The notes beneath the pieces were generated by a model. That model had not been told where the DNA came from. It made no database searches and saw only the letters and a list, made by a program, of their open reading frames with translations. A DNA stretch of 64,000 bases from Nanobdellota archaeon. Its GTDB lineage: Archaea; Nanobdellota; Nanobdellia; Woesearchaeales; WJKV01. This document shows positions 1-64,000 of the stretch, piece after piece. Each line of letters opens with the position of its first letter. The first letter of the stretch is position 1. The DNA is taken from the NCBI GenBank assembly GCA_023133595.1, contig JAGLWF010000001.1, positions 97,693-161,692 on the forward strand, in the 5' to 3' direction. Position numbers and translations under genes: made by a program.

Positions 1-341
1 TCAAATGGTGATAATGTATAAGTGTCTGGATCAATATCACCAAATACAGGAACTGCACCAATCCTAAGAATCGGTTCTATTGTCGGAAAAGCTGTATGGG
101 AAGTGACAATCACTTCATCCCCTTCTCCAATACCTATTGCCTCTAATGCGACTTCAAGCGCAGTTGTACCATTGCTGATCGCAATCGCATGTTTGGAACC
201 CATATGTTTTGCAAATCGAGCTTCAAACTCCCTGACTTTCTCTCCGTAAATAAATCTGCCAGAATCAAAGACTGCTTCTACAGCTTTTCTCATCGCGTCA
301 TTGATAGTGACTTTAGATGTATATATGTTTTCTCTACTCAT
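1..341 (-). CDS. DegT/DnrJ/EryC1/StrS-family aminotransferase, N-terminal part (truncated by window edge)
   Basis: Reverse translation from CAT at 339-341: MSRENIYTSKVTINDAMRKAVEAVFDSGRFIYGEKVREFEARFAKHMGSKHAIAISNGTTALEVALEAIGIGEGDEVIVTSHTAFPTIEPILRIGAVPVFGDIDPDTYTLSPF. Typical sugar aminotransferase N-terminus. Confidence 0.9.
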   Translation of the reverse strand, partial: MSRENIYTSKVTINDAMRKAVEAVFDSGRFIYGEKVREFEARFAKHMGSKHAIAISNGTTALEVALEAIGIGEGDEVIVTSHTAFPTIEPILRIGAVPVFGDIDPDTYTLSPF

Positions 342-1269
342 TTCTAATCGCCTTGAACAATTCTATTGTCGCTTCAATCTCTGTGAAAAGATATGATGTT
401 GGAGTATAACCTAATGCTCTTACTTTCTGATCAGAGACTTCGTAAGATTTCTGATTTAAGATTGGAGCAGGAGTCAGTTTAACTTCAAGACCTGGAATGA
501 ATTCTTTAATTGTATCAATCATATTCCTAACAGTATAATTTTCTGTTAGTACACAATATAGCTCTCCTGGTTTTCCGTTTTGCTCAAGAAATGCAAAAGC
601 ACGCAGACAGTCTTTTAAACCAAGATAAGGTCTTTTATGATCAAGTGCATTGTCCCAAACTGTCAATGGTTTTCCCATACAAGCAAGATAAGTAAATTTA
701 TTTACAGCAGTGTGAAATCTCATTCCAACACTGGTACCAAAAATAGTTCCCATTCTTAGAACTGTAGTGTCCAAGCCATTTTGACCTGCAGCCTGGACAG
801 CTTGTTCAGCTTTTAATTTTGATTCTGCGTACGGACTCTGCGGTCGCAGATCTGTAGTAGTTTCATCGACAACTCCTTCTGCTTCTCCAAAGACACTTGT
901 TGTTGATGGCAATAAAAATTTTCTAACACCTGCTTTTGTAGCAGCCTCTAAAACATTCAGGGTTCCTTGGTAGTTTACTCTATCTGTCCCCTCAGGATCC
1001 TTGATCGTGCTAGGAGCATCAGTGATTGCTGCCAGATGTATGACAACATCAATATCCTCCATGGCTTTTGCTACTTCTTCTGGATTAGTGATATCTCCTT
1101 CCTGGAATTGATAAATTTTCTCAGTTGATAAATTGAATAAAGAACAATATCTTTGTGTCAAAAAATTATCAAGGATTCGAATTGTTTCAATATCTTCTCT
1201 TTTTGCAAGTTCGCGGATCATCTGAGAGCCAATATGGCCCAAGCCGCCTGTTATTAGTAAATTAGTCAT
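334..1269 (-). CDS. NAD-dependent epimerase/dehydratase (extended SDR)
   Basis: MTNLLITGGLGHIGSQMIRELA (GxxGxxG), YAESK (YxxxK); 8-nt overlap with the downstream aminotransferase. Confidence 0.9.
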   Translation of the reverse strand: MTNLLITGGLGHIGSQMIRELAKREDIETIRILDNFLTQRYCSLFNLSTEKIYQFQEGDITNPEEVAKAMEDIDVVIHLAAITDAPSTIKDPEGTDRVNYQGTLNVLEAATKAGVRKFLLPSTTSVFGEAEGVVDETTTDLRPQSPYAESKLKAEQAVQAAGQNGLDTTVLRMGTIFGTSVGMRFHTAVNKFTYLACMGKPLTVWDNALDHKRPYLGLKDCLRAFAFLEQNGKPGELYCVLTENYTVRNMIDTIKEFIPGLEVKLTPAPILNQKSYEVSDQKVRALGYTPTSYLFTEIEATIELFKAIRNE

Positions 1270-1330
1270 TTTTCTTCAACCTCCATCCAGGAAATCTGGC
1301 CATTGTATATATAAACTTATTGTTTTGCTT

Positions 1331-2305
1331 TTAAAAATAATCCTCAAACCGCTCTCTATAAAATTTCACTGTTTCTCTAATTCCATCTTCAACTGAAGTC
1401 CTTGGAACCCATTCTAACGCTTCTCTTACTTTGCTGAAATCTATAACAATATCCCCAACCTCAATTTTCTTTCTGTCCTCTGGCCATGGAACCATCTTAA
1501 CTCTTCCAGTTCCAGTAATCTTAACAATCTTTTCTGAGAGATCACGAAGGCTTATTCCTTCGCCAGAACCAAGCAAGAATACTTTGCCAATTGCTTCTTC
1601 TCTCTGGCCAGCAAGAATCATTGCATCAACAACATCTTGCACATAATTTATATCTCTAAGTTGTGTTCCTGGTTCGAAGACTGTAAGATCTTCATCCTGG
1701 ATCGCCTTTCCAATCAGCCAGTTAACAACATTGTACCCGGGATTATTCATCTGGGCCCTTGAACCATAGGTATTTGTTAATCTTAGTGAAGTTGTAGCCA
1801 AGCCATGAATTCGATGATAAATTATATGATAAAGTTCTGATGCTAATTTGTTTGTACTATAGACATCTGTTGGATTATCCAAGCATTCTTCTGAAATCGG
1901 AAGCTTTGTTGTTGCACCAAATTGGCTTCGTGTCCCAGTGTAGACTATCTTTGCTGTAGGATTATACTTTCTGCAGCATTCCAAAATCCTGATATGTCCT
2001 CTGCAATTTATATCTATATCTAAAAATGGATCTTCCATGGAAAGTACATGACTTACTTGTGCTGCACAGCTGAAAATTATTTGTTTTTCTCTAATAACCT
2101 TTTCTAACTCGCCCATATCTCGTATATCTCCTTTAATGAACTTTACCCTGTCCTTAATTTCTTTTATATTTGCAATATTTGCACCAGTATTTTTCATCAT
2201 ATTATCAAATATAGTGACATCTGCTCCAAGAGAAACTAAAGTATGAGCGAGACAGCTGCCTATTGCGCCCATTCCTCCAAGAACTAATACTTCTTCCCTA
2301 TCCAT
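1331..2305 (-). CDS. NAD-dependent epimerase/dehydratase (UDP-glucose 4-epimerase-like SDR)
   Basis: VLVLGGMGAIGSCLAHTL, YSTNKLASE; ORF can extend to 2344. Confidence 0.88.
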   Translation of the reverse strand: MDREEVLVLGGMGAIGSCLAHTLVSLGADVTIFDNMMKNTGANIANIKEIKDRVKFIKGDIRDMGELEKVIREKQIIFSCAAQVSHVLSMEDPFLDIDINCRGHIRILECCRKYNPTAKIVYTGTRSQFGATTKLPISEECLDNPTDVYSTNKLASELYHIIYHRIHGLATTSLRLTNTYGSRAQMNNPGYNVVNWLIGKAIQDEDLTVFEPGTQLRDINYVQDVVDAMILAGQREEAIGKVFLLGSGEGISLRDLSEKIVKITGTGRVKMVPWPEDRKKIEVGDIVIDFSKVREALEWVPRTSVEDGIRETVKFYRERFEDYF

Positions 2306-2321
2306 ACGCTTTAACTTATAT

Positions 2322-3305
2322 TCATTCATGTAGGTAATCACCATATCTATTCCCGTAAAATCTGATAGTTTTCCTCAAACCTTCTTCAAAACTAATTCTT
2401 GGCTCCCAGCCAAGAACAGTACATATTTTACTGTTGTCAACAAGGGTATCTCCGACATCGATTTGTTTATGCCCTTCAGGAAATTCGACAATCTCAAAGG
2501 TGCCTTTTTTCTGCATTACTTCTTCCATTGCTTTGATGACTTCACGCACCATATCAACAAAATATATTCTTCTGTTTGACCCCACTAGAAAAAATTCACC
2601 ATTTGCAGAGTCGTTCTGCGATGCTAACAGAAGAGCATCAACAACATTTCCAATATAATTATAATCTCTGATAAATCTTCCCCCACCGTAAACTTTTATT
2701 TTTTCATCTTTCATTATTCTACCTATAAAATAATTTGTGATTCCAAATCTTGGACTATCCAAACGTTGCCTGTCTCCAAATAAAGTTGCAAACCGTAATG
2801 ATACTGTGTAAAGTCCATGAACACGATGATAGATTTGCAAATATTTTTCGCAGATAACCTTATTAGCTTCATAGATGCTTAAAGGATCATCCTTCATATT
2901 TTCGTTAATTGGCAGTTTTTTTGCTATTCCAAGTTGTGTAACTGTTCCAGCGAAAATTATCTTTGCAGAAGGATTATATCTTCTGCAAGCTTCCAAAACA
3001 TTCACTGTCCCGACTAAGTTCGATTCAATATCTCCAATCGGATCTTCCATTGAGGTAATATTGCTGGTCTGGCCAGCAAGATGAAAAACTATATCTTTAT
3101 CAAGAACAGCTTTTTCTATATCACTATATTCTGCAACATCTCCCTGAACAATTGTAACTTTATCTTCAACTCCTTGGATATTATGGATATTCCTCTTAGA
3201 ACGATCAAATAAAGTGACATCTGCTCCTAATTCAAGACATCTTACTGCAAGATTGCTGCCAACAAAACCTAAGCCTCCTGTGATAAGAATCTTTTCCCCT
3301 TCCAT
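2322..3305 (-). CDS. NAD-dependent epimerase/dehydratase (paralogue of the preceding SDR)
   Basis: ILITGGLGFVGSNLAVRCLELGADVTLFD, YEANKVICEKY; similar in length and motifs to 1331-2305; ORF can extend to 3332. Confidence 0.88.
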   Translation of the reverse strand: MEGEKILITGGLGFVGSNLAVRCLELGADVTLFDRSKRNIHNIQGVEDKVTIVQGDVAEYSDIEKAVLDKDIVFHLAGQTSNITSMEDPIGDIESNLVGTVNVLEACRRYNPSAKIIFAGTVTQLGIAKKLPINENMKDDPLSIYEANKVICEKYLQIYHRVHGLYTVSLRFATLFGDRQRLDSPRFGITNYFIGRIMKDEKIKVYGGGRFIRDYNYIGNVVDALLLASQNDSANGEFFLVGSNRRIYFVDMVREVIKAMEEVMQKKGTFEIVEFPEGHKQIDVGDTLVDNSKICTVLGWEPRISFEEGLRKTIRFYGNRYGDYLHE

Positions 3306-3448
3306 AGAATTTATTGTAAACACCACTCTCAAACAAAGCTTCCAGAATCGTATTAATAAGCTTTTCGTTGATAAAAAAAGAGTTTATAAGTGTTTAAAAA
3401 TAAGAATAGTAAGGTATTTAAATTCATTAAAATTTCAAGCTGTATCTT

Positions 3449-4660
3449 ATGGCAGACTGTAAAATATGTAATGGGGAACTTGAGACATTTTTATCGCTAG
3501 GAAATCAACCGATTGCAAATGCTTTCTTAAGAGAAGAAGATCTTGATAAACCCGAGTTTATGTTCCATTTAGCAGCAGGATTCTGCGGAAACTGCAAAAT
3601 GACCCAGCTCGTTGACACTGTGCCGAGAGAGGCGCTTTTCAATGAAAATTATGCTTATTTCTCTTCTGTTTCAAGGACAATGGAAGTTCATTTTGAGAAA
3701 TTTGCAAGAGAATTAACAGCAGAATTTCTGGGAAAAGATCACGAGCTTGTTGTCGAACTTGGGTGCAATGACGGAATCATGCTGAAATATTTTGATAGTG
3801 AGAAAATAAGATTACTTGGTATTGAACCTTCTGCAAATGTTGCTGCAGCAGCAGGAGAAAAAGGGCTTGACATAATGGTTGAATTTTTTGATAGCTCGTT
3901 TGCACAACAAATTGCTAGGAGCAAAGGAAAAGCTAAAATTATATACGGTGCAAATGTCACGTGCCATATCGAGGCTCTGCACGAAGTTGCAGAAGGAGTT
4001 TCTGCGTTGCTGGACGATAAAGGTGTCTATGTCTTTGAAGATCCATATCTTGTTGATATTATGGACCAAAATGCTTATGACCAGATATATGATGAGCATG
4101 TCTGGTATTTCTCAGTCACATCTCTTCAGAATTTCTTCAAAATGCACGATCTGGAAATATTCGACGCAAGAAGACAGCCTACTCATGGAGGTTCGATGAG
4201 GTATTTTGTCTGCAAACCTGGTGCGCATCCAATCCACGAGAAAGTTGGGCTTGCATTAGCAAATGAAAAAGTTAGAGGTCTTGATTCAATCGAAGCTTAT
4301 AGAGGATTTGCCAAAAATGTTGAAAGATCAAGGGAACTTTTAGTTGCAATGGTGCAGGGATTGGAAGCCCAAGGAAAAAGAATCACAGGATATGCCGCGT
4401 CTTCAAAAGGGACTGTTGTACTGAACTACTGCGGAATCGGACCAGAACATCTAGATTATATCTCTGACAGTACGCCGACAAAACAAGGCCTGTTCAATCC
4501 AGGAATGCATATTCCTATTGTTTCTCCAGACAGATTTCATGAGGATCCGCCAGATTATGCATTACTATTAGCATGGAATTATGCTGAAGAGATTAAGAAA
4601 AATGAAGAAGCAACTGGCGTGCCATTTATTGTCCATATCCCGTTTGTGAGAGTAATATGA
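3449..4660 (+). CDS. SAM-dependent sugar C-methyltransferase family (zinc-binding N-terminus, NovU/TylCIII-like)
   Basis: CKICNGELETFLSLGNQPIANAFL...CGNCKM Zn-binding start, VVELGCNDGIML SAM motif, C-terminal GYAASSKGTVVLNYCG domain. Confidence 0.87.
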   Translation: MADCKICNGELETFLSLGNQPIANAFLREEDLDKPEFMFHLAAGFCGNCKMTQLVDTVPREALFNENYAYFSSVSRTMEVHFEKFARELTAEFLGKDHELVVELGCNDGIMLKYFDSEKIRLLGIEPSANVAAAAGEKGLDIMVEFFDSSFAQQIARSKGKAKIIYGANVTCHIEALHEVAEGVSALLDDKGVYVFEDPYLVDIMDQNAYDQIYDEHVWYFSVTSLQNFFKMHDLEIFDARRQPTHGGSMRYFVCKPGAHPIHEKVGLALANEKVRGLDSIEAYRGFAKNVERSRELLVAMVQGLEAQGKRITGYAASSKGTVVLNYCGIGPEHLDYISDSTPTKQGLFNPGMHIPIVSPDRFHEDPPDYALLLAWNYAEEIKKNEEATGVPFIVHIPFVRVI

Positions 4661-5139
4661 ATCTTGACGATATTGAAGTCAAAGAATTAACAATATGGAA
4701 AGATGAGCGAGGTTTTCTTTTCGAAGGATTGCGGGCAGATGATCCATTATATGGCGGTGTTTTCGGACAGTGCCTGGTTTCTGTTGTGAACCCAGGAGTC
4801 ATAAAAGGCCTGCATCTGCATCACCAGCAGACAGATTTTACTCTTTGTGCAAGAGGAAGAGTTTTGTATGTTGCTACTGATGGTGAGAATGTTCGAAAAT
4901 TTCTTCTCGACACAGAACGTCCAAGACTGATAAAAGTGCCTCCTGGAATCTGGCACGGATATCAAGCTCGAGGAGGAGAAGCAATGCTCATCCATATCAT
5001 GGATAAAACTTATGATCCAAATGATACAGAAGCAAAAGATCCTTTTGAATTTGGAAGATTATGGAATCTAGAAGGAGCAGATACAGAGGAAAGAGATCCT
5101 CAAGAACTAGGGCACTGGAACACAGAGGGTGCTGAATAA
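4657..5139 (+). CDS. dTDP-4-dehydrorhamnose 3,5-epimerase-like cupin (RmlC family)
   Basis: GVIKGLHLHHQQTDFTLCARG...PPGIWHGYQA; ATGA overlap with upstream gene. Confidence 0.82.
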   Translation: MNLDDIEVKELTIWKDERGFLFEGLRADDPLYGGVFGQCLVSVVNPGVIKGLHLHHQQTDFTLCARGRVLYVATDGENVRKFLLDTERPRLIKVPPGIWHGYQARGGEAMLIHIMDKTYDPNDTEAKDPFEFGRLWNLEGADTEERDPQELGHWNTEGAE

Positions 5140-6132
5140 TTATTTCTTTCTGAAAAAGCCTAACACTGATTTGAGAAAGTATCCTTCGCCAGCTATTGAG
5201 AAAATAACTTTATCATTGACTTTCCTTCTTTTCTGTGTTTTCTTTCGTTTTCCCATGACAAATGAAAAGTGCTGAAGAATCCACAGATAAGCTTTTAATC
5301 TTCCCATGAACATTCTTGGATTTCTTCTCAGCAGGTCTCGTGCCAATGCAAACAGTCTCATGCCAACAACATAAGGACTGTAAAGAATAATGCTTCTTAT
5401 GGAACATATCTTGAAAAAAGTTAGAAGAAGATTCCTTTCAGTGAGATGCATTAATTTTATCTGCGATAAATATTTTCGTGTTGTCTCAGATGGTGGTTTG
5501 TTGAGCATTATCGCATCTGGACAGGAATATAGCTTAAATCCCTGCAATCTGATCCTCAGGCTGAGATCGAAATCTTCAGCATACAAGAAAAAATCAGTGT
5601 CAAAGACATACTTCAGCTCTTTGGACACATCTCGATGCATAAATATGAACCCGGCCATAGCAACTTCTCTCAGTTTTTTCTCCACATGCTCTGGCTCGAC
5701 AAAAACAGAATAAAAACTTTTTGATATTTTGGAATAGCTCGATAGTTTCTGCTTTCCAGTATCATAATCATACAAAATTGGAGTCAGAAGAGCCTTCTTT
5801 CCCAGCTTCTTGCCTGTATTATAAAGACGTTCAAGGCAATATTTGTCAAGCTTCATGTCAGAATCAGTGTATAACAGATATTCACCTTTTGCAATAGCTA
5901 AAGCGTCATTATGGGCTCCTGAGCCGATGTTTACATTTCGGGCAATTATTCTAACTTGGGGATAATTCTTGCGCAGAAACTCGACAGTTCTATCAGAAGA
6001 AGCATTATCTACAATAATAACCTCGATCTCATCTTTTTTTAGAGAGGATTTGTAGATTGAATCTATAAACGGCCCAAAAAGCTCTTTACTATTATATGAA
6101 AGACCTACAACAGATACTTTTACTCCTGACAT
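5140..6132 (-). CDS. Glycosyltransferase family 2
   Basis: VSVVGLSYNSKELFGPFIDSIYKSS...VIIVDNASSDRT...YLLYTDSDMKLD. Confidence 0.88.
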   Translation of the reverse strand: MSGVKVSVVGLSYNSKELFGPFIDSIYKSSLKKDEIEVIIVDNASSDRTVEFLRKNYPQVRIIARNVNIGSGAHNDALAIAKGEYLLYTDSDMKLDKYCLERLYNTGKKLGKKALLTPILYDYDTGKQKLSSYSKISKSFYSVFVEPEHVEKKLREVAMAGFIFMHRDVSKELKYVFDTDFFLYAEDFDLSLRIRLQGFKLYSCPDAIMLNKPPSETTRKYLSQIKLMHLTERNLLLTFFKICSIRSIILYSPYVVGMRLFALARDLLRRNPRMFMGRLKAYLWILQHFSFVMGKRKKTQKRRKVNDKVIFSIAGEGYFLKSVLGFFRKK

Positions 6133-6214
6133 TTGAGGCAAGGAATGAGTTCATTATATGAATCTTTTCCTTTTAATAATAAACTATTTAAATACCCCAA
6201 ATCTCCTTATAAAT

Positions 6215-7135
6215 ATGGATATATGCCAAGTATGCGGAAGCAAGGAAAGCAAGCCATTTCTAAAGGTGATGGATCACGCCAAAGAAGCAACTTTTATGTT
6301 AAGAAAATGTGATAAATGTGGCCTCATATTTTTGCATCCAATCCCGACAAAAAAAGAACTAGAAAGATACTATACAAACGAATACTATCAAAGACCTGCG
6401 AAAGGTATTGTAGGATTTTTAGAGAAAAGTTTATTTGATGCAATTCATAGTAAGCATCTGAAGCATATTAAAAATTATATCAAAAGAGGAAAACTGTTGG
6501 ATATTGGCTGCGGAAATGGATATTTTCTGAATTTTGCAAAAAAGAAAGGTCTAGATACATTAGGTCTCGAGATGTCAACTCAAGCTTCAGTATTTGCAAG
6601 AAAAAGAGGACTTGAGATCATAAACAAAGATATCACGCAGATCCAGATACCTAAAAACAGTCTTGACTGCATAACAATGTTTCAGGTTTTAGAGCATATG
6701 ACTTCACTGGATACAACATTCAAGAAGATTGATACTTGGTTGAAGAAAGACGGCATCTTTCTTATTGAAATTCCAAACTTAGATAGTCTCCAGTTCTCAA
6801 TACTAAAACAGAACTGGATCCATTTAGATGTTCCTCGACATATATTTCATTTCAAGAGAAAAGCGTTCAGACAATTGGTAAACAAAAACGGATTTAAGAT
6901 TGTTGATGAATATTCTGTCCCATTCTCTCACCACGCTGTAGGGGGATGGTTGAATACAATAAGCCAGATATTCAGGAAAAAGCAAGTGAAAAAAGAAAAA
7001 CTTTCTAAGGCTGCACCTTCTGGATTTAATATCAAATATTTTATTCTGTTAGTAGTTTCGCATTGCGTGCGGATATTTCCTTCTGTGTTCAATGTAAGAC
7101 CAGCAACAAAGGCATATATCTTAAAGAAAAGATGA
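6215..7135 (+). CDS. Class I SAM-dependent methyltransferase with N-terminal zinc-ribbon-like segment
   Basis: MDICQVCGSKESKPF...CDKCGLIF, LLDIGCGNGYFLNFAKKKG; TATTTAAATA box at 6185-6194. Confidence 0.87.
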   Translation: MDICQVCGSKESKPFLKVMDHAKEATFMLRKCDKCGLIFLHPIPTKKELERYYTNEYYQRPAKGIVGFLEKSLFDAIHSKHLKHIKNYIKRGKLLDIGCGNGYFLNFAKKKGLDTLGLEMSTQASVFARKRGLEIINKDITQIQIPKNSLDCITMFQVLEHMTSLDTTFKKIDTWLKKDGIFLIEIPNLDSLQFSILKQNWIHLDVPRHIFHFKRKAFRQLVNKNGFKIVDEYSVPFSHHAVGGWLNTISQIFRKKQVKKEKLSKAAPSGFNIKYFILLVVSHCVRIFPSVFNVRPATKAYILKKR

Positions 7136-8073
7136 AAAAAACAAGCATTATCATTGCAAATTGGAATGGCAAACATATAATCAAGACTTGCCTTAAGTCT
7201 ATATACAATCAGTCATTAAAGAATTTTGAAATTATTGTTTCTGACAATGGATCCACAGATGGATCTGTAGAATATATAAAAAAGATTTTTCCTAAGGTCA
7301 AACTGATCGAGAACAAAGAGAATTTAGGCTTTGCAGAAGGAAATAACGTGGCTATCAAGAAAGCCAAAGGAAAATATATCCTCACATTAAACAATGACGC
7401 CCGTCTTCAAAAAAACAGCCTTAAAGAGTTAGTCAAAGTGATGGAATCAGATAATAAGATCGGGATGGTTGCTCCAAAGATGTTTCTGGGCGAAACAAAG
7501 AACATCGATACTTTGGGCTTGATCATGTTCAAATCTCTTCTTCCCTGGGACTGTAAATCAGAGTCAAAAGTAAAGGATATTATCTGCGCATGTTCTGGTG
7601 CTGCGCTCTATCGTAAGAAAGCACTTGATGATATAAAAATTGCAGGAGAATATTTTGATCCGGATTTCTATCTATATACTGAAGATTTTGATCTCGGACT
7701 GCGATTGAGATTGCGGGGATGGAAATATGCATTCGCTCCAAAAGCAACAGTAAATCACTTGCACTCTGCGACTGCAAAAAAGATTCCTGACAAGGTTATT
7801 TTTTACACGCATAGAAATGTGATCTGGTCTATTGCCAAAAATGTCCCAAGCAATATTATCTTAAGAAGTCTAGGGTTAATCTTATTAGGACAATTTGGCA
7901 GTTTACTAAAATATTCTATACTGGGAAGGCCTGGATTGATAATCAGTTCGAAATTCTCTGCCTTAAGAGGGCTTCCAAAAATGCTTCTGAAAAGAAGAAA
8001 AATTATGAAGAGAAAGAAGATTTCTGACAGTGAGTTCAATAAACTGCTTTATACGAAAACTTTCAGATTTTGA
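7132..8073 (+). CDS. Glycosyltransferase family 2 (rhamnosyltransferase-like)
   Basis: TSIIIANWNGKHIIKTCLKSI...IIVSDNGSTDGSVEYIK...ILTLNNDARL...YLYTEDFDLGLRLRLRGW. Confidence 0.9.
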   Translation: MKKTSIIIANWNGKHIIKTCLKSIYNQSLKNFEIIVSDNGSTDGSVEYIKKIFPKVKLIENKENLGFAEGNNVAIKKAKGKYILTLNNDARLQKNSLKELVKVMESDNKIGMVAPKMFLGETKNIDTLGLIMFKSLLPWDCKSESKVKDIICACSGAALYRKKALDDIKIAGEYFDPDFYLYTEDFDLGLRLRLRGWKYAFAPKATVNHLHSATAKKIPDKVIFYTHRNVIWSIAKNVPSNIILRSLGLILLGQFGSLLKYSILGRPGLIISSKFSALRGLPKMLLKRRKIMKRKKISDSEFNKLLYTKTFRF

Positions 8074-8126
8074 GTATTTAAATAATTGCACAAAGTTTTA
8101 AATAATGCTTTATTTGCAGATGTGCT

Positions 8127-9764
8127 ATGTCCAATAAGAATTCAACTCTGATAAAATATAGTATACTTGCATTATTTATCATCTTTGTTCTACTGCGTCT
8201 ATTTGTTGATTCACCTATTGATTACATCAGTGGAGATGATGCAAAATTTCTAGGGCTAGCTAAAAACTTTCCAAACCATACTCTTCATGGAGATTTTCTG
8301 TATCTTGCACATGGACCGATCTTCCCGTACGCAATTAAATTTTTCAATTTATTTGTTGAAGATCATATTGCTGGGTTCTTTGTAGCATTCACAAGCAGTT
8401 TGATTATATTTCTCTTCATCATCCTTTTATTCAGATTATTCAACAAGGATTGGAATTGGATATTTTACTCATTATTAATATATTCTTTATCGGTATTCAA
8501 TATCACCCTTTCTCATGCGGTCTTAAAGGAGACTTTTTTCATGGTGCTGGCGTTAGCGTCAATCTATTTTTATTTGAGGGCAATAAAAATCTCATCAAGA
8601 AATCTCTGGCTTGCAAGCCTATTTGGCATATTGACGAGCATGATCTCTGATCATGTTATTTTTATCATTGCCATCCTTGTCTTAACTTTTATCATCTTCG
8701 CGTTCAAGCAGAAAATAACTGTTGGACAAAAAATTAAATTGATTGTCCCGATAGTCCTGACTATTATTTCCTACACTGCCTGGTTATTTGTAAGAATATA
8801 TGTGTATACACATCATACATTTCATCCTTCCGGGGGGGACGGTCTATTTGAATATGTCAGAAATTTTGGATGGAAACAGATAATCGCTCCTTTTTCATTC
8901 CCAGAAACCCTTAACTTTCATAGCATTGGCTTAAATCTGCATATAGAAGAAAGTATTTCAGCACTGGCTTATGTCATTGATATCTTTCCATTTTCAATAC
9001 CATTAGCCTTAAGAGCAGATACTGTTCATATCCTGCTTCAAACAAAATATCTTCTCTTCATCTTTCTTATCTACTTTCCGCTTGTAATCCTTATTGCTAT
9101 ACCAATTTTATACTCTCTTTACATCTTGCTAAAGAAGAAAACTATTTTTGATAATGTGAATCTGTATTTTATCTTGTTTCTGTTGATTGCTATATTTCCT
9201 GTTTTTAATCTCGCAGCGACAAGATATGGTGTTCTTGCAATAGTTCCAATCAGTTATTTTTTTGCCACTTCAGTATCATTTATCTTGAAGATTTTTCCAA
9301 GATTAGAGAAAATTATCCCGATCATAATCCTGATCGTTTTGCTAATTTCAACTACACTCTATGTGAGCAATAATCCTATCTTGTTTTTCGAACAGGAGAA
9401 ACTCGTTGAAACACAATCTGTTGCAGACTTTATCGAAACTCTCCCAGATGGAGCGGTGATGGCACAGATGGGATATTCACTTGAACTTGCTTATCTGCTT
9501 GATCAACCAGCATATGCATTGCCGTTTGATACAAATAGGTTAGAAATATTAATCCAGATGTTTGATATCAAGTATCTTGTTTACGGACAAAAATACTGGG
9601 CTCCAGTATCTGAAGGAGAGACAGAATGGGTTTTGAATTACGAGACTATCAAACATATCCAAGCTCATCCCGAGAGATTCAAGTTGTTAAAAATCATAAA
9701 AGAATATGATCCTGATAATAAGATTGTAGACGAATTATATGTATATTCTTTAAAAGAATCTTAA
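8127..9764 (+). CDS. Multi-spanning membrane glycosyltransferase-like protein (GT-C / ArnT-PMT type)
   Basis: ~10 hydrophobic helices, SGDDAKFLGLAKNF acidic motif in first loop, soluble C-terminal part. Confidence 0.7.
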   Translation: MSNKNSTLIKYSILALFIIFVLLRLFVDSPIDYISGDDAKFLGLAKNFPNHTLHGDFLYLAHGPIFPYAIKFFNLFVEDHIAGFFVAFTSSLIIFLFIILLFRLFNKDWNWIFYSLLIYSLSVFNITLSHAVLKETFFMVLALASIYFYLRAIKISSRNLWLASLFGILTSMISDHVIFIIAILVLTFIIFAFKQKITVGQKIKLIVPIVLTIISYTAWLFVRIYVYTHHTFHPSGGDGLFEYVRNFGWKQIIAPFSFPETLNFHSIGLNLHIEESISALAYVIDIFPFSIPLALRADTVHILLQTKYLLFIFLIYFPLVILIAIPILYSLYILLKKKTIFDNVNLYFILFLLIAIFPVFNLAATRYGVLAIVPISYFFATSVSFILKIFPRLEKIIPIIILIVLLISTTLYVSNNPILFFEQEKLVETQSVADFIETLPDGAVMAQMGYSLELAYLLDQPAYALPFDTNRLEILIQMFDIKYLVYGQKYWAPVSEGETEWVLNYETIKHIQAHPERFKLLKIIKEYDPDNKIVDELYVYSLKES

Positions 9765-9815
9765 TTTCATAAAACACAAAAGTATTTAAATACCCCTATT
9801 TATCTTCATAATAAA

Positions 9816-10496
9816 ATGAAAAGAGAAAAAGTTACTTTATGCATTCCATGCTATCAAGAAGAGAAGACAATCGCAGAACTAATCGAAAGAGGAAAACCAT
9901 ACTGCAATCATGTTCTTGTCGTAGCCTCAAAAAAATCCAAAGATCGGACAGCTGAGATTGCAGCCAAATCTGGCGCAGAAGTTATTTACGATCATGGGAA
10001 AGGGAAAGGAGAGGCCTTGAGATGCGGCATAAGTCATGTAAAGGAAGGGATCATTGTATTCATGGATGCTGACGGTTCTCATATTCCTGAAGATATTCCG
10101 AAATTAGTAGAACCAATCCAGGAAGGAAAATCTGATCTTGTTATTGCTTCCAGGATGAGAGGCGGATCCGAAGAGATGTACGGAACAGTCGGACCTATTT
10201 TCAGACTGTTCGCTGGAGCGTTGATCACTTTAATCATAAACTTGAGGTTTGGCACAAACCTGTCAGAAAGCCAGAATGGTTTCAGGGCATTAAGGGTTGA
10301 TATGGCCAAAAAACTTAATCTGCAAGCAAATATTTTTGATATTGAAACTGAAATATTGATGAAAGCATTAAAAAAGAAATACAAAGTCTCAGATACTCCT
10401 AGTCGGGAACTGGAAAGGCGACACGGAGAATCCGGCATCAATGTGATCACAATGGGCTGGGTATGGGGATGGCGTATTTTGAAGAATTGGTTTTAA
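9816..10496 (+). CDS. GT2, dolichol-phosphate mannose synthase-like
   Basis: VTLCIPCYQEEKTIAELIERG...VFMDADGSHIPEDIPKLVEPI...LSESQNGFRALR. Confidence 0.88.
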   Translation: MKREKVTLCIPCYQEEKTIAELIERGKPYCNHVLVVASKKSKDRTAEIAAKSGAEVIYDHGKGKGEALRCGISHVKEGIIVFMDADGSHIPEDIPKLVEPIQEGKSDLVIASRMRGGSEEMYGTVGPIFRLFAGALITLIINLRFGTNLSESQNGFRALRVDMAKKLNLQANIFDIETEILMKALKKKYKVSDTPSRELERRHGESGINVITMGWVWGWRILKNWF

Positions 10497-10501
10497 CGAA
10501 A

Positions 10502-11992
10502 ATGAAAGTACTATGCTTAAACCCCGGACCGTTAAAAGAAAAGGCAAAACAAAACGATCTACTAGTTAAAGAAGGAAGGTGCATGGAACGCAGTGGTGCA
10601 TGGGCTAATCTCAGGATGCCTATAACTCTTGCTTATATCTCTAATATTCTGAAGAAAGAAGGGCACGAAGTGAAATTAATTGATGATGTTGCTATGCAAT
10701 ACCTAAGAAAAGGTACTGATATGAATAAATTATTAGACGATTTTAAGCCCGATTTTGCAGTTCTTAACACTGCTATGCAGAGTGCTTTTGCTGAAGACAT
10801 GGATAATGCACGATTGATAAAAGACAAATCTCCAAATGCAACAATCGCATATATCGGAGTTGCACCAAGTCTGCTTGGAAAAGAAATTGTTCAGCAGGGT
10901 CCTGTTGACATCGCGATCAGACGAGAGCCAGAAGGAATAATTGCTGAATTGGCTAAAAAAATTGAGAATGGTGAAGACCTAAAAGATGTCAAAGGCATCA
11001 CTTATATCAAAGATAGAGGGGTTATGATCAATCCAGATAGTGATATTTTGGTTGACATGGATAAACTTCCTTATCCAGATTACGAAAATCTTCCTTTGGA
11101 CGCTTACAGAACACCAGTGGATAAAGAAATGCAGGTTTTGATTGAATCATCACGAGGGTGTCCACATAGATGCATATACTGCACAGGCGCTTCGTACTAT
11201 GGCCAGAAGTTCAGAGCACGCGATCCTAAGCATATTGTTGCTGAGATTGAGCATGTTCTAAAACTGGGCGTGAGAAGAGTCATCTTCTGGGCTGATACAT
11301 TCACATTAAACAAGAATTTTGTCATGGAACTATGCGATTTGATGATCCAGAAAGGAGTTAACAAGAAGTTCAAGTGGATAGTAAACAGCAGAGTAAACAC
11401 AGTGGATCTCGAGATGCTTAAGAAGATGGATGAAGCAGGATGTATGCTCATGGGTTTTGGAGTAGAAAATGGAAACCAGGAAATTTTAGATTATGTCAAC
11501 AAAGGAACCAAATTACAGGATGCGATAAATGCATTTAAATGGATAAGACAAACAAAAATCAGGGCAGCTGCGCATATTATCTTTGGATTAGCTCCGTTCG
11601 AGACCAAAGAGACAATACAAAAGACAATTAAATTTGTGAACAAGCTGAAACCTCATTATGCCAATTTTCATATTGCAACACCTTATCCTGGAACAAAGCT
11701 TTACGAGATTTACAACGAGAAAGGTTACCTCATCAATAAAGATTATAAATATCTTGAAAGTGCTCATGCAAATATCTCCTTGCCGCATTTGTCAGATCAG
11801 GAACTAGAATACTGGAGAAGCAAGGCATTTTTCAATTTCTTTTTCAGGCCGCGGATCATATTCCAGGAACTAAGAATGCTGCACAGCTTTAAAGAACTTA
11901 TTAATCTTGCCGGAAACGCTTATTGGTTCTTTGACGGTTGGATCAATGCAGGGAAAAAAATCAAGAAGAAAAAAGAAAGAGAGAATTCGTAA
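10502..11992 (+). CDS. Radical SAM protein with B12-binding-like N-terminal domain
   Basis: MKVLCLNPGP...HEVKLIDDVA; SSRGCPHRCIYCTG CxxxCxxC; GFGVENGNQEILDYVNKG. Confidence 0.9.
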   Translation: MKVLCLNPGPLKEKAKQNDLLVKEGRCMERSGAWANLRMPITLAYISNILKKEGHEVKLIDDVAMQYLRKGTDMNKLLDDFKPDFAVLNTAMQSAFAEDMDNARLIKDKSPNATIAYIGVAPSLLGKEIVQQGPVDIAIRREPEGIIAELAKKIENGEDLKDVKGITYIKDRGVMINPDSDILVDMDKLPYPDYENLPLDAYRTPVDKEMQVLIESSRGCPHRCIYCTGASYYGQKFRARDPKHIVAEIEHVLKLGVRRVIFWADTFTLNKNFVMELCDLMIQKGVNKKFKWIVNSRVNTVDLEMLKKMDEAGCMLMGFGVENGNQEILDYVNKGTKLQDAINAFKWIRQTKIRAAAHIIFGLAPFETKETIQKTIKFVNKLKPHYANFHIATPYPGTKLYEIYNEKGYLINKDYKYLESAHANISLPHLSDQELEYWRSKAFFNFFFRPRIIFQELRMLHSFKELINLAGNAYWFFDGWINAGKKIKKKKERENS

Positions 11993-11994
11993 AT

Positions 11995-13656
11995 CTATTT
12001 TTGCATACTGCAGTCAAATATAAATCCTAAAGAAATTCCTTTGTCCTCGAATTGCTTCTGCAACGTGCATTTGTTAGAAAGTTCTTTCCAAAGTAAACTG
12101 TTTTTATCCAGAGTCGGGAAATCCACGATGACAACATGACTTTGGGATCCAATTACTTCTGCAACTCTAGCCTCATCATTCTCTATGCCAAAATCAAGTA
12201 TTTCAATTTCCGAATATTTGTCTTCTAAATAATATCTTGCAGCATAATTCCGAAAGTAGAACAATGGCTGCTTTAAGTCCATTTGATTTGCATAATCATA
12301 AACATCCTTGCTCAAATGATTTATATCTGGGTTTGTTGAATTGACAATAAGTTCCTGTGCCATAAAAATGTTGTATGAAAAAGCAATAGCAAAGAATAAT
12401 ACAAAGAATGTGCTTGCTATCTTCTTCTTGTTCTTGAAAGAATAAATCAGATGCAGTAATAAGAATACAGCTGAGAGGATAAACGAGTACGCAATTCCGC
12501 TGAACAGAAGGTACATCCCTGCTGGACCCTGATCTCCTGTAAAAGGCATATAGATGTTCCAATCCAAACTTTTAACAGCTGAGATGAACTCTGTCTTTGG
12601 ATAGAACGGAAGGAAATCTCCTCCCCGAAGATTGATGAAAAAGAGAAAGCCTGTGAAGAGAATAAATACTATCAAAAAAAGAGCAAGATGTTTTCTATTG
12701 AACTTAAAACCCGAAATATAGCTTGCACCTAAAATACAAATTGCCGGAAGGAAGACAAAGAAATATCTCTCAAGCGGCCTGAAATTTTCCTGGATTATGA
12801 ATGTGAAGAAAAGAAATGGAATCCAGATCCAAAGATGCATCAAAATTTCAGATCTTTTGAATTTGATCAGTTTCAGCAGATAAAGGCCGATGAACAAAGG
12901 ACCCATCCATAGAAAAGCCAGGACATATTGTATCAATAGCAATGCTAGGTTAAGTCCTTCTCCGAAAAAAACCCTGTTATGCTGCAAAGTAACAATAAAA
13001 TATGAAAAGTCTGTCAGATATGCAAGTATTGGAAAGATTGAAAATATTAAAATCGAGATTAGGATCAGGATTGAAAACTGCTTGATGATTGCAATAATCT
13101 TATGCTTTTGGAATAGGGCATATAGTCCCAGGATGGGGATTAAAAGAACAGCGTTATATTTTGTAAGCATTGCCAATCCAAAAGCAATTCCTGTTAGATA
13201 CAGCCATTTGTTATCACTGGTTTTGTCGAATTTTACATAACAAGCTATTGTCAGGATATAATAAAAAGTTAGGAATGCGCCATCAAAAGATATTGATGTT
13301 GAGCCAAGCATATGCCAGGCGCTGAATCCTAACAATCCTGCAGCCCAAATCGCTGTTTTTTTGTCGTAGAGCGCCTTTGCAAGAAGATATACTAAAACAA
13401 TTGAAAATAAGCCAAATATGAGCGATGTGAGCCTGATTCCAGGGATATTAACACCTGTAAACCAGGTGACGAACGTGCGTGTCCATGTTGTTCCTGGAGC
13501 TATCCCTGTCCATTTATCAAAGCCTGCAGAGCTATGCACCTGGACTGCGCGGGTCTGGACATACTCGTCGAAAGCAATTGTATGATTTAGAAGCAACAAT
13601 CTTAGAACTATCGAGATCAGGATGATCACAAGCAGTATTTTCTGATACTTGTCCAT
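11995..13656 (-). CDS. Multi-spanning membrane glycosyltransferase (ArnT/PMT GT39-like)
   Basis: LLLNHTIAFDEYVQTRAVQ (DE motif in loop 1), IYLLAKALYDKKTAIWAAGLLG, many TMs. Confidence 0.75.
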   Translation of the reverse strand: MDKYQKILLVIILISIVLRLLLLNHTIAFDEYVQTRAVQVHSSAGFDKWTGIAPGTTWTRTFVTWFTGVNIPGIRLTSLIFGLFSIVLVYLLAKALYDKKTAIWAAGLLGFSAWHMLGSTSISFDGAFLTFYYILTIACYVKFDKTSDNKWLYLTGIAFGLAMLTKYNAVLLIPILGLYALFQKHKIIAIIKQFSILILISILIFSIFPILAYLTDFSYFIVTLQHNRVFFGEGLNLALLLIQYVLAFLWMGPLFIGLYLLKLIKFKRSEILMHLWIWIPFLFFTFIIQENFRPLERYFFVFLPAICILGASYISGFKFNRKHLALFLIVFILFTGFLFFINLRGGDFLPFYPKTEFISAVKSLDWNIYMPFTGDQGPAGMYLLFSGIAYSFILSAVFLLLHLIYSFKNKKKIASTFFVLFFAIAFSYNIFMAQELIVNSTNPDINHLSKDVYDYANQMDLKQPLFYFRNYAARYYLEDKYSEIEILDFGIENDEARVAEVIGSQSHVVIVDFPTLDKNSLLWKELSNKCTLQKQFEDKGISLGFIFDCSMQK

Positions 13657-13729
13657 AGAGGAATTGTTAAATTGCTTTTTTATAAATCTTTTGTTAACAT
13701 TTAAATAAAACTAGAAATTTGAGCTTGCT

Positions 13730-14281
13730 ATGGAATTTACCTTAAAATACAGGGGCCGAACAATCATCAGAGCAATAGCTCCATTCATCTCCATAGATAA
13801 ACAAATATTGGACATTGGATGCGGGAACGGAGTCGTGTCTGACCAGATTCAAAAGCATTTTAGATGCGATCTTGTCGGAACTGACATTCAAAGTTACTTG
13901 AAAAAGAATATCAAATTCAGACATATGAGCAAAAAGGATGCTCTCGATTTCAAAGACAAGGAATTTTATCTCGGTTTATTTATCGATGTCCTGCACCACA
14001 TCCCTTTCGAAATCCAGAGTAAACTAATAAAAGATGCTCTGCGTGTCTGTTCTGAAGTTATAATAATCGAAGTAAAACCTACATTGACTGCTAAAGCAAT
14101 AGATTACCTGATCAATCAGATCCATAATCCAGAGATGCCGATCCTTCTTACCCATAGAACAAAAAGAAACTGGATAAAATTATTCAAGGCTAATAACATC
14201 TCTTTTAAATCTTATAAAGTAAAGAAGCCTATCTTTTTCTATCCTGTCTCTAACTATTTGTTCCATATTAAATCCAAATAA
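13730..14281 (+). CDS. Class I SAM-dependent methyltransferase
   Basis: ILDIGCGNGVVSDQIQKHF...LGLFIDVLHHIPFEIQSKL. Confidence 0.85.
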   Translation: MEFTLKYRGRTIIRAIAPFISIDKQILDIGCGNGVVSDQIQKHFRCDLVGTDIQSYLKKNIKFRHMSKKDALDFKDKEFYLGLFIDVLHHIPFEIQSKLIKDALRVCSEVIIIEVKPTLTAKAIDYLINQIHNPEMPILLTHRTKRNWIKLFKANNISFKSYKVKKPIFFYPVSNYLFHIKSK

Positions 14282-14372
14282 GATAAAGTTTGTTCTGTTG
14301 ATTTATAAAGAGTTGAAAATACCTGAAAGTATCTTCTATATTTTTGAAATATCTAAAAATCTGATGCAAAGA

Positions 14373-14380
14373 TTTAAATA
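14373..14380 (+). promoter_or_regulatory. TATA-box-like element TTTAAATA, 22 nt upstream of ATG at 14403 (one of many similar)
   Basis: Same element recurs at 3415-3423, 6185-6194, 8097-8105, 9783-9792, 13699-13707, 18224-18231 and 35115-35122, each ~21-25 nt before a start codon. Confidence 0.7.
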
Positions 14381-14402
14381 ATGATTTAAAGGATATCCTT
14401 GA

Positions 14403-15332
14403 ATGGATATTTCAATCGTAGTTCCAGTCCTTAATGAACAAAGAAATGTTTCAATACTTACCAGAGTTATAGATCAAGTAATGAAGAAAAATAAATTTTC
14501 TTACGAGATCATATTTATAGACGATGGAAGCACAGATAAAACATATCTTGAATTAAAACGTATTCATTCAAAAAATAAGAATGTTAAAGTGATTAAATTC
14601 AGAAAAAACTTTTCAAAGACTCCGGCATATGTTGCGGCTTTTGAGAGAGTCAAAGGAGACATTATTATCAGTATGGACGGAGATTTGCAAAATGATCCTA
14701 GGGATATTCCAAGGTTTGTCGCAAAAATAAGAGAAGGATATGATTTAGTTGGGGGTTGGAGAATAAGGAGAAAAGATCTTTTTATTTCTAAAAAACTTCC
14801 TTCAAAAATTTATAACTGGATGAGTAAAAAGATAACCAAAGTTCAATTACATGATTCTGATTGTGGATTTAGAGCAATGAAAAATTATGCCCTACAAAAC
14901 ATTAAACTTTACGGAGAAATGCATCGTTATATTCCTATGCTCTTCCTAGCAAAGGGATACAAGCTCGGAGAGATTCCAGTAAGACATCATAAAAGAAAGT
15001 ACGGCAAAACAAAATATGGACTTAAAAGAATAGTTAAAGGTACTTTTGATTTGTTATTCCTGAAATTCTGGATTGATTATTCTACCCGACCTCTGCATAT
15101 TTTTGGGATATTGGGTATTTTTTGCTTTGTATTAGGTTTTTTAATATTCCTGTATAATATTATCAAATATGGAATTTTTCTTTCAATGGGACCTACCCTG
15201 ATCTTTTCTGGTATTGTACTGTTAATGGGAATTCAGTTTATTGTTCTGGGAATTCTAGGCGAAATGTTGACCCGGACATACTATGAAAGAACCAATGAAA
15301 AGTTTTATGAAATAGAAGAAATTCTTAAGTGA
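14403..15332 (+). CDS. GT2 with two C-terminal TM helices (GtrB / polyprenyl-phosphate glycosyltransferase-like)
   Basis: MDISIVVPVLNEQRNVSILTR...FIDDGSTDKT...SMDGDLQNDPRDIPRFV...SDCGFRAMK; TTTAAATA at 14373-14380. Confidence 0.9.
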   Translation: MDISIVVPVLNEQRNVSILTRVIDQVMKKNKFSYEIIFIDDGSTDKTYLELKRIHSKNKNVKVIKFRKNFSKTPAYVAAFERVKGDIIISMDGDLQNDPRDIPRFVAKIREGYDLVGGWRIRRKDLFISKKLPSKIYNWMSKKITKVQLHDSDCGFRAMKNYALQNIKLYGEMHRYIPMLFLAKGYKLGEIPVRHHKRKYGKTKYGLKRIVKGTFDLLFLKFWIDYSTRPLHIFGILGIFCFVLGFLIFLYNIIKYGIFLSMGPTLIFSGIVLLMGIQFIVLGILGEMLTRTYYERTNEKFYEIEEILK

Positions 15333-15336
15333 AATA

Positions 15337-16329
15337 ATGAGATATTCAATTGCCCGGGCCGGAGTATCATATGTCACTAGTATTCTTAAGACAAAAATCA
15401 AACCAGTACCTATCTCTGCAAATCTCTTCTATACCCGACTCTGCAATCTGAAGTGCGATTATTGCGGGGTAATCAAAAAGATGCCAAATAAAGAGCTTTC
15501 TTTAGAAGAGTGGAAAGAATGTTCTGATGTTCTTTATTCATTAGGAAATCGTTTTATTAGCATCACAGGAGGGGAACCGCTTATACGCAGAGATCTTCCA
15601 GATTTTATCAAATATCTATCTAAGAAACCACGCCTAATTTCTCTGGTCACAAACGGAACTCTGTTGACAGAAGAAAAATTGAAAGAAATTGCAAAAGCAG
15701 GTGTTATGAGCATTGGATTATCAACACAATCCTTCATCCCAGGTGCTCACGTAAAGAGCCAGAGAACAGAATTGTTCGATCTGTTATTAGAATATCAAAA
15801 GAAGTATAAATTTGAGATCAGCGCACTCATAACCATAACAAAAAAAAATTATAAAGAAGTTCCTCATATTGTCAAATATCTAAGCAGTCTTGGTGTCAGG
15901 ATCAGTCCAAATATGGTAACTTCTGGAAAAGAAGATTATTGGTGGTTCCGGGGGAATTGTTCTCATCTTCAATTTGACACTAAATCTTTGCCGGGTCTCA
16001 TTAAAGTTATCAAGTATCTTGTTGCACTAAAGAGAAAAGGGAAGATAACTTATTCTGAGGATTACCTGTGGAAATTAATACAGCAATCAAGAGGAGATTA
16101 CTGGTGGCCCTGCGAAGTCGGAAAAACCTATCTCAGCATCAATAGTGACGGAAAGATCATGCCATGCCAGGATCTTCCACCGAGCAATATCCATTACAGG
16201 GATCTTAAGAAACACTATCCTCTTAAAGCTCCGCAATGCTCTGGCTGTCTTTGGCCCTGCTACTATGATGAGCAGTTCAAGAAAGATCATTTTTTTAAAT
16301 ATATCAGAGAATTAATCAAATTGATCTAA
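15337..16329 (+). CDS. Radical SAM/SPASM-type protein
   Basis: NLFYTRLCNLKCDYCGVIKK (CxxxCxxC), ITGGEPLIRRD, C-terminal Cys cluster CEVGKTYLSINSDGKIMPCQDLP...CSGCLWPC. Confidence 0.9.
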   Translation: MRYSIARAGVSYVTSILKTKIKPVPISANLFYTRLCNLKCDYCGVIKKMPNKELSLEEWKECSDVLYSLGNRFISITGGEPLIRRDLPDFIKYLSKKPRLISLVTNGTLLTEEKLKEIAKAGVMSIGLSTQSFIPGAHVKSQRTELFDLLLEYQKKYKFEISALITITKKNYKEVPHIVKYLSSLGVRISPNMVTSGKEDYWWFRGNCSHLQFDTKSLPGLIKVIKYLVALKRKGKITYSEDYLWKLIQQSRGDYWWPCEVGKTYLSINSDGKIMPCQDLPPSNIHYRDLKKHYPLKAPQCSGCLWPCYYDEQFKKDHFFKYIRELIKLI

Positions 16330-16368
16330 GGCAAAAGATATATAAAGCTCTCCTGGTTGAGGATATGT

Positions 16369-18207
16369 ATGCGGTCAAACAAGAAAACTCTCATATTTTT
16401 GGTCGTTGCGTTACTTCTATTCCTATTACTATTGCCATTGATCCAACACACAGTCTCTTTTTGGCCAACTGATAAAGTTGCATATGCTTATCCTTGTCTT
16501 GATTTTTTGAAAGAAGGGACATTGTTCACTGACCAGCCTTACTGCGGGCAGGGAAGTGCGTTATATGTATTTCTATATTTAACTCGAATTATTACTGGCG
16601 GTGCGTTTTCTTATGCTGTTTATTTGATTATCTTTCTCGCTATGAACCTGCATATGTTATTCATGATAAGCCGGATGGCTGAAAAGGAAAGTGGAAAAGC
16701 AGAATATCTTTTTGTCTTAATATTTTATACTGCTCTCATCTATCTGTTCGCAAGAAATATCAGCAGCCTTCTTGCAGCATATTTTATCCTTGTCGGTTTT
16801 TATATCACATTATATTCTTCATTAAAATACAGAAATATTATCGGGCCGGCTTTGGTCACATTAGGGCCATTGACAAAAACAAATGCTCTAGTGGTCTTTG
16901 GAGTTATTGTTGTTTATATAATCTATAAAGCAATTCAGCTGAAGTTCATTGACGGTAAATTTACGGTCAAGAAAGGATTATTGAAGAATTGTTTGCCTCC
17001 AATTCTTAGTATCTTAGCGATTTTCTTTCTGCCGAGATTGATCTGGTCAGGATCGATAAGATATACATTTGGAATGCAGGCTTATGCGATCACAGTAGGG
17101 TATACTGAAACAATACTAAAGCTTATCAGTACTTTTCAGATCAATTCTGGAACTGTCTTCTTTGGCATCTTGATGTTACTATCATTATATGTTCTTTTCA
17201 AATACAAACTACGTGAACCTTTTTCTATAATAACATTCATTTCTGTCGGAGCATTATTCATCACATTGTTCAGGCAAACTGGTTTTAATGAACAGGGGCT
17301 CATTTTTGCAATTAGTAGAATTGATTACTATCTTGTAAGTCTGCCTTTTTTTATTATTGCCATGGTAAAATTAAAACAAAAAATATTATTAAATAAGAAT
17401 AAATTGATTTTCCTTATTTTAACTATTGCGTTTATTTTATTCCTCAGCATTCCAATCGAATTGATTGTTTCAGAACAGGATGTTCTCTCTCTTCAAAAGG
17501 ATTTGGATGTTCCATTCTCTTTTATCCCGCCACAGAAAGACCGCATACTTATTGAAACCCACCAAGGTTTTGAACCCCGGTTTGAAGGATATTATGAACC
17601 TGAGGCAGAAATTGAACTCGTACCCCCTAAAGAAAAATGGTTCTACGGAGATCCAGATTCTGTGATCTTGGATAAACTCGAAAAGATGGGCGTGACTAAG
17701 AGGGAAAAATGGAGAAATCTCACTGATGAAAAAGTATATCAAGAGACGTTTGCAAAATTAAGTAGCGATGCATATTCTTTGATAGTGGTAGGACCTCCAA
17801 AATGGACAATATTACTTCCAATGGTGCAGACTGCAAACAATATAAAACAATATTGTACAATAATACTTCCAGACTTCCATTTTCCAACACAGCAAGGGAT
17901 GCACGAGACATATCTATTATTTCGTGAAAAAGAGGGATGCGATGTTATGCGTCCCAAACTCAATAATTATTTTGAAAAGTCGTTTGATGACATCTGCAAA
18001 AGAAGTCCTTTTGTCGCCAATAATATTGTAAAAGCTGTAATGGGAAAACAAGGTCTCGCACTTCCAGAATGTACCCGCAAAACAGATTCTCTACGATATT
18101 ATACTCGGTATAGCTACCATTTCAGATTATTCTCTCTGATAATCGGAATCATATTAACTCTTTTATGTTTATTCAACTATAATTCTAAACAAGCTCAAAA
18201 ATCTTAA
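16369..18207 (+). CDS. Multi-spanning membrane protein, GT-C-like
   Basis: ~11 hydrophobic segments, soluble domain before a final TM; ORF start uncertain (track gives 16357). Confidence 0.6.
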   Translation: MRSNKKTLIFLVVALLLFLLLLPLIQHTVSFWPTDKVAYAYPCLDFLKEGTLFTDQPYCGQGSALYVFLYLTRIITGGAFSYAVYLIIFLAMNLHMLFMISRMAEKESGKAEYLFVLIFYTALIYLFARNISSLLAAYFILVGFYITLYSSLKYRNIIGPALVTLGPLTKTNALVVFGVIVVYIIYKAIQLKFIDGKFTVKKGLLKNCLPPILSILAIFFLPRLIWSGSIRYTFGMQAYAITVGYTETILKLISTFQINSGTVFFGILMLLSLYVLFKYKLREPFSIITFISVGALFITLFRQTGFNEQGLIFAISRIDYYLVSLPFFIIAMVKLKQKILLNKNKLIFLILTIAFILFLSIPIELIVSEQDVLSLQKDLDVPFSFIPPQKDRILIETHQGFEPRFEGYYEPEAEIELVPPKEKWFYGDPDSVILDKLEKMGVTKREKWRNLTDEKVYQETFAKLSSDAYSLIVVGPPKWTILLPMVQTANNIKQYCTIILPDFHFPTQQGMHETYLLFREKEGCDVMRPKLNNYFEKSFDDICKRSPFVANNIVKAVMGKQGLALPECTRKTDSLRYYTRYSYHFRLFSLIIGIILTLLCLFNYNSKQAQKS

Positions 18208-18253
18208 AAGCTGGATACAAACATTTATATAGACATATTTATGTAATGGCGGA

Positions 18254-20143
18254 ATGTGTGGAATTGTTGGTTTTAACTGGGGGGATAAAAAATTAGTCAA
18301 AGAGATGAATAAATCTCTTGTCCATCGAGGCCCGGACCAGGAAGGCGCCTATGTTGATTCTCAAGTTTCGCTCGGCCAGAGAAGGTTGAGTATCATTGAT
18401 CTTTCTGAAAGAGGCAGGCAGCCAATGAAAAATGAAAATGAATCTGTCTTGGTAATATTCAACGGAGAGATCTACAATTTCAAGGAATTGCGTGAAAAGC
18501 TCAAGAAAGCAGGACACAAATTCAAGAGTGATTCAGACACAGAGGTTCTTGTTCATGGATGGGAAGCCTGGGGATTAAGACTGCCCTCGTTGCTGAACGG
18601 TGCTTTTGCCTTTGCAATATACGATTCAAAGAAAAAACAACTTTTCCTAGCACGAGATAGGATGGGTATCAAGCCTCTATACTATTATTCAAAAGATGGA
18701 AAACTAATATTTTCATCTGAAATAAAAGCGATCCTCAAGCATCCGATCAAGCGAGACATTGATCCTGCAGCATTGAAAGATTTCATTGCATTAAGATATC
18801 TTCCAAGAGAAAAAACAATGATCAAAAATATCCATAAGCTGCTTCCAGGAAATTATCTCTTGTTTGATCTGAAAACTAAAAAATCAAAGATCGATTATTA
18901 CTGGTACCTTCCTCTAGGAAGGACCAATCTATCTGAGAACGCATTAGTCAAGCAGATAAGATCCTTATTTATAGACAGTGTTGAAAAAAGGCTTATGTCA
19001 GATGTGCCTTTAGGTGTTTATCTTAGTGGAGGCATTGATTCTAGTGCTATTGTTTCTGCAATGTCAAAAATAAAAGAAAGAGCTGGCTTGGATGAAATCA
19101 GGACTTTTTCAGTAGGTTTTGGTTACGGGGATAAGATTGATGAAGTTAAATATGCCAGACTGGTTGCAGAACATTTCAATACTAACCATAAAGAAATCAT
19201 CATAAAACCTGAATTCATAAAAGCACTACCAAAGATAATCTGGCACTGTGACGAACCTCTTGCAGATCCAGCAATGATTCCAGTATATCTTATGTCACAG
19301 GAAGCAAAGAAACATATGACTGTTGTCTTGTCTGGCGACGGGGCAGACGAAGTGCTAGCAGGATATGAACAGATTAAATTTATGAAACTGCTCAACAAAG
19401 TTTCAAAGATCCCCAAACCCATAAGAGCTGGAGCAACAATAGCAACAAAATTCATCCCAAAACCAGTTATGAACAAATTCTTCAAATATTCAGAGGCCCT
19501 TGGTGAGGAAGGACTGAAAAGATTGTCAAAAGCAGTTCTTGCTGATAATAACTTCGAACGGTACTTTGAAATGATCTCAATATTTGACGAAGAGGAACAG
19601 AAAAAGATATTCAATGAGGATCTTACTTCAAATTACAAAAAAGAATTCAGCACAATCGTGAAAAATAATAATCTTAATCGGTTACTGCTTTTCGAAGCAA
19701 GGACACTCTTGCCTGATAACATGCTGACAAAAGCTGACAGGATGACTATGGCGCATTCGATCGAGGCACGGGTCCCTTTTCTTGACCATAGATTAGTCGA
19801 ACTGTTATTTAGGATTCCAGCTTCACTGAAAATAAAAGGGGGCTCTGAAAAGTATTTACTAAAAAGAGCAATGCACGGCCATTTGCCTAAAAAGATCATA
19901 GAGAGAAAGAAGCAAAGATTCTATGTTCCAATAGATCTATGGATCCAGAAAGATATACGTTCAGTGATCCAATCCACTCTTGATAAAGATCTATTGACAC
20001 AATATTTCAACCGCAGATATGTTGAGAAAGTCTTTCGAAATTACGATAGATCACGGCTGTTCTATGCACGACAATTATGGAACTTGTTCACATTTCATCT
20101 ATGGCATCAAATACACATAGAAGATAAAATGCCAAAATTATGA
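18254..20143 (+). CDS. asnB: Asparagine synthase (glutamine-hydrolysing), AsnB family
   Basis: MCGIVGF N-terminal Cys nucleophile, HRGPDQEG, LGVYLSGGIDSSAIVS PP-loop, VLSGDGADEVLAGY. Confidence 0.93.
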   Translation: MCGIVGFNWGDKKLVKEMNKSLVHRGPDQEGAYVDSQVSLGQRRLSIIDLSERGRQPMKNENESVLVIFNGEIYNFKELREKLKKAGHKFKSDSDTEVLVHGWEAWGLRLPSLLNGAFAFAIYDSKKKQLFLARDRMGIKPLYYYSKDGKLIFSSEIKAILKHPIKRDIDPAALKDFIALRYLPREKTMIKNIHKLLPGNYLLFDLKTKKSKIDYYWYLPLGRTNLSENALVKQIRSLFIDSVEKRLMSDVPLGVYLSGGIDSSAIVSAMSKIKERAGLDEIRTFSVGFGYGDKIDEVKYARLVAEHFNTNHKEIIIKPEFIKALPKIIWHCDEPLADPAMIPVYLMSQEAKKHMTVVLSGDGADEVLAGYEQIKFMKLLNKVSKIPKPIRAGATIATKFIPKPVMNKFFKYSEALGEEGLKRLSKAVLADNNFERYFEMISIFDEEEQKKIFNEDLTSNYKKEFSTIVKNNNLNRLLLFEARTLLPDNMLTKADRMTMAHSIEARVPFLDHRLVELLFRIPASLKIKGGSEKYLLKRAMHGHLPKKIIERKKQRFYVPIDLWIQKDIRSVIQSTLDKDLLTQYFNRRYVEKVFRNYDRSRLFYARQLWNLFTFHLWHQIHIEDKMPKL

Positions 20144-20154
20144 TACAAATAATT

Positions 20155-21792
20155 CTAATCAAAAGAATAATCCAGAGAATCCTGGATCTGTCCTCCAAGG
20201 ATCTCCTGTCTATAGAAACCGCCGATTCCCTTAAACTCAGAATAATTTCCAGTTCCAGGCAATCGGTATACATTTCCTATCGGAATCGAATCCAGCAGCA
20301 AAACAGAGTAAAGTGGAGGGGTATCTAATGATCTTAATGCGACCAGATAATCTCCTCCATCTCCTGTTACTATCTGTCGATTTCCCTCCAGGTAATAAAG
20401 CGCCAGGTGCGGGGCATCGACAACATTTATCTTGGCATCATCAGGTGTGTTTTTATTCACCCATTCTATCATCTCTTTCACAGGTTCTCCCCAGTATATG
20501 ATTCTCATCTTGCCTATTGCTCCTTGCACTCCTCCAATTGAGCTGCTGTAATAAGCAGATTGGTACGGATGTAATTTTACGATTGCATAGGAAGATGAGA
20601 TAAACGAGAAAGCAATAATGATAATCAAAAACCAGCGTGCATACTTCTTTGCCTGCTGTTCCTTGAAAAAGCCAGGCAGTAAACGATACAAGAAATATGC
20701 GCCTATCCCTGCTAAAATGCATAATGCAGGAACAATGTCAAAAAACTGTCTTATGCCATCATAGACCTGGCCTGTAAAGCTTATTCGTAGGGTTCCAATC
20801 AAGAACCAAATCAAGACTAAGGATGAAAATCTGTTCTTGAGCTTGATTGTGTCGTAAAGCACCACCAGGATTCCAATAATAGCAAGAATCGAAATAACTA
20901 TTGGTGTGGTTGCCCACAAATATCCAAAAGGATATGTCCAGGGAACATTAACTCCTGATTCAAAGACATTCCCGTAGTAGAAAACACTGAACTTTCCAAT
21001 ACCTTCCATTTTTGTGAAGAAAGTGATAATTTCAATTATCCGAGAAAATGAAGACTTCCATAACCACGGATAACCTGCAATTAAAGAGATTGCTCCAAAG
21101 ATTAAGATACTTGCAAACCCCCCCAGGTTTATCTTTGGAATCCTAGGAGATATCTTCTGAAGAGAAAGACCGAATTTATCCCGATAACCGACCAGAAGCC
21201 AAAATACTAGAATAACTGGAATAAATATAGAATTTATCTTCACATCAAAACTTAGACCTAAAGAAATTCCCAGCAAAGCTCCTCTTTTCCAAGATGGTTT
21301 TTTAAGGTACATTAAGGATAAGAAAAATACAATAACAAACATTGCTGCCATGGGAACATCTGCTATGTTGAAGTGAGAATGTGCAAAGAATCTAGGATAT
21401 AAGAATAAAGCCAATGCTGCCACAATTCCTGCAAATCTGTTGTAGTATTTTGCAGTCATCAAATATGTTAAGAATATTGCGATCGCACTAAATATAATTA
21501 TAGGGATACGTAATGCAGTTATGATGCTGACCAAACCAAGCATTCCAGTGAATATTTTATAACTAAAGATAGAGACTATAGATGTCAGAGGGCCATACCA
21601 TCTTAGATTAGAAAGACCTTCGATCTGCAGATCTCCCCCTGTAAAGTAATTCCAATATAGGATTCCTGAAGTATAGCGGATAGGTTCATCCCAGGTAAGA
21701 CCATAATCTGGAAGTGTCCAGAACCCTATTATTAGAAAGAGTACTGCGATAATCAATCCTATTCTTACATCTCTATCTTTTAATATTTTCAT
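20155..21792 (-). CDS. Multi-spanning membrane glycosyltransferase (GT39-like)
   Basis: PDYGLTWDEPIRYTSGILYW (DE motif), MTAKYYNRFAGIVAALALFLYPRFFAHSHFNIADVP. Confidence 0.75.
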   Translation of the reverse strand: MKILKDRDVRIGLIIAVLFLIIGFWTLPDYGLTWDEPIRYTSGILYWNYFTGGDLQIEGLSNLRWYGPLTSIVSIFSYKIFTGMLGLVSIITALRIPIIIFSAIAIFLTYLMTAKYYNRFAGIVAALALFLYPRFFAHSHFNIADVPMAAMFVIVFFLSLMYLKKPSWKRGALLGISLGLSFDVKINSIFIPVILVFWLLVGYRDKFGLSLQKISPRIPKINLGGFASILIFGAISLIAGYPWLWKSSFSRIIEIITFFTKMEGIGKFSVFYYGNVFESGVNVPWTYPFGYLWATTPIVISILAIIGILVVLYDTIKLKNRFSSLVLIWFLIGTLRISFTGQVYDGIRQFFDIVPALCILAGIGAYFLYRLLPGFFKEQQAKKYARWFLIIIIAFSFISSSYAIVKLHPYQSAYYSSSIGGVQGAIGKMRIIYWGEPVKEMIEWVNKNTPDDAKINVVDAPHLALYYLEGNRQIVTGDGGDYLVALRSLDTPPLYSVLLLDSIPIGNVYRLPGTGNYSEFKGIGGFYRQEILGGQIQDSLDYSFD

Positions 21793-22525
21793 TTGAGATT
21801 TTTCTCTTATATTTCCCAGACAAATGATTCAATCTTACTTTCAGGACTTCAGACAGCATCTGGTATGAAGCCTTTATCGTACTGAGCCTGCTATCTTCAT
21901 CATTGACCCAGGTGATCGGAACTTCTTTGATCTGATACTTATTTTTCCTTGCCAAAAATAAAAGTTCTACATCAAACCCCCAACGGTCGATTGTCTGCCA
22001 AGGTACAATAGCATTCACAGCCCTTCTTGAAAATATTTTGAATCCACACTGGGTATCCCAGACCCCTGGAACTGCCAATATCTGTACAATCCTGTTGAAA
22101 GCCTTTCCCATCAACTGCCGATATAATGGTTGATATACTTTGATTTCTGCCCCTTTTATGACCCGGCTTCCGATCACGACATCATATCCTTTTTTGGTAT
22201 ACGGCATAAGTTTGAATATTTCTTCACTAGGAGTTGCCAGATCAATATCAGAAAAGAGCATATAATCTCCTTTTGCTTTTAAGAATCCATGCTTGACTGC
22301 ATAGCCTTTTCCTCTATTTATTCCATTAGTCAGGACACAGACCTCTTTCTTGCCCTTTGCAAATTCTTTCAGGAGATTGTAGGTCTGATCCTTTGACCCA
22401 TCATCAACAAAGACCAGTTCGAAGTGCTTGAAATGCTTCTTGAAAAAATCATAGAATTTCTGGGGATTCTTTCTCTTGATACTCTTTTCTTCGTTATAAG
22501 CTGGAACAATTATCGATAAAAACAT
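21773..22525 (-). CDS. GT2, dolichyl-phosphate beta-glucosyltransferase-like
   Basis: LSIIVPAYNEEKSIKR...FVDDGSKDQTYNLL...FSDIDLATPSEEIFKL...TQCGFKIFSRRA. Confidence 0.9.
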   Translation of the reverse strand: MFLSIIVPAYNEEKSIKRKNPQKFYDFFKKHFKHFELVFVDDGSKDQTYNLLKEFAKGKKEVCVLTNGINRGKGYAVKHGFLKAKGDYMLFSDIDLATPSEEIFKLMPYTKKGYDVVIGSRVIKGAEIKVYQPLYRQLMGKAFNRIVQILAVPGVWDTQCGFKIFSRRAVNAIVPWQTIDRWGFDVELLFLARKNKYQIKEVPITWVNDEDSRLSTIKASYQMLSEVLKVRLNHLSGKYKRKISNENIKR

Positions 22526-22586
22526 TATATACCCCCCATAGCCTTAATAAAAATAGGATTAATTTATAAATCTTTCTTTGGATGGA

Positions 22587-24272
22587 TTATCGATTCTTGG
22601 GTATGTCGTATATTAAAATAGAACTTCCGACAACCTCGACAGGCTCATAATCCTGCAGCCAGGTATAGCAATCTTTAGGCTGGCCTGTATATATAAATCC
22701 GAGTGTATGCAGGTGGCTTACTGCAAATCTGCCAGTAGCATTATAACAAGGCGGTGTATAGTGATTTATCTTGGACAGGGCAATCATATCATTGCCAAAA
22801 TAGCTAAGCCCTATCCCTGTTATTCCTTTTTCTTGCATATAATCCTGGAACCGATATAGATCCTGTCCCCAATCAGCATCTGCATTCGAGAGATATTTGT
22901 ATCCATTACTAGGTCCGCCTACAAATTCATTGAAATAACCAATGTAATTAAATGACGCTGCCAGGATAGAGAAAACATAAAAGAGACATAGCGCAAAAAA
23001 GACATATTTGATTATTTTTGTGAATTTGACATTCGCTACCTGGGAAGCGATCAGTATCACAAAAGGAAACGCAGGCAAGATATATCTCATACCCATAATC
23101 AACTGAACATAAAAACTAAAGACAAGGAATATGACCAGAAGAGGCGCTAGAAGAAATAATTTGTCATAAAAACTTATTTTTTTGGTAAGTCTCTTATCAT
23201 AAAATAAGAAAAACATGCCAAGCAGGAAAAATATCAATAATGTTATTGGCGTTTTAAGAAAAAATGAATAGAAATAATAATACCAGATAGAGCCATCAGT
23301 ATATAGCTCTCCATTGATATAGGTGGCATAAGCTATCATACCTCCCTGGCTCAAAGAAAAATCCACACTATATAGCAGTTTTTTAGGCAAGGGAATTGGA
23401 ATATGTTTCAGGACAGGAGCGTGAAGGATCTGCATCTGTTTTCCTTTAAATTCAATATCTTTTGGCTGCACAAAAGTAGAGTCAAACAGATAGATGCAAT
23501 TTATCGATACTGCTACTGCTGCGAAAAAGATAATAAAGCATAACACTAACGGTACTAGTTTGTTTGAAGTTTTAACTTTTTCAACTATCTTCTTTCCATG
23601 CATGTAAAAGATTGCCAATAAGAATATGATGATTGTGAAAAATATGATAAGGGATGAAAGTTTGGATATGAGCATTATTCCTGCAGCAATTCCTAGAAGG
23701 CATAGGTTAAGCAGATTTGGTGTCTGTTTTAGCCTCCATAACAGATAGAATGAAACAAACACAAAGACTGTCACACTAAAATCAGACGCAACCTGCATCG
23801 AGTGCCCCAGGATATTCGGTTCAAATGCAAGTAAGAATAATGCGAGATAAGCAGGATATTTTCCAAACAAAGCTTTGCTCCATTTATACAGCACAAAAGC
23901 CAGTAATAGATACAAAAAGAAATAGCTAAACTTCATGAGATATACTGCCCGCTCAACGTTTGGGATATATTTGAACAGCATCAGTTTCCCAATGATATAT
24001 GGATCATCCAAATTCTGTATTCTTGGTTCCAGATATAATGCCGGGGGGATATCAAAGAATAGTAATGGGATAGTGCCCCACATCCGTGCAAACTCTGGAG
24101 TCTCGTATAGCGTGGTTTGTCCAAAGTCCTTTCCTTTCCAATGACTATATCCTGCGCCAATGTGGCATGATTCGTCTGGACTCATTGAATTTTTAGGAAT
24201 AAAATTAATATACTGAAATAACAATATTATTGCAAAAATAAGAAATACGATATATGATTTTTTAAGTTTCAT
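22587..24272 (-). CDS. Multi-spanning membrane glycosyltransferase (PMT-like)
   Basis: SMSPDESCHIGAGYSHWKGKDFG, repeated TMs, ADWGQDLYRFQDYMQEKGI soluble C-terminal segment. Confidence 0.72.
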   Translation of the reverse strand: MKLKKSYIVFLIFAIILLFQYINFIPKNSMSPDESCHIGAGYSHWKGKDFGQTTLYETPEFARMWGTIPLLFFDIPPALYLEPRIQNLDDPYIIGKLMLFKYIPNVERAVYLMKFSYFFLYLLLAFVLYKWSKALFGKYPAYLALFLLAFEPNILGHSMQVASDFSVTVFVFVSFYLLWRLKQTPNLLNLCLLGIAAGIMLISKLSSLIIFFTIIIFLLAIFYMHGKKIVEKVKTSNKLVPLVLCFIIFFAAVAVSINCIYLFDSTFVQPKDIEFKGKQMQILHAPVLKHIPIPLPKKLLYSVDFSLSQGGMIAYATYINGELYTDGSIWYYYFYSFFLKTPITLLIFFLLGMFFLFYDKRLTKKISFYDKLFLLAPLLVIFLVFSFYVQLIMGMRYILPAFPFVILIASQVANVKFTKIIKYVFFALCLFYVFSILAASFNYIGYFNEFVGGPSNGYKYLSNADADWGQDLYRFQDYMQEKGITGIGLSYFGNDMIALSKINHYTPPCYNATGRFAVSHLHTLGFIYTGQPKDCYTWLQDYEPVEVVGSSILIYDIPKNR

Positions 24273-24367
24273 ATATACTTGAATAGAAATCACATATATA
24301 AAAATATCTAATATATAATATCCAGAAAGATTTATAAATTCAAGTTTGGATTCATTTTCTTTATAAA

Positions 24368-25810
24368 ATGGATATTACTCTCATCTATCCCCCATTATCT
24401 GTGAGCGAACGATACGCACGGAACGTGGGGGAAAAAGGACACCTGCCACCGTTAGGGCTTGCGCTACTTGCTGCATATGTAAGAGAAAACGGTTTTAAAG
24501 TAAGGTTGATAGATGCTCTTGCTTCAGGTATGTCTGCTGCAGATATAATAGCTGATATCCAGAAGAATGATCCAAGAGTCATCGGTATCACTGCATTAAC
24601 ACCTAATTTTCATCGTGTGGTATCCCTTGCAAAGACAATAAAAGAACGGTTTCCAAAAAAACTTATTATTGTGGGCGGGCCTCATGCTGCCATCGACCCA
24701 AAAGCTGTATTGAAGGAAAATAAATGTTTTGATCTCATCTGTTATAAAGAAGGGGAATTTACACTTCTTGACTTATTAAAAAAATATCAGGACCAAGATT
24801 ACGATTATAACTATTTTATCTTGAATCATGATTTACTGGGATCTATTGCTGGAATTTGTTTTCGTAAGAAAGATGAAATTATAATGAATCTTCCTCAGAA
24901 ACCAGTCCATGATCTAGACGCACTTCCTTTTCCAGCACGGGATCTGCTGCCTATGGATAAATATTCTCCGCTGCCTAATCAATATAAGAGACTGCCTTTG
25001 ATCCATATGCTCGCGCACAGAGGATGCCCATTCAACTGTTCCTTTTGTTCTACAAGCACTATGTTTGGGCGGAAGGTCAGGTTACGTAGTCCAGAGAGAA
25101 GCATTGAAGAAATAGAACACTGCATTGAGGTTTATGGTGCAAAAGATATTTCTTTTTGGGATGATCTGATGACAATAAATAAAGAATGGATGAAACAGTT
25201 TTGTGAACTTTTGATCGAAAAAAAGTTAGATATCACCTGGACCTGTTGCGCGCGTGTCGATACTGTCGACAAAGAAACACTTATACTGATGAAAAAAGCT
25301 GGATGCTGGAATATCTTTTTTGGAATTGAATCTGGTTCCCAAGAGCTTTTAGATAATATCAATAAAGGCATAACATTAGCGCAAATAAGAAGGACTGTGA
25401 AAGATTGTCAGGACGTTGGTATTGAGATCCGGGCGTCCTTCATGTTAGCCCTTCCAGGAGAGACTCCAGAACTGGCGCAAAAAACCATTGATTTTGCTAA
25501 AGAACTAAATCCTGATTATGCTCAATTTTGCATAACAACTCCATATCCAGGAACACAATTATACAAGGATGCGAAAAAGTTTGGGACTTTAAGTGAAGAT
25601 TATTCTAAATATAATATCTGGGAACCAGTATTTGTCCCATTCGGATACCAGAATAGAGAAGAAATCACTAAACTAGAAAAAAGAGCTGTAAGACAATTCT
25701 ATTTCAGACCTGCATTCTTCTCAAAGGTTGCAAAGAATCTATTAAAGAACCCAAAGGATATCAAAAGATATATCCAAGGCTTTCGCTTTTTGCTTGGCTT
25801 TATTTCTTAA
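24368..25810 (+). CDS. Radical SAM protein with B12-binding-like domain
   Basis: MDITLIYPPLSVSERYARNVGEKGHLPPLGLALLAAYVRENG; AHRGCPFNCSFCST CxxxCxxC; FFGIESGSQELLDNINKG. Confidence 0.92.
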   Translation: MDITLIYPPLSVSERYARNVGEKGHLPPLGLALLAAYVRENGFKVRLIDALASGMSAADIIADIQKNDPRVIGITALTPNFHRVVSLAKTIKERFPKKLIIVGGPHAAIDPKAVLKENKCFDLICYKEGEFTLLDLLKKYQDQDYDYNYFILNHDLLGSIAGICFRKKDEIIMNLPQKPVHDLDALPFPARDLLPMDKYSPLPNQYKRLPLIHMLAHRGCPFNCSFCSTSTMFGRKVRLRSPERSIEEIEHCIEVYGAKDISFWDDLMTINKEWMKQFCELLIEKKLDITWTCCARVDTVDKETLILMKKAGCWNIFFGIESGSQELLDNINKGITLAQIRRTVKDCQDVGIEIRASFMLALPGETPELAQKTIDFAKELNPDYAQFCITTPYPGTQLYKDAKKFGTLSEDYSKYNIWEPVFVPFGYQNREEITKLEKRAVRQFYFRPAFFSKVAKNLLKNPKDIKRYIQGFRFLLGFIS

Positions 25811-26429
25811 ATTTCAATAAACAACCTAAAGATAGAGAAAACGGCAGTCCAAAAGGCAAGTTTATCTGCGAGAGTAATCTCAGCCTAGCCAAAGAGATTA
25901 TTTGTCTTGGTGTAAAAGAATTCACGTGGTCTGGAACTCTAAGTGGCCTTTTAAGTAAAAGTCCTCTGCAGATGGTCCAGACAGTTTCATTCGGAAAAGT
26001 GATGATGAGCCATCCGTTTTTCCTAAGAACCCTTGTTAGTTCCTTTATTACATCTTTATACTCATAGATATGCTCCAGGACTTCAGTGCAGATGACAATA
26101 TCAAAAGATTCATTTTCATATGGAATTTTTGTCAAATCTCCATGGATAAACTTTGCGTACGGACATCTTTCTTTTGCCTTTTTGAGGGCCACTTTTGTGA
26201 TATCCACGCCAAAATATAAACTTTGATTATTCTTGCAGTGGGCTTTCTTGATCAGATGTCCTTCACCACAGCCCGCATCAAGAATCTTCAATCCTTTTTT
26301 TCTGGGAAGCTGTTTCACTATCGCGTCCAACCGATTGAGATGGACAAATCTTATCAATGGATTCCTCGAACTATATGCCATCTCTTCCATCAAGTTTTCA
26401 GGCATGTGAAGATGTTCTGTTTTTGACAT
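25800..26429 (-). CDS. Class I SAM-dependent methyltransferase
   Basis: LKILDAGCGEGHLIKKAH...IVICTEVLEHIYEYKDVIKELTRVLRKNGWLIITFPN. Confidence 0.9.
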   Translation of the reverse strand: MSKTEHLHMPENLMEEMAYSSRNPLIRFVHLNRLDAIVKQLPRKKGLKILDAGCGEGHLIKKAHCKNNQSLYFGVDITKVALKKAKERCPYAKFIHGDLTKIPYENESFDIVICTEVLEHIYEYKDVIKELTRVLRKNGWLIITFPNETVWTICRGLLLKRPLRVPDHVNSFTPRQIISLARLRLLSQINLPFGLPFSLSLGCLLKFKK

Positions 26430-26437
26430 ATTTTACC

Positions 26438-27214
26438 TCATTTCTCAAATATTGCCATTATGCAGATGCTTTCCTTTGAAGTTGAAAATATTTTGCGATC
26501 TGCCCAGATAACTAAATCCCTGATGTTTGTAAAAAGTTTGGGCAATTTATAATCAACGGATTTTTTTATTTTTTTAATATTTTTGCTTACTTTAGCTTGA
26601 TTTTTTGGATCATTCTTGACAAATCTTTGCAAGAAATTATTAACATATCCATTTTCGACCACGCCTGTCAATGCATGGCACATATATTTTATCTTGACAA
26701 CTTTTAGATTGACTTTATTTGGCAGTTCAGTCCCGCGATACAACCTTTCATGGCCCCATCCCCAGATGCCTATTTTTAATTTCTTTCCGAATCGATTTAA
26801 GATATAGTTAATAGGATCATAAGTGAACGGGAAATCTTTTGACGGTCCTGTAACTATTAATCTTCCTCCTTTCTTTAATACTCTGGTCAGTTCACTTATT
26901 GCCTTTTTTTCGTCTTTTATATGCTCTAGGACATCTATGCATATGATGCAATCAAAAGTATTGTCTTTATACGGAATGTTTCCTACATCCCCAATGTAGT
27001 ATTTAACATTTTTCTCAGGATTGATCGCAGTTGCTATCTGTATATCTCCTTTATTCAAGTCAAAGGAAACAATCTCTTTTGCTCTCTTTTTTAGATATTT
27101 GTCGTACAAACCGTCGCCGCAGCCAGCATGAAGCAGTTTCTTTGGTCGACCTACTTCTTTTAGCGCTTCTGATAACCTAGAATAATATGTAGGAGCTAGT
27201 TCTTTTAACGACAT
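26438..27214 (-). CDS. Class I SAM-dependent methyltransferase
   Basis: KLLHAGCGDGLYDKYLKKRA...IICIDVLEHIKDEKKAISELTRVLKKGGRLIVTGPS. Confidence 0.9.
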   Translation of the reverse strand: MSLKELAPTYYSRLSEALKEVGRPKKLLHAGCGDGLYDKYLKKRAKEIVSFDLNKGDIQIATAINPEKNVKYYIGDVGNIPYKDNTFDCIICIDVLEHIKDEKKAISELTRVLKKGGRLIVTGPSKDFPFTYDPINYILNRFGKKLKIGIWGWGHERLYRGTELPNKVNLKVVKIKYMCHALTGVVENGYVNNFLQRFVKNDPKNQAKVSKNIKKIKKSVDYKLPKLFTNIRDLVIWADRKIFSTSKESICIMAIFEK

Positions 27215-27259
27215 TTTTATTCATAAAAAGGAACATATTTATAAACATTTGGAAGAAGA

Positions 27260-28366
27260 TTATAAATGCTTTGATACATCTTTTACTTGGATATCATACA
27301 TGCATTTCAATCCCTTGCAGATAGGAAACTTTCCATCTTTATAACACGGAGCGCATCCCAGATGCTTCCAGATAACTGTATGTTTCTTGCTGTACGGGCC
27401 CCATTTTCTTGGATCTGTAGGGCCAAAGATAGCAATCACTTTCGGACCAACAGCCTCTGCAATATGCATTGGTCCAGAATCATTGCAGATAATATATTTG
27501 CAAAACTTCATTATCCCCCCCATCTCCTTCAAAGAAGAATCCATCATGATTGGATATTCGAGAAAATCCGAAACCAAATCTTTGTCAGAAGGTCCTCCAA
27601 GGATGATTATTTTCCATCCTTTCTTCTTCAATGTTTTTGCTAATTCTTTATATCTTTCTTTTAACCATCTTTTTGAGGAGACTTCCTGCCCAGGATTCTT
27701 TGCCCCTCCTGGGATGATGCCGACAATTTTGTCTGTTCTCTTTATCTTATTTCTTTTCAAGAACTTCTCTGCAAATCTAATGTCGTGCTTAGATAAATTC
27801 AATTCAAGATCTGGCTTTTGCGGAACCTCTGCTCCAACAATCTTTGCAAGATTCAAATAAGTATCCACTTCATGCGTTATAGCTCCATAAGGGACATTTA
27901 TTGTGTTCAGAAAGCCTTCTCCCTTTCTATCCAATCCTGCCCGTATAGGTATGCCTGCAAGATAAATCAGAAGATGGAACAGGTATGATTTTTCAAGATC
28001 AAAACAAATATCAAAATTCTTTCTACGCAGTTTTAATATCAACCATAAGATCTTAAAGAAACGCTTCTGGAATACGATCTTGTCATCAAAAGCAACGATT
28101 TTGTCAATGTTTGGATTATCTTTCAGGATTGGCTTTGACCATTTGCCGACATAATAAGTGATTTTTGCTTTTGGATATTTTTTGCGTAGTACTCGCAGGA
28201 ATGGACTTGTCATCAGCACGTCTCCGATTGCCCCTGTCTTGAATATCAGGATGTTTTTAACTCTTTTTAGCTCTACTTTCTTGAAACTTTTCTTATACTG
28301 TTTATAGAAAATAGTTTTTCCTAACAACGGAACAAAATGTTTCCAATCTTCAAGACTAAATTTCAT
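27260..28366 (-). CDS. Glycosyltransferase family 9 (heptosyltransferase-like)
   Basis: VKNILIFKTGAIGDVLMTSPFLRVLRKKYPKAKI...GIIPGGAK...IICNDSGPMHIAEAVGPKVIAIFGPTDPRKWGPY. Confidence 0.92.
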   Translation of the reverse strand: MKFSLEDWKHFVPLLGKTIFYKQYKKSFKKVELKRVKNILIFKTGAIGDVLMTSPFLRVLRKKYPKAKITYYVGKWSKPILKDNPNIDKIVAFDDKIVFQKRFFKILWLILKLRRKNFDICFDLEKSYLFHLLIYLAGIPIRAGLDRKGEGFLNTINVPYGAITHEVDTYLNLAKIVGAEVPQKPDLELNLSKHDIRFAEKFLKRNKIKRTDKIVGIIPGGAKNPGQEVSSKRWLKERYKELAKTLKKKGWKIIILGGPSDKDLVSDFLEYPIMMDSSLKEMGGIMKFCKYIICNDSGPMHIAEAVGPKVIAIFGPTDPRKWGPYSKKHTVIWKHLGCAPCYKDGKFPICKGLKCMYDIQVKDVSKHL

Positions 28367-29529
28367 TTTATCAGACCAAGATAGTATCTTTCCAATTTTT
28401 TAGCAATGATCTTCCAATCATAATTTTTCACTAATGCCTTGCATTCATTGACTTTCTTTGAGTATAATTTTTTGTCCTGCAACAATCTTAATAATTTAGA
28501 TGCCAGATCCTTGTGATCCTTTGCTTTATAGATCAAACCACCTTTTCCATTTTGGGTTACTTCGACAAGCGGAGGGATATCTGTGCAGACATATGGCACA
28601 CGAGAAGCCATTGCTTCTGCAACAACAATACCAAAACCTTCAAGCACAGAAGGAAGGCAGAAAACATGAGAACTTTTCATTATCTCTCGAACTTTCTGGT
28701 TGCTCTTGACACGTCCCATTAACTGAACATTTTGCTGAAGATTTAGTTCTTGGATTAGTTTCTCCAATTTCTCTCTTTCCTCCCCACCACCAATGATTTT
28801 ACATTTAATGTTTGGAATCTCCTTCTTAACGATCGCAACTGCTTTAATCAGATCTTCAACACGTTTGTTTGGAGAAAGACGTGCAATGCATGATATTGTC
28901 GGCTGTTTTGCTTTTTTCACCTTTATCTTTGTGAAATCAGAAACATTAACGCCATTTGGGATCACAGTTATATCCCTGGCTCTAACTCCTGCATCAATCA
29001 ACTTTTGTTTTGTGAAATTACTCACTGAGATAAATTTTGTCTTGTTAAACTTAAGCCAGAATAGAATGAATCTTTCTGCTATCTCTCCAATGATACCTGC
29101 AAGCTTGCCTGTGTTCTTTATCCAGTTTCCGACCCAGACCTCGTGATAAGTCACGACAGAAGGGACACTCAAGATTCTTGCCATAAACGCGCTTACAAAG
29201 TAGGTGAAGAAGTTATGGCCATCCACTAACGCGAACCCGATTTTTCTTTTTTCTACAACTGCTGTAACAAAATAAGGAACTGAATTCAGTATTCGTTGAA
29301 GATAGCGTTCTGTCCGTGAATATTTTAACTGACATGCCCGGACAACTGTAAGATTTCCTTTTCTTTCTCTGACTTGTCCATTTTGTGCTGTTGTAACAAC
29401 TGTAACCTGATGTTTCTTGGCCAATTCTTTTGCCAGATAATAGGATCTGCTTTCCACACCTCCTGTGATCTCATCCTCGTCCAGGCTAGGAAAATACTCT
29501 GCAAAAATAAGTATGTGCTTTTTTATCAT
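28363..29529 (-). CDS. Glycosyltransferase family 4
   Basis: GGVESRSYYLAKELAKKHQVTVVT...VIPNGVNVSDF...FCLPSVLEGFGIVVAEAMASRVPYV. Confidence 0.93.
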   Translation of the reverse strand: MIKKHILIFAEYFPSLDEDEITGGVESRSYYLAKELAKKHQVTVVTTAQNGQVRERKGNLTVVRACQLKYSRTERYLQRILNSVPYFVTAVVEKRKIGFALVDGHNFFTYFVSAFMARILSVPSVVTYHEVWVGNWIKNTGKLAGIIGEIAERFILFWLKFNKTKFISVSNFTKQKLIDAGVRARDITVIPNGVNVSDFTKIKVKKAKQPTISCIARLSPNKRVEDLIKAVAIVKKEIPNIKCKIIGGGEEREKLEKLIQELNLQQNVQLMGRVKSNQKVREIMKSSHVFCLPSVLEGFGIVVAEAMASRVPYVCTDIPPLVEVTQNGKGGLIYKAKDHKDLASKLLRLLQDKKLYSKKVNECKALVKNYDWKIIAKKLERYYLGLIK

Positions 29530-29604
29530 CTTGCTTATAATGAGAAGAAGAATATTTATAAAGTTACCGCACGCCCATGCCGTAGTATTCTAATCCCTGA
29601 AAAC

Positions 29605-29955
29605 TTACTTCTTTTTAACTTTCTTTCCTTCTTTTGCTTTTTTAAATGCAAATGTGCGCACAAGCTTGCTTATATCCTCTTCATTTTTCTGCATCTTGAC
29701 ATACAATCTAAAGTTCAGATAAAATAATACAGCAAGTCCGAAATATATTATGACATCAACAGTCCTTCCAATGCCTAAAAGATCTGCAGAGATACGAAAT
29801 AAATCAGGTTCTAAGACAAATACAATAGCCAGAATCCAGATTACTGCCCAAAATATAAATTCCTTCTTAGAAATCTGTTTTCCTTTAGCTCTAAGAAAAA
29901 CTCTACTTAATGCGAACAGCAAAAATATAATCAAAAATATTTGAAGTGGTGTCAT
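29605..29955 (-). CDS. DUF2304 family small membrane protein
   Basis: 116 aa, three hydrophobic helices, basic C-terminus; directly downstream of GT2 29967-30653, the usual DUF2304 arrangement. Confidence 0.75.
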   Translation of the reverse strand: MTPLQIFLIIFLLFALSRVFLRAKGKQISKKEFIFWAVIWILAIVFVLEPDLFRISADLLGIGRTVDVIIYFGLAVLFYLNFRLYVKMQKNEEDISKLVRTFAFKKAKEGKKVKKK

Positions 29956-29966
29956 TTTTTACCTCC

Positions 29967-30653
29967 TTATCGAACAATACGATCGTAAATCATCCTGAAT
30001 AATATTTTTAATGCTTCCCTAAAGGAGCCATGTCCATGTACTAAAGTTTCTTCAGTATATAAAATTGTTACGGATATTTCTTTGAATTTTATCTTCTTTT
30101 TATGGATCTCTTCCACAATCTGAGATGCATGTCCCATCTGATCTGCTGTGATCTTGATCTTCTGTGCTGCTTTTCTGGACATTGCCCTAAATCCATTATG
30201 CGCATCTGTAAGCTTGGCTCCATAAAATAGATACATTGTCCAGACAGACCCTTTCAACAACACCTTTCGTAAGAAAGGCACTTCTGTCTTTTTAAGGAAT
30301 CTTGAACCAAGCGTGACATCGACTTCACCATCAATAACTGGTTTCAGCATGGCTGGCAGATCCCCAGTTCGATGCTGGCCATCAGCATCAAAAGTAACAA
30401 TGATATCAGCTCCCAAAGAAAGAGCATATTCAATGCCTGTACGCAGGGCTGCGCCCTGACCTCTGAGGATCACGTGTCTTAAAACATGCACGTTTTGGGC
30501 TTTTGCAAGCTCATACGTGCGATCCTTGGAACCATCATCCACAACAATGATATTTCTATATCCTGCTTTTTTTAGGTCTGAAAGTGTTTTAGAGATATTC
30601 TTTTCCTCGTTCAATGCTGCCATTACTATGAATATCTTGCTCTTGCTTATCAT
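29967..30653 (-). CDS. GT2, dolichol-phosphate mannosyltransferase-like
   Basis: IFIVMAALNEEKNISKTLSDLKKAGYRNIIVVDDGSKDRTYELAK...TFDADGQHRTGDLPAMLKPV...DAHNGFRAMSR. Confidence 0.92.
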   Translation of the reverse strand: MISKSKIFIVMAALNEEKNISKTLSDLKKAGYRNIIVVDDGSKDRTYELAKAQNVHVLRHVILRGQGAALRTGIEYALSLGADIIVTFDADGQHRTGDLPAMLKPVIDGEVDVTLGSRFLKKTEVPFLRKVLLKGSVWTMYLFYGAKLTDAHNGFRAMSRKAAQKIKITADQMGHASQIVEEIHKKKIKFKEISVTILYTEETLVHGHGSFREALKILFRMIYDRIVR

Positions 30654-30725
30654 ATGGGATCTGAGAGGATAGACCTTTAAAAATGTTATGAAAGATTTAT
30701 AAAGAATATCCAGTCATAGACCTGT

Positions 30726-31607
30726 ATGGGACTAAAACATTACATAAAACTATTAAGGCCACAGCAATGGTACAAGAACACTCTCATATTTCTTGCTCTG
30801 ATCTTTGGCGGTCATTTGTTTAATGTAGCTGAATTCAAATTGACAGTGATTGGTTTCATATGCCTTTGTCTGATCTCATCCTCAAATTATATTTTTAATG
30901 ATATCCTGGATCTAAAAGCTGACAGGGCACACCCTGAAAAGAAGAAGCGGCCATTGGCGTCAGGAAAAATAAAGATCTGGAAAGGCGGAATTATCGCTAT
31001 AATATTGCTCATTGTTTCATTATTTGTTTCATATAATCTTTCAGTCACATTTTTCTATTTTGTCCTAGCGCTATTCTTGTTAACGCAATTCTATAGTTTA
31101 GTTCTGAAAAGAGAGATCTTTGTAGATCTACTTTTGATATCAATAAATTTCGTGCTTCGCGCAGCAAGCGGAAGTTACCTTATTGATCTGAAGATTTCTC
31201 CGTGGCTGATATTATGTCCTTTTTTCCTTGCATTGTTCCTTACAACCGGAAAAAGAATATCTGATCTGAAGTTGCTCGGAAAAAAAGCAGCTGCACATAA
31301 AGCTGTGCTTAAGAAATATACTAGCGAAATGACAAATGCATTAATGATAATTGCAACAACATCCTTGATTCTTGCATATACACTTTTTGCTTTCCAAAGC
31401 GGACATCATAATCTTCTGTTGACAATCCCTTTTGCATTGTATGCTATCTTCAGATACATGCAGCTGATCTATCAAGGATCAAAGATCGCAAGGCATCCAG
31501 AATTGTTGGTAACAGACAAGAGAATGGTCATTGCTGGAATACTATGGGGTTTATCCACACTATTTGTTCTTTATTATGATCTCATTCTCAGATTAATTGG
31601 TTTCTAG
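30726..31607 (+). CDS. UbiA-family prenyltransferase, decaprenyl-phosphate phosphoribosyltransferase-like
   Basis: YIKLLRPQQWYKNTLIFLALIFGGHLF, NDILDLKADRAHPEKKKRPLASGKI (NDxxDxxxDxxH), multiple TMs. Confidence 0.85.
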   Translation: MGLKHYIKLLRPQQWYKNTLIFLALIFGGHLFNVAEFKLTVIGFICLCLISSSNYIFNDILDLKADRAHPEKKKRPLASGKIKIWKGGIIAIILLIVSLFVSYNLSVTFFYFVLALFLLTQFYSLVLKREIFVDLLLISINFVLRAASGSYLIDLKISPWLILCPFFLALFLTTGKRISDLKLLGKKAAAHKAVLKKYTSEMTNALMIIATTSLILAYTLFAFQSGHHNLLLTIPFALYAIFRYMQLIYQGSKIARHPELLVTDKRMVIAGILWGLSTLFVLYYDLILRLIGF

Positions 31608-31609
31608 AA

Positions 31610-32686
31610 TTAATATTTTTTCCATAATTGACCCCATTTAGTCTTGTTGAATCTTCGGATTATCGGTTTTCCAACTATCGGATACCATAGATAGTCATGA
31701 TAAAATGCAGAACCAAAAACACACAGCTTGAATAATCCAGTATGGAACAGCATCGGCTCGACAAAAGACAAAGGCCCTTTCCTGAACATCTGGTCCCAGA
31801 ATATCACCGGAGACTTTCCTGTTGTGAAATGAAAATTCACATTACTGATATCTTCACCCAGAATTTCAATCTGATCAGGATCTCCACAACCCAAACCGCG
31901 GTCGTGTGCCAGCTTGATGAATTTTATCTTCATTGGATCGTAGCCCATCATTTTTGCACTTATAGCGTCAATCGCTACCTGATCAGCACCTGCTAGGATA
32001 TAGTCCTTAATCTTAGGAATCATTGTCCTAGGACCTTTTCCATCGCCGCAGACAGTGCCGTCCATGATAGCAAAGATCCCTGGATGAATCTCTTTCTGGA
32101 TTGCCAAAAGATCAACAATGACTTTATGTATCATCTTATGGGAATGATGTCTCCGTTCTGTGATTAATCCTCCGAATGCATTCTTGATCGCACCTGTCAT
32201 CATAGTGTGACCATGAGTCTTGATTGTTGGAAGATGTACAACATTCTTATTCTTGAACATGGTTGGAATCTTAAGACCGTCTGGAAATATGTGCGGAATC
32301 GCAAGCATATCACTCTTTGGCTCGTAAACCTCCCATTTGACTTCTGTTAATGGTTCGAATTTCTGATGATACTTTTTCAGGATTGGAAGCCATTTGTTGC
32401 CTTTAGCGCCTTTCCAGACATCTGTGACAACAGTCTTGTTCTCAACCGGATGTATATGCTTATAACCATCATCCAGCATTGTCTTGAGAACTCCTTCCAA
32501 TTGCCATGGTTCTGTTGAGCAGGAAGGAAAGTACAGTGACCATGATAAATTGATTTTCAGCAAAGTCTCTTTGTCTTTTGGAAGATATTTCTGATAGTGT
32601 GCAAGGTGCATCAATTTCTTGTAATCGTCAACAACAGTCTCAGGGCTTGTCTTGAGAACAGCTACCTGCGGTTTTGTCTTCACCAT
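31610..32686 (-). CDS. DUF362 domain protein
   Basis: VAVLKTSPETVVDDYKKLM...LLKINLSW...VVHLPTIKTHGHTMMTGAIKNAFGGLI...IMDGTVCGDGKGPRTM. Confidence 0.85.
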   Translation of the reverse strand: MVKTKPQVAVLKTSPETVVDDYKKLMHLAHYQKYLPKDKETLLKINLSWSLYFPSCSTEPWQLEGVLKTMLDDGYKHIHPVENKTVVTDVWKGAKGNKWLPILKKYHQKFEPLTEVKWEVYEPKSDMLAIPHIFPDGLKIPTMFKNKNVVHLPTIKTHGHTMMTGAIKNAFGGLITERRHHSHKMIHKVIVDLLAIQKEIHPGIFAIMDGTVCGDGKGPRTMIPKIKDYILAGADQVAIDAISAKMMGYDPMKIKFIKLAHDRGLGCGDPDQIEILGEDISNVNFHFTTGKSPVIFWDQMFRKGPLSFVEPMLFHTGLFKLCVFGSAFYHDYLWYPIVGKPIIRRFNKTKWGQLWKKY

Positions 32687-32771
32687 ACGAATCTAGGAAA
32701 ATCACGTATTTATTAACTTTTCTTTTTATACTTCCATAAGCTTTATATACGCAATTCTTTGAATTGTATAT

Positions 32772-33833
32772 ATGGTTTCGATTGTCGCCCACCAAAAGAT
32801 CAAAGGAGAGAATAAAGAAGCTGTCCTGGCAGCTGTCAAAAAAGCCATGGAATCAGCTAATTGGAAAAAGTACGTAAAAGGCAAAAAGATCTTCTTGAAA
32901 CCAAATCTTCTTTCTGATCAACTTGTTCCTGGACAATGCACTTCTCCATGGGTTGTTGAAGGGGTAATCCATGTTGTCAAAGAGTTAGGAGATGTTGAGA
33001 TCTATGTCGGGGATGCTGATGTCGCGACTGCAAAACAAGTTGAAAAAGCAGCACGTATCTGGGGGATAAAAGATGTATGCAAAAAAGAAGGTGTCAAGTT
33101 TGTCAATCTCTCAAAACAATCCATTGTCAAAGTAAAAGTTCCGAACGGGGAGATATTCAAAATGCTAAATATTCCTAAGATCCTTGTTGAATGTGACTGC
33201 ATAATTACAATTCCTGTGATTAAGACGCATAATATCACAACAATGACCTGTTCATTGAAGAACCAGTGGGGATGCATTCCACGATTCAGACATCAATATC
33301 ACTTAGTTGCTGACAAATGCATTCCTGAATTGAACAGTGCGCTCAAGGTAAAGTTTGCTGTTGCTGATGGGACAGTATGCTTAGAAGAGAACGGTCCTCG
33401 TGTAGGAAGACCAAAAGTCATGAATTCAGTTTTTGCAACAAATGATCGGGTTGCTATGGACACTTGTGCATGTGATTTCATGGAAATTGATCCAAAAACA
33501 GTCGGACATCTTCAGAATGCAGAAAAGATCGGACTAGGAAATTCTAACTATCAGATAAAAGGCGACAAGATGCAGAGCAAGAAATTCAGACCAGCATTAG
33601 TAAAGAACCATCCGATTGTCAAATGGGAGTTAAGGTTGAGAAAGATTCCAGTGATAAGCTATATTATCTTCAAGACCCCTTTGTTCAAGATTCCTGCGTT
33701 CATTGCTTCAAGGTATAATTCCATCTGGTGGTATTATACTAAAGGAAAAAGATGGACCCAGCAAATGGTGAAGGCAAATCCATTGTACATGCAGGAGTTT
33801 GGTCCACTATTGAAAAGAATAAACAAGTTGTAA
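32772..33833 (+). CDS. DUF362 domain protein (second paralogue, divergent from the first)
   Basis: IFLKPNLLSDQ...IITIPVIKTHNITTMTCSLKNQWGCIP...VADGTVCLEENGPRVG. Confidence 0.87.
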   Translation: MVSIVAHQKIKGENKEAVLAAVKKAMESANWKKYVKGKKIFLKPNLLSDQLVPGQCTSPWVVEGVIHVVKELGDVEIYVGDADVATAKQVEKAARIWGIKDVCKKEGVKFVNLSKQSIVKVKVPNGEIFKMLNIPKILVECDCIITIPVIKTHNITTMTCSLKNQWGCIPRFRHQYHLVADKCIPELNSALKVKFAVADGTVCLEENGPRVGRPKVMNSVFATNDRVAMDTCACDFMEIDPKTVGHLQNAEKIGLGNSNYQIKGDKMQSKKFRPALVKNHPIVKWELRLRKIPVISYIIFKTPLFKIPAFIASRYNSIWWYYTKGKRWTQQMVKANPLYMQEFGPLLKRINKL

Positions 33834-33838
33834 CTAAG

Positions 33839-35104
33839 ATGAAAAACAAGAAGAAAAAAATAATAATCCTCGGAGGAGGCCTGACAGGGCTTGCTGCTGC
33901 AGATAAACTTTGCGATAAATATGATATTACAATCTTAGAAAAACAAAACCAGCTTGGTGGCCTAGCTGCCAGTTTTGACCATGAAGGAAAATGGATTCCT
34001 ATGCATTACCATCATGTATTTGACCATGATTATATCACTCAATCTTATTTGAAAAGATTTGGTCTGTTTAATGATATGGCTTGGAAGAAGATAAGGATGG
34101 CTATCTGCGTCAATAAAAAAAAATATAATTTTACTGAACCGATTGGCCTTCTGACCTTTGATTATCTTTCACTGCTTGGAAGATTGAGATATGCGCTTTT
34201 TGGTGCTTATGTCCTGAAACTGATGAATCCAAGCAAAATTCCAGAAAAAATTGATGCAAGACAATGGTTATACAAATATGCTGGAAAAGAAGTTGCAGAC
34301 AAGCTTTTCTACCAACTTCAGGGACGGAACAAATTTGGCATCCCTCTTGAAGATATCAGTGCAAAGCAGTTTGCACACCGCTTGAAAGCAGGCGAGGTCA
34401 TGGGCAAGTTTGGATATCCAAGAAAAGGATTGAAACTGATGATTGATAGATTTGAAGAAGATCTGCTTAGAAATGGAATAAAAATCATTCAGAATGCCAA
34501 AGCAACTGAAATCGATACAAAAAATAAGACCATCACCTGCGACGGCAAAAAAATAAAATATGATGCTTTGATTAATACAATCCCTATCCCAGAAATGCTG
34601 AAGATAACAACAGGATTGCCAAAAGGTTATATTGCGAAATTATCAAAAATAAAATATTGTCCATGCGTGACTGTTGTTTTTGGGACTCGAAGATTCTTAT
34701 CAAAACATTACTGGCTGAATATTCTCAAAGAGAGGGTCCATATGATAATGCAGCACTCTATTTTATTCGATGGATACGATACAAAAGTTTCCTGGGCATT
34801 GCGGTACGGAAATTCTGGAGAGGACCTGCCGCTTTCAGAAGAAGAGATAAAAAAAATATATCTTGGCGTGGTCAAGAAATTCTTTCCAAGCGTAGAGATC
34901 AGCTGGTCAAAGGTATTCAAAGAAAGATATGCTTCTCCGATCTACGACAAAGATTATCCAAGATTCAAACCAGATTTCAGATCTCCTGTTGAAGGATTTT
35001 ATAACGCTGGAATCGCTGTAAGTTACCCAAAAATAAGAAATATGAATACTGCTCTTGATTCTGGTCTGAAGATCGCTGGGATGATATCACATGATCATCC
35101 ATAG
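33839..35104 (+). CDS. NAD(P)/FAD-dependent oxidoreductase (amine-oxidase / protoporphyrinogen-oxidase-like fold)
   Basis: KKKKIIILGGGLTGLAAADKLCDKYDITILEKQNQLGGLAASF; ends NAGIAVSYPKIRNMNTALDSGLKIAGMI. Confidence 0.9.
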   Translation: MKNKKKKIIILGGGLTGLAAADKLCDKYDITILEKQNQLGGLAASFDHEGKWIPMHYHHVFDHDYITQSYLKRFGLFNDMAWKKIRMAICVNKKKYNFTEPIGLLTFDYLSLLGRLRYALFGAYVLKLMNPSKIPEKIDARQWLYKYAGKEVADKLFYQLQGRNKFGIPLEDISAKQFAHRLKAGEVMGKFGYPRKGLKLMIDRFEEDLLRNGIKIIQNAKATEIDTKNKTITCDGKKIKYDALINTIPIPEMLKITTGLPKGYIAKLSKIKYCPCVTVVFGTRRFLSKHYWLNILKERVHMIMQHSILFDGYDTKVSWALRYGNSGEDLPLSEEEIKKIYLGVVKKFFPSVEISWSKVFKERYASPIYDKDYPRFKPDFRSPVEGFYNAGIAVSYPKIRNMNTALDSGLKIAGMISHDHP

Positions 35105-35146
35105 AGAAGATAAGTTTATAAATTGGCTGATATTTTGTGAAACAAC

Positions 35147-36541
35147 ATGAAAGTGTTGCTATTAAAGCCATACAGCGAATCTCATTATTTTGTATCTCCT
35201 GTGGGATTGGGATATCTTGTTTCTGCTTTAAGAAAGCATGATATTGATGTCGAGCTTATAGATGGAGTAAAAGATCAGTTTACTGTCAGACGGATGAAGG
35301 AAAAGATTAAAAAAAATCCTCCGGATGTCATCGGAATCAGTTTTTTCTCATCTGATTTTTCTGTTATCAAAGAATATGTAAATGCTATCAAAGAAATAAA
35401 CAAAGAGATATTAGTTATACTCGGCGGACCGCATGTTGCTGGAGTGAAAAAACAGATATTTGAAGATTTTAATAATATTGATTTTGCTTTTGCTGGCGAA
35501 GCTGAGACGCATTTTCCACTTTTCCTGAAAAAGATACAGAATAACGAGGATTATACTGACACACCAGGCCTGATCTGGAAAGACAGAGACCAGATCAAGA
35601 TGAATCCATCCTATTTCGAAGAAGATCTTGACAAGATAGGGTTGCCTGCTTGGGATCTTATGGATCCAAGGACATATCCTAAAGCTCCGCAAGGCGCTGT
35701 TTTTAGAAACTGGCCAATCGGATCTATAGTGACATCACGAGGGTGTCCTTATCAATGTACCTTTTGCGCTGGAAAGCTTACAACAGGCCAACGTATTCGG
35801 AAAAGAAGCATTGAAAATATTATGGAAGAGATAGAACTGCTCTACAACAAATATGGTGTAAGAGAGATACATATTATTGACGATACTTTTACTTCTAACA
35901 AAGAGCTTGTAAAAGGTTTCTGTGCTGGCTTAAAAGAAAGAGATTTCAAGATTTCTCTTACTTTTCCAAACGGCGTGAGATTGAATTCTCTTGATGAAGA
36001 GATGCTCACCCTGCTGAAAGAAGCAGGATGTTATGCAATGTCTGTAGGGATAGAATCAGGAAACCAGAAGATATTGAATGATATGCAAAAAGGCCTGACT
36101 TTAGAGATAATTGAAGAAAAGATCAAGTTGATAAATAAATTCAATATCGACATAAACGGTTTTTTCATTGTCGGATATCCAACTGAGACAAAAGAGACTA
36201 TCATGGACACTATAAAGTTTGCAAGAAAACTTCCGATAAAAAGAGCGCACTTCAGTACATTTCTTCCACTGCCTGGAACAAAAGCAACAGCACTAGCATT
36301 AGAACTCGGCCTGCTGCCGAAAGTGGATATGGACAAACTGCTCTATACAGATGCTCCATGTCCTCCAAAAGGATTGACATCCGAAGATCTAAAGAGATTC
36401 CAGAGAAAAGCATTCTTCTGGTTTTATATCAGGCCTAAGCATATGATTGCTTTATTGATAGAAATAAAATCCTGGGCGCACTTCAAATCTCTGTCAAAAA
36501 GAGCATGGGACTATGGAATCAAAAGAGTAAAATACCCATGA
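35147..36541 (+). CDS. Radical SAM protein with B12-binding-like domain
   Basis: MKVLLLKPYSESHYFVSPVGLGYLVSALRKHDIDVELIDG; TSRGCPYQCTFCAG; MSVGIESGNQKILNDMQKG. Confidence 0.92.
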   Translation: MKVLLLKPYSESHYFVSPVGLGYLVSALRKHDIDVELIDGVKDQFTVRRMKEKIKKNPPDVIGISFFSSDFSVIKEYVNAIKEINKEILVILGGPHVAGVKKQIFEDFNNIDFAFAGEAETHFPLFLKKIQNNEDYTDTPGLIWKDRDQIKMNPSYFEEDLDKIGLPAWDLMDPRTYPKAPQGAVFRNWPIGSIVTSRGCPYQCTFCAGKLTTGQRIRKRSIENIMEEIELLYNKYGVREIHIIDDTFTSNKELVKGFCAGLKERDFKISLTFPNGVRLNSLDEEMLTLLKEAGCYAMSVGIESGNQKILNDMQKGLTLEIIEEKIKLINKFNIDINGFFIVGYPTETKETIMDTIKFARKLPIKRAHFSTFLPLPGTKATALALELGLLPKVDMDKLLYTDAPCPPKGLTSEDLKRFQRKAFFWFYIRPKHMIALLIEIKSWAHFKSLSKRAWDYGIKRVKYP

Positions 36542-38302
36542 TTAATTTAATTCTACTTTAGATAATTCCGAGAATGATTGATTATTGATTGTGAACTTTC
36601 TTTCTGAAACTAGAAGATCCTTGAATTCCTGCCTGATTTCTTGAGGCGGGATGATGATAAGATCATAAGTGTTTCCTCTTTCAGCTGGAATCGCTGGATC
36701 CCATGGCGCGTGAACAATTTGATATGAAACCTCATACTTTTCTAGATAATCCTGAAATTCCAATCGTGTTTTCATAGGCGCTGTCATTAGATGCTGGTCC
36801 ATATAGAAATGAGTGACCTTGTACTTCTTCAGCAATTCTTTCGACTTCTCAATATCATTTCCGTACATGATGACAGCAGCATCTGCGATTCTCTCGCTGA
36901 TATCAACAAAATAACTGGCGTGCGTTCTTCTTGTCAGCATCTGTTTTCGCGCTGATAACACTGCTAGTGCAAATCCAGATTCGTCATTAGCAAGAATAAC
37001 ATCATCCTTATCAAGATTCTGCAATAAATAATCTCGAATATTGTACATCTCCTGTGTCGCAGGATCCCATTGTCTTCCAAATTGCACCCATCTGTCATTG
37101 TTATAAGCCTTATAACTGGCGTAAGCTGTCGGCAATAACAATACAATCAAGATTATCCCTATGTATACTTTTATGTTTAGTGATTTTTTAAAGTGGAGAT
37201 AGATATACCTAAACCCAAATACTATAAAGATTCCTGTGAACATAATAAAGAGCGGTAATTTTTCAGGAAGGAATGATATATCAAACAGCGGCCGGGTGAT
37301 AAGATGATGTTCTACAGTGAGGAGATTCGCAATGAACCATAGAAGTATAAATCCTGTTGTTTTTCTTTTCCATTTCAAAATACAGAAGAGAAGACCGAGA
37401 ATTCCAGCAAGACCAAAAATATATGCTCCAAAGCCATTAAATCCCATGAACAAAGTATTCTTGACCCCAGTGAAGAGCCATCCCAGACCCAAAAGATCTA
37501 TTTTTGTATCCCCATACTCTGTAACAGGGTTTGGCCTGTCTGTTCCATATCTCAAGAGAATCGGACTGAAAAAGACCAGTGCAATTACTAAGATGACGAT
37601 TGCAAAAACAAGATATTTCTTGATAAAATGTTTTGTGTTCTTAAGGACTGCTTTTGCCCATCCATCTTTGCTGTCTCTGTGTATATGATGGATCCATAAT
37701 AATATTATTCCAATTCCAAAGATCCCCAGTCCTGCAACAAATTTCCCTCCTTGTACCAGGACTGTTATACCTAAAAAAAATCCTGCAAGAAGCTGATATT
37801 TGAACTTAAGGAATTTCTCGTATTTGAGCCAGAACAACAAGAATAATGGTATTGTGACAAGTACTGCGACAGAAGTGCTTTTCGGCTCTGGAAATAAACT
37901 ATAGCCTGCAATGATGATGCTTGCGTAGAGCAGTGCCCAACTGTCATCATCAAATATTTCCCTGCCAAACAGATAAAATACAATGCCTGCTGCAAAAGTA
38001 AAAAATGGAACTGAAAATAAATAAACAGCATTGACAGACCAACCCGTGAGCAGCACAATCAGACCCAAAATCGTCGGCCACAAATAGCCATAATATTGCA
38101 ATTCGTCAAGATAGAATAGGCTACTCAAAGGCGAATATCCTGTAACAACATTCTGTACAAAACCTCTATCACGGTAGAAATCTCCGCCAAAAATCGGGCT
38201 CGGAAGATGTTTGAATTGCGAATATGTGTTGACCTGTATAAGCACGACAAGTACGAGAATTAGAAGTAAAATCCATGTTTGCCATGAAAATTTAAGTTTC
38301 AT
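36542..38302 (-). CDS. Multi-spanning membrane protein, GT-C / oligosaccharyltransferase-like
   Basis: FGGDFYRDRGFVQNVVTGYSPLSS loop-1 acidic motif, ~12 TMs; overlaps aglB start codon-distal end by 11 nt. Confidence 0.7.
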   Translation of the reverse strand: MKLKFSWQTWILLLILVLVVLIQVNTYSQFKHLPSPIFGGDFYRDRGFVQNVVTGYSPLSSLFYLDELQYYGYLWPTILGLIVLLTGWSVNAVYLFSVPFFTFAAGIVFYLFGREIFDDDSWALLYASIIIAGYSLFPEPKSTSVAVLVTIPLFLLFWLKYEKFLKFKYQLLAGFFLGITVLVQGGKFVAGLGIFGIGIILLWIHHIHRDSKDGWAKAVLKNTKHFIKKYLVFAIVILVIALVFFSPILLRYGTDRPNPVTEYGDTKIDLLGLGWLFTGVKNTLFMGFNGFGAYIFGLAGILGLLFCILKWKRKTTGFILLWFIANLLTVEHHLITRPLFDISFLPEKLPLFIMFTGIFIVFGFRYIYLHFKKSLNIKVYIGIILIVLLLPTAYASYKAYNNDRWVQFGRQWDPATQEMYNIRDYLLQNLDKDDVILANDESGFALAVLSARKQMLTRRTHASYFVDISERIADAAVIMYGNDIEKSKELLKKYKVTHFYMDQHLMTAPMKTRLEFQDYLEKYEVSYQIVHAPWDPAIPAERGNTYDLIIIPPQEIRQEFKDLLVSERKFTINNQSFSELSKVELN

Positions 38303-41300
38303 CTAATCTCGCACCTTTGTCTTCAAGATAGATTATATGGTAGCCAAACTGGCTCTTTATTGGCTTTGAGATTTTTCCTTTGCTTAGGTTGAATGCAACT
38401 TCTTCAAATTCAGGGGTAAAACGGCCTCGTGTGACCCATCCCAGATCCCCGCCATTCTCTGCAGAGCCGGGATCATTTGAATATTTTTTTGCAAGCTCTG
38501 CAAAATTACTTCGTGTCGCATTTCTTCTGATTTCATTTACAAGTACTTTTGTTTCCTGTTCTGTCCTATTATCCGGACAATTAGTATCATTTACACTACA
38601 TACCAAAATATGTCTAACATGTATTCTATCATCAGTATAAATATTTGTCTTGCTTTTCCCTTCCCAGTCTATCTTATAGACATAGATATCAAGTCCTGTG
38701 ACAGTAACTGTATGCTTGACCAAATCAAAGTATTTCATACCATGTCCGCCAGTGAAAAATAATCTCAGAAACATGCTATTCGCGTGCAACGGATCTGTCA
38801 AAAGGCTTTGGAAATTTCCATCTGAATCCGGACCTAGGACAATACTGAAACCAAATGTGGCATTTTCAATCTCATATTCTTTGGTTCCTTCAGAATCCAT
38901 CAAAACTATTGAATGAGGGGTCTGAGTTTCTTGTCCAACTATTTGATTATTTCTTCTGTCACGGACATAGATCTTTAATTTTGATTCTTCAACATCTTTC
39001 AAGTCAAAGATTCCGGATTCCAGAACTATATCCTGGATATTATTTCTCTGCAGGATAAGGTTATAATTGCATAGAACTGTATCATTGATTGGTGCATTGC
39101 ATCCCACCCAATCTGAAGTCATATAGCCTGGCCACGGACTGACCCATTGATCTGCATCTGTTGATTGGATTTGATAATATAATTCGCTTGCTTGTTCTTC
39201 TGATTTATTGAATCTCGTTTGAAGCAATTCAATTCCTTCTGCCCGTTTCATATTTTTGACAGCCTGGTACATTTGAGCTTTATAGAAGTCCCAGCTTCCA
39301 AAGTGCCCCCAGACTCCGGATTTTCCGATCATGTCTTCAGATGCGATAAAGAAATTTTCTGGTGGATCACAATGTGTCTTCTCTAGTATAATTTGGATCT
39401 TTTCTTCATTTAATCCGTGTTCTTCAAGAATATCCTTTGCGTCTTCTTCATTCACTTTTATTATTTCATTCAAAATATCCACAGATGTCGGAGTATCCTT
39501 AATTACTTCATCCAATTCCTCAAATGCGTCGTTGGCACTACAATCAAGCATGCGCAGGATGCCTGCTGCTAACTCTTCGTCATCTGTGAGAAGAGTCTTT
39601 CCAATCCAATGAGCTTGCGGCATGTTCTGGGAAGCTCCATCAAATGTAACTGCCCTATCAGCTATTGCCTTAAACCAATGACCAAAGTCCCACCAGCTAT
39701 TGATTATTGCATCTTCTTCTGAATTATCTTTGATATATTCAAGTGCGTCCCACCAAGCATCTGTTGAAGTCGGAATCTCGTTCAGTGCTGTATTGAATGC
39801 ACGGCACATAAAACCATTTTTGAAAATAAACGGGCATTCTGTTGGTCCAGCTCCGATCGTAGGGATTGCTCCGAGAATAATAAGTGCTAAAAGTATTATT
39901 ATGACTTGCACAGACCATTTTGGGATCTGAAATCCGGTATGGAACATGTCCACCAAATGTTTATACAGCAAACCTATTCCAACACCAAACGCGACTGCAA
40001 AGGCAGGAACAAGCAATAATGAAAATCTGACACCTATTTTTCCAGCATAGATCGTAGCGATGAACCATATGATCAATATAAGAGAATGTTTAATATCAAC
40101 ATTTTTGGATTCTTTAAGAAGAATAAAGAGAATACCAACTGCAATTGGAATTACTAAGAGAATGATGAACATTATAGTCTCCGGAACAATACTCAACAAC
40201 ACAAAATACCATACAAAAGATCCTACTGTAAATAAGGCTTCATAAAGTCCAAATTTTCTTGTTTTGAGTAATAGGAGTATAATCCCTAGGAGTGCGATTA
40301 GAAAAAATAATTTTCCACCCATTTGTCCAATTACTGACCCATATGAAGCTGTATTTAATTCAGCAACTGTTGTGTAGACATTCGGCCAGATTTTGTAGGA
40401 AGCTACTTCTTTTATTGCCTGAAATTCAAATGGTCCCCGGATTATGAATTTAAAGAAGTGGAAATTCTTGAATAATACTACGAATAGAAATGAACTGATA
40501 ATGAAAATTATCAAAGTATATGCATTGGTCAAAAAACTTTTATCTTTTAATAACTTTATTTTTGCTTTTATCAAATTAAAAGAGGTATAAATTAAGTACA
40601 AGATTCCTGCGATCAACAGCACGTCAAATATGAACCAGAAACCTACCCATGCAAATGCGAACAATCCAACAAAAAAACCTCCAAGCACGCTGAAAAGAAT
40701 TTTTTTCTTCAGATCCTTAGTATCAAAGGCTTCTAGAAATAACCACGTTATCATCAGCGGAAAAAATACGTTATAAGCATCAGTATCAGAAAAACCACCA
40801 GGTGTCCTTGATAGGAATGTTCCATGGACCGCCAATATTAAAGCGGCAAAAAAACCACCGACATTGCCACCTAATTTCCTTCCGATCAAGAAAGCTGGTA
40901 TGACGCATAAAGCCGAGATTATCACTGGAAGCAGAAAAAAGATACCCATAAGAGATTTATCAGAGAATGGTTTTAAGATCTTATACAGATATGCTCCGAA
41001 ATAAAAGTGAAAGCTTGGATCTATACCGGAACCTTTCGGGGCATGCATATGCATATCATATGGCTTGCCGTCACGAAGAATGTCTCCCGGATGTCCATGA
41101 TCCACAATATTTTTTGTATATCTATAATATTGATACGGATCTATTGCCATTAGATATGTTTGGCCGTCATCATCCTGCAGGCTCGAACGGAACTGTGCTG
41201 CTGTCTGCTTGATTCCTGCCTCGAGCTGGACCTTCTCTGTGGAGAGAAACTGTTCAAATCTCCTGTTCACTTCTCGGTCAATGCTCTGAGATGGCAGATT

Positions 41301-41771
41301 AGGAGATTCCATCCTCACTTGATTCGCTATCTGATTTCTGATATTACCATAGATAGTATTCCTTGCCCAATTCTCAGTGATAGGCAGATCAGCAGACATC
41401 ATCCTGAAATCTACTGCAAAATACATAGGAATTAATATTAAGATCAAAATCAAAATAAGACTGAATTTCTTTGTTGTGATAAAATTCTTGATTGATGCAA
41501 TGTCAAGATGGAGATCATCATCACTTTCTTTTGTATCCTTTTTTCCTGCTTTGCCACTTTTTCCTTTGAATAAGCCTTTAATCTTAGAAAAATCAAATGA
41601 TATCTCATCATTATCTGCGTCTTTTTTAACATCTGGTTTTTCAGAAATTTTTGGAACCTCAGGTGTGTCATCATCCTTTTTTTTCTCTTTCTTAGGCTTG
41701 CCTTTGAAAAAACCGATAATCTTTGAAAGATCTAAAGTAATCTCATCATCCGCTTTCTTATCTTCTTCCAT
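38292..41771 (-). CDS. aglB: Oligosaccharyltransferase AglB/Stt3 with N-terminal cytoplasmic repeat tail and C-terminal parvulin (PpiC) domain
   Basis: [13 protein letters not shown] and [14 protein letters not shown] acidic motifs, [9 protein letters not shown] TIXE-like motif, NSWWDFGHW at 39675-39695 (WWDYG variant), ~13 TMs; C-terminus HVRHILV...[62 protein letters not shown]. Confidence 0.95.
   Translation of the reverse strand: [1159 protein letters not shown]
38295..38633 (-). other. Parvulin-type peptidyl-prolyl isomerase domain (aa 1047-1159 of the OST)
   Basis: All parvulin landmark motifs present: HILV, [23 protein letters not shown], G.[18 protein letters not shown].[11 protein letters not shown]. 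Confidence 0.95.
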
Positions 41772-41876
41772 TAAAATACCCCAACTAATGCTCTTCTAAA
41801 AAAGATAGGCAATTTATAAAGGTTATGATTACTTAAAAAGCAACCTTTATATACCTTGTCTTTTTCAATTTCCTCT

Positions 41877-42464
41877 ATGCCTGCAATAACATCTCGAAGA
41901 ATCGGTGTGAAAAAAAAGGATCGAAAGTTTCTATTATCCGGCTTTATTGTTTTTCTTATGGTACTCAGTGTCTTGGGTTATGCTGCTTACAGTGGAGATG
42001 GAGAATCCTATAATGGACATACCTTTGAGTTCAGAGAAAGCTACTGGAATACAAAGATAGACAAGACTTTGTTCCAGTTCCATTTTCTACCGGATGCAGT
42101 CAAGACTATTGAACTTTTAGGTAATCTAAGATATGAAGAATATTTTTTAGTGCACGATTCAAGTATCAATCTCAGCGCACAGGAGTCTTCAGCAATATAT
42201 CTTGTAAAATATGAACTCTATCTTCAGATGACAGAGAAATTAGGCATACCAGTGGAGCTCGCAACATCCAATCCAACAAATACCAGCACAATGCCAATCT
42301 CATGCACAGACGCAACTCTGTTTATCGGGGTCATAGAATACAGCTATGGGAATGAAACTAAAATAATTAATGAAAACAACTGTATTAAAGTTATTGCTGA
42401 ATCTGATTCTATGCTGGTGAAAGCAAATGACAGGCTTCTATATACATTACTTGAAATTATCTAG
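41877..42464 (+). CDS. Single-pass membrane protein with extracytoplasmic domain, unknown function
   Basis: Basic N-terminus then FLLSGFIVFLMVLSVLGYAAY; several N-x-S/T sequons (NLS, NTS, NET); divergent from aglB. Confidence 0.75.
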   Translation: MPAITSRRIGVKKKDRKFLLSGFIVFLMVLSVLGYAAYSGDGESYNGHTFEFRESYWNTKIDKTLFQFHFLPDAVKTIELLGNLRYEEYFLVHDSSINLSAQESSAIYLVKYELYLQMTEKLGIPVELATSNPTNTSTMPISCTDATLFIGVIEYSYGNETKIINENNCIKVIAESDSMLVKANDRLLYTLLEII

Positions 42465-43543
42465 AAGAAGAAACGCAACAATCTTGGTTCTTTGAATAAT
42501 ATCTTGAATACAAATTTTGTTGGAAAATCCATATCCCCATGCTTGAGCAGTGCTTTCTTGATTTTTGGTTTGTTTGCGAGTTCGAGCAAGGCGTTGTATT
42601 TTTTATCGCTTGATTTATTGAGTATTTTTCGGATCATTCTTGTTATCTTCAATTCTCTGTTCAATTTTTTCAGCTTGCTTTCATAAGATTTCTTTCTGAC
42701 AATCGAATCTGCCAATGCTTTTGCCGCCAATAATCCTGTCACTACTCCTCCTCCAGTTGTTGCCTTTACCTGCATTGCAGCATCTCCAACTAGATAGACA
42801 TTCTTTTTTTGCACTTTTTTTTCTTTATACATAGGGATTAATCCCCCTTGGTATTCAAGAATATCTAAATTAGGAAACATGGAGAGGAATTTCTTGAATT
42901 TCTTGTTTGTATTGGCTTTTGTTGCCAAACCTATTCTTGCTCTTGTCGAGGATTCTGGAACAACCCAAGCGAAAAAGTCAGGACAGATGCTTCCAAGGTA
43001 GACTTCGACATGGTCAGGATTGAACTTTCCTTTGACTCTTGCCTGTATTCCAACCAGAAAATCTCTTTTTCCAAACAATTTTGCTGATTTTGCAACTCTT
43101 GACACTGGTCCGTCTGCACCGATCAAGATGTCGCAAACAAAATTTTTGTTATTCTCGAACTTTAGTTTCAGCTTTCCATTCTTTTGTCTTGAAAAAGACT
43201 GGAAATTATGGTTGAATAATATTTTTGCTCCAGCTTTTTTAGCCTGCTGCGCAAACCATTTATCCATTTTGCATCTGTCGACAATATAAGCCTGCATCTT
43301 GTTAGTATGTAATTCAAATTTCTTATGTTTAGAATAGAATGTAGCGCCTTTTACTTTGTTTATCACAAAAGAATCAACTGGAACTATATCCTTGAGATTC
43401 TTAGAAATTATGCCTGTGCACTGTACTGGCCTGCCGATAGTGCTGTGCTCTTCAAAAATATTTACATTATATCCAGCTTTTGCTAGCAATTTTCCTACAT
43501 AGCAGCCAATAGGCCCTCCTCCAATAATAGCAATGGTCTTCAT
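42461..43543 (-). CDS. Geranylgeranyl reductase family FAD protein
   Basis: IAIIGGGPIGCYVGKLLAKAGYNVNIFEEHSTIGRPVQCTGIIS...LIGADGPVSRVAK...VYLVGDAAMQVKATTGGGVVTGLLAAKALAD. Confidence 0.9.
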   Translation of the reverse strand: MKTIAIIGGGPIGCYVGKLLAKAGYNVNIFEEHSTIGRPVQCTGIISKNLKDIVPVDSFVINKVKGATFYSKHKKFELHTNKMQAYIVDRCKMDKWFAQQAKKAGAKILFNHNFQSFSRQKNGKLKLKFENNKNFVCDILIGADGPVSRVAKSAKLFGKRDFLVGIQARVKGKFNPDHVEVYLGSICPDFFAWVVPESSTRARIGLATKANTNKKFKKFLSMFPNLDILEYQGGLIPMYKEKKVQKKNVYLVGDAAMQVKATTGGGVVTGLLAAKALADSIVRKKSYESKLKKLNRELKITRMIRKILNKSSDKKYNALLELANKPKIKKALLKHGDMDFPTKFVFKILFKEPRLLRFFF

Positions 43544-44007
43544 CTTTTAGTCTTTTCAGTATCCACTATCTTTACTTTATGCCCAAAAGCAATAGCATCC
43601 TGCAAGCATGATTCCATGATTTCTGCTTCCAGATTTTCATCGATCTTTCTTTTAGAATAATTTCTTTTCTGCAGCCTCCTTCTTAATTTTTTCAGGTCAA
43701 AACACCGCATCACAATGCATTTGTCCACATATCTCTTTGGAAGATAGTGCGATAGATGAGAATCGATCACAAGAGACTCTTTATTTTTCTTTGCCTCTTT
43801 TATCCTCGTGATAAGGATCTTATTGAGTTTATCGGTATTGACATCATAACATTTGTCGCCTCGATTATATTTTGCATCAACCCTTTTTTTATGTGCATCT
43901 ATAATCTTGTTTACATCAATATAAGTGTAATTTTTTTTCTTTGCAAATGATCTTGCATACGTTGTCTTTCCAGTCCCAACGCTTCCAGTAACAATGATTA
44001 TTGCCAT
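43540..44007 (-). CDS. Adenylate kinase-like P-loop kinase (AK6/Fap7-like)
   Basis: MAIIIVTGSVGTGKTTYARSFAKKKNYTYIDV...VIDSHLSHYLP...CIVMRCFDLKKLRRRLQKRNYSKRKIDENLEAE. Confidence 0.85.
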   Translation of the reverse strand: MAIIIVTGSVGTGKTTYARSFAKKKNYTYIDVNKIIDAHKKRVDAKYNRGDKCYDVNTDKLNKILITRIKEAKKNKESLVIDSHLSHYLPKRYVDKCIVMRCFDLKKLRRRLQKRNYSKRKIDENLEAEIMESCLQDAIAFGHKVKIVDTEKTKR

Positions 44008-44097
44008 ATGAATAATTATAAAAGATGTGTATTTAAAGTTAATGGATAAACGGAAAAACATTTAAAGCTGTGGAACAATTTAGGATATAGTGGGACT

Positions 44098-44496
44098 ATG
44101 GAGATGATCACTGTTTCTAGCAGGGGTAAACAAGAGCTTATTGATATCACTGCGGACGTGGAAAAGGTAGTGAAGAATAAGAAAGTGAAAGAGGGTGTAT
44201 GCTGCATCTATACTGGCCATGCCACTGGAGCGATTATGATAAATGAAAATTATGATCCGAATATATGTGACGATGTTATCGAATGCCTTGACAATCTTGT
44301 CCCTCGGGGAAAATGGAGGCATGATAAGGTTGACAATAACGGGGCTGCGCATATAAAAGCATCAATTATCGGACCGTCTCAATTCATACCAATACGTGAT
44401 GGAAAATTGCAGCTCGGAACATGGCAGGCAATAATGTTTGCTGACTTTGACGGGCCGCGAGAAAGAAAGATCATGATCAGGATATTAAAGGAGTGA
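44098..44496 (+). CDS. YjbQ/UPF0047 family protein (secondary thiamine-phosphate synthase-like)
   Basis: VCCIYTGHATGAIMINENYDP...RHDKVDNNGAAHIKASIIGPSQFIPIRDGKLQLGTWQAIMFADFDGPRERKIMI. Confidence 0.92.
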   Translation: MEMITVSSRGKQELIDITADVEKVVKNKKVKEGVCCIYTGHATGAIMINENYDPNICDDVIECLDNLVPRGKWRHDKVDNNGAAHIKASIIGPSQFIPIRDGKLQLGTWQAIMFADFDGPRERKIMIRILKE

Positions 44497-44498
44497 AA

Positions 44499-44963
44499 AT
44501 GGGCAGCTGTGACATATGCGGAAAAGATACAAAATTGTTCAGGGCAAAGATAGAAGGAACAATGATGAAGGTATGCAGAGATTGCAGCAAATTCGGCAAA
44601 GTTATTGGCGAAGTAAAGATCGCAATAAAAGATACTGCCAGACAGAAAGTAGCGACAATTTATGCCCAGGAGGAAGAGGAGATTGTCGAAGAAGTTGTTC
44701 CAGACTATTCTACAAAACTGCTAAAGGCCAGGCAGAAAAAGAAGATGGATCAAATGGATTTTGCGCGTTTTGTTGCTGAAAAAGAATCCGTGGTCAGCAA
44801 ACTAGAGACAGGCAGCCTTAAGCCTTCATTAAAGCTCGCTCGAAAGTTGCAGAACCGGCTGGGGATAAAGCTGATACAAGTCGTGAAAGAAGAAAAGTTC
44901 GAACTGGAATCAGGGACAGGAAAAGATTTTACATTGGGAGATTTTATCAAGAAAAAGAAATGA
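44499..44963 (+). CDS. Archaeal multiprotein bridging factor aMBF1 (zinc ribbon + HTH)
   Basis: GSCDICGKDTKLF...CRDCSKFGKV; YSTKLLKARQKKKMDQMDFARFVAEKESVVSKLETGSLKPSLKLARKLQNRLGIKL. Confidence 0.92.
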   Translation: MGSCDICGKDTKLFRAKIEGTMMKVCRDCSKFGKVIGEVKIAIKDTARQKVATIYAQEEEEIVEEVVPDYSTKLLKARQKKKMDQMDFARFVAEKESVVSKLETGSLKPSLKLARKLQNRLGIKLIQVVKEEKFELESGTGKDFTLGDFIKKKK

Positions 44964-46322
44964 TCATTTTGCGTAGACTGAATTTCTACAATAATTTTCG
45001 TCTTGATAGATCAATTCATATTCTTCAAGTATTATATCTTCTGGAAATTTGCCTGTAAAATCACAACTTGTATGGAATACGCACTGGACATCAGGCATCA
45101 CTTCACTAAACCTGGTCATTGCTTCTTCTCTGCTTGAGAAGAAAGGAAAATAGTCATACCAGTAGATCACTGCCAATGGGGTCGATGCTGCAATCTTGGC
45201 ATCAAAAGGGCATCTTTCAACTATACTCTGGTTCTGTGCCATGTCTGGAAAAAACATATGATGTGTTGCAGGAAATATCATTAATAACCCTATTGAGATA
45301 AGCATGTACGCAATAAGAATTGTTTTACGGACCGATGGACGGATTTTGGATAATCCATACGCAGATATGATTGCTATCAATGGGATCAATGGAAGTATGT
45401 ACCGTTCATCTTTCATAGAAATTATCTGAAAAAATGCATAGAGTATGATTAATGGCAAGAGGATAAGAAATATTATCTCTTCTTTATTCTTCAATTTTTC
45501 CTTGAATAGGAGATAGATTCCAAAGAATAAAAATGGTAGCATGATGTGCAAAAACAATGGAAAAGATCCAAGATATAATAAAGAATTGTTTGGGAAGAAT
45601 AATGGTGAGGAACCCCAGCCAGTAGAGCTTATCAATACATAGACAGGACCGAGCCAGGAACTATATTTATAATGATTGAAGATGAAAAAAGCTATTATTC
45701 CAAGCAAGATTGGAATGTTGTAATAAACAAGAGATAGAAGATTCTTTTTCTGCTTAAATATCCGATAAAGCAAATATATTTCGAGCGGAACTATCAGGAA
45801 AATTATTGGATACCGGACCATGACAGCGATAAATGAAAAGATCCCTGCATAAACATTCTGCTTTCGCGTGAAAAAGTAAAGAGACAGCAGAAAAAAGAAA
45901 GTTGCTGGAATGCTTGTGTAAAGCTTGAATGTCCAGAATATGAAAAGGGAATTAAAAGTTATGATGACTGCTGCGATATCTGCTATCTTTTTATTGAACA
46001 ACTGCTTTGATATAAGATACACCAAAGATATTGTGCCGATTGAGAACAATAGCTCTAATATTTTTCCAATTACTAGAAGATCTGCACCAAGTTTCCAGAA
46101 GACCCCCAGGATTATTGGCCAGCCGATCGGCCTTACACTTTCCCAATATGCGATCTCGCCATAAGAAAAGATATTCTTGGCATTGCTGATATAGACTGCG
46201 CCATCCCAGAAAGGCTGATAAAAATGTGAATATAGAGCTATCCAGATAGCTAAGAATACAATAAGAAGTAAAAATAAAAAAGAATTATCTTTTAACTTCT
46301 TTTGCAATCTAAATAGATCCAT
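44964..46322 (-). CDS. Multi-spanning membrane glycosyltransferase (ArnT/GT39-like)
   Basis: FYQPFWDGAVYISNAKNIFSYGEIAYWESVRPIGWPIILG, ~11 TMs. Confidence 0.75.
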   Translation of the reverse strand: MDLFRLQKKLKDNSFLFLLLIVFLAIWIALYSHFYQPFWDGAVYISNAKNIFSYGEIAYWESVRPIGWPIILGVFWKLGADLLVIGKILELLFSIGTISLVYLISKQLFNKKIADIAAVIITFNSLFIFWTFKLYTSIPATFFFLLSLYFFTRKQNVYAGIFSFIAVMVRYPIIFLIVPLEIYLLYRIFKQKKNLLSLVYYNIPILLGIIAFFIFNHYKYSSWLGPVYVLISSTGWGSSPLFFPNNSLLYLGSFPLFLHIMLPFLFFGIYLLFKEKLKNKEEIIFLILLPLIILYAFFQIISMKDERYILPLIPLIAIISAYGLSKIRPSVRKTILIAYMLISIGLLMIFPATHHMFFPDMAQNQSIVERCPFDAKIAASTPLAVIYWYDYFPFFSSREEAMTRFSEVMPDVQCVFHTSCDFTGKFPEDIILEEYELIYQDENYCRNSVYAK

Positions 46323-47025
46323 TTTCTGCTAATTCCGGACATCCCTCTAATGGATCTGTGAGTCTAGCGCAAATCGCAGGCTCTAATTCATCTCTTGCTG
46401 TAAACCCTTCGAATTTCAGGTCCTCAACTATCAAAGTCGGAAGGCTTGTGACATTGTAGGACATCTTCAGCACATTCACCATTGGTTCGTTTATATCTTT
46501 CAGATTAAACGAAAATATCAATAGCTTCTGGCCGAACTTCTTCTTTAGATAATTCAGGACAAAGCTCTGCTCGTCGCAATCCGGGCAGATCTTAGGATCT
46601 GAATGAAAGTTTAATAGCGGAACCATGTCCGAATTACATTGATCCTTGATCTTTTTTGCTAAAAGCCAGAACTTGATCTCAGATAGAAGATACTCTCTTT
46701 TCAGTAAATCAAACTGTTTATGGTTGATTTTCTCGTTCTTAGAAAAGGATTCTAATCTTCTCTGGGTCTTGTCAAGATCCTCCAGGCTGCGGTAGTAAGT
46801 ATCAAAAACACTATTGCATGTCTCATTACTAGTGAATTCGCTTAGATATTCATACTGCATCTGCGAGCTCGAGAATGCCACAGTATGCTCTTGATATAGA
46901 TCGCTCATCACATCAACCCTTTTATTCTCTACCACCAAGCCTAAAAAAAATCCCATGAAGAATATCGCAGCTGTTATGATCGCTGCAATGACATACTTTT
47001 CTTTACTTATTTTTCTCTGTAACAT
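46309..47025 (-). CDS. Membrane-anchored thioredoxin-fold protein with CPDC motif
   Basis: N-terminal TM YVIAAIITAAIFFMGFFLGLVV, helical linker, then MVPLLNFHSDPKICPDCDEQSFVLNYL (CPDC at 46576-46587) and VTSLPTLIVED (cis-Pro loop). Confidence 0.8.
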   Translation of the reverse strand: MLQRKISKEKYVIAAIITAAIFFMGFFLGLVVENKRVDVMSDLYQEHTVAFSSSQMQYEYLSEFTSNETCNSVFDTYYRSLEDLDKTQRRLESFSKNEKINHKQFDLLKREYLLSEIKFWLLAKKIKDQCNSDMVPLLNFHSDPKICPDCDEQSFVLNYLKKKFGQKLLIFSFNLKDINEPMVNVLKMSYNVTSLPTLIVEDLKFEGFTARDELEPAICARLTDPLEGCPELAENGSI

Positions 47026-47032
47026 TGTTTTT

Positions 47033-48298
47033 CTATCTCCATCTGGTTTTCTCTCCTCGTAGGAGGTCCCATCCAACACCTAACCATGTAATTCCTATCA
47101 AAAAGAAATAGATGAACAGGAAGAATGCCAATGAGATGAATCCTTGCTTTAAGATTTTCTCATTAGTCTGTGCATATGATCTCTTTATGATATATAACGA
47201 TAGCCCAAGCATAATAAGGATAGATATTAAGGACATAAAGTTTATGTCCCAAAGACTTAAATCAATTTTAATCTTACTGAACAAAGTCCAGAAATCAAAT
47301 CCAATAAAATAGCTATCATAAATAAAATTGACATATGGTTTGAATGCATAATATCCTGTTGCAAGCACCATTGTGACTGCCAATACGCCAGATATCAATA
47401 CCATAGGCAGCATGAACATTCCAAAATCACCATACTCTTTATTGAAGAGCATTGATTTATGCTGGATTGTAGTCAATAAAGTTCCTTTGAGCCACCTGTT
47501 TCTCTGACGATAATAACCTTTTAGATCTTTTGGCACTGCAGTATATGCATCAACATCCAGAAGCTGGACAACTTTATAATGATATTTCTGGAGACGGTAT
47601 GTCATCTCCATATCTTCGACAATATTTGTCTCGTCAAAGCCCCCTAATTTTTTAATGACATTTGTACGATAGATGCTAAAAGCTCCAGGGACAACATGGA
47701 CACAATCGACCTGCCCCATCAATTTTTTATAGAACATGTTAAGAAGGTATTCTGCGAACTGCACCTTCTGCATAAAGGTTTTCGGCTTCCGGACTTTCAT
47801 GCAAGGAAGAACAGCTGCAACATTCTTGTCAGTGAAATGAGCAAGCAATTGTTTTAAAGTAGGCGGAGCCACAGAAGAATCAGCATCAAAACAAACTACA
47901 TATTCCCCTTTTACAAATTTCATTCCATAATTCATTGGTGCTGCTTTTCCCTTGCCCTTTACTCTTACTTTATTGAGAAGTTTAATGTTTATCTTCTTAT
48001 TTTTCTTGATGAGATCTTCAACAATCTCTTTGGTGCGGTCAGTACTGCCATCATTCACAACAATTATTTCGTATTTATCGCGCGGATAGTCAAGCTTGAT
48101 TGCGGAATTCACTGTTTTTGCAACTATCTTCTCTTCATTCCAGACCGGGATCAATATAGATACATAAGGGATCTTTTTCAGTTTAATCTTCTTCTCTTTT
48201 GTGATCCCTTGCTCCATAAGAACCAAAAACCAGAATATTACAAAGTATAACGAGATAACATAGATGACCCAGATGAAGCTAGCTGGTACTGTTGCCAT
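47033..48298 (-). CDS. Membrane GT2 with processive polysaccharide synthase signature
   Basis: VVNDGSTDRT, VCFDADSSV, NIVEDMEMTYRL, QRNRW at 47492-47506; flanking TM helices. Confidence 0.9.
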   Translation of the reverse strand: MATVPASFIWVIYVISLYFVIFWFLVLMEQGITKEKKIKLKKIPYVSILIPVWNEEKIVAKTVNSAIKLDYPRDKYEIIVVNDGSTDRTKEIVEDLIKKNKKINIKLLNKVRVKGKGKAAPMNYGMKFVKGEYVVCFDADSSVAPPTLKQLLAHFTDKNVAAVLPCMKVRKPKTFMQKVQFAEYLLNMFYKKLMGQVDCVHVVPGAFSIYRTNVIKKLGGFDETNIVEDMEMTYRLQKYHYKVVQLLDVDAYTAVPKDLKGYYRQRNRWLKGTLLTTIQHKSMLFNKEYGDFGMFMLPMVLISGVLAVTMVLATGYYAFKPYVNFIYDSYFIGFDFWTLFSKIKIDLSLWDINFMSLISILIMLGLSLYIIKRSYAQTNEKILKQGFISLAFFLFIYFFLIGITWLGVGWDLLRGEKTRWR

Positions 48299-48336
48299 GA
48301 AGGAATTCTTTGAAATTAGCTATATAAAGATTTCGG

Positions 48337-49620
48337 TTAGTCGCTTATAAACTCCCAGATTTCAATATGATTTTTATTGTAGTTGTTTTTGAAATGAATT
48401 TTGCTGGGCAGAAGATGTAATAGCCCCTGATCACGGCTCGACCATATTTTCCCGGTTTTCATCGAGTCATCGATCCAGATGTACTTGATATGATGCTGGC
48501 TCAGCAGCTCAGAGGTCTGCTTCAGGTTCCTTGATTGAAAGATTATATCTAAAATTTCATCTTCAGGTGCAAAAGGAGTTGAGAACGGTTCCGTATTAGT
48601 ATAGTATTCTATCCAGAAACTATACTCTGGAAGAGTCAATACTATTCCTCCTGGTTCCCTTGCCAGAGATTCAAAGGATCTCAGCATCTCTAGTGTTGGA
48701 GGCGCTTCTGCTTCCCGATCTGCAAAAGAGACAGCTGAGAATAAAAATGAACATATCAAAGCGATAATTGCCAATAAGCCTATGAATTTGAGATCCCATT
48801 TTTTCTCTACCAATTCTCGAGATGCATGTGCCGCAAAGAACACTATGAATATGTTAAGGTATACAATAAAAAAAAGATATCTTGCAGAGAGTGCGAATAA
48901 GATGATTGTCGCTAGATATATGTAAATCAATTTGAACTTATATTTCCAGGTCAGCAGGAAACCAAAAAAAGCCAAGATAAACATTGTAATTCCGAGGCCT
49001 ATGTGTGCCCCAAATTCTAGTATGAAATTTCTCAGGATAGGTTGGTCAACCAAAAATGTAGGCGAAACCTTTCCAAGATAGAACCAATTATAAAATAGAT
49101 AGACAAGGATAATGCCTGAAACAATTATTGCATAATTTTTCTTCTTTTTTAATGTAAAACTATACGCCAACAAGAATATTGGTATCAGGACTGCAAAGAC
49201 CCCGAAGATTGCAGTTGAAAGGAATACTATCGATCCCAGGATATGGAAGATCGGCTTCTTCTTCTGAAATAGATAGAATCCTAGCAATATCAAGAACAAT
49301 AAGATAGAATGTTCTGTGAAATAAGTGCAGATATATATGAACGGAATAGAAAACATCAGTAGGAATATCGAGATATAAATATAATCCTGTTTAAGCCTCA
49401 TTGATCTCATGTTCAAGTAGAACAGAAAAATTATTCCTGCTGCGAACAAGAAAGGCAGAATTTTATATGCTGCTGGATTCAACCCAAATTTCTGCAAATA
49501 ATAATATGGAATGCTTCCTCCAATTGTCTTTGTGTTCAATCGTAAGATTGTCGGCGACAGGAGAACGAAAACTGCGAAAAAGTACAGGATTATTTTGTTT
49601 TTATATGCAAGGCTCTTCAT
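48337..49620 (-). CDS. Multi-spanning membrane protein, GT-C-like
   Basis: ~10 hydrophobic helices, C-terminal soluble tail; ATG overlap with upstream membrane protein. Confidence 0.6.
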   Translation of the reverse strand: MKSLAYKNKIILYFFAVFVLLSPTILRLNTKTIGGSIPYYYLQKFGLNPAAYKILPFLFAAGIIFLFYLNMRSMRLKQDYIYISIFLLMFSIPFIYICTYFTEHSILLFLILLGFYLFQKKKPIFHILGSIVFLSTAIFGVFAVLIPIFLLAYSFTLKKKKNYAIIVSGIILVYLFYNWFYLGKVSPTFLVDQPILRNFILEFGAHIGLGITMFILAFFGFLLTWKYKFKLIYIYLATIILFALSARYLFFIVYLNIFIVFFAAHASRELVEKKWDLKFIGLLAIIALICSFLFSAVSFADREAEAPPTLEMLRSFESLAREPGGIVLTLPEYSFWIEYYTNTEPFSTPFAPEDEILDIIFQSRNLKQTSELLSQHHIKYIWIDDSMKTGKIWSSRDQGLLHLLPSKIHFKNNYNKNHIEIWEFISD

Positions 49621-51101
49621 TTTCTCCTCTTTGTGACAGTGCCGCACTCTAGTTCGTAGATCTTGACTTTCTCATCATAGACTAGGTCAAAACAAGCGTC
49701 TGTGATATATTTTATTTCCACTCCCTCTGGAACATAAAGATGTGTGACATCATAATTATCCATAATTTCGATAGCTTCAATCTCTATTGGTGTGGAATAG
49801 ACTGTATTTATATCGATTAATCTTTGCTCTGGGATCGGTGCCATCAGGAAATTTGTATCTGCCACATTCCTTATTTTGTTTCCATATGTTATTATATGGC
49901 CTAATCTTATCGGTGCAAGCAGCGATGTTTGTTTTCCACTCTCTTCATTGAGCCATGCAATTGCATCTGTCTCAGCATAGTTTGCAGTCTCTGTTGTTGC
50001 AGCGAATATGATACTAGGAATGATCGAAGTGACCAAAAAGATCAATACGATAACCAAGAATGATACAGATGCAAGCCTAGCTGCTCTTGTTTTGTTTATA
50101 TAATCAAAAAATATCTTATAGAATAATCCAAACAAAAGTATGAGCACAATTCCAAGGATAGAAAGCCCCAGGTTCAAGGTAATCAGTTTAAGCCATAAAA
50201 GAAGGGCAACAGAGATTGCAAGGGATGTAAGAAGATACACATCTTTGCGTTTCTCCTGGAACATATATTTGTAGAGGACATAACAGCCAATGATCAAAGG
50301 AAATATCCCTATCCCTGAGATTGCGTGCACAAATGTGATCTGTTGAAAATATTGCGTTAAGACTGATGCAGGAATATTCTGCCAGATCAAGCTAGGTCCG
50401 TGCACAAGGAAAGCATCCTTGTAGACAAGGAGAGATATCCATAATGTGATAAATGTGAAAAATAATACCAGTTCGAGTGTTCGCGCTTTATATTGAAATC
50501 TTTCCAGATAGGCCAGAAATGTATAGATGAAAAATGCAAAGATCAGTATCAATGAAGATAAATGTATTAATGGCAGCAAGAAAGTTAGGATCACAAAGAA
50601 GATGACAAATCTTTTCTGGTTCTGTCTCATGAATGTGTATAATGCAAGAAAAATCAATGGTATCTGCAAAGAATGCGGAGAAACTGTATTTAGTGTGCTT
50701 GAGATATATATCGGAATAAATCCAGAGATAAGTGCTGTGAATAAAGAAGCTCCTGTATTTTTTGTGATGTGTTTAGAGATGAGATAGACAATAAAGATCA
50801 AGGCAGCAGCAAAAATATTCGGCAGTATCTTTCCTGCAAGTGAAATAGGGATAAAAAAAGAAAATCCTGCCAAGATATAGTGAAAGACTGGAAGGAAAAG
50901 AAAATCCCGACCGCCATAACTGAGAGTGTCGTGATAGATCGGCAGTCTTGTATCTGTGATTGCATTTATCTGCCTCAGATCAAAATACGCATCTGGAGAA
51001 AAATTGTTTGATTGAAACGCGAAATAAAGCCGGAACGCGAGCACAGCTAAAAATACAAGAATCAATAAAAACCAAACGGTCTTTTTCTTGATCTTCCTCA
51101 T
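49617..51101 (-). CDS. Multi-spanning membrane protein, GT-C / oligosaccharyltransferase-like
   Basis: NNFSPDAYFDLRQINAITDTRLPIYHDTLSYGGRDFLFLPVFHY (loop-1 DAYF motif), ~12 TMs. Confidence 0.7.
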   Translation of the reverse strand: MRKIKKKTVWFLLILVFLAVLAFRLYFAFQSNNFSPDAYFDLRQINAITDTRLPIYHDTLSYGGRDFLFLPVFHYILAGFSFFIPISLAGKILPNIFAAALIFIVYLISKHITKNTGASLFTALISGFIPIYISSTLNTVSPHSLQIPLIFLALYTFMRQNQKRFVIFFVILTFLLPLIHLSSLILIFAFFIYTFLAYLERFQYKARTLELVLFFTFITLWISLLVYKDAFLVHGPSLIWQNIPASVLTQYFQQITFVHAISGIGIFPLIIGCYVLYKYMFQEKRKDVYLLTSLAISVALLLWLKLITLNLGLSILGIVLILLFGLFYKIFFDYINKTRAARLASVSFLVIVLIFLVTSIIPSIIFAATTETANYAETDAIAWLNEESGKQTSLLAPIRLGHIITYGNKIRNVADTNFLMAPIPEQRLIDINTVYSTPIEIEAIEIMDNYDVTHLYVPEGVEIKYITDACFDLVYDEKVKIYELECGTVTKRRK

Positions 51102-51208
51102 ACAAGAAGTGAGAGTCTTGGGCCTTTTTAAAGCTTTGTCTGGCTTTTTGTAATCTTTTCAAAAGTAAAAGAGAAAGTCTTTTTAATTGGAAGAGCATAA
51201 CTAAATCT

Positions 51209-51907
51209 ATGAGAAGGATCAGTGCTGGAAGTCAATTAATGGATGATTTTTTTGGAGGGTATGAAACAGATATTATCACAACAATCTATGGCCCCTCTGC
51301 CAGTGGCAAGACTAATCTTTGTTTATTGGCTGCGATCAAGATAGCAAAAAATAAAAAAGTGATTTATGTAGATACTGAAGGAGGTTTCAGTGTCGAGCGT
51401 GTGAAACAGTTGACAAATGAATATGAAAAAGTGCTGAAGAACATTCATATCCTTAGACCGACTTCATTTGAAGAACAGACAAAAGCAATGAACAAGCTTA
51501 GAAAGATGATTACCAGCAAGATTGGCCTGGTCATTATCGATACGATTTCTATGCTGTATAGGCTAGAGCTGGGAAGCAATGATGAAGAAGTCTATGACAT
51601 AAACCGTGCAATGGGAAGGCAGATTGCAATGCTCTCAGAGATTGCGCGGAAAAAGAATATTCCTGTCATCTGTAGCAATCAAGTATATGCTGATTTTGAT
51701 AACAAAGATAAAGTGAACATGGTTGGAGGGGATCTCTTGAAATACGGAAGCAAATGCCTGATAGAACTCCAGAAGACACCAGGAGGAAATTGCAGAGCGA
51801 TCATAAAAAAACATCGCAGCATGGCTCCTGAAAAAGAAGTCTTGTTCAAGATAATTGAGAAAGGAATAGAAAAAACAAAAGAAGGAAAAGGTTTCCGTTT
51901 CTTCTGA
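51209..51907 (+). CDS. radB: DNA repair and recombination protein RadB
   Basis: DDFFGGYETDIITTIYGPSASGKTNLCLLAAIKIAKNKKVIYVDTEGGFSVERVKQL; RecA-like core without N-terminal HhH domain. Confidence 0.92.
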   Translation: MRRISAGSQLMDDFFGGYETDIITTIYGPSASGKTNLCLLAAIKIAKNKKVIYVDTEGGFSVERVKQLTNEYEKVLKNIHILRPTSFEEQTKAMNKLRKMITSKIGLVIIDTISMLYRLELGSNDEEVYDINRAMGRQIAMLSEIARKKNIPVICSNQVYADFDNKDKVNMVGGDLLKYGSKCLIELQKTPGGNCRAIIKKHRSMAPEKEVLFKIIEKGIEKTKEGKGFRFF

Positions 51908-51908
51908 C

Positions 51909-52499
51909 TTATTCTGCTAGGAATTCTTCCATTTGCTTGTCAATGCCAGGAAGCCCTCTTGCTTTCAGATATTCATTTGCCAGCAAGAAAAATATTAATC
52001 CCAGAGCTTGCCGTCCTTTGTTATTAGAAGGGATCACAAAATCAAGATTGTTTGCTTCATTGTTTGTATCACACAAACCAATGATTGCTAATCCTGCTGT
52101 CTTTGCATCTTTCGCAGCATTTCTGTCTGGCCATGCATCTGTGACCAGCATTACTTTAGCTTCTGTGAACTTTGCCAGTTTTGGATTTGTAAGAATCCCT
52201 GGCTGGTATCTCCCTGGAAAGACCTTGCATCCTGTATATTTGCCGAACAATTTAAGAGGTTTCCACCCATTCTCTCTTCGACATACAAGGATCACATCTT
52301 CTGGTGCATATCTTGCAAGAAATTTCGCAGCAATCCTGATACGTTTGTCGATCTGGGAAACATTCAATACTGCCAGACCGTCTGATCTAATCTTATAGAT
52401 AAAAGATTGCATGTATTTTGTCCGGAATTTTGTTCCGATGTGTACACCTGCCTTGAAATAAACATCTGTTGGTACTAAAAATGATTCTTTTTCTGTCAT
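51909..52499 (-). CDS. rps2: 30S ribosomal protein S2 (uS2)
   Basis: VHIGTKFRTKYMQSFIYKIRSDGLAVLNVSQIDKRIRIAAKFLARY...FPGRYQPGILTNP...IGLCDTNNEANNLDFVIPSNNKGRQALGLIF. Confidence 0.97.
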   Translation of the reverse strand: MTEKESFLVPTDVYFKAGVHIGTKFRTKYMQSFIYKIRSDGLAVLNVSQIDKRIRIAAKFLARYAPEDVILVCRRENGWKPLKLFGKYTGCKVFPGRYQPGILTNPKLAKFTEAKVMLVTDAWPDRNAAKDAKTAGLAIIGLCDTNNEANNLDFVIPSNNKGRQALGLIFFLLANEYLKARGLPGIDKQMEEFLAE

Positions 52500-52520
52500 T
52501 TTATATCCTCCATCTAAACA

Positions 52521-52559
52521 GGTAATATGCAGAATCCATCAAGCTGCATTATTATTACC
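52521..52559 (-). promoter_or_regulatory. Stem-loop in the predicted 5' leader of rps2
   Basis: GGTAATA(7 bp)/TATTACC enclosing TGCAG/CTGCA with 4-nt bulge and 11-nt loop; lies 22 nt upstream of the S2 ATG. Confidence 0.45.
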
Positions 52560-52639
52560 TCAGCAGCCAATGTCCATGACCAATCTCGAAGACTGATATT
52601 CCTGAACTTTGGTTATGTATATGAGAACTAGTGAGGGCT

Positions 52640-53167
52640 TTATAAAGGTTTCGCGGCAAATTCTGCCAGATCTTCGTATATTGGACCATCTCCTGCGAGC
52701 GTGCTTTTGATGAGGTAGAATGCATTGACATCGAACTCTATCGGCTTTGGCTTGATTGGTTTGATTTTCTCAAGAAAGGCCTTCCTGTCATGCAGGAACT
52801 TGACGCGTGCTATTGTCAAATGGGATCTGAAGGTATGATCTAGTTTGATATCTTCTGTTGCTTTGTGGATCTTTTCAAACAAATCCTTGATCTGAGCTTC
52901 TGGCGTTGTTCTGATATGGATCACTCTGATACGTTTTGGCTGGAAAACATCAAGACCATCCAGAGTGAGTTTGAATTTGTTGAATTGTATCTCTGCTAGT
53001 CTTGTCTTTAAAGTTTCAAGGTCGTTTTCATCAATATCTCCGAGAAATTTTAATGTGACATGGAACTCTTTCGGAAGCTTCAGACCTTCCTGATCAATCT
53101 CCTTCTGGAGACGGATCAGTTCTTCTTGAACTTCTTCTGATATTTTCACAGCAATAAATAATCTCAT
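52640..53167 (-). CDS. thpR: RNA 2',3'-cyclic phosphodiesterase (ThpR/LigT, 2H family)
   Basis: MRLFIAVKISEEVQEEL...FHVTLKFLGDI and RSHLTIARVKF (two HxTx motifs). Confidence 0.95.
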   Translation of the reverse strand: MRLFIAVKISEEVQEELIRLQKEIDQEGLKLPKEFHVTLKFLGDIDENDLETLKTRLAEIQFNKFKLTLDGLDVFQPKRIRVIHIRTTPEAQIKDLFEKIHKATEDIKLDHTFRSHLTIARVKFLHDRKAFLEKIKPIKPKPIEFDVNAFYLIKSTLAGDGPIYEDLAEFAAKPL

Positions 53168-53244
53168 ATTTCTCAACATTGGATATTCTTTTATTAATAT
53201 TTTGGAAAAAAGATTAAAAAAATAGAAATCAATACAAATCAGAT

Positions 53245-53658
53245 TTATTCTTCTGGTGCTTCTTCAGCAGGTTCTTCCTCAGCAGGAGCTTCTTCAGCAG
53301 GAGCTTCCTCAACAGGAGCCTCTTCAGCAGGCTCTTCTGCTGGAGCTGGTTCTTCACCAAAATCCTCTGTATCTTCTGGTTCTGGTACTGGTCCTGATTC
53401 AAGCGCTGCAACTTCTTCTGTCACTGCTTCTTTTACACCAGGTTCTGCTGGAGCTGCTTCGCCGATTTTCTCTCCAAAACCAACTTTTTTCAAGACTTTT
53501 GTTACTCTGACCTTGCATCGTTCTCCTTCCTTGACATTCGGGATAAACAACACAAAACCCTCGACTTTTGCCACACCGTCGCCTTTTGCGCCGACTGCTT
53601 CTATTGTTACATCAACTTCGTCGCCAACTTCCACTGGCGGTCTGAAACTTCTTCGCAT
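53245..53658 (-). CDS. TRAM-domain protein with long acidic Ala/Pro/Glu repeat tail
   Basis: RRSFRPPVEVGDEVDVTIEAVGAKGDGVAKVEGFVLFIPNVKEGERCKVRVTKVLKKVGFGE; tail EEPAPAEEPAEEAPVEEAPAEEAPAEEEPAEEAPEE. Confidence 0.93.
   Translation of the reverse strand: MRRSFRPPVEVGDEVDVTIEAVGAKGDGVAKVEGFVLFIPNVKEGERCKVRVTKVLKKVGFGEKIGEAAPAEPGVKEAVTEEVAALESGPVPEPEDTEDFGEEPAPAEEPAEEAPVEEAPAEEAPAEEEPAEEAPEE
53251..53351 (-). repeat. In-gene ~15-bp tandem repeat encoding (A/P/E)5 units of the TRAM protein tail
   Basis: Degenerate iteration of ggagcttcttcagca / ggagcttcctcaaca / ggagcctcttcagca. Confidence 0.85.
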
Positions 53659-53769
53659 ATTTAGTACCTCACTAATAATTTTGGTGCATATTATTGAGAT
53701 GAAGTATTTAAAGGTATTGCATGGAACCTAAAGAAAAGGTATATAAATGCGGGTTTCATAACAAGGAGT

Positions 53770-54342
53770 ATGGCAAAGAAAACCACTAAAAAGAAGGAGA
53801 CAAAGAGCAAGGCTAAAAAGGCAGAGATCAAGGCAAAGCTGATCTCAGAGCGAGTGATTGCAGAAGCTTCTGACCAAGCTAGAGAGCTGTATAATCAAGG
53901 GAGGTATGGTAAGGTGCTAGACAGTGGAGAGATCCAGCTGAACTTGATTGAGGCACTATTCCTGCTTGAGAAAGGCAAGATCAAGATCATGTCTGGAAGG
54001 AAGAAAGTAACCCTTCAAGTCTTGATGAAAGCTCTGGAAAAGCAGGATCCTAATTTCTGGGTCAGATATGTGGTATACAAAGATTTTAGGAATAGAGGAT
54101 ATGTCATCAGCACTGCTCTGAAGTTTGGAGCAGATTTCCGAGTGTATGATCGCGGTATCAAACCAGGAGATGGTCATGCCAAATGGCTGGTATTCCCAGT
54201 CCCAGAGGAAAAGGTTTTATCGTGGTATGAATTTGCTGCAAAGAACAGAGTTGCAACCAGCACAAAAAAAAGATTGTTGATCGGTATTGTTGACAAGGAG
54301 AATGATGTTACTTACTACGAAATAAGATGGATGCGACCGTAA
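53770..54342 (+). CDS. endA: tRNA splicing endonuclease EndA
   Basis: YVVYKDFRNRGYVISTALKFGADFRVYDRGIKPGDGHAKWLVFPV...STKKRLLIGIVDKENDVTYYEIRWMRP (catalytic Tyr/His/Lys contexts). Confidence 0.95.
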   Translation: MAKKTTKKKETKSKAKKAEIKAKLISERVIAEASDQARELYNQGRYGKVLDSGEIQLNLIEALFLLEKGKIKIMSGRKKVTLQVLMKALEKQDPNFWVRYVVYKDFRNRGYVISTALKFGADFRVYDRGIKPGDGHAKWLVFPVPEEKVLSWYEFAAKNRVATSTKKRLLIGIVDKENDVTYYEIRWMRP

Positions 54343-54347
54343 AGATG

Positions 54348-55346
54348 ATGAATACTAAAAGTTCTGTCAGTGTTCCAGATAAGATACTTCAGATGATCAG
54401 AATTCGGGGGTATGTGCTGCCAGCAGACATAACCAGAGAGCTTAGGATAAATTCGCTTTTTGCAGGTGCACATCTTTCTGAGATGGCAGACGCTGGAAAA
54501 CTAAAAATCTCAAATACAAAAGTAGGCAGCAGCCCTGCATACTATCTTCCTGAGACTGTTTCAAGCCTGGAAAGATTAGAGAAATACTTGAACGAGAAAG
54601 ATAAGAAGACTTTCCAGATACTGAAAGAAAAGAAAATCTTGAGGGAAAAAGATTATGGCCCATTGATACAAGTATCGCTTCGTAATTTGAAAGATTTTGC
54701 AGTTCCTTTGCGGGTCAACAAGGAAGAGATCTTCTGGAAATATTTCCTTGTGCCTGATGAAGAGGCTACTCTTCTGATAAAACAATTGATTGATTCTGAA
54801 AAAGAACAGGCGATGGAAAGGGAAGCGCCAAAAGTCACTCCTCCGAAGCCAATTGTCCCAGGACCAAAAATAAAGGAAAAACCTAAACCAAAAGTGCTGC
54901 CTAAGAAGAAGATTGTCCCTGAGAAACCAAAGATAATCAAAAAAGAGAAAAAAATAGAGCCAAAAGAGGAAAAAGAGAAAGAAATCCAGACAAAGATTAT
55001 GGATGAGGGGGAAAAACAACCGGAACTTACAGTCAAAAGTGAATTCTATGACCAGATTGTTGCTTACTGTGATAAGAAGAAGATAAAGATACTAGAAGCA
55101 GAGATAATCAAGAAGGGGGATATTGAGCTTATCCTTGAGGTTCCGACTGTGATAGGAAATGTCAAATACTTTGCAAAAGCACGCAGCAAGAAACGGAACA
55201 ATGATGGAGATTTATCTTCAGCGTATGTGCGCGGACAGACAAAAAGCCTGCCGACCTTGTTCATAACAACAGGCAAAGTAACCAAAAAAGCTTTAGAGAT
55301 GCTTGGCAAGGATTTCAAACAGATGATTGTCAAAGAGATCGAATAA
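54348..55346 (+). CDS. Conserved archaeal protein: N-terminal winged-helix-like region, charged Pro/Lys/Glu linker, C-terminal nuclease-like domain (function unknown)
   Basis: VPDKILQMIRIRGYVLPADITRELRINSLFAGAHLSEMADAGKLKIS; PKPKVLPKKKIVPEKPKIIKKEKK linker; GDIELILEVPTVIGNVKYFAKARSKK. Confidence 0.7.
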   Translation: MNTKSSVSVPDKILQMIRIRGYVLPADITRELRINSLFAGAHLSEMADAGKLKISNTKVGSSPAYYLPETVSSLERLEKYLNEKDKKTFQILKEKKILREKDYGPLIQVSLRNLKDFAVPLRVNKEEIFWKYFLVPDEEATLLIKQLIDSEKEQAMEREAPKVTPPKPIVPGPKIKEKPKPKVLPKKKIVPEKPKIIKKEKKIEPKEEKEKEIQTKIMDEGEKQPELTVKSEFYDQIVAYCDKKKIKILEAEIIKKGDIELILEVPTVIGNVKYFAKARSKKRNNDGDLSSAYVRGQTKSLPTLFITTGKVTKKALEMLGKDFKQMIVKEIE

Positions 55347-55347
55347 G

Positions 55348-56376
55348 ATGGGTTGTGCGATTACTGAATTATTAACAGGTCAGGAGATTGAGCTTGAAGG
55401 CCTGAAAGGAAAGATTCTTGTTGTAGATGCATTCAATATGCTGTACCAATTTCTGACAACTATCCGGCAGAGAGATGGCACTCCATTAAAGGATTCAAAA
55501 GGAAACATTACTTCTCATCTTACTGGCTTGTTCAACCGTACTACAAAATTCATGGAGATTGGCATGAAACTGGCTTTTGTGTTTGACGGGGAAGTTCCAG
55601 AGCTAAAAGCTGCAGAGCGGGCAAGAAGAAAGGTTGTGAAAGAAGCTGCAAAGAAACTCTATAAAGAAGCAGTAGAAAGAGAGGATGTAGAAGCAATGGG
55701 CAAATATGCTGGAAGGTTTACACGCCTTGCAAATGATATGATTGAGGAGAGCAAAGAATTGCTCAAGGCACTAGGCTTGCCTGTTATCCAGGCAGCGACA
55801 GAAGGAGAGGCGCAGGCAGCAGCCATAGTGAAAAATAATGATGCGTGGGCTGTTGTGAGCCAGGATGCAGATTCCTTTCTGTTCGGCGCAGACAGGGTTA
55901 TCAAGAACCTGAGTGTTGCTGGAAGGCGGAAACTGCCTTCAAAATTTGCATTCACAACAGTGAAACCTCAGGTATTCGACCTGAAAGAAAATCTGAAAAA
56001 ACTGGAAATCACGCAGGATCAATTGATTGCTCTTGGTGTTCTTATTGGAACAGATTTCAATCCCGGCGGAATCAAAGGTATTGGTCCGAAGAAAGGATTA
56101 AAGCTTGTCAAGGAGCATGGAGAAGATTTTGAAAAAGTGTTTGCATCAGTCGACTGGCCGTTTGACTATTCCTGGAAAGAACCATTCAAGCTTATCAAAA
56201 ACATGAAAGTCACAGACAAATACAAGTTGGAATGGAAAAAAGTTAATCAGGAAAAAGTTATTGAAATCTTATGCAAGAGACACGATTTCTCAGAAGAGCG
56301 GGTTGTCAAGAAATTAAAGGATATTTCTAAGAAGCAAGAAAAACAAAAGCAGAAAGGATTATCACAATGGTACTGA
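55348..56376 (+). CDS. fen: Flap endonuclease 1
   Basis: LVVDAFNMLYQFLTTIRQRDGTPLKDSKGNITSHLTGLFNRT, EGEAQAA, SQDADSFLFGA, GIGPKKGLKLVKEHG; C-terminal QKGLSQWY PIP-box. Confidence 0.97.
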   Translation: MGCAITELLTGQEIELEGLKGKILVVDAFNMLYQFLTTIRQRDGTPLKDSKGNITSHLTGLFNRTTKFMEIGMKLAFVFDGEVPELKAAERARRKVVKEAAKKLYKEAVEREDVEAMGKYAGRFTRLANDMIEESKELLKALGLPVIQAATEGEAQAAAIVKNNDAWAVVSQDADSFLFGADRVIKNLSVAGRRKLPSKFAFTTVKPQVFDLKENLKKLEITQDQLIALGVLIGTDFNPGGIKGIGPKKGLKLVKEHGEDFEKVFASVDWPFDYSWKEPFKLIKNMKVTDKYKLEWKKVNQEKVIEILCKRHDFSEERVVKKLKDISKKQEKQKQKGLSQWY

Positions 56377-57377
56377 CTGTCAAATCAAAGCAGAAGTATG
56401 CGCAGAAGATTAAGAAATTGCTTATCTCTAAAGATATCTTTAATCAAGATTATAAAATCAAAAGAGAAAAAGGATATGTATATCTACCAGTCACAAAGAA
56501 GATATCTAAGCCAAGGCTTGATTTTGCAGACAAGAAACTTACAAAAGTAGAAAAGAAAGTATCTTTACAAGCAGTATTAAAGCAAAAATTAACAAAAAAC
56601 GAACTGGAAGCTGTTCCGTCTGCTTTTGACATTGTAGGGGAGATTGCGATCTTGGAAATAAAGGACGAGATAAAGAAGCACGAGAAATTTATTGCGCGAA
56701 CTCTGCTTAAGTTGCATAAGAATATCAAAACTGTAGTGAAGAAAGCTTCTATCCATGCAGGGGAATTTCGACTTCAGAAGATGAAGCATCTGGCAGGGAA
56801 GAGAACTAAGATTGCAATGCACAAAGAGAGTGGGGTGCGGATAAAACTGGATGTTGAGAAAGTATACTTCAGTGCAAGACTATCTAATGAAAGACTGCGA
56901 ATAGCTAAGCAGATTAAGAAAAGAGAAGATATCCTGGTCATGTTCAGTGGATGCGCTCCGTTTCCATTGGTTATTGCAAAGAATAGCCCTGCGAAACGGA
57001 TTGTAGGAATAGAAAAGAATCCTATCGGACATAAGTATGCTCTAGAGAATCTTAATCTGAACAAGAAGGTCTCTGGAAGAGTCGAGCTGTATAAAGGAGA
57101 TGTTAGAAAAATTATTCCAAAATTAAAACAGAAGTTTGACCGGATACTGATGCCATTGCCAAAGTCTGCTGAAGATTTTCTTCCTGATGCTTTGAGAGCA
57201 GCAAGAAAAGGAACAATAATCCATCTCTATGATTTCCTGGATGAAGAAGATATTCCAGATGTTGCGATTGCAAAGATAAAGAAGCATGTCAAGAAATTCA
57301 AAATTCTCAGAGTTGTGAAATGTGGACAATTCTCTCCTTCTGTATTTCGGATCTGCGTTGATTTTAAGTTAGAATAA
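56367..57377 (+). CDS. Class I SAM methyltransferase, Trm5-like tRNA (guanine37-N1)-methyltransferase
   Basis: AVPSAFDIVGEIAILEI, KTVVKKASIHAGEFRLQKMKHLAG, HKESGVRIKLDVEKVYFSARLSNERLRIAKQ, VMFSGCAPFPLVIAK. Confidence 0.9.
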   Translation: MVLTVKSKQKYAQKIKKLLISKDIFNQDYKIKREKGYVYLPVTKKISKPRLDFADKKLTKVEKKVSLQAVLKQKLTKNELEAVPSAFDIVGEIAILEIKDEIKKHEKFIARTLLKLHKNIKTVVKKASIHAGEFRLQKMKHLAGKRTKIAMHKESGVRIKLDVEKVYFSARLSNERLRIAKQIKKREDILVMFSGCAPFPLVIAKNSPAKRIVGIEKNPIGHKYALENLNLNKKVSGRVELYKGDVRKIIPKLKQKFDRILMPLPKSAEDFLPDALRAARKGTIIHLYDFLDEEDIPDVAIAKIKKHVKKFKILRVVKCGQFSPSVFRICVDFKLE

Positions 57378-57383
57378 AAAAGT

Positions 57384-57451
57384 GTGCTCAGCAGTTACTC
57401 CGTCCATTCATCTCCGTTAGGATCAGACGGTGTTCACCTTCTTCATTGCAC
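57384..57451 (-). ncRNA. Candidate archaeal C/D-box sRNA
   Basis: Minus strand GUGC-A-AUGAAGA(C, 57440-57446)-AGGUGAACACCGU-CUGA(D', 57423-57426)-UCCUAACG-GAGAUGA(C', 57408-57414)-AUGGACGGAGUAACUG-CUGA(D, 57388-57391)-GCAC; terminal stem GUGC/GCAC; only long gap between convergent genes in the window. Confidence 0.65.
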
Positions 57452-57493
57452 AAAATATAATATGAGAACTCTTGTTTATAAAGTTTATGGGAT

Positions 57494-58648
57494 TTATCCA
57501 AACATCTTCACAAAATCAGTAGCATCTTCTTTTGTCTTGTCCTTGACCTTTTCGACAGCACTGATAAAATCATCGTGTACCACATGCGAACGATCCTCTC
57601 TAATTGCAAAGTAACCTGCTTCAGTACAGATAGCGCGAACCTCTGCGCCAGATAGACCTTCCATCTCATGGATAATAGTATTCCTGTTAACTTTCTTCAA
57701 ACTCATGTCTCTAGTATGGATCTTGAAAATCTGCTGCAAACCTTTGGTGTCTGGCAGGTCTATATATATCTGCCTGTCCAATCTTCCTGGTCTGATCACC
57801 GCAGGATCCAGTATGTCGCGGCGGTTTGTTGCTGCGATTATCTTGACATTGCCAAGCTCTTTGAAACCATCTAATTCTGCCAGAAGCTGCATGAATGTTC
57901 TTTGGACTTCCCGTTCTCCAGAAGTGCCAATGTCCATTCTTTGTGATGCTAGTGCATCAAGCTCATCGATGAATACAATAGAAGGTGCTTTCTCCCGTGC
58001 AAGTTCAAATATTTCGCGCACTAATTTTGCTCCTTCACCAATAAATTTCTGCACTAACTCTGATCCAACAATCTCAATAAATGTGGAATTAGTGCTTGCT
58101 GCCACTGCTTTGGCCAACAATGTTTTTCCAGTACCTGGCGGGCCGTGGAGCAGTATTCCCTTTGGGGGCTTGATTCCAACTTTCTCGAAAAGTTCTGGCT
58201 TCAGGAGCGGAAGTTCGATAACTTCTTTTATCTCCTCTCTCTCAGCCGCTAATCCACCGATATCTTTCCAGGATACTATTGGTTTATCAATTATGACAAA
58301 TTTCTCAACATTGAACTTTTTCATGGAATGGACTTTATCAACAATAACAAGATTCTTTTGATGCGCCAGGACAAAATCTCCAGGCTTTAGTTTGTTTACA
58401 TTGCTAGAGATGTTCACAAAAAATTCGTTTCCATTCTTCAGACTTAGAATAGCCTTATCATCTATCAGGTCCCTGACTTCACAAATCAAAAATGGAGGGG
58501 TGTGAAATTTTGCCATCTCATTCTTGAGATGCTCGATAGTATTACGCAGAATCCTGTTCTCCTCTTCTAAAGAACTAATGTTAGTAGTGTACCCATACAT
58601 CGCCTTTTCAAGTTCGTCTGATTTCGTCCCCATTCCAATATACAACAC
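57494..58648 (-). CDS. pan: Proteasome-activating nucleotidase (AAA+ ATPase)
   Basis: Coiled-coil N-terminus, OB region, GILLHGPPGTGKTLLAKAVAASTNSTFIEIVGSELVQKFIGEGAKLVREIFELAREKAPSIVFIDELDALA. Confidence 0.95.
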   Translation of the reverse strand: MLYIGMGTKSDELEKAMYGYTTNISSLEEENRILRNTIEHLKNEMAKFHTPPFLICEVRDLIDDKAILSLKNGNEFFVNISSNVNKLKPGDFVLAHQKNLVIVDKVHSMKKFNVEKFVIIDKPIVSWKDIGGLAAEREEIKEVIELPLLKPELFEKVGIKPPKGILLHGPPGTGKTLLAKAVAASTNSTFIEIVGSELVQKFIGEGAKLVREIFELAREKAPSIVFIDELDALASQRMDIGTSGEREVQRTFMQLLAELDGFKELGNVKIIAATNRRDILDPAVIRPGRLDRQIYIDLPDTKGLQQIFKIHTRDMSLKKVNRNTIIHEMEGLSGAEVRAICTEAGYFAIREDRSHVVHDDFISAVEKVKDKTKEDATDFVKMFG

Positions 58649-58704
58649 CGCTTGTAACTATATAAAGGTTTTGTTTCTTTCAGAAAAAACAACACATAAA
58701 CTTT

Positions 58705-60036
58705 TTAACCAGTACTTCGGGTGATGTTCACGTTTTTAATCTTTACGCTTCCTGAAACAATCGGTCCAGTAACCTCCCAGCCAGAATGTTGTGATTGTTC
58801 TTTTGTACTTTCTACGATATTCGAGAAGATGCGCAGCATATTATCAGAGATTCTTATATCTTTAACAGGATGCATTAGTTTTCCGTTTTTGTAGAGGAAG
58901 ATCCCATCACGCGGAATCGTGGAAAAATTACCTTTAAGATAATTCTGGAAACGAGTGTACCAAAGATTTGTAATATGCAATCCTGTAAATCCATCAAATA
59001 TCTTTTTCTTTGATACTTTTCCTTTCTTGAGGATTAGATTAGTATTTGTAGGGTAGAGCAGACCTGCATTTGCTGTTGTCTTTGTATTGTATCTTTTTGC
59101 AGTGCTTGTATTATGGAGATATGTCTTCAGTTTACCCTTATCAATGAGTAATGTCTTTTGTTTTGGAACTCCTTCTGCATCAAATTTAGATGTCTCAAGA
59201 CCGCCAGGGTATGTCCCGTCATCATAAACAGTGACTTCCTTTGAAGCAACTTTCTTTCCAAGTTTATCTCTAAAAAAAGAATGGCCTGACTCTATTGCAG
59301 AGATTCTCGCAGAATAGCCGACATTCTCCAAAAAATCCCCGAATGGATAGGGCCCCATGATAAGATTATACTTTCCTGCCTTGATTTTTTGCGGATCTTT
59401 TGCAGCAACAGCAATCTTCGCTGATTCTATCCCGCTCTTTTCTGGTTTTAATTCCGAAAGAATACGGCATACTTGGTTGGAATATCCAGAGGCATTCTTC
59501 TCAACATGGCTTCTGAAGGAAAGGTATAGTCCTGTCCCCTTATCTTTTGTTTCGACATTATTTGATGTCAACAATGTTTCTTCAGATTCTGCAAACTCAA
59601 AGACACCGTTACATCTTTTTGCACCTTCTGAAAATGCTGCATTCATCGCAGCCTCGACAATATCTATGCTTTTATCGCCTATTTTTGAGACTTTCTTATC
59701 ATGTGTTCTTTCGTGTTTTTTATATTTGAACGGTCCCTCTGCTAATCCATGATATTTTTTGTTTGGTTCCATTGCTTTTGCAAAGGACATTGCTTTTTTC
59801 ACAAAGCTAATAATATCTTTTCTGCTAAACTCTTCCATATATGAAGTTATGATCCTTTTATTTAATTCAAACATAATTGCAACATACTCGTGCTGCCAGA
59901 TCTTGGTTGCAGCAATCTCATTATTCGAGAACTTTATCTGTGACTTTGTATCATTACGTAATTCTAGTGCGATATCACCTGCTCCTTTTTTCTGCAGTTC
60001 AGACATTAATGTTTTCAAAAATTTGTTCTTATCCAT
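58705..60036 (-). CDS. TldE/PmbA-family metalloprotease-like subunit
   Basis: PmbA/TldE-like sequence, GLYLSFRSHVEKNASGYS...GTYPGGLETSKFDAEGVPKQKTLLIDKGKLKTYLHNTSTAKRYNTKTTANAG; tandem with TldD. Confidence 0.9.
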   Translation of the reverse strand: MDKNKFLKTLMSELQKKGAGDIALELRNDTKSQIKFSNNEIAATKIWQHEYVAIMFELNKRIITSYMEEFSRKDIISFVKKAMSFAKAMEPNKKYHGLAEGPFKYKKHERTHDKKVSKIGDKSIDIVEAAMNAAFSEGAKRCNGVFEFAESEETLLTSNNVETKDKGTGLYLSFRSHVEKNASGYSNQVCRILSELKPEKSGIESAKIAVAAKDPQKIKAGKYNLIMGPYPFGDFLENVGYSARISAIESGHSFFRDKLGKKVASKEVTVYDDGTYPGGLETSKFDAEGVPKQKTLLIDKGKLKTYLHNTSTAKRYNTKTTANAGLLYPTNTNLILKKGKVSKKKIFDGFTGLHITNLWYTRFQNYLKGNFSTIPRDGIFLYKNGKLMHPVKDIRISDNMLRIFSNIVESTKEQSQHSGWEVTGPIVSGSVKIKNVNITRSTG

Positions 60037-60038
60037 TT

Positions 60039-61445
60039 TTATCTTATTTTGATATTTTTCAAACGTATTGTCGGTCCGCCTGTTGTGACGGGAATCCCTT
60101 GGCCAGGTTCACCTTTTCCGCATGTTGCTGCGCGCAGTTCGACATTTTTCCCTATTGCATCAACAGCTGCCCAGAACTTTGGAGTTGTTATCTCTAATAC
60201 TGGTGCAAAGAGAGGATATAAGATTCTACCATTCTTCACATAATAAGCTTCAGAACCAACGTATTTTTGATTAAAACGTTTATCATCAATATTCCATTCC
60301 TGGAAACTTTTCATAAATATTCCTTCTTTTGTATCTGCGATTATCTCGTCTTCTGTCCAATCGCCAGGCTCTGTAAAAGTATTAGCCATCCTAACTATTG
60401 GTTCGTTGGCAAAAGTCTCTGCGCGTGCAGAACCATTGCTCTGAAGACCCATCACTGCTGCAGTCTCTCTATTGTGCAAAAATTCGTTTATTTTTCCATT
60501 TTTTATCAGATACCTTTTTCTTGTTTTGACACCTTCATCATCGTATAGATAGTAACCAGAAGTTCCCTCTAATGTAGGATCATCTACAACATTGACAATT
60601 TCAGAACCAATCTGGTCCCCAACCATATTTCGTGTGACAAAAGATTCTCCTGCCTGCGCACTTTCTCTGCCAAGGATGCGATCTGCTTCATACGGATGCC
60701 CTACACTCTCGTGGGAAGCTATTCCAGTGACATTCGGACCACAAATAATATTGTATATTCCTGGCTTGACTTTCTTTCCTTTCAGTATATTTTCTTTTAG
60801 TTTTTTTGCGCAATCAATAATACCCTCAGAGACTTTCCACTTTTTGAATGCGCCCATACCTTTAGTAGAATCATACTGAAAGTATTTTTGTCGGGCATCA
60901 TTGTTCTCCTTGACTGTTATAAACCAGTAGAAAGACATCCTTGGGATCTGTGAGGTGATTTTTGTTCCTTCGGTGTTCAAGAACAGCTTTTTTCTTATCT
61001 CGTGCTCAAAATAAAAATGACGTACTGGAACTTTTACCTTTGTCTTTAGCAGATTAGAATCAATCCCAGATAAGAGCTTTAATTTTTCTGCCGGGCTTAC
61101 ATCTCTAGGATCCTTTTTCATCTTGATTATAAATCTCTTTTTATACGTTTTTTCCTTAGAGAATTCTATCGGATTTTTCATTAATCGAGAACCTGCTTTC
61201 GCGATCTTGATCGTATTTTGTACAACCTTTTTGACATGCGCTTTATCAAGATTATTCGTCGATGCAAAACCAAGAGAACCATTAATCAAAAGACGAACCC
61301 CTATTCCAGACTGCCTGTAAAATCCTCCTAGCTCAGGATTTCCATTCTTCAAGAAAAAAGAATCTTCTTCTGACTGTTCGAGACGTACCTCTGCATATTT
61401 TGCATCCCGACATAATCCTAATGCGTATTTCGCCATGTCATCCAT
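60039..61445 (-). CDS. tldD: TldD metalloprotease
   Basis: GIASHESVGHPYEADRILGRESAQAGESF (HExxxH), DDPTLEGTSGYYLYDDEGVKTRKRYLIKNGKINEFLHNRETA. Confidence 0.93.
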   Translation of the reverse strand: MDDMAKYALGLCRDAKYAEVRLEQSEEDSFFLKNGNPELGGFYRQSGIGVRLLINGSLGFASTNNLDKAHVKKVVQNTIKIAKAGSRLMKNPIEFSKEKTYKKRFIIKMKKDPRDVSPAEKLKLLSGIDSNLLKTKVKVPVRHFYFEHEIRKKLFLNTEGTKITSQIPRMSFYWFITVKENNDARQKYFQYDSTKGMGAFKKWKVSEGIIDCAKKLKENILKGKKVKPGIYNIICGPNVTGIASHESVGHPYEADRILGRESAQAGESFVTRNMVGDQIGSEIVNVVDDPTLEGTSGYYLYDDEGVKTRKRYLIKNGKINEFLHNRETAAVMGLQSNGSARAETFANEPIVRMANTFTEPGDWTEDEIIADTKEGIFMKSFQEWNIDDKRFNQKYVGSEAYYVKNGRILYPLFAPVLEITTPKFWAAVDAIGKNVELRAATCGKGEPGQGIPVTTGGPTIRLKNIKIR

Positions 61446-61458
61446 CTTTGTCCTCTTT

Positions 61459-62481
61459 TTACTCAGTGTACGCTTCTTTTGAAAGCTTTTGTAATTGCTT
61501 GCTTGCCTTTCGCATAGGTTCAAGAAGAATATTGATCTCTTTTGCAAGTGCGTTCTTTAAATCTAAAGGATGCAGTTCTTTTTTTCTATAAGCTTCTTCC
61601 AGATTAGCATAATTTGTAAATTCTAAGTTGCCGCCGAACTTCTCTGGCCGTTCCACGACAAACGGTTCTCCCTTATCTCCTTTGATTACCATAATCACGT
61701 GCTGTAGAAATGCCAGCACTCCATTATCTTCAACAATGCCTGGTTCACAGTATGCGCTTTTGAGTTTATCCTTGACAGTCTTCTCGTCATCCAGCAGGTC
61801 TATCCTTGACTTTGGATCAGAAGCACTCATCTTCTTTCCGATGAGGCCAGGTATCATAGGAGTCATTATTTCTATCCTTGATTTATATCCCATTTTTGGC
61901 AGTGATTCTCGTGCAAACATAAAGATCTTTCTTTGGTCAACACCCCCATATTGAATATCTACTTTTAGATATTCTTCGTCTAGTGTCTGAACAAGCGGAT
62001 ATATCAAACCAGATAATTTTGGATTATCTGATTGTTTTACTACATCAGATGCTGCTTTACGCGCATCATGCACAGAAGTAAAAGTGCTTAATTTAAGCAA
62101 ATCAAAGAAGTATTTTGTATCTAGATTAACATCTGATGCTTTTACAATCTCGAACTCTTTTATGTCTGCTCCCACTGATTTAAACATTAGAGGGAAAGTC
62201 TTCTGATAATATTTGTATCTCTTATCCAGTATATCCCACGGTGTATTATCTAATGCTCCGGTGATATCTGATAACAGAAGTTTCACATGAAATCCAGCTT
62301 TTAGAAAGTCTGCCAGTTTCAATACTGTTATGAAATATGCAATGTGTGGTTTTCCTGTAATCGCTGTTCCTAGATATACTACTGGTTTCTTTTTCTTCTT
62401 CAGAAGGTCTTTCAGTTCTTCTTCTGTCACAATCTCTGCAGTATTCCTTTTAACTAACTTAAACCGTTCTTCTACATCCAT
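61459..62481 (-). CDS. tyrS: Tyrosyl-tRNA synthetase
   Basis: KKPVVYLGTAITGKPHIAYFITVLKLADFLKAGFHVKLLLSDITGALDN; GLIGKKMSASDPKSRIDLLDDE (KMSAS). Confidence 0.96.
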   Translation of the reverse strand: MDVEERFKLVKRNTAEIVTEEELKDLLKKKKKPVVYLGTAITGKPHIAYFITVLKLADFLKAGFHVKLLLSDITGALDNTPWDILDKRYKYYQKTFPLMFKSVGADIKEFEIVKASDVNLDTKYFFDLLKLSTFTSVHDARKAASDVVKQSDNPKLSGLIYPLVQTLDEEYLKVDIQYGGVDQRKIFMFARESLPKMGYKSRIEIMTPMIPGLIGKKMSASDPKSRIDLLDDEKTVKDKLKSAYCEPGIVEDNGVLAFLQHVIMVIKGDKGEPFVVERPEKFGGNLEFTNYANLEEAYRKKELHPLDLKNALAKEINILLEPMRKASKQLQKLSKEAYTE

Positions 62482-62495
62482 AAGAACCACTTATC

Positions 62496-62696
62496 TTATC
62501 TTTGGTAGCTCATGACTCCAATAATCCTTGATCTTTTCCGAATCATTGGTTGAACCTTGACTTTCATTCCTGTTCTCAATCTTCTCTTTATAGGTGCTTC
62601 CACATCAACTTCGATTGGAGCTGCCTTTCCGATCTTGACAAATGTCTTTGGTCTTACTCTGGTAATAGTTCCTGTTTTATATGCGTATTTTGCCAT
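62496..62696 (-). CDS. Conserved small basic protein, unknown
   Basis: 66 aa, MAKYAYKTGTITRVRPKTFVKIGKAAPIEVDVEAPIKRRLRTGMKVKVQPMIRKRSRIIGVMSYQR; TATA-like ttctttatatattttt just upstream. Confidence 0.7.
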   Translation of the reverse strand: MAKYAYKTGTITRVRPKTFVKIGKAAPIEVDVEAPIKRRLRTGMKVKVQPMIRKRSRIIGVMSYQR

Positions 62697-62794
62697 ATAT
62701 AATCACCTCGGGCCATAAAGAACAAGCATTCTTTATATATTTTTCTTTTTAAATGCCACAAAACCTTTTTATAATCAGGTCGTGAAGATAGTGT

Positions 62795-63613
62795 ATGGCT
62801 CAATCGATTAGTGTGACAATGCTTCCAGCGTATCTCTACTGTCAGAGAAAACTATATCTTGAATCTGTTCTGGGAATAAAAGAAATTCCGAAAGAAACCC
62901 TGATCATCGGAAAAATAAGGCATAATGTCTACGATCTTGTGAACCGGCAGGAAAAAGGTATTGTTCTCTCGATCAATGAACAGAACATGAACCAGATCGA
63001 GGAAAAGTATAAGACAAACTACTCAAAGAATCTGAAAAACTCAATAAAGATGAACAAAAATCTATTGCATAACCTGAACATTAATTTGATTGGTATCTAT
63101 AAAAAATTGTGGCCTCTTTTTTTTGAAGAAGCAAAAGCCAGATCAGAGGTTCTTAAAAACTTTATCCAAAAAAATAAGATCTTTGGGATCAAGTTGTGGG
63201 AAAAATTGACACCAAAGATTGAATCTGAAATTTTTGTCTCCTCAGCAACACTTGGATTGAAAGGAAAAATCGATCGGATTGAAAGATACGACGAGAAAAT
63301 AATACCTGTTGAATTGAAAACAGGAAGAGCACCAAAAGACGGTGTCTGGGAAGGACACTTGATCCAGATCGGGGCCTACATGATGCTTCTAGAGGAACAG
63401 TTCGGAAAGGCTGTGACAGAAGGAATTGTTGAATATCTCAATGAAAAAGTGAAACGAGGAGTGAAGATGAATCCATTCCTCAAAGAAGATATCTTCAAAT
63501 TAAGGGAAAAGGTCAAAGAATTGATGAATTCTGACAAGCTTCCGCCAATCACTGAAAACAAGAACAAATGCAAGATCTGCGGGCTTTACGAAGAGTGTTA
63601 TAAACTCAATTAA
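62795..63613 (+). CDS. Cas4-like PD-(D/E)XK Fe-S exonuclease family (standalone)
   Basis: AYLYCQRKLYLE, GKIRHNVYD, GLKGKIDRIERYDEKIIPVELKTGRAP, C-terminal CKICGLYEEC. Confidence 0.9.
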   Translation: MAQSISVTMLPAYLYCQRKLYLESVLGIKEIPKETLIIGKIRHNVYDLVNRQEKGIVLSINEQNMNQIEEKYKTNYSKNLKNSIKMNKNLLHNLNINLIGIYKKLWPLFFEEAKARSEVLKNFIQKNKIFGIKLWEKLTPKIESEIFVSSATLGLKGKIDRIERYDEKIIPVELKTGRAPKDGVWEGHLIQIGAYMMLLEEQFGKAVTEGIVEYLNEKVKRGVKMNPFLKEDIFKLREKVKELMNSDKLPPITENKNKCKICGLYEECYKLN

Positions 63614-63709
63614 AAAGGTTAAAAATGCCAATATCATTAATGTGGATATTACTGATACTAACACAGAAAGATTTAAATATTAAAATGAATCTTTCTAGCT
63701 CAGAGGGGA

Positions 63710-63979
63710 ATGCAAATGCCAGAAGCTGAGAAACGAATAAGTAAGGAAATTATTGGAAGAACAGTTGTAAGTAAAACCGGAAAAAGATTCGGAGAAGTAT
63801 CTGATGTTATCTTTGAAACAAGGAGCGGAGAACTGATCCATATCCTTCTAAAGAATCCCACAAGTTATGCTGATAAAATCGATCTAGAGAAAGACAAGAA
63901 CGGCAATATCCTTATTCCATTTTCTGCTGTTATTGCCATGGGGGATTTCATGGTAATAGCTGAAGAGGATATTATATAG
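63710..63979 (+). CDS. PRC-barrel domain protein
   Basis: IIGRTVVSKTGKRFGEVSDVIFETRSGELIHILLKNPT...ILIPFSAVIAMGDFMVIAEEDII; start may be 63716. Confidence 0.88.
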   Translation: MQMPEAEKRISKEIIGRTVVSKTGKRFGEVSDVIFETRSGELIHILLKNPTSYADKIDLEKDKNGNILIPFSAVIAMGDFMVIAEEDII

Positions 63980-64000
63980 ATTTTTTCTTAATCAGAAACC

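Follow-up and report, generated by a model that had tools for sequence, protein, structure and literature searches.

The window, a 64,000-nucleotide stretch of DNA from a Nanobdellota archaeon, contains an element with the full layout of a C/D-box sRNA (57384..57451, minus strand, 68 nt). The sequence-only reading had put it forward as an unannotated C/D sRNA, a proposal borne out by the layout, by order-wide conservation and by guide pairing with 23S rRNA. We are highly confident, on sequence comparison, that it is a dual-guide archaeal box C/D sRNA for 23S U2552 and U2438 that does RlmE's job in this order, and it very probably directs the chemical modification of two positions in the catalytic centre of the ribosome. 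Comparison across genomes reveals its structure and conservation, the pairing of guides with targets and their co-change, and also the exclusivity and shared locus of the sRNA and RlmE: the two are mutually exclusive between the genomes searched, and the RNA guide and the enzyme for one nucleotide seem to alternate at one locus.

Layout and surroundings of the element

Read from 57451 to 57384, the minus strand is GTGC-A-ATGAAGA-AGGTGAACACCGT-CTGA-TCCTAACG-GAGATGA-ATGGACGGAGTAACTG-CTGA-GCAC. The closing stem is formed between the 5' arm GUGC (57448..57451) and the 3' arm GCAC (57384..57387), and it encloses a C box, AUGAAGA (57440..57446), with one mismatch to RUGAUGA, and a D box, CUGA (57388..57391). 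The box C/D kink-turn has a three-base bulge, and the lone unpaired A between the stem and the C box fits this. The D' guide AGGUGAACACCGU (57427..57439) is followed by properly spaced internal boxes, D' CUGA (57423..57426) and C' GAGAUGA (57408..57414), and then by the D guide AUGGACGGAGUAACUG (57392..57407). On re-reading the sequence, the four boxes, their order, the guides, the 4-bp stem and the target strings were all as the sequence-only reading had given them.

Both strands were scanned for this layout, allowing at most one mismatch each in C and C' and requiring two CUGA boxes, guide lengths in range and a 4-bp stem. It occurs at a single place in the 64-kb window and in none of 150 simulated first-order Markov windows, which puts the chance expectation below 0.01 per window, a figure that is somewhat favourable because the scan was patterned on the finding itself. 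Conservation is the stronger test of the element.

The element is intergenic. It lies between a Trm5/TYW2-type tRNA methyltransferase gene (56367..57377, plus strand; Pfam PF02475, E 2.4e-45), which is convergent with it, and the gene for a proteasome-activating AAA ATPase, PAN (57494..58648, minus strand; Pfam AAA and Prot_ATP_ID_OB_C), on the sRNA's own strand. Both neighbours are conserved: PAN and/or Trm5 is found within 2.5 kb at 53 of 59 non-redundant sRNA loci, both at 32, with the sRNA on either strand relative to them. A putative TATA box, CTTTATAAAC (57474..57483, minus strand), precedes the 5' end of the sRNA by about 26 nt, and a T6 run that closely follows its 3' end (57376..57381, minus strand) is a likely terminator. 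Across 95 homologues, TATA-like motifs and an A+T peak recur at the corresponding spacing, about 26 nt ahead of the stem, and T content in homologues is maximal 12–16 nt past the D box. Judging by these upstream and downstream peaks, the sRNA probably comes with a promoter and a terminator of its own.

Conservation of the sRNA family

When 40 relatives were searched by blast with 101 nt, four further genomes of the order proved to carry the element, each time next to Trm5 or PAN genes; a 25-nt match at L006 was rejected as a chance similarity to the AT-rich stretch upstream. When both guide cores were searched as an exact pattern across 84,980 species, 58 stretches were returned, about 49 of them in Woesearchaeota or DPANN archaea, and the nine bacterial stretches were read as chance. 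The covariance model R1 detects the sRNA in about four in five of the order's genomes (113 of 145) and in 118 of 194 genomes of a phylum-wide sample; its match in the window's own genome (G000, E 3.6e-15) is so by construction, this being the seed sequence. Since the model also finds genomes with guides unlike the seed pattern, the conservation is not merely a product of the pattern chosen.

Structure and guides are both conserved. In an alignment of 50 homologues, all seven pairs of the closing stem show changes on both sides, with double changes in 98 cells compared with 34 in shuffles and a covariation score of 0.624 against 0.201 when shuffled; slid registers score lower. L245 (G207), a weak match with an unclear D guide, was set aside. 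The internal boxes are more variable, the C'/D' boxes being degenerate and a plain hairpin present instead in roughly 19 of the 50 (counted by eye). Rows of alignment A1 such as L054, L057, L060, L067 and L089 illustrate this, with a short hairpin replacing the C'/D' boxes while both guides are kept. In L167, L184 and L188 the C and D boxes are replaced in pairs (AUGAUCC with GGGUAG, for instance), which looks like a kink-turn giving way to a plain helix. L176 (G078) has a tandem pair of near-identical sRNA copies, the 3' half of the first being altered.

No Rfam family matched the window element at or above the gathering cut-off. At a lax threshold the best matches all belonged to C/D families, most of them archaeal sR families; sR1, sR14 and sR44 have a similar layout (E 0.013–0.08, scores far below gathering), with guides that differ from those of the window sRNA. 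A literature search turned up nothing on the C/D sRNAs of Woesearchaeota. The element is a member of a so far unlisted sRNA family, order-wide in these uncultured DPANN archaea, of a kind, the archaeal C/D sRNA, that is already known.

Pairing of the two guides with 23S rRNA

No rRNA was found in the assembly of the window's own genome, and the targets were therefore read in the 23S rRNA of relatives. There the D' guide GGUGAACACC (57429–57438) pairs at 10 of 10 positions with the A-loop sequence GGUGUUCACC (E. coli 2550–2559), and the D guide CGGAGUAACU (57393–57402) at 10 of 10 with AGUUACUCCG (E. coli 2435–2444). Alignment with E. coli rrlB places the N+5 nucleotide of the D' guide at exactly U2552, opposite A57431 of the minus strand, and that of the D guide at U2438, opposite A57396 of the same strand. 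Both are U, as the fifth-base rule of the sequence-only reading had predicted; of its longer target strings, the inner 10 nt of each match 23S and the outer bases do not. That reading had staked its claim on an rRNA match of at least 9–10 bp and on conservation, and we find 10 contiguous pairs for each guide and homologues throughout the order.

The two duplexes are not equally uniform among relatives. A few genomes (G186) retain one mismatch in the D' guide. The D duplex has 10 contiguous pairs for the window's sRNA, whereas in most relatives it has 6–7 pairs and a 1–2 nt bulge, with CGG opposite CCG, so methylation of U2438 is less certain there than for the window's sRNA. Ungapped scans of the 16S and 23S rRNA of G004, G013 and G015 gave alternative D-guide sites of equal rank; 2435–2444 is preferred because guide and rRNA change together and because a second sRNA points to the same region.

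The co-change extends to both guides. Where 23S carries U2437C, U2441C, U2555C or U2552G, the sRNA guides are altered to match. In the host order the guide GUAACU is paired with 23S AGUUAC; in G146, G155, G170 and G192 AGUAGCU is found with AGCUACU; and in G177, G186, G205 and G236 (the last by eye) AGGGUAGCU is found with AGCUACCCU. In other families of the class the D guide follows 23S at positions 2437, 2441 and 2443, with 9–10 contiguous pairs, and over the seven core D pairs of 19 genomes the mean is 6.84 with a genome's own 23S against 5.56 with a differing 23S. For the D' guide, G192 has GUGGACAC with a GGUGUCCAC-type A-loop, and G177 has G in place of U2552 and a guide with C at the matching place. 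Such compensatory change in guide and rRNA supports the targets, and evidence of this kind is rare in work without any experiment. The A-loop reads GGGGGUUCACC in L257 (G177) and L018 (G024), where 2552 appears to be G rather than U, and the D' guides GUGAAUCCC of G177 and of G136, from the same family as G024, fit this changed loop.

Several genomes encode a second C/D sRNA, in which the D guide, CGGAAGUAACU, is unchanged and the D' guide, GUUAUUCCCGG, pairs over 11 bases with 23S CCGGGGAUAAC (2442–2452; N+5 at G2446, by eye), a stretch adjoining the U2438 target. Its carriers are L148 (as a second copy), L165, L172, L174, L175, L179, L185 and L186. L162 (G019) has a further C/D sRNA that shares this D guide but carries an unrelated D' guide, CUUUACCCAU. 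The co-change and the second sRNA together make it nearly certain, as far as sequence can tell, that U2552 and U2438 are the targets of the D' and D guides, respectively. The literature search yielded no report of methylation at U2438 in archaea.

Expression, sRNP assembly and methylation are inferred. Transcription of the sRNA would be driven by its own TATA box or result from read-through of PAN, and the sRNA would assemble with L7Ae, Nop5 and fibrillarin, the last of which is encoded in the same genome (G000:C18:11374-11994, E 6.1e-73). The D' guide would then direct 2'-O-methylation of U2552 in the A-loop, and the D guide that of U2438 beside the peptidyl-transferase centre.

A genuine C/D-type sRNA could instead act mainly as a chaperone of rRNA folding, binding 2435–2444 and 2550–2559 together and so drawing these two domain V segments together, while methylation would be secondary or, at one of the sites, missing. 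Bridging or chaperone roles have been proposed for other dual-guide archaeal sRNAs (PMC4644070), both guides here aim at the same domain, most relatives have a bulged D duplex, and in many the C'/D' boxes decay while the guides are kept. We nevertheless consider this unlikely, as the exact N+5 register on U2552 and the exclusion with the U2552 methylase RlmE argue for methylation at least by the D' guide; the D guide could have a partial chaperone action. Somewhat less probable again is that only the U2552 guide methylates and the D stretch serves sRNP assembly or another RNA target. The interrupted D duplex of most relatives and the equally ranked rRNA sites in some genomes would be in keeping with a single functional guide, but the D guide tracks 23S at three positions, the second sRNA sharing it pairs with the adjoining stretch, and the window's own D duplex is perfect. 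A chance arrangement of boxes, or a conserved DNA or mRNA element such as a terminator or 3' UTR, is hardly credible: the boxes are short, a T-tract follows and the site lies between convergent genes, but the layout is rarely expected by chance, occurs in either orientation relative to its neighbours, and combines order-wide conservation with stem covariation and guide–rRNA co-change.

Probable exchange of the sRNA with RlmE

Methylation of U2552 is achieved in more than one way. In bacteria it is made by RlmE (FtsJ). Some archaea, such as Haloferax, have an RlmE homologue and others a guide, such as sR25 in Pyrococcus abyssi (PMC2584109); C/D guiding of U2552 is predicted for five of seven archaea (PMC4644070). 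The sRNA family described here resembles sR25 and the other predicted archaeal Um2552 sRNAs in being a C/D guide to the first A-loop nucleotide (PMC2584109, PMC4644070), a likeness of target, and differs from them in coupling U2552 and U2438 guides, in its PAN–Trm5 locus and in being order-wide, whereas guide pairs in archaea reportedly change fast (PMC7994747).

RlmE (FtsJ/RrmJ) acts on the same nucleotide as the D' guide, but as a stand-alone protein that is not RNA-guided, and the preferred dual-guide reading has the sRNA filling, in the host order, the role that RlmE plays in other prokaryotes. A profile search found no RlmE in the window's genome (G000). The FtsJ profile PF01728 also matched many weak methyltransferases, which were rejected as not being RlmE. 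Within the order, RlmE is present in 8 of 145 genomes, spread over five families, and none of the eight has the sRNA (expected overlap 6.2); in the phylum-wide sample it is present in 25 of 194, again none with the sRNA (expected overlap 15.2). Enzyme and sRNA therefore never share a genome in the samples searched, with hypergeometric probabilities of 2.6e-6 (order) and 3.9e-12 (phylum), uncorrected for shared ancestry.

Yeast provides a parallel, in that a guide RNA, snR52, and an RlmE-family enzyme, Spb1, are likewise able to make the same mark, Um2921, and do so redundantly (PMC2584109). The yeast pair coexist in one cell, whereas here the two are mutually exclusive between genomes. The backbone of the RlmE tree lacks resolution and settles neither replacement of enzyme by RNA nor the reverse.

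The two solutions also share a chromosomal place. In one member of the window's own family, G001, PAN is followed after 5 nt by RlmE and then by a convergent Trm5 (L106 308-3102), with no sRNA, so that RlmE occupies the syntenic position of the sRNA between PAN and Trm5. G008 has the same PAN–RlmE–Trm5 arrangement with one small gene in addition (L107 308-3481) and likewise no sRNA. It is therefore probable that in this order guide RNA and RlmE are interchangeable Um2552 solutions that have displaced each other at the PAN–Trm5 position, sometimes within one family, a natural experiment in how RNA-guided and stand-alone enzymes swap for one near-universal ribosome mark. RlmE also directly follows PAN in G090, where there is no sRNA (L255 2871-4567), and in several other families of the class it is convergent with Trm5.
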